Assembly (NCBI GenBank): GCA_028707105.1
Contig: JAQTUY010000024.1
Coordinates: 1 to 16,407 of the forward strand
Source: Candidatus Omnitrophota bacterium
GTDB lineage: Bacteria; Omnitrophota; Koll11; Gygaellales; JAQTUY01
Length of the DNA: 16,407 nucleotides
Reading direction: 5' to 3'
Positions within the stretch are counted from its first letter, which is position 1, and each line of letters starts with the position of its first letter. The notes below the pieces were generated by a model that saw only the letters and a list, made by a program, of their open reading frames with translations, had not been told where the DNA came from and made no database searches. The position numbers were made by a program, and so were the translations under genes. This document shows, piece after piece, positions 1 through 16,407 of this stretch.

Positions 1-1460
1 GCCTGCTGAACAGCCCTGTTGATCTCGGTCAGGATACTGGCGACCTTCATAATAAACTCTTTACCTTCCACAACTTCCCTGGAACTGCTCTCTATGGAAG
101 TTACGGCGCGGCCGGTCTCCGACTGGATGGTCTTGATCAGAGCGCCTATCTTCCTTACCGCGTCGGTAGATTCCTCGGCCAGCTTCCTGACCTCTTCGGC
201 TACGACGGCAAAACCCCTTCCCGCCTCTCCCGCGCGGGCAGCCTCAATAGCGGCGTTCAAAGCCAAAAGGTTGGTCTGGTCGGCAATAACGGTAATGGTA
301 TCGGTGATCTCTCCGATCTGCTGGGACTTCTCCCCCAGCCCCTGGATGACGCTGGTAGCGTTATTCACGGTGGAGGTCAGGCGGTTTATTTTCTCGACTG
401 CCTCCTCAATGACTATCCGTCCGGCTTCGGCTTTTTTAGTTATCTGGCTGACGCCCTGCGCGGAACTCTGGGCGTTAGAAGCGACTTGTTTTAAGGAACT
501 GGACATCTCATCGATGATCTTGTGGGTATCCTCGACCCTCTTTGCCTGGGTGGTGATACCTCTGGATATCTGCTGGATGGCGTTGGATATTTCCTGGGTG
601 GAAGCGTTTATCTCCTGGGCAGAACTTGATAATTCCTCAGCCGAAAGGGAAACATTATCGGCTGTGGACCTGACCCGGCTGACCATACTGTGCATAAAAG
701 TAATGATCCTGTTAAATGCTACGGCCAGGGCCCCTACTTCGTCATCCCCGCCCACACCGATCTTCTGGGTCAGGTCACCGGCTTTAGAAGCGAGGTTTTC
801 CGCGCCTTCAATAAGTTTCTTAACCGGATTGATCAGGGTCCTCTGCAAGAAAAAGAAGATTAGGACGCTGATGATCAATAATGACACGACCAGGGAAAGG
901 ATATTACGGTTGAGGACATCACTGATGGCATTCTCGGTGCGGAACCAATTCAGAGAAAGACAAACAGCTCCGATGACATTCCTGCCGGAAGCATTATCAA
1001 ATATGGGGACAATGCGCAGGTAGGCATCGATCCTGGAATCCCCCTTTATAACGGGCTGGAGGGCTTCGACTACTTCCTTCTTCGCGATCGCCCTGTCTAA
1101 ACCGGGTACGCTGTAAACGCTGCCTATTTTATTTCTATCTTTGCTGAATAAGACTGTGCCCCGGGAGTCAACGACAAACAAGCTCTCTATTTCCGCGGGG
1201 CTGGACAGGTCCTTGACAAAAAGTTCAAGCATCTCCTTGTCAACAGGAGCATTATTATCGGGTTGTATCGCTTTTTGCACTAAATGCGCGATGCCATTGG
1301 AGAATAGGCGGGAAGTATTCTTAGCCTCGGTCTTAAGCATCTCGGTCTGGTACTTATTTATGATCCATAACCTGACGCCGAGTATAACGATGAGGGTAAG
1401 TAATATGCACGCCAAGATCTTTGTGCCGATACTCTTATTAAATCCCCCAAAAATCTGCAT
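1..1460 (-). CDS. Methyl-accepting chemotaxis protein, C-terminus cut by window edge
   Basis: Transmembrane chemoreceptor that would signal to CheA/CheW. The frame is open from an ATG at 1460 to the window edge (about 486 codons visible, reading frame 3-1460). Visible parts: short cytoplasmic N-terminus, membrane segment at about residues 10-30, an extracytoplasmic sensor region at about 33-180 that looks Cache-like (it includes [13 protein letters not shown] and a [10 protein letters not shown] stretch), a second membrane segment at about 182-205, a HAMP domain, then a long helical signalling domain. The highly conserved hairpin tip is present ([20 protein letters not shown] followed by a [18 protein letters not shown] stretch, roughly residues 390-430). 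The start is supported by AGGAG at 1466-1470. The last stretch, perhaps 80-100 residues, lies outside. No CheA/CheW genes are in the window. Family assignment is certain; the ligand is unknown. Confidence 0.97.
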
Positions 1461-1464
1461 CCGG

Positions 1465-1515
1465 TCTCCTAGCCCACGAGGGCACACCTACGCCTTAACC
1501 AATTGCGTAGGGTGT
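1465..1515 (-). promoter_or_regulatory. Two-hairpin leader RNA before the MCP gene (copy 1)
   Basis: Reading the minus strand, hairpin 1 (1515-1484) pairs ACACCCTACGC with GCGTAGGTGT around the 11-nt loop AATTGGTTAAG: 7 bp next to the loop, one bulged C, then 3 bp. It is followed at once by hairpin 2 (1483-1472), GCCC-TCGT-GGGC, then AGGAGA (1470-1465) and the MCP ATG at 1460. The same architecture precedes the PfpI gene. There is no T tract, so it is not an intrinsic terminator. It lies in the predicted 5' UTR. Closeness of hairpin 2 to the SD suggests translational control. I do not recognise the family; that it is regulatory is an inference from two copies. Confidence 0.7.
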
Positions 1516-1539
1516 CAATATTCACAACCGTCGTATTTT

Positions 1540-1568
1540 ATAATAAGCCTTTTAAGCTAATTTGTCAA
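1540..1568 (-). promoter_or_regulatory. Sigma70-type promoter for the MCP gene
   Basis: On the minus strand TTGACA (1568-1563) is followed after 17 nt by TATTAT (1545-1540): a perfect -35 box, optimal spacing and a good -10 box. Transcription would start near 1533, giving a leader of about 73 nt that contains both hairpins of the copy 1 motif. It lies between the PfpI stop (1582-1584) and the MCP start. Confidence 0.8.
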
Positions 1569-1581
1569 GACAGATAAAAAC

Positions 1582-2190
1582 CTAATATTTCAGGGCTCTG
1601 AGTATCTCTACGCCAAATTCGACCGCGGCTGAAGGGCCGTTAGCGGTAATAATATTGCCGTCCTTCTCGACGGACCTGCCGGTATAATCGGCGCCCAGGG
1701 CTTTAAGCTCTGCCTCTTGAGAAGGGTGCACTGTAGCCCTCTTTCCGTTTAGAATGCCGGCCTTACCCAAAGTGATCGGGGCGATGCATATCGCGGCCAC
1801 TATCTTATTGAACGCGACGGCGTTGCGCGCCAGCTTATGGGCAAAGGGATTATCCCAATATTCAGTCGAACCCTCGCCGCCGATAAAGATCACGGCGTCA
1901 AAATCCCCCATATTAACATCGGTAAAAAGCATATCGGGCTTAACCCTGGCGCCGAGAGAACCCTTGGCTTCATCAAGAGTGGAAGAGGCCACCTTGACCA
2001 GGATACCCTCTTTTTCGAGGACCTGCTTGGGAGGAAAAAATTCATCATCCCTGAACTCCACGCGCGGGATTATCATCACTACTTTCTTAATGGCCGCGTC
2101 CTGGGCGTAAACGCAGGAAATAAACACTAAAGCGCAGAAACTTAGTAAAAAAGCCTGAAATCTAAACCCCGGAACTTTGATCCTCATCAT
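1582..2190 (-). CDS. Exported DJ-1/PfpI-family protein
   Basis: A 202-residue protein of the class I glutamine amidotransferase-like superfamily (DJ-1/PfpI: proteases, chaperones, glyoxalases or deglycases). The N-terminus is a clear signal peptide: positive start, hydrophobic core at about residues 13-26, and a VYA|QD signal peptidase I site after A29. The fold signature follows: E50 in RDDEFFPP (the conserved acidic residue beside the active site) and C135 in the nucleophile elbow AAICIAPI. The usual PfpI Cys-His pair is absent because Ile follows the Cys, so it is closer to the DJ-1 side. Start choice: ATG at 2190 (or 2187) follows AGGAGG at 2201-2196; a longer GTG start at 2223 would lie inside the leader hairpin and is rejected. 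Function is probably envelope stress or protein quality control, not provable here. Confidence 0.9.
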   Translation of the reverse strand: MMRIKVPGFRFQAFLLSFCALVFISCVYAQDAAIKKVVMIIPRVEFRDDEFFPPKQVLEKEGILVKVASSTLDEAKGSLGARVKPDMLFTDVNMGDFDAVIFIGGEGSTEYWDNPFAHKLARNAVAFNKIVAAICIAPITLGKAGILNGKRATVHPSQEAELKALGADYTGRSVEKDGNIITANGPSAAVEFGVEILRALKY

Positions 2191-2195
2191 GACTA

Positions 2196-2247
2196 CCTCC
2201 TCATTCACAAGAATGACACCCACGCCTTCAGCAATTGCGTGGGGTGC
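2196..2247 (-). promoter_or_regulatory. Two-hairpin leader RNA before the PfpI gene (copy 2)
   Basis: Minus strand: hairpin 1 (2247-2216) pairs GCACCCCACGC with GCGTGGGTGT around the loop AATTGCTGAAG, again 7 bp, a bulged C and 3 outer pairs (one G-T). Hairpin 2 (2215-2202) is CATTC-TTGT-GAATG, followed directly by AGGAGG (2201-2196). Compared with copy 1, the fifth pair of hairpin 1 changes from T-A to C-G, and hairpin 2 has an almost wholly different but complementary stem. In both copies five bases separate the T(C/T)GT loop from AGGAG. The 5' edge touches the acetate kinase stop codon. Confidence 0.7.
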
Positions 2248-3296
2248 TATATTATTTTATCGGCCTGACGGGCGATCATCAATTCTTCATTAGTGGGAAT
2301 GACCAGGACGCGCGGTTTCTTCTTAAAATAGGACAGGGCGTCCCGGCATATTTCGGCCCTGACATCAGCCTGATGCTCTCCGATCCCGGCGGTAAAGACC
2401 ACGGCATCGGTTCCCCCCATTATCGCGGCGTAGGCGCCGATATATTTTTTTATCCGGTGGATAAAAACCTGTATGGCCAGGCGGCAGCGCTTATTTGACG
2501 CGGATGCTTTTTCCACGGCGCGCATATCGTTGCTTAAACCGGATATCCCTTTAAGCCCGCTTTCCTTATTTAAGATGTTATCGATCTCATGGATGCTCTT
2601 TCCCTGGTTTTGCATGATATATGTCACCAGGGCCGGATCTATATCCCCGCAGCGCGTACCCATCACCAGGCCCTCAAGCGGAGTAAAACCCATGGACGTG
2701 TCCACGGGCTTGCCTTTGTCGACGGCGGTTATGCTGCAGCCGTTGCCCAGGTGGCAGGTAATGATCTTTAAACGGGATAGCGGTTTCTTTAATATCCTGG
2801 CCGCCTCATGAGCGACATACTCATGGCTTGTACCGTGGAAACCGTATCTTCTTATCCTGAACTTTTCGTAATATTCATAGGGTATGGCATAAATATAGGA
2901 GTAATCCGGCAGGGCCTGATAGAATGCGGTATCAAATACGGCCACCTGCGGCACGGAAGGCAGCAGCCTCTTACAAGCCAGGATACCCTCTAAGTTAGCC
3001 GGATTATGCAGGGGGGCAAGCTGGATGCACTGCCTGATATTTTTTATAGTCTGCTCGTTTATTAGAGCGGGTTCTTTAAATTTCTCCCCGCCGTGGACTA
3101 CGCGGTGGCCGACCACATCGATACCGTCCACCCGGGACAAAACCAATTCCACCCCCTGGTGATGATTGGCTATCTTGCTGCCTTTCTCGCCTATCTTTTC
3201 GATCAACCCCTGAGCAATGACCTTAGCCTGGGGCATAATGAACGATTTATACTTTATCGATGAGCTTCCACAGTTGATAACCAGGACTTTTTTCAT
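2247..3296 (-). CDS. ackA: Acetate kinase, short form
   Basis: Interconverts acetyl phosphate + ADP and acetate + ATP in the cytoplasm, the second step of the Pta-AckA pathway. Family motifs and catalytic residues are visible: N8 in INCGSSSIKY, R65 in GHRVVHGG, D122 in FDTAF, H154 in YGFHGTSH, R215 in GTRCGDIDP and E337 in PTNEELMIA. The protein has 349 residues against about 400 usual. The shortening is in two places, the segment between about residues 36 and 64 and the one just before PTNEE, where the usual G-I-x-L/I-D...N stretch is missing. Start: ATG at 3296, 2 nt after the pta stop; an upstream extension to 3380 would overlap pta by about 80 nt and lacks homology. Translation is probably coupled to pta. 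Confidence 0.96.
   Translation of the reverse strand: MKKVLVINCGSSSIKYKSFIMPQAKVIAQGLIEKIGEKGSKIANHHQGVELVLSRVDGIDVVGHRVVHGGEKFKEPALINEQTIKNIRQCIQLAPLHNPANLEGILACKRLLPSVPQVAVFDTAFYQALPDYSYIYAIPYEYYEKFRIRRYGFHGTSHEYVAHEAARILKKPLSRLKIITCHLGNGCSITAVDKGKPVDTSMGFTPLEGLVMGTRCGDIDPALVTYIMQNQGKSIHEIDNILNKESGLKGISGLSNDMRAVEKASASNKRCRLAIQVFIHRIKKYIGAYAAIMGGTDAVVFTAGIGEHQADVRAEICRDALSYFKKKPRVLVIPTNEELMIARQADKII
2254..2282 (-). promoter_or_regulatory. Probable promoter for the PfpI gene inside the end of ackA
   Basis: Minus strand TTGATG (2282-2277), 17 nt, then TAAAAT (2259-2254). The -10 box matches 5 of 6 and the -35 box 4 of 6 of the sigma70 consensus. Start of transcription would be near 2247, at the first base of the leader hairpin. 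It is embedded in the last codons of acetate kinase, so coding constraint may explain part of the match. Confidence 0.5.
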
Positions 3297-3298
3297 GG

Positions 3299-4231
3299 CT
3301 AGGCTTGCGCCCTTATCGCGGTTACCGCTGCGCAATCTACTATATCGTCCACCGTACAGCCGCGGGAAAGATCGCTGCATGGTTTATTCAGCCCCATGAT
3401 CAACGGGCCGAGCGCCCTGGCTTTGGCCAGCCGCTGCACCAGCTTATAACTAATGTTGCCGGAATTCAGGTCCGGGAAGATAAGAACGTTGGCTCTGCCC
3501 TGGATGGGACTGTCGGGATATTTGATCTGCGTGACCTCAGGGATGATCGCGGCATCCACCTGTAATTCTCCGTCGACCAGAAGATCCGGCTGCATCTGGC
3601 GCGCCAGGGCCAGGGCCTCTTTAACCTTATCCACAAGCCTGCCGGCGCTTGAGCCTCTGGTGGAGTAACTTAAAAAAGCTACCCGCGGAGTCAACCCTAA
3701 AACCTTTTTCGCCAGTTCCGCGGAAGCTACCGCTATACACCCCAGCTGCCTGGGATTAGGATCGGGGATAATGCCGCAATCGGCGAATACGAACGTCCCG
3801 TTGTCGCCATATTCGCAATCCGGGACAGCCATAATAAAACAACTGGCAGCTATCCCAAACCTCTCATTAATGCCCAGGCAATGTATGGCCGCCCTTGCCA
3901 CATCAGCCGTAGTATGGCTGGCCCCCGCGACGCAGCCGTCTACCACTCCGTTCCTGGCCATCATTTCGGCGATATAAAGAGGATCCTGCATGACCTGCCT
4001 TGCCTGCTCTATGGTCATACCCTTGGCTTTACGCAGTTCATAATACTGCTGGGCGTATTTTTCTTTTTCTTCTCCGGCGACCTTACCGGCGTCGACAAAA
4101 ACAACCTTGACGATCTTTTCTTTCTCCAGTATCCGGGCAGCCTCCAAAGTGCGCTCGTCTTCCATTTCAGGCAGCGCGATGGTTTTGAGGTCAGAGGCGG
4201 CCTTACGCCTGATCATGCTTATAGTATCCAT
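3299..4231 (-). CDS. pta: Phosphate acetyltransferase, catalytic domain form
   Basis: Converts acetyl-CoA + phosphate to acetyl phosphate + CoA. The 310 residues match the short, single-domain phosphotransacetylases. Visible signatures are the N-terminal ALPEMEDERTLEAARIL stretch, VDGCVAGASHTTADVARAA, FADCGIIPDPNPRQLGCIA and FLSYSTRGSSAGRLVDKV, followed by PDLLVDGELQVDAA near the CoA-binding end. There is no N-terminal BioD/DRTGG extension; that domain is encoded by the gene just upstream, with 3 nt between the two genes. The start at 4231 has AAAGGATG at 4246-4239, which lies partly in the end of the preceding gene. Gene order DRTGG protein-pta-ackA is a clean acetate module. Confidence 0.96.
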   Translation of the reverse strand: MDTISMIRRKAASDLKTIALPEMEDERTLEAARILEKEKIVKVVFVDAGKVAGEEKEKYAQQYYELRKAKGMTIEQARQVMQDPLYIAEMMARNGVVDGCVAGASHTTADVARAAIHCLGINERFGIAASCFIMAVPDCEYGDNGTFVFADCGIIPDPNPRQLGCIAVASAELAKKVLGLTPRVAFLSYSTRGSSAGRLVDKVKEALALARQMQPDLLVDGELQVDAAIIPEVTQIKYPDSPIQGRANVLIFPDLNSGNISYKLVQRLAKARALGPLIMGLNKPCSDLSRGCTVDDIVDCAAVTAIRAQA

Positions 4232-4234
4232 ATA

Positions 4235-5326
4235 TCACATCCTTTCTACGATCTTATCCAGATCAACATAATCTTTTATGAACTTAACAGCCATTTCTAT
4301 TTTATCTTTATCTTCAGGCCTGATCTTGACCGTCAGGTCATGAATAGTCGAAGCTACATCATAAGTATCGTTCCTGGTCAATAAAACCGGAATAGACTTT
4401 TCCTCCAGCGTATCCATAATATCTTTGGAAGGCATGATCCCGCCCGTTAAGACGATACTTGCTATCTTGAGTTCCTCTTTGTTGTCGTCCTTGACGCAGC
4501 TAAGCGCCATTTTGATAATGTCCTCCCTGTCTCCGGGAGTAATAAGGAGAGTATGGTCCACGATATACGGAAGGCAATCAGCCGGGGTCATCGCTCCGAC
4601 TATGATCTTAGACAGCACGCGGTTAAGCGACTTACTTCCGCATAACAACTTGTAATCCGTTTCTTCCAGGATCTGGCTTACCTTGGGATAGGAAAGAATA
4701 GGGTTATAAGGCATCACCCCGAAAACTTCCACTCCCTTCCTGGCCAACCCCTGCTTTACCAGTTTCTTTATCTTGTCAAATTTCTCCGGCAATACCTTGT
4801 TGACTATTACGCCGGCGACCTTGACCCCTTCTTTTTCAAATAACGCTTTATTAAGGAGTATTTCGTCAATTGGGCGGCCGACCCCGCCGGATGAGATTAT
4901 AATGACCTTGGAACCAAGCAGGCGGGCCACCTTGGCGTTGGAATGGTCGAATACCGAACCCACTCCCGCGTGGCCGGTGCCTTCTATGACCACGAGGTCG
5001 CAGCCCTTGGTCAAATGCCCGTAAGATTGCCGGATCTGTTTGCTGATGCTGCCCGGATCGGGCTTGACGATATAAGTCTCGGTAAAGCCCTTTTCTACCG
5101 CTATCGGGCTCATGTCCTTAAGCTGGCTCTTTTTTATCCCGAGCACATGCTCGACGAGGACTGAATCCTCGTCTACCTTTTGGCCTTCTTCTTCGAGATA
5201 GCGCTGCCCGATAGGCTTGATGAAAGAGACATTCTTAAACCTGTTTTTGAGGTTACAGATAAGGCCGAGGCTTACAGTGGTCTTACCGTCATTCTGCTTT
5301 GTAGCGGCTATAAATATCTTTTTCAT
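4235..5326 (-). CDS. BioD-like/DRTGG domain protein, stand-alone Pta regulatory region
   Basis: A 363-residue protein with the architecture of the N-terminal, non-catalytic part of long (E. coli-type) phosphotransacetylase. Residues 1 to about 210 form a dethiobiotin-synthetase-like P-loop domain: FIAATKQNDGKTT holds the GKT of the nucleotide-binding loop (residues 14-16), and CDLVVIEGTGHAGVGSVFD and IIISSGGVGRPIDEI follow. Residues about 215-325 are a DRTGG domain (VGAMTPADCLPYI, TPGDREDIIKMAL, IASIVLTGGIMP). In the long enzymes this region affects activity and allosteric control; here it is separate and precedes pta in the same operon, so a partner or regulator of Pta is a reasonable inference. 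Its ATG shares one base with the thioredoxin stop (TAATG), and no clear SD is visible, so translation is coupled. Confidence 0.9.
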   Translation of the reverse strand: MKKIFIAATKQNDGKTTVSLGLICNLKNRFKNVSFIKPIGQRYLEEEGQKVDEDSVLVEHVLGIKKSQLKDMSPIAVEKGFTETYIVKPDPGSISKQIRQSYGHLTKGCDLVVIEGTGHAGVGSVFDHSNAKVARLLGSKVIIISSGGVGRPIDEILLNKALFEKEGVKVAGVIVNKVLPEKFDKIKKLVKQGLARKGVEVFGVMPYNPILSYPKVSQILEETDYKLLCGSKSLNRVLSKIIVGAMTPADCLPYIVDHTLLITPGDREDIIKMALSCVKDDNKEELKIASIVLTGGIMPSKDIMDTLEEKSIPVLLTRNDTYDVASTIHDLTVKIRPEDKDKIEMAVKFIKDYVDLDKIVERM

Positions 5327-5649
5327 TAAAGCAGGACTTCGTCAATCTTGCTCTTTAATTGCGGCTTGGGCAGAGCCCCGACTACCTGGTCCATGACCTC
5401 GCCCTTTTTAAAAAACATCAGCGTAGGCACGGACATCACCCCATAACGGCCCGGCACCTGAGGGCTCTCATCCACATCGAGCTTGCCGATCTTCACCCTT
5501 CCGGCGTACTCCTTGGATAATTCCTCCAGTATCGGGGCGACCATCTTGCAGGGGCCGCACCAGGTAGCGTAGATATCTACGACGACCGGCAGATCGGACT
5601 GCAGAACCTCACTTTTGAAATTATTATCCGTTAAATGTATTGTTCCCAT
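5326..5649 (-). CDS. trxA: Thioredoxin
   Basis: A 107-residue cytoplasmic disulfide reductase of classic size. The active site WCGPC is at residues 30-34, the cis-proline loop is VPT with P75, and the N-terminus MGTIHLTDNNF matches thioredoxin 1 proteins. The start at 5649 was chosen on that homology. An upstream TTG (5685) would add a 12-residue hydrophobic stretch without positive charges, which does not look like a signal peptide. No clear SD precedes either start. It lies 42 nt downstream of the acyltransferase stop and overlaps the next gene by one base, so it is an operon member. Which protein it reduces is unknown. Confidence 0.95.
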   Translation of the reverse strand: MGTIHLTDNNFKSEVLQSDLPVVVDIYATWCGPCKMVAPILEELSKEYAGRVKIGKLDVDESPQVPGRYGVMSVPTLMFFKKGEVMDQVVGALPKPQLKSKIDEVLL

Positions 5650-5691
5650 AGTCAAAAGCATAACAAAAACACAAACTAATTGCAAGGAATT

Positions 5692-6294
5692 TCAATTCAA
5701 CAGTTCCTGCACCGCGGACATTATCTTATTGGAAGCATCCAGCAATATTTCCTTGGAGGCATTCGCCTGCGTAAGCCCGGAAAGATCAATGGGTTTTCCG
5801 ATCCGGACCGTGATCGGATAAAGCCTTATCGAACTCCTGGTGCGGGGCCAGGCCTCGAAGCTCCCCAGTATCCCCACCGGCAGGACTAATACGCAGGATT
5901 CGCGCGCCAGGTGAGCCATGCCGCCCCTGACCTTCCCCAGGCGGCCGTCCTCGGTGCGCCTGCCTTCAGGAAAAATACCGACAATATCGTTATTCTTCAA
6001 CGCGATCACCGCCTGATGCAAAGCGCGTGAATCAGTCTTGCCTCTGGTGCGGATAAAACGCAGCTGTTTTAAGATCCACTTTACCAGGAGAAGGTCGAAA
6101 TATTCATCGACCACTATCCAGCGTATATAACGCGGTATGGCGGCCGAAATAGCAAAAGGGTCGAGGAAACTGGCGTGATTGGAAACAAGCAGAAAATTCC
6201 TTTTCGCGGGCAGGTTCTCCAGACCCTCCACCTTAAGACGGAAGAATAATTTAAAAAGCAATATAAAAAACAGCCGGGATACCCAATAGAACAT
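5692..6294 (-). CDS. plsC: 1-acyl-sn-glycerol-3-phosphate acyltransferase (PlsC family)
   Basis: A 200-residue membrane-associated acyltransferase that would add the second acyl chain to lysophosphatidic acid in phospholipid synthesis. Motif I is NHASFLD (H40, D45) and motif III is FPEGRR (108-113; FPEGTR is the common form). Further on, VLPVGILGSFEAWPR corresponds to the motif IV area. An N-terminal hydrophobic segment (about residues 3-20) is probably the membrane anchor. The ATG overlaps the stop of the preceding gene (TAATG) and lacks an SD, so it is translationally coupled. Other PlsC-like acyltransferases with different acceptors cannot be excluded; family membership is firm. Confidence 0.9.
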   Translation of the reverse strand: MFYWVSRLFFILLFKLFFRLKVEGLENLPAKRNFLLVSNHASFLDPFAISAAIPRYIRWIVVDEYFDLLLVKWILKQLRFIRTRGKTDSRALHQAVIALKNNDIVGIFPEGRRTEDGRLGKVRGGMAHLARESCVLVLPVGILGSFEAWPRTRSSIRLYPITVRIGKPIDLSGLTQANASKEILLDASNKIMSAVQELLN

Positions 6295-7148
6295 TAAAAT
6301 TTGGCTTGAAGCCTGACCTCCGTGTAAACCCCGCTTTCGATCTGGACCTTTCCTATATCGTCTTTATAATCCAGAAAACGGCCGAACGATCCTCCTACCG
6401 TTATGAAAGTCTGGATATGCTTGTTGACATCATACTCCACCCCGCCGCCGATGCGCTTCTCGCGGTACTTCAGGACAGCGCTTCCGGTATTTCCCCTGGC
6501 TACCTGGAATTCTTCGTTCTCAAAAGCGCCGGTCAATAACACCGCTAAGCGTTCATTCATCCTATACTTAATACTCGGCATTCTGGGAACAAGGTTAAAA
6601 GATAGCTTTTCAGTGGGTTTATAGATCATCCCCGCGAACGGCCAGATATTATATTCATATCCGGGATAAAACGCGGCGCCCGCTATCAAAGTCAGCGTAT
6701 CGCTTGGCTGATAGACTAAAAATGTCTTCTCGGATATGCGGAATGACTCCGAGTCGCCGCTCCAGTTATCGGAATTAAAAGAAGGGCTCACCCTTACTCC
6801 TAAATATACCTTCTCGAAAGGAGTAGGAAGATAGGTGTCCAGGTCAACGTAGATCTGGGTCAACCGCGCAGGCAGGGGGACAGAGATATTCTCTTCATTT
6901 ATCCCCACGAACTCCTGCCCCACCGCGATACTTACCGGCAGCTTATCCGCGATCTTAAAATTGTAACCTACTTCCGCGCCGGACTCAATAAGGCTTATCT
7001 TACCGGGAGCCTGTTCCCGGTCGACAGAAGGCCTGTACCGGAAGTAGGAATCAAATTCAACTGTCGGATTAGTAACTTCTTCGGCCTGTACCTGGATCGC
7101 CGCCCCAAAAATCAAGCCTGCCGTTAACAAGGCTATAAAATATTTCAT
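6294..7148 (-). CDS. Predicted outer-membrane beta-barrel protein
   Basis: A 284-residue exported protein. The signal peptide runs from MKYFIALLTAGLIFG to a QVQA|EE cleavage site at about residue 23. The mature part lacks long hydrophobic helices and has many short alternating strands rich in Tyr, Phe and Gly (SYFRYRPS, KVYLGVRVSPSF, KRIGGGVEYDV). It ends in a terminal Phe (RLQAKF), the usual C-terminal signature recognised by the BAM machinery. Start: the ATG at 7148 has AGGAGG 6 nt before it; the ATG at 7163 would place that SD inside its own codons and is rejected. It supports a Gram-negative envelope. Substrate or ligand is unknown; the specific family is not recognised with certainty. 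Confidence 0.8.
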   Translation of the reverse strand: MKYFIALLTAGLIFGAAIQVQAEEVTNPTVEFDSYFRYRPSVDREQAPGKISLIESGAEVGYNFKIADKLPVSIAVGQEFVGINEENISVPLPARLTQIYVDLDTYLPTPFEKVYLGVRVSPSFNSDNWSGDSESFRISEKTFLVYQPSDTLTLIAGAAFYPGYEYNIWPFAGMIYKPTEKLSFNLVPRMPSIKYRMNERLAVLLTGAFENEEFQVARGNTGSAVLKYREKRIGGGVEYDVNKHIQTFITVGGSFGRFLDYKDDIGKVQIESGVYTEVRLQAKF

Positions 7149-7163
7149 TTTTCCCCTCCTCAT

Positions 7164-10100
7164 TTACTTTGCCTCCATGACCACTAACGTAATATCATCA
7201 TACTGCTCGCGGGTTGAGATAAAATTATACACCTCATCCTTTAAAGAAGCAAGTAATTGGTCGACAGGTTCAGAGCCGTGCCTGGATACTGAATCGGTAA
7301 GCCTGCTTAAGCCGTAAAGTTCTTCGCCCGGGTTACGGGCTTCGGTTATACCATCGGTATAGAGGACTACCTTGTCATTATGGCTCAATGACAGCTCGTT
7401 ATCTTCCAGGAACTCGGCTATCTCGGGGAGCATCCCGATCATAAAGCCGCCGCTCTTGATAAGCTCGACTTTCTTATCCTGGGCGCGGTAAACGATGATA
7501 TGCTCGTGGCCGGCCGAGGAATAGAGCAGTTTATTCTGCCTGGCGTCCCATTTAAAGTAAAGAAGGGTCATGAACTTCTGGCCGCCGATGTGCATCTGGA
7601 GTATCTGGTTGGTCTTAAGGAGTATCTGCTTGGGAGAAGGTTCCTCCTGGGAGAGAGTGTGGATAGCGGTCTTGGCCATGGCCATCAGCAGGCCTGCGGC
7701 AACACCCTTGCCGGAGACGTCGCCGATCACGACGGAGAGCTGGTTCTTATCGGGCAGAGGTATGAAGTCGTAATAGTCCCCTCCTATCTCCTTGGCCGGC
7801 TGCATCAGGCCCTGAACGGTAAGGCCGGGGACATTGGGAGTCTGATGAGGAAGTAAGGTCATCTGGATCTCACGTCCGAGCTTTAGTTCCTCGGCCAATC
7901 TCTCTTTTTCAACCATCTCTTTTACCAGGAAGGCGTTTTGCAGGGAGATGCCGGCCTGGGTAGCAAAAGAGTTGATCAGGTTTAAGTCCTGTTCATTAAA
8001 GGCTGCTTCAGTCAGGCGGTTATCCAGGTAGAGCAGGCCGAGGAGCTCGCCCCGCACTTTAAGAGGGGTACAGATGACGGACTTGATCTGATAAGTCTTG
8101 ATGTCCTCATCCTGATTGAGCGAAGGAGCAACCTGAGGGCTGTAAAGCAAAGACGAGACCTTGACATTAGCTTCATCTATAATGACACGGCAGAGCTTGT
8201 ATTTTTTGGAATCCAGGAGAGGGGTGATCTCCAGGCCGGCTTCTGTGCCTTGAGCGATCTTAACCTGGAGGGTCTTCTTATCCGGAGAAGATAATAACAA
8301 GAACCCTCTTTCGGCGCCGGAGACCTCGATAGCTGATGAGACTATCTTGCTTAAGAGCTCCTCTACGTCTAAGATAGAGCTTAAGTCGTGGCTGACGGAG
8401 ATAAGCGTATTCAGACGGCGCTCGACTGCCAGCCTTTCCTGGGCAGTGGCTTCTTTGGCTTCCGTCTCTTCTACTTTGATGCCCAGGGCAGCGGCGGTCC
8501 TCTGGATATAGAGCTTGGCGCCGATCTCTTTAAAGACGTTATAGGCTTCAAGGTATCTTTGCTTGGCCTGGTCGGGCTTACCGATTGATTCCAGGAATTT
8601 GGCGTATTCAAAGAGCGAGCGGCCGAGTTCGTAGCGGCGGTAAAAACGTTTGCAATGGTCGATGCTCTTTAGAAAATACCCTTCGGCTTTTTTGTTACGA
8701 CCCACTAACGCGTTATATTTAGCATTGACCCGCAACGCGCCGCCTTTGTGGTTGGGCCAGGTAATATTCCTTACGGTAGACCATATACAGGCATTCCTGA
8801 TTTTTTTGAGTTCCTGCTTTTTTTGTTTTTTATCTAATGAAGGCAACACGGACTTGTATTTTTCAATATAGGCGTCAGCCAAATGATAATAAAGATAAAC
8901 AATATAGTCGTAGGCAAAAGTCGCCCCCTGCTCCCTGTCTATTTTTTTAGCCTTTTCCAAATATTTGACCGCGTCTTCATATTTGCCCTGTTCTAAATTA
9001 TTATATCCGTAATCCGCGTTGACCCGACAAGCCACAAACCAGATCTTCTCATGTTCGCTTATGGCTATACTGTCCTTCTGTAATGCTTCAGCCTTATCTA
9101 ATTCGCCTTTTTCAACAAGGGCGCGGGAGGCAAGGTCCTCGGCGCAGCAGATACCGTGGGCATCCCTGTTTTTTACGCTTATATCTAAATAGACGCTGTG
9201 GTGTTCCAGCGAATTCGCGTATTCTCCCATATAAAAACATATTAATCCTGACAACTGATGCATAATCGCGAATTCCCACATATCGCCGATTTTTTGATTT
9301 AAATTAACTGCCTGAGTTGCATAATCCAGACTTTTCCGGTAATTGTCCAATCCTCCTTCCCACATATGAAGATAACCAAACCATCCTGTCGTCCTGGCTA
9401 TTCCCCATTCATAATTTTTATCCTTAAGAATAGCCATCGCATTATCCATAATGCCGATCGCTCTTTTGAATAACGACATGTTGCCTATTAACGTCCCATA
9501 CGTGCTGATACTCATACCTAATTCTTTGGACTTTCCTATTCTTGAGCGGCTCAGGTTCATCGTTCTATACGCTATCCAAAGAAACTTCTCCAGGCTGGAA
9601 ACCATAACCATCCATTCTGCCGCGATGTAAGCTGAAATTATCTCAATATCCTCCGGCTTGACAGGTTTGCCTTCCCTGCGTAAAGCCAGTTTAGGAAATA
9701 TACACTGCGATATATAGACAATAAATTCTTTCAATATGGAAAATACTGCCTGCCCTGTTGTATTAGGATATTTCTCTCCCAAGAATGAGACCCCTTTAGC
9801 TAAAGCATTACCGCCGGATGCAAAATCCCCTTTTCTAAAATAAGCGCTGCTGACAAAACGGTATAATTTGGCTTTGTCTAACGGCTTCTCTTTTAACCTG
9901 AGTATCTCCTCTACTGTTTTTATTACCTCATCGCTCCTGCCAAGACTAAGATACACTTCGGTCAACTCTTCTTTAGCCTCTACCCACTGCGGGCTATTCT
10001 TCTGCCCCTTATCTTCAAGGATACCGATGCTTAAGTTATAATACTTGATAGCTTCTTCATTAGCATAGTTCTGCTTGGCTTTGTGGGCTGCGGGCAGAGC

Positions 10101-12287
10101 GTATTGCAAAGATTTTTCTTTATTGCCGGCTTCGGTATAGTGGTGGGCAAGGTCGAAGAGGATGGGTTCGGTATTATCCTTGTAGAGCTCTTCCAGGCTC
10201 TGGGCGATCTTAAGATGGAGCTCTTGTAACTGCTCCTTGGGGACTTTGGCGTAGAAGGCATCGCGGATGCGGTCATGGACGAATAAAACTTTTCCCCTTT
10301 CCATGCTCTTCTCAAGAAGTTGAAGGGAAATACATTCATCGATCAGGGTGATAAGGTTTTCTTCGGATAACTTTGTAAGGTTAATCAGTAATTTTAAAGG
10401 GAACTCCCTCCCCACTACCGAGGCGTAAGAAAGCAGGTTCAGTTTCCTGGGTTCCAAAAGGTCTATCCTGCGCAATACTACATCTACGATGTTGGAAGAG
10501 ATAACTACCTGGCTAAGCTTCTCCTGGTCGATCAACCAATGCCTGTTGGCCTCATCGTAGATAAGGGCTTTTTCTTCAACCAATTGACGGGTGATCTCCA
10601 GGGAGAAGAAGGGATTGCCTTTGGATTTATCCAGGATGAATTTAGCCAGGTCACCTAAGCGGTTCTCATCTTCCAACAGCAGTTCAGAGAGGAATTTAGT
10701 CAGGCGCTTCTGGTCAAAAAGGACCAGGGGTATCTCTTCTATGGGGTATTGCTTGGATTTAGCTTCCTGGATTATCTTATAGAGCGAGTGGGTCTCGGTG
10801 ACCTCGTTATCCCGGAAGGTGCCGAGTACAAGAAGGGGGAAGTTCTCGATTTCCGCGGTGATTTCTTCAAGGAGCGATAAAGTGGCTTCATCCGACCATT
10901 GCAGGTCATCTAAGTAAAGGACAAAAGGTTCATCCCTGGTGCCGAGGTTGAGAAAAAAACGGGAAGCCACTACAAGGAAACGACGATGTTCCTTTTCAGG
11001 ATCCAGAGCTACCAGAGGCGGCTGTTTACCAAGGACTTCCTCCATGGCGGGGTTGATCTTAAGGATGATTTCGCCCAACTGGCCCAAGACTTCCTGCATC
11101 CGCTTGGCGGTATTTTCTTTTTCCTGAGGTTGAGCCTTTTTATATTTATCGATGTATTCATTCAGGATATCCCGGAAGGGCTGGTAGGGAGTCTTGTTTT
11201 CCTGGGAGAAGCAGCGGCCGGAGACCATGGTCCCTTTTTGTTCATAGACATAGGAGCGCATCTCATCGACTAAGCGGGATTTGCCTCGTCCGGCCTCGCC
11301 TTTGACTAAAGTAACCTTGCCGGAGCTGACTTTAGTCTTTTCAAAGGCGTCTTTTAGTTTATTGAACTCTTCTTCCCGTCCGATCAGGCGGGTACGGAAG
11401 AGAAGTTTTTTTAAACGGTCCTGTTTGCCGATGACAAAAGAAGTGTTACCGGATTTAAAAAGCTCAAAATCTGCGACTAACCCTTTAGCAGTCTGATACC
11501 TTGCTTCTGGTTCTTTGGAGAGAAGCTTCAAGACTATCTGCTCCAGGACCTCGGGGATCTGGGGATTAAGTCTTCGGGGTGGAGTCGGGAGCTTAGCCAT
11601 ATGCTGGTGGAGAAGCTCACCGATAGTTGAGCCTTTAAAAGGGGCTTCCCCTGTTAAGAGCTGATAGAAGATTATGCCCAGGGAATAAAGGTCGGAGCGT
11701 TCATCCGAGGCCCTTTTCATGATCCCGGACTGCTCAGGTGAGATGTAGGAGAATACTGCCAGGACATCCTGGGGGCTTTTTATCTGGGTATATTCTATAA
11801 GATGGGACAGTCCTAAGTCCAAGCCTTTGATCTGAATGCCGCCGGGGTTGGGCTGGATGATCACGTTAGATGGCCTGAGGTCTAAATGCAGAAGGTTCTG
11901 ATTATGGGCGTATTCCAAGGCGCTGGCGATCTGATAAGCGACCTCTACAGCCTCAAGAGTAGAGAATTTTTTGTTTTCCTGGAAGAACTTTAAGAGCGAA
12001 CTGCCCTGGACCAGCTCCATAACCAGGTAGTTCTGGCCCTCAAAAGAGCCCAGGTCTAAGATCTGGGCGATATAGGGATGCTTAAAAGCAAAGGTCTGGT
12101 TGATCTCTCTTTTGAAGCGGATAAGGTCTTCGGGGCGGCTGGAGGTGATAATGGGCTTTAATACCTTGAGGGCTACTTCCTGGTTGGTCTTGGCATCCAG
12201 GGCTTTGTAGGTCGTAGCAAGGACGCCTTCGCAAAGCAGGGATTGGATGGCGTGGCGGTTATTCAGGGTCTGGTGAAGAAGATCCAT
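7164..12287 (-). CDS. Multidomain Ser/Thr kinase - AAA ATPase - TPR - GAF - SpoIIE/PP2C phosphatase
   Basis: A 1707-residue soluble signalling protein. Domain order: Ser/Thr kinase (about 10-275), AAA_16/STAND-like ATPase (about 300-600), helical TPR-like repeats (about 690-1270), GAF (about 1297-1452) and a SpoIIE/PP2C-type phosphatase (about 1466-1707). Kinase landmarks: K41 in VALKVLK, HLDLRPSN (134-141, with D136 and N141), DLG at 157-159, SPEQ in place of APE. The glycine loop is degenerate (CEGVLATTY). ATPase: Walker A GEAGRGKS (330-337) and Walker B FVLYLDDLQW (455-464). Phosphatase: GGDYYDF at about 1500, IGDVSGKG, LYTDGITEARN at about 1643 and YDDITLVV near the end supply the metal-binding acids. 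It resembles kinases that end in a histidine kinase, but here the output is a phosphatase. The SD abuts the ATG. The middle differs in base composition from both ends. Confidence 0.95.
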   Translation of the reverse strand: MDLLHQTLNNRHAIQSLLCEGVLATTYKALDAKTNQEVALKVLKPIITSSRPEDLIRFKREINQTFAFKHPYIAQILDLGSFEGQNYLVMELVQGSSLLKFFQENKKFSTLEAVEVAYQIASALEYAHNQNLLHLDLRPSNVIIQPNPGGIQIKGLDLGLSHLIEYTQIKSPQDVLAVFSYISPEQSGIMKRASDERSDLYSLGIIFYQLLTGEAPFKGSTIGELLHQHMAKLPTPPRRLNPQIPEVLEQIVLKLLSKEPEARYQTAKGLVADFELFKSGNTSFVIGKQDRLKKLLFRTRLIGREEEFNKLKDAFEKTKVSSGKVTLVKGEAGRGKSRLVDEMRSYVYEQKGTMVSGRCFSQENKTPYQPFRDILNEYIDKYKKAQPQEKENTAKRMQEVLGQLGEIILKINPAMEEVLGKQPPLVALDPEKEHRRFLVVASRFFLNLGTRDEPFVLYLDDLQWSDEATLSLLEEITAEIENFPLLVLGTFRDNEVTETHSLYKIIQEAKSKQYPIEEIPLVLFDQKRLTKFLSELLLEDENRLGDLAKFILDKSKGNPFFSLEITRQLVEEKALIYDEANRHWLIDQEKLSQVVISSNIVDVVLRRIDLLEPRKLNLLSYASVVGREFPLKLLINLTKLSEENLITLIDECISLQLLEKSMERGKVLFVHDRIRDAFYAKVPKEQLQELHLKIAQSLEELYKDNTEPILFDLAHHYTEAGNKEKSLQYALPAAHKAKQNYANEEAIKYYNLSIGILEDKGQKNSPQWVEAKEELTEVYLSLGRSDEVIKTVEEILRLKEKPLDKAKLYRFVSSAYFRKGDFASGGNALAKGVSFLGEKYPNTTGQAVFSILKEFIVYISQCIFPKLALRREGKPVKPEDIEIISAYIAAEWMVMVSSLEKFLWIAYRTMNLSRSRIGKSKELGMSISTYGTLIGNMSLFKRAIGIMDNAMAILKDKNYEWGIARTTGWFGYLHMWEGGLDNYRKSLDYATQAVNLNQKIGDMWEFAIMHQLSGLICFYMGEYANSLEHHSVYLDISVKNRDAHGICCAEDLASRALVEKGELDKAEALQKDSIAISEHEKIWFVACRVNADYGYNNLEQGKYEDAVKYLEKAKKIDREQGATFAYDYIVYLYYHLADAYIEKYKSVLPSLDKKQKKQELKKIRNACIWSTVRNITWPNHKGGALRVNAKYNALVGRNKKAEGYFLKSIDHCKRFYRRYELGRSLFEYAKFLESIGKPDQAKQRYLEAYNVFKEIGAKLYIQRTAAALGIKVEETEAKEATAQERLAVERRLNTLISVSHDLSSILDVEELLSKIVSSAIEVSGAERGFLLLSSPDKKTLQVKIAQGTEAGLEITPLLDSKKYKLCRVIIDEANVKVSSLLYSPQVAPSLNQDEDIKTYQIKSVICTPLKVRGELLGLLYLDNRLTEAAFNEQDLNLINSFATQAGISLQNAFLVKEMVEKERLAEELKLGREIQMTLLPHQTPNVPGLTVQGLMQPAKEIGGDYYDFIPLPDKNQLSVVIGDVSGKGVAAGLLMAMAKTAIHTLSQEEPSPKQILLKTNQILQMHIGGQKFMTLLYFKWDARQNKLLYSSAGHEHIIVYRAQDKKVELIKSGGFMIGMLPEIAEFLEDNELSLSHNDKVVLYTDGITEARNPGEELYGLSRLTDSVSRHGSEPVDQLLASLKDEVYNFISTREQYDDITLVVMEAK

Positions 12288-12293
12288 CTCCTT
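12288..12293 (-). promoter_or_regulatory. SD abutting the start codon of the kinase/phosphatase gene
   Basis: AAGGAG ends at the base directly before the ATG at 12287, leaving no spacer where 5-9 nt is usual. No other good SD is in the 37-nt gap after the V4R gene. Initiation may be weak or coupled to the upstream gene, or another start may be used; the kinase homology begins only a few residues in, so a start far downstream is unlikely. Confidence 0.5.
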
Positions 12294-12324
12294 TTTCTTT
12301 ACCCCCGGGTTGGATCAATATTCA

Positions 12325-12882
12325 TTATTCCCAGCTTAACTCAAATTCACAACAATCATCGCCGTTGACGCGGCATTTGGTCTCTTTGACATTCAGGTTC
12401 TTCGCTCCGGACATCTCCAGGACCTTCGCGAAATAACCCAACAAAACATTACAAAATGCCTTGTGAAAATCCGGAAAATTAGTAACCTTACCCTTTACGA
12501 ACTTATCATTGGTCTGTTCTATCTCCAGATCGCCGGCATCGTGCAAAGTCCGCCAGGCTAGCCCGGCTTTCCTGATAACGGCGTGCGGGTTACCGACTTC
12601 CAGAAAAACCTTATAAAGCCCGGAAAATGTTTCATCCGCCTCAAAGCGGCCGATGTCGCTGCACAAGGCGTAATCCCCCTTGCCGAATAGCTTATCCGTT
12701 GTTGCTAAAAGGCTGATATAAGCCTTCATGGGATAGAGAGTAACCGGATTAAGCTTACCCGTGATCACATCCCGGTCCTCGGGAGACATGGCTTCCAGGA
12801 CTTTCGCGAAACCTTCGTCTTTATAATTTTGCTTGATGTATCCTACCGCGGCAAGAAACGCTATTCCCCTGTAATTACTCAT
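12325..12882 (-). CDS. V4R-like (4-vinyl reductase domain) sensor protein, paralogue B
   Basis: A 185-residue soluble protein, aligning without gaps to paralogue A (13637-14194) at about 55% identity by my hand count. The C-terminus KETKCRVNGDDCCEFEL resembles the end of V4R domains (C...G..C.F.V), a fold related to heme-NO-binding and other small-molecule sensors; the N-terminal half recalls the DUF2378-type proteins of signalling-rich bacteria. There is no signal peptide or membrane segment. Conserved features of both copies: HDAG, GDY..C, two C-terminal Cys clusters. The start at 12882 has AAGGAGG at a good distance. It is the first gene of the putative long operon and precedes the kinase by 37 nt, so it may supply its input. 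Ligand unknown; family name moderately sure. Confidence 0.75.
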   Translation of the reverse strand: MSNYRGIAFLAAVGYIKQNYKDEGFAKVLEAMSPEDRDVITGKLNPVTLYPMKAYISLLATTDKLFGKGDYALCSDIGRFEADETFSGLYKVFLEVGNPHAVIRKAGLAWRTLHDAGDLEIEQTNDKFVKGKVTNFPDFHKAFCNVLLGYFAKVLEMSGAKNLNVKETKCRVNGDDCCEFELSWE

Positions 12883-12925
12883 CGCCCACCCCTCCTTATA
12901 ATATTACCGCCAAAACTATGCGCTA

Positions 12926-12955
12926 ATTATACTCCCTATCGATTACGGAAATCAA
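12926..12955 (-). promoter_or_regulatory. Promoter for V4R paralogue B and the downstream operon
   Basis: Minus strand TTGATT (12955-12950), 18 nt, then a perfect TATAAT (12931-12926), 43 nt before the ATG. The -35 box overlaps the stop codon of the HAD gene. It would let the long operon be expressed independently of the genes upstream. Confidence 0.7.
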
Positions 12956-13629
12956 GGATTATTAACCGGTTGAACCAAGTGGAGTGATCTTCTTAATTGC
13001 GAAAAGGTTTTACATATGATATCGGCTTTTTTAAGATATTTCTCCGGCAGGGAAGTCTCCAGCGCCGCGCAAAAAAGCCCGGCTTTCTTGGCAGCCTCAA
13101 TGCCCAGAGGCGCGTTTTCTATGACTAGCGCCTCTTCAGGCAATATCTTAAGCCCTTTCAGGGCTTTTAAAAACGGCTCGGGATGGGGCTTGCCGTGAGC
13201 GACCTCATCGCCGGTTACGGTAACGTCAAACAGCACGAACAATTCTTTATGTAATATCTTCAGCGCTTCATGCCTGGATGTGCCGGTAACCAGGCCAAGT
13301 AAGAACTTTCTTCTTTTTAAATAGCGTAAATACGGACGCGAGCCCTTGACAAACCGGGTCTTAACGATCCGCTTGAACAATATTTCCTTTTTTAATAAAA
13401 TATCCTTGGCCTGGGCCAGGCTTAATTTTATCCCCCGCTCCTTAGAAAGCTCCATTAAAGTAGAGAGCCCGGGCTGGCCTTCTCTCAGGTAGACGTCGTA
13501 GCAATCCACTTTTATCCCGGCTGCTTTAAGCGTCTCCATCCAGGCGTCAAAATGATAGGGCATAGTATTGGTGATAACGCCATCCATATCAAATATCACC
13601 GCTTTTACCCTTCGTAACAGCCTGCTCAT
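12952..13629 (-). CDS. HAD-superfamily hydrolase, beta-phosphoglucomutase/phosphatase-like
   Basis: A 225-residue subfamily IA HAD phosphohydrolase. Motif I is FDMDGVI with nucleophile D14 and acid D16; motif II is VTGTSR (T115); motif III Lys is K147 in HGKPHPEPF; motif IV is VIENAPLGIEAA with E171. A helical cap lies between motifs I and II (about residues 20-95). The substrate is probably a small sugar phosphate or phosphoglycolate-like molecule; the sequence does not decide. Start: ATG at 13629 after AGGAG (GGAG then AAC), 7 nt downstream of the V4R paralogue A stop; a longer start at 13674 would overlap that gene and lies before the HAD fold begins. It sits between two sensor paralogues. 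Confidence 0.93.
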   Translation of the reverse strand: MSRLLRRVKAVIFDMDGVITNTMPYHFDAWMETLKAAGIKVDCYDVYLREGQPGLSTLMELSKERGIKLSLAQAKDILLKKEILFKRIVKTRFVKGSRPYLRYLKRRKFLLGLVTGTSRHEALKILHKELFVLFDVTVTGDEVAHGKPHPEPFLKALKGLKILPEEALVIENAPLGIEAAKKAGLFCAALETSLPEKYLKKADIICKTFSQLRRSLHLVQPVNNP

Positions 13630-13636
13630 CGTTCTC

Positions 13637-14194
13637 CTATTCCCATTTAACCTCATATTCACAGCAATCATCACCCTGACAGCGACACTTGGTTTCCTTA
13701 ATGCTCACGTTTTTAGCGCCGCAGAGTTCTAAAACCTTGGTAAAGTACCCGGCCAGATCCACGCAAAAAGACTTATGATAATCCGGAAAATCCGTGATCG
13801 TCCCCTTGACATATTTATCTCCGGCTTGCTCGATCTTAAGCTCGCCGGCGTCATGCACCATTTTCCAGGCCAGCCCGGCGCGGCTGATTACAAAATACGG
13901 ATTGGCTATATCCAGGAATATCTTATAAAGCCCGGTAAAGGTATCCCCGGCCTCAAAATATCCTATCTGGCGGCAGATCTCATAATCACCCGCTCCGAAG
14001 ATCTTATCGGCGGCAACGCTAAAATTTATGAATACCCTCGCCGGATAAAAACTCATCGGATTCAGGCTGCCTCCCGCTATCTGCCTATCCTGCGCCTCCA
14101 GCGAATCAAGGACCCTTGCCAGGCCCTCATCCTGGTATTTTTCTCTGATAAATTTTACCGCCGCGATTATGGATGCCCCTCTTAAGTTGCTCAT
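13637..14194 (-). CDS. V4R-like (4-vinyl reductase domain) sensor protein, paralogue A
   Basis: A 185-residue protein of the same length and layout as paralogue B. The C-terminus KETKCRCQGDDCCEYEV has Cys at about 170, 172, 177 and 178; C172 is absent in B. Shared blocks include RAGLAW/KAGLAW, HDAG, DFPD(Y/F)HK and LGAKN-type CGAKN/SGAKN. Start: ATG at 14194 gives the same N-terminus (MSN.RG) as paralogue B and leaves 6 nt from AGGGG, while the ATG at 14200 touches the SD. Probably a cytoplasmic small-molecule or redox sensor (inference). It is cotranscribed with the HAD gene downstream. Confidence 0.75.
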   Translation of the reverse strand: MSNLRGASIIAAVKFIREKYQDEGLARVLDSLEAQDRQIAGGSLNPMSFYPARVFINFSVAADKIFGAGDYEICRQIGYFEAGDTFTGLYKIFLDIANPYFVISRAGLAWKMVHDAGELKIEQAGDKYVKGTITDFPDYHKSFCVDLAGYFTKVLELCGAKNVSIKETKCRCQGDDCCEYEVKWE

Positions 14195-14226
14195 TGTCAT
14201 CCCCTTTATTTTTTAATGCAGCGCTT

Positions 14227-14235
14227 ATTATAACA
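14227..14235 (-). promoter_or_regulatory. Extended -10 promoter for V4R paralogue A
   Basis: Minus strand TGTTATAAT: a perfect TATAAT (14232-14227) preceded by the TGn of extended -10 promoters. No good -35 box lies 16-18 nt upstream, which is common for this class. It lies in the 66-nt gap after the helicase gene, 32 nt before the ATG. Confidence 0.65.
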
Positions 14236-14260
14236 TGGTATTACCCGGCCCATCCTAAAA

Positions 14261-16407
14261 TTATCTGATCATCGCGGAAGGGCAGATCTGATTATAGGCG
14301 CAATAATTGCAGGCCATATAAGACGGCGTGGCCGCGAAATTACGGGCGCGGATACCTGCCGACACTTCCAGGGTCTCCTGCTTAACCTCTTCCAGGCCTT
14401 CTTCCTCGACCACATAACTGCCGATCATGCCGGATTCCAGAAAATAAAGCTCAAGCCTTTTAGGAAGCGCCCCGAATATATTCTTATAAGCCAGGGCGTA
14501 GAGCTTCAGCTGCATGCTTTCTTTGGCGCGCTTATCCGCGTCTTTTTGCGCGCTGATCTGCGAGGTCTTAAAATCCATTATCACCGCGCCCTCTTTGTCT
14601 TCGTCAACCCTGTCAAAACGGCCGGTGATCTTATTATTCTCTAAAATAAAACTGAATTCTTTCTCGATGAATTTAGGCCTGGAATTACGCTTCTTCTCTT
14701 CGCCGAAGAACCGCAGCAGCGCCTCCTTGCCCACCCTCAGGCGCTCCTCCTGATGCTTGATATCCAGGAATCCCTGCGGATCGAATGAATCGACAAAGAC
14801 TTCCAGCAGCCCGCCGGCATCCATCTTTTTTCCCGCTATCTTAAACTGGAAATATTTACTTACCGCCTCGTGCATGGCGCGGCCGTAGATCACGGTATGG
14901 TGCTCCATAATGGGAACGCGGAGGATATTGACGTATTTATATTTTAACGGGCAGGTAAGATAATCATCAATATGGTAATAGCTCAAAGATATAAGCTTAT
15001 CTTCGCTCATGGCCCGGGCTTGCGCCTTAACGGAATCCTTGCGCGGGGCAAAACGTTCGATCGCCTCTAACGCTCCCGTTTTTTTCTTCTTTTCCGAAAC
15101 AGCTTCTTCGCCCAGCGCCTCAGGGACGAACTGGCTGAGGCGCTTCATCCGTTTACCGCCATAGTCCTCGGCGCTGGTCAGGTACAATTCCTCCCTGGCG
15201 CGGGTCATGGCGACATAGAACAGCCGTCGCTCTTCCTGGATATGAAAATCACCCAGAGGAATGATCTCCTTGATCAGGGCATCCGGCACCTCGATGGGCT
15301 GTTTCCGGCGCGGCCAGGGGAACCGGCCCTGGACCAGACTGACGATAAATACCACCCTGAATTCCAACCCCTTGGCTTTATGGATGGTCAGGAGGTTAAC
15401 CGCATCGGTATCCAGGTCAGCCTCCACCGTTGCCGGATCGTCTCCGGCTTCGATCATAAGATTCAGGTATTTTACAAAACTCAAAACCCGGTCCTCTTCC
15501 GCAACCAGCTCAAAATCCCGCACGATGTTAAAGAATTTGGCGATATTCTGTATTTTCGCTTCATTCTCGACGTTCTGCTCTGTGGTGAGTTTTTTAAGAT
15601 ACCCGGTATCGGTAAGGAAAGTATAAAGCAGCCGGCCGGTAGTCTCATCCCGCGAAACTTTTAAAAATTTGTCAAGGTCGATCAGGATATTCTTTACCTT
15701 ATCCCGGAACTCAGCGCTTAATTCGCCCAGTTCATCAATGGTATCGATATTCTGCAGGACCGCATGTAAACTTTTGTTACGGCGCCTGGCGTAATGCGCG
15801 CAAAGAGTAAGCGCGGCAAGGTCCAGGCCGTAAACCTCGGAGCTCACTAAATAATAGAGGCTGAGCGAATCAGAAAAAGAAGCTGTCGCGCGCAGGAAAT
15901 TAATGCAGATCTTGACCTCTTCGCGGGAATACAACCCCTGGTTGCCGCTGAACTGCCAGGGGATATCCTCCATATTCAAAGACTGCAGGAACCCTTCGGC
16001 GTCGGAATTGGAACGCACCAGGATGGCAAAATCCCGGTATTTATATTTACCGCTTTTTACCTTATCCTTGATCAGAAGCGCCACGTTATCAGTTTCGGCG
16101 GAATAAGTATCATAATGCAGGTGTTGAGGGGGTTTTCCTTCTCCGGATAAACCGATCAGGCGTTTGTTAATATTGGCTTTTATCTCAAAGCGTTCGGGAT
16201 TGTTCTGCTGTATCAGCCGGTAGGCGCTGTCCAGTATTTTTTGCGATGAACGGTAATTCTGCACGATACTCACCTTCGCGGCATCCGGGAAATCCCTGAT
16301 GAAACTTAAAAGGTTGGAATACGCCGCTCCGCGGAAACGGTAGATGCACTGGTCGTCATCTCCGGTAACGGTTATATTCTTCTTATCCTGCGCCAGGAGT
16401 TTTACCA
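14261..16407 (-). CDS. UvrD/AddA-like helicase with fused PD-(D/E)XK iron-sulfur nuclease, 5' end beyond window
   Basis: A superfamily 1A DNA helicase-nuclease, probably in double-strand-break processing. About 715 codons are visible; the frame stays open to the window edge, so an apparent GTG start at 16273 is internal. Helicase motifs seen: TGDDDQCIYRFRGA (motif III area, about 16330-16370), VQNYRSS (IV), LLTIHKAKGLEF (V, about 15359-15397) and RRLFYVAMTRAREELYL (VI, about 15180-15235). The Walker A domain lies outside. The C-terminal third is a RecB/AddB-type nuclease: GRFDRVDE then VIMDFKTS give the D...DxK core. One Cys in LTCPLKY (14951-14953) and C-x2-C-x5-C at the end (14282-14311) match the AddB-type 4Fe-4S spacing. 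A helicase and such a nuclease on one chain recalls AdnA/AdnB organisation. Confidence 0.93.
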   Translation of the reverse strand, partial: VKLLAQDKKNITVTGDDDQCIYRFRGAAYSNLLSFIRDFPDAAKVSIVQNYRSSQKILDSAYRLIQQNNPERFEIKANINKRLIGLSGEGKPPQHLHYDTYSAETDNVALLIKDKVKSGKYKYRDFAILVRSNSDAEGFLQSLNMEDIPWQFSGNQGLYSREEVKICINFLRATASFSDSLSLYYLVSSEVYGLDLAALTLCAHYARRRNKSLHAVLQNIDTIDELGELSAEFRDKVKNILIDLDKFLKVSRDETTGRLLYTFLTDTGYLKKLTTEQNVENEAKIQNIAKFFNIVRDFELVAEEDRVLSFVKYLNLMIEAGDDPATVEADLDTDAVNLLTIHKAKGLEFRVVFIVSLVQGRFPWPRRKQPIEVPDALIKEIIPLGDFHIQEERRLFYVAMTRAREELYLTSAEDYGGKRMKRLSQFVPEALGEEAVSEKKKKTGALEAIERFAPRKDSVKAQARAMSEDKLISLSYYHIDDYLTCPLKYKYVNILRVPIMEHHTVIYGRAMHEAVSKYFQFKIAGKKMDAGGLLEVFVDSFDPQGFLDIKHQEERLRVGKEALLRFFGEEKKRNSRPKFIEKEFSFILENNKITGRFDRVDEDKEGAVIMDFKTSQISAQKDADKRAKESMQLKLYALAYKNIFGALPKRLELYFLESGMIGSYVVEEEGLEEVKQETLEVSAGIRARNFAATPSYMACNYCAYNQICPSAMIR

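Follow-up and report, generated by a model that had tools for sequence, protein, structure and literature searches.

Two neighbouring genes on a contig of Candidatus Omnitrophota, one for a PfpI/DJ-1 protein and the other for a chemoreceptor (MCP), are each preceded by a pair of small hairpins that ends at the Shine-Dalgarno (SD) site. The question raised by this arrangement is whether the two stretches are copies of one RNA element that controls both genes, or whether a DNA-binding site, a passive message structure or a duplicated repeat would account for them equally well. The window, by which we mean the whole analysed stretch of 16,407 nt, was examined for the structure, conservation and surroundings of these leaders.

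Genomic context

All genes in the window are read on the minus strand. They encode a UvrD-type helicase, a HAD phosphatase between two V4R proteins, a 1707-aa fusion protein, a DUF6268 outer-membrane-type protein, an acyltransferase, a thioredoxin, an AAA/DRTGG protein, and finally Pta, AckA, PfpI and MCP. Nine proteins were named from Pfam; the helicase, HAD, fusion and thioredoxin names were read from the sequence. The two genes that follow the leaders are:

1582..2190, minus strand: PfpI/DJ-1 gene, start at ATG 2190, product of 202 aa with a signal-like N-terminal segment (Pfam)
3..1460, minus strand: MCP gene (HAMP and MCPsignal), running off the window, with its start at ATG 1460 placed by the SD (Pfam)

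The PfpI start is consistent with that of its closest relative (P0001), a protein of 99% identity named Candidatus Omnitrophota among at least 120 matches in a protein search, which puts the host in that phylum; a further relative (P0002) is 76% identical. Six of these matches were listed with organism names, four of them Omnitrophota/Omnitrophica and two Candidatus Kuenenia at 54-55% identity. Judged by eye, the N-terminal signal-like segment is present here and in many of the 60 relatives inspected; the PfpI/DJ-1 family is usually considered intracellular.

Several other features of the neighbourhood deserve mention in their own right. The PfpI leader follows directly on the ackA and pta genes, and ackA appears short, with 349 aa from ATG 3296 (2247-3296, minus strand) and a Pfam match split into two stretches; acetate kinases are usually about 400 aa long. 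The 1707-aa protein (7164-12287, minus strand) appears to combine a Ser/Thr kinase, an ATPase, a GAF domain and a PP2C-type phosphatase in one chain. The two V4R-domain proteins on either side of the HAD phosphatase (12325-14200, minus strand) also give weak DUF2378 matches, and their genes look like paralogues.

Two leaders of common design

An earlier note on this DNA had described two copies with a shared first hairpin, and both were found where it placed them on the minus strand, in the same orientation and 732 bases apart. Copy A (2247-2196) occupies the short gap between ackA and PfpI, and copy B (1515-1466) the gap between PfpI and MCP. Their parts are as follows:

2216..2247, minus strand: copy A hairpin 1, 11-base loop on a 10-bp stem with one unpaired C (sequence and fold)
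2202..2215, minus strand: copy A hairpin 2, CATTC-TTGT-GAATG (5 bp; sequence and fold)
2196..2201, minus strand: copy A Shine-Dalgarno AGGAGG, immediately 3' of hairpin 2, 5 bases to the ATG (sequence)
1484..1515, minus strand: copy B hairpin 1, 11-base loop on a 10-bp stem with one unpaired C (sequence and fold)
1472..1483, minus strand: copy B hairpin 2, GCCC-TCGT-GGGC (4 bp; sequence and fold)
1466..1470, minus strand: copy B Shine-Dalgarno AGGAG, 1 base 3' of hairpin 2, 5 bases to the ATG (sequence)

The outermost G of hairpin 1 in copy A (2247) is the final base of the ackA stop codon. In both copies, hairpin 1 carries the loop AATTG[C/G]T[G/T]AAG and an unpaired C on its 5' side. The ten pairs and the unpaired C agree with the earlier description of this hairpin as 7 bp, a bulged C and 3 bp, although that register is only one of several, as the bulge lies in a run of C and the minimum-energy and centroid folds disagree on its position. 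Hairpin 1 is identical at 27 of 32 bases between the copies and hairpin 2 is kept mainly in shape. The T[CT]GT loop of hairpin 2 is read in both copies, each time with AGGAG starting five bases past the loop, just as had been claimed. The further claim that hairpin 2 abuts the SD holds directly for copy A, whereas one base intervenes in copy B. Hairpin 1 and AGGAG are 14 (A) or 13 (B) bases apart, and the distance from AGGAG to the ATG is identical. The unequal conservation of the two hairpins suggests that hairpin 1 may be read by its sequence and hairpin 2 by its shape.

Covariation between the copies

Across the 15 pairs of the two-row alignment, all 29 countable cells hold standard pairs and none is broken. 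Four pairs are changed on both sides, one in hairpin 1 and three in hairpin 2, so that the compensatory change reported for hairpin 1 and the pairing kept in hairpin 2 despite its altered sequence (CATTC/GAATG versus GCCC/GGGC) both stand. When partners were shifted by 1-3 columns, pairing fell to 28-50%. When letters were shuffled between the two rows, which makes a weak control, the observed pairing was reached in 39 of 500 trials, and the covariation count by itself is thus weak with n = 2 sequences. The differences at kept pairs are all transitions (9/9), while the other two differing stem columns, one a gap and one a transversion, make up the single pair lost in copy B. In these two sequences, then, helices beside a gene start are kept through compensatory change, as is expected of a structured cis-acting leader.

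Inverted repeats with symmetric change would equally suit the site of a dimeric protein, and the repeat CCYACGC-N11-GCGTRGG might, as DNA, be the target of a dimer that regulates both genes, with a good promoter lying just 5' of copy B. However, the arms are asymmetric by one extra C, and the outer pairing needs that C to be bulged, which has meaning in RNA but not in a duplex; the unpaired C therefore suits RNA. The shape of hairpin 2 has also been retained while its sequence shifted by transitions. A change from A-T to G-C by way of G-T is a route that an RNA helix allows and that a DNA site does not need, and RNA is accordingly favored.

Chance expectation

Among same-strand matches of 31 bases in the window, the leader pair ranks first (27/31), where 60 dinucleotide shuffles gave at most 22-24; the second-best same-strand repeat (26/31) lies in the two V4R genes at an offset of 1312. 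A pattern drawn post hoc from both copies occurs twice in the window and in none of 200 shuffles. The loop of hairpin 1 alone, with one mismatch allowed, occurs at chance level (6 found, 5.6 expected).

Given gap lengths of 14 and 13 bases and thresholds set post hoc, a random sequence would hold a hairpin with at least 4 Watson-Crick pairs and a 4-base loop with a probability of 0.004 (A) or 0.007 (B). These values become 0.020 (A) and 0.039 (B) if G-T pairs are allowed, 0.014 per copy for loops of 3-6 bases, and 0.068 per copy with both relaxations. As two-hairpin units of 46 and 45 bases, neither copy was matched in folding by any of 200 shuffles (z -2.6 and -2.8). Hairpin 1 alone was equalled by 10 (A) and 5 (B) of 200, and once the flanks are included little excess is left (z -1.4 and -1.3), as 18 and 19 of 200 shuffles fold at least equally well. 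Taken as they read, the leaders of both genes are a genuine two-copy structured RNA whose helices show signs of selection, and the leader is probably a working control element.

Promoter-like sites and transcription

The earlier note had placed a promoter with 17-nt spacing before each copy. The scan returned these sites:

1540..1568, minus strand: promoter-like site 5' of copy B, TTGACA-17-TATTAT, 11/12 (promoter scan)
2254..2282, minus strand: weak promoter-like site 5' of copy A, TTGATG-17-TAAAAT, 9/12, within the ackA coding sequence (promoter scan)

The claim holds well for copy B, but for copy A the site is weak and lies inside ackA. The region holds three promoter-like sites where 1.9 are expected, and the one before copy A may be due to chance. 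It is thus uncertain whether copy A is transcribed as a separate leader; it could instead be an internal part of a joint ackA-PfpI transcript. Hairpin 1 lies at distances from the predicted promoters that differ by 18 bases between the copies, the copy A promoter being weak. The spacing is constant to the SD and not to the predicted promoters, which favors RNA over a DNA operator, albeit with the copy A promoter itself in doubt. Taken with the asymmetric arms, this makes the DNA operator a quite improbable explanation.

An intrinsic terminator was considered and rejected, as there is no T run and none of the four predicted terminator sites falls at the element.

Access to the ribosome-binding site

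The fold predictions leave four of the five AGGAG bases of copy B about 90% unpaired. In copy A, with the gene start included, four of five are predicted to be about 90% paired with a coding stretch, a pairing unmatched in copy B. Inspection by eye revealed no alternative fold, common to the two copies, in which the SD would be masked. A closing helix in copy B (CGGTT/GACCG) was rejected since it has no counterpart in copy A, and an RNA thermometer that masks the SD was rejected because the pairs of hairpin 2 do not involve the SD. A translated upstream open reading frame was likewise set aside, as the GTGs in frame with the ATGs are 33 and 27 bases 5' of them, at differing positions in the element.

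These predictions bear on the idea that the leader acts constitutively, its two stacked hairpins protecting the 5' end of the message and keeping the SD open for ribosome loading with no regulator involved. The hairpins are stable and the SD is mostly open in copy B, as that idea would have it. Yet the SD of copy A is predicted to be mostly paired, and a pure stabilizer would leave unexplained why hairpin 1 has kept its sequence (27/32) while hairpin 2 has changed more. We regard this explanation as improbable.

Search for further copies

The view that the element stands outside known RNA classes was borne out by the Rfam 15 covariance models, which return no match there at E values up to 5. 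The Rfam matches in the window, bxd_1 (E 0.17) and GP20-b (E 1.9), are both below the gathering score, and neither overlaps the element. A tRNA-like or T-box element was rejected because ARAGORN found no tRNA fold and Rfam no T-box match; the loop of copy B resembles a D-loop, and that of copy A is without its GG.

No third copy was found in the 16.4-kb window, where the next match of a covariance model built from the two copies (R1) scores 9.2 bits (E 0.47). An exact pattern of 21 fixed bases, which would miss diverged members, has a single match in 84,980 species genomes, in the coding frame of a Methylococcaceae MAG (L001). It lies inside a 451-aa open frame (2151-3506) that we take to be nqrA, with neighbouring frames that appear to resemble other Nqr subunits, and for this reason we regard it as a chance match. 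An exact pattern of 19 fixed bases has no matches in viral contigs, and one of 15 bases has at least 120. When ranked by stem extension, the 15-base matches amounted to 123 (at least 120 viral, 2 in the window and 1 in L001), of which the best 25 were inspected. Three viral rows (L086, L015 and L006, the last two with identical letters) equal the window's score of 7, and no AGGAG lies within 40 bases 3' of the hairpin in any of the three; the remaining 98 of the 123 score 2 or less.

In 200 genomes of another phylum, which we take to be Pseudomonadota, model R1 reached E <= 0.01 in four, with about 2 expected by chance, under stricter filters and with at most 28 candidates scored per listed genome. 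In three of the four, the upper part of hairpin 1 was aligned only as a skipped stretch, and the fourth (L127) has a similar loop with broken stem pairs. This search gave only background. Viral contigs held no protein relatives of PfpI, of the 1707-aa kinase or of an alignment of 10 PfpI proteins out of the at least 120 matches, and an 851-base query spanning both copies found no DNA similarity in plasmids. A copy A query returned eight phage records, all weak partial matches with E 0.6 or above.

The suggestion that the pair is a leader that was duplicated and then drifted fits the origin of the two copies, which are likely to have arisen by duplication whichever reading holds, but the drift was probably not free, as all 29 pair cells were kept. 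Another reading is that the copies are a palindromic repeat or mobile element of REP/MITE type, or come from a recent local duplication, with no regulatory role. Their distance of 732 bases and their common orientation speak for it. Nevertheless, both copies end at an SD with the same spacing, the SD-proximal hairpin has diverged almost only through transitions that keep its pairs, and there is neither a third copy in the 16.4 kb nor an exact match outside a coding frame in the genomes searched. It is improbable that a repeat or duplication with no regulatory role explains the pair.

Proposed mechanism

The two copies, their pairing kept with compensatory change and their constant distance to the SD are read directly from the DNA. 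The reading that we prefer, and hold tentatively, is that of a two-copy cis-acting leader RNA in which hairpin 1 is bound by a trans-acting factor and hairpin 2 serves as a spacer. Hairpin 1 has kept its sequence and hairpin 2 mainly its shape, so the former is likely the recognized part, through its unpaired C and conserved loop. Hairpin 2 would then be a structural spacer that places hairpin 1 beside the SD. As no masking of the SD common to both copies was seen, the simplest account would be a factor that recognizes hairpin 1 and thereby either impedes or assists the ribosome. Such a factor, most likely an RNA-binding protein, may alter ribosome access or the life of the message, and PfpI and MCP would thereby respond together. 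We infer that the leaders are transcribed and bound, that the binding acts on translation, and in which direction it does so.

It is also conceivable that the bulge and 11-base loop of hairpin 1, with hairpin 2, form an aptamer through which a small molecule or ion gates ribosome access. The element lies immediately 5' of the SD in two genes, its loop and bulge are conserved in sequence, and small two-hairpin riboswitches such as guanidine-II offer precedents. Against this, Rfam gives no class for the element at E values up to 5, inspection by eye showed the SD to have no conserved switch partner, and the exact pattern revealed no wide spread, while ligand-binding riboswitches usually recur in many genomes. 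We therefore consider a riboswitch rather unlikely. For the factor-bound leader that we prefer, the seemingly narrow distribution of the element would favor a protein over a metabolite, and a lineage-restricted leader RNA is our best reading of that distribution.

As a new leader RNA with no Rfam match, the element is a good and well-founded candidate, though two copies do not make a class. It is doubtful that it represents a so far undescribed class of sensing RNA leaders in Omnitrophota, by which a chemoreceptor and a DJ-1/PfpI protein beside ackA-pta would be tied to one signal. A full-text search of the open PMC literature gave no paper on a riboswitch in Omnitrophota or candidate phylum OP3, and its matches for PfpI with riboswitch were unrelated by title. 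If further copies exist, the element would be a cis-regulatory RNA from a phylum on which that search found no riboswitch papers, and would link chemotaxis and a stress-type protein through one signal.

Relation to known systems

The guanidine-II (mini-ykkC) riboswitch consists of two small tandem hairpins near the ribosome-binding site with ACGR loops. The leader shares the two small tandem hairpins and their closeness to the ribosome-binding site, but its loops are AATTGNTNAAG and TNGT (more closely, AATTG[CG]T[GT]AAG and T[TC]GT) in place of ACGR, and it has no Rfam match. The iron-responsive element, to which aconitase/IRP binds, has a six-base CAGUGN loop and an unpaired C five pairs below it. 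The leader likewise has an unpaired C on the 5' side, with five pairs above it in one among several possible registers. However, its loop is of 11 bases and differs from CAGUGN in letters as well as length, and again there is no Rfam match.

A bulged hairpin with a conserved loop beside the SD also recalls the translational operators of phage coat proteins and ribosomal proteins; this likeness is one of form. Finally, small leader RNAs found by intergenic comparison, among them the folE motif (THF-II), are likewise simple structured elements beside a gene start (PMC6800512, PMC2864571), whereas the present element has no Rfam match and precedes PfpI and MCP genes.
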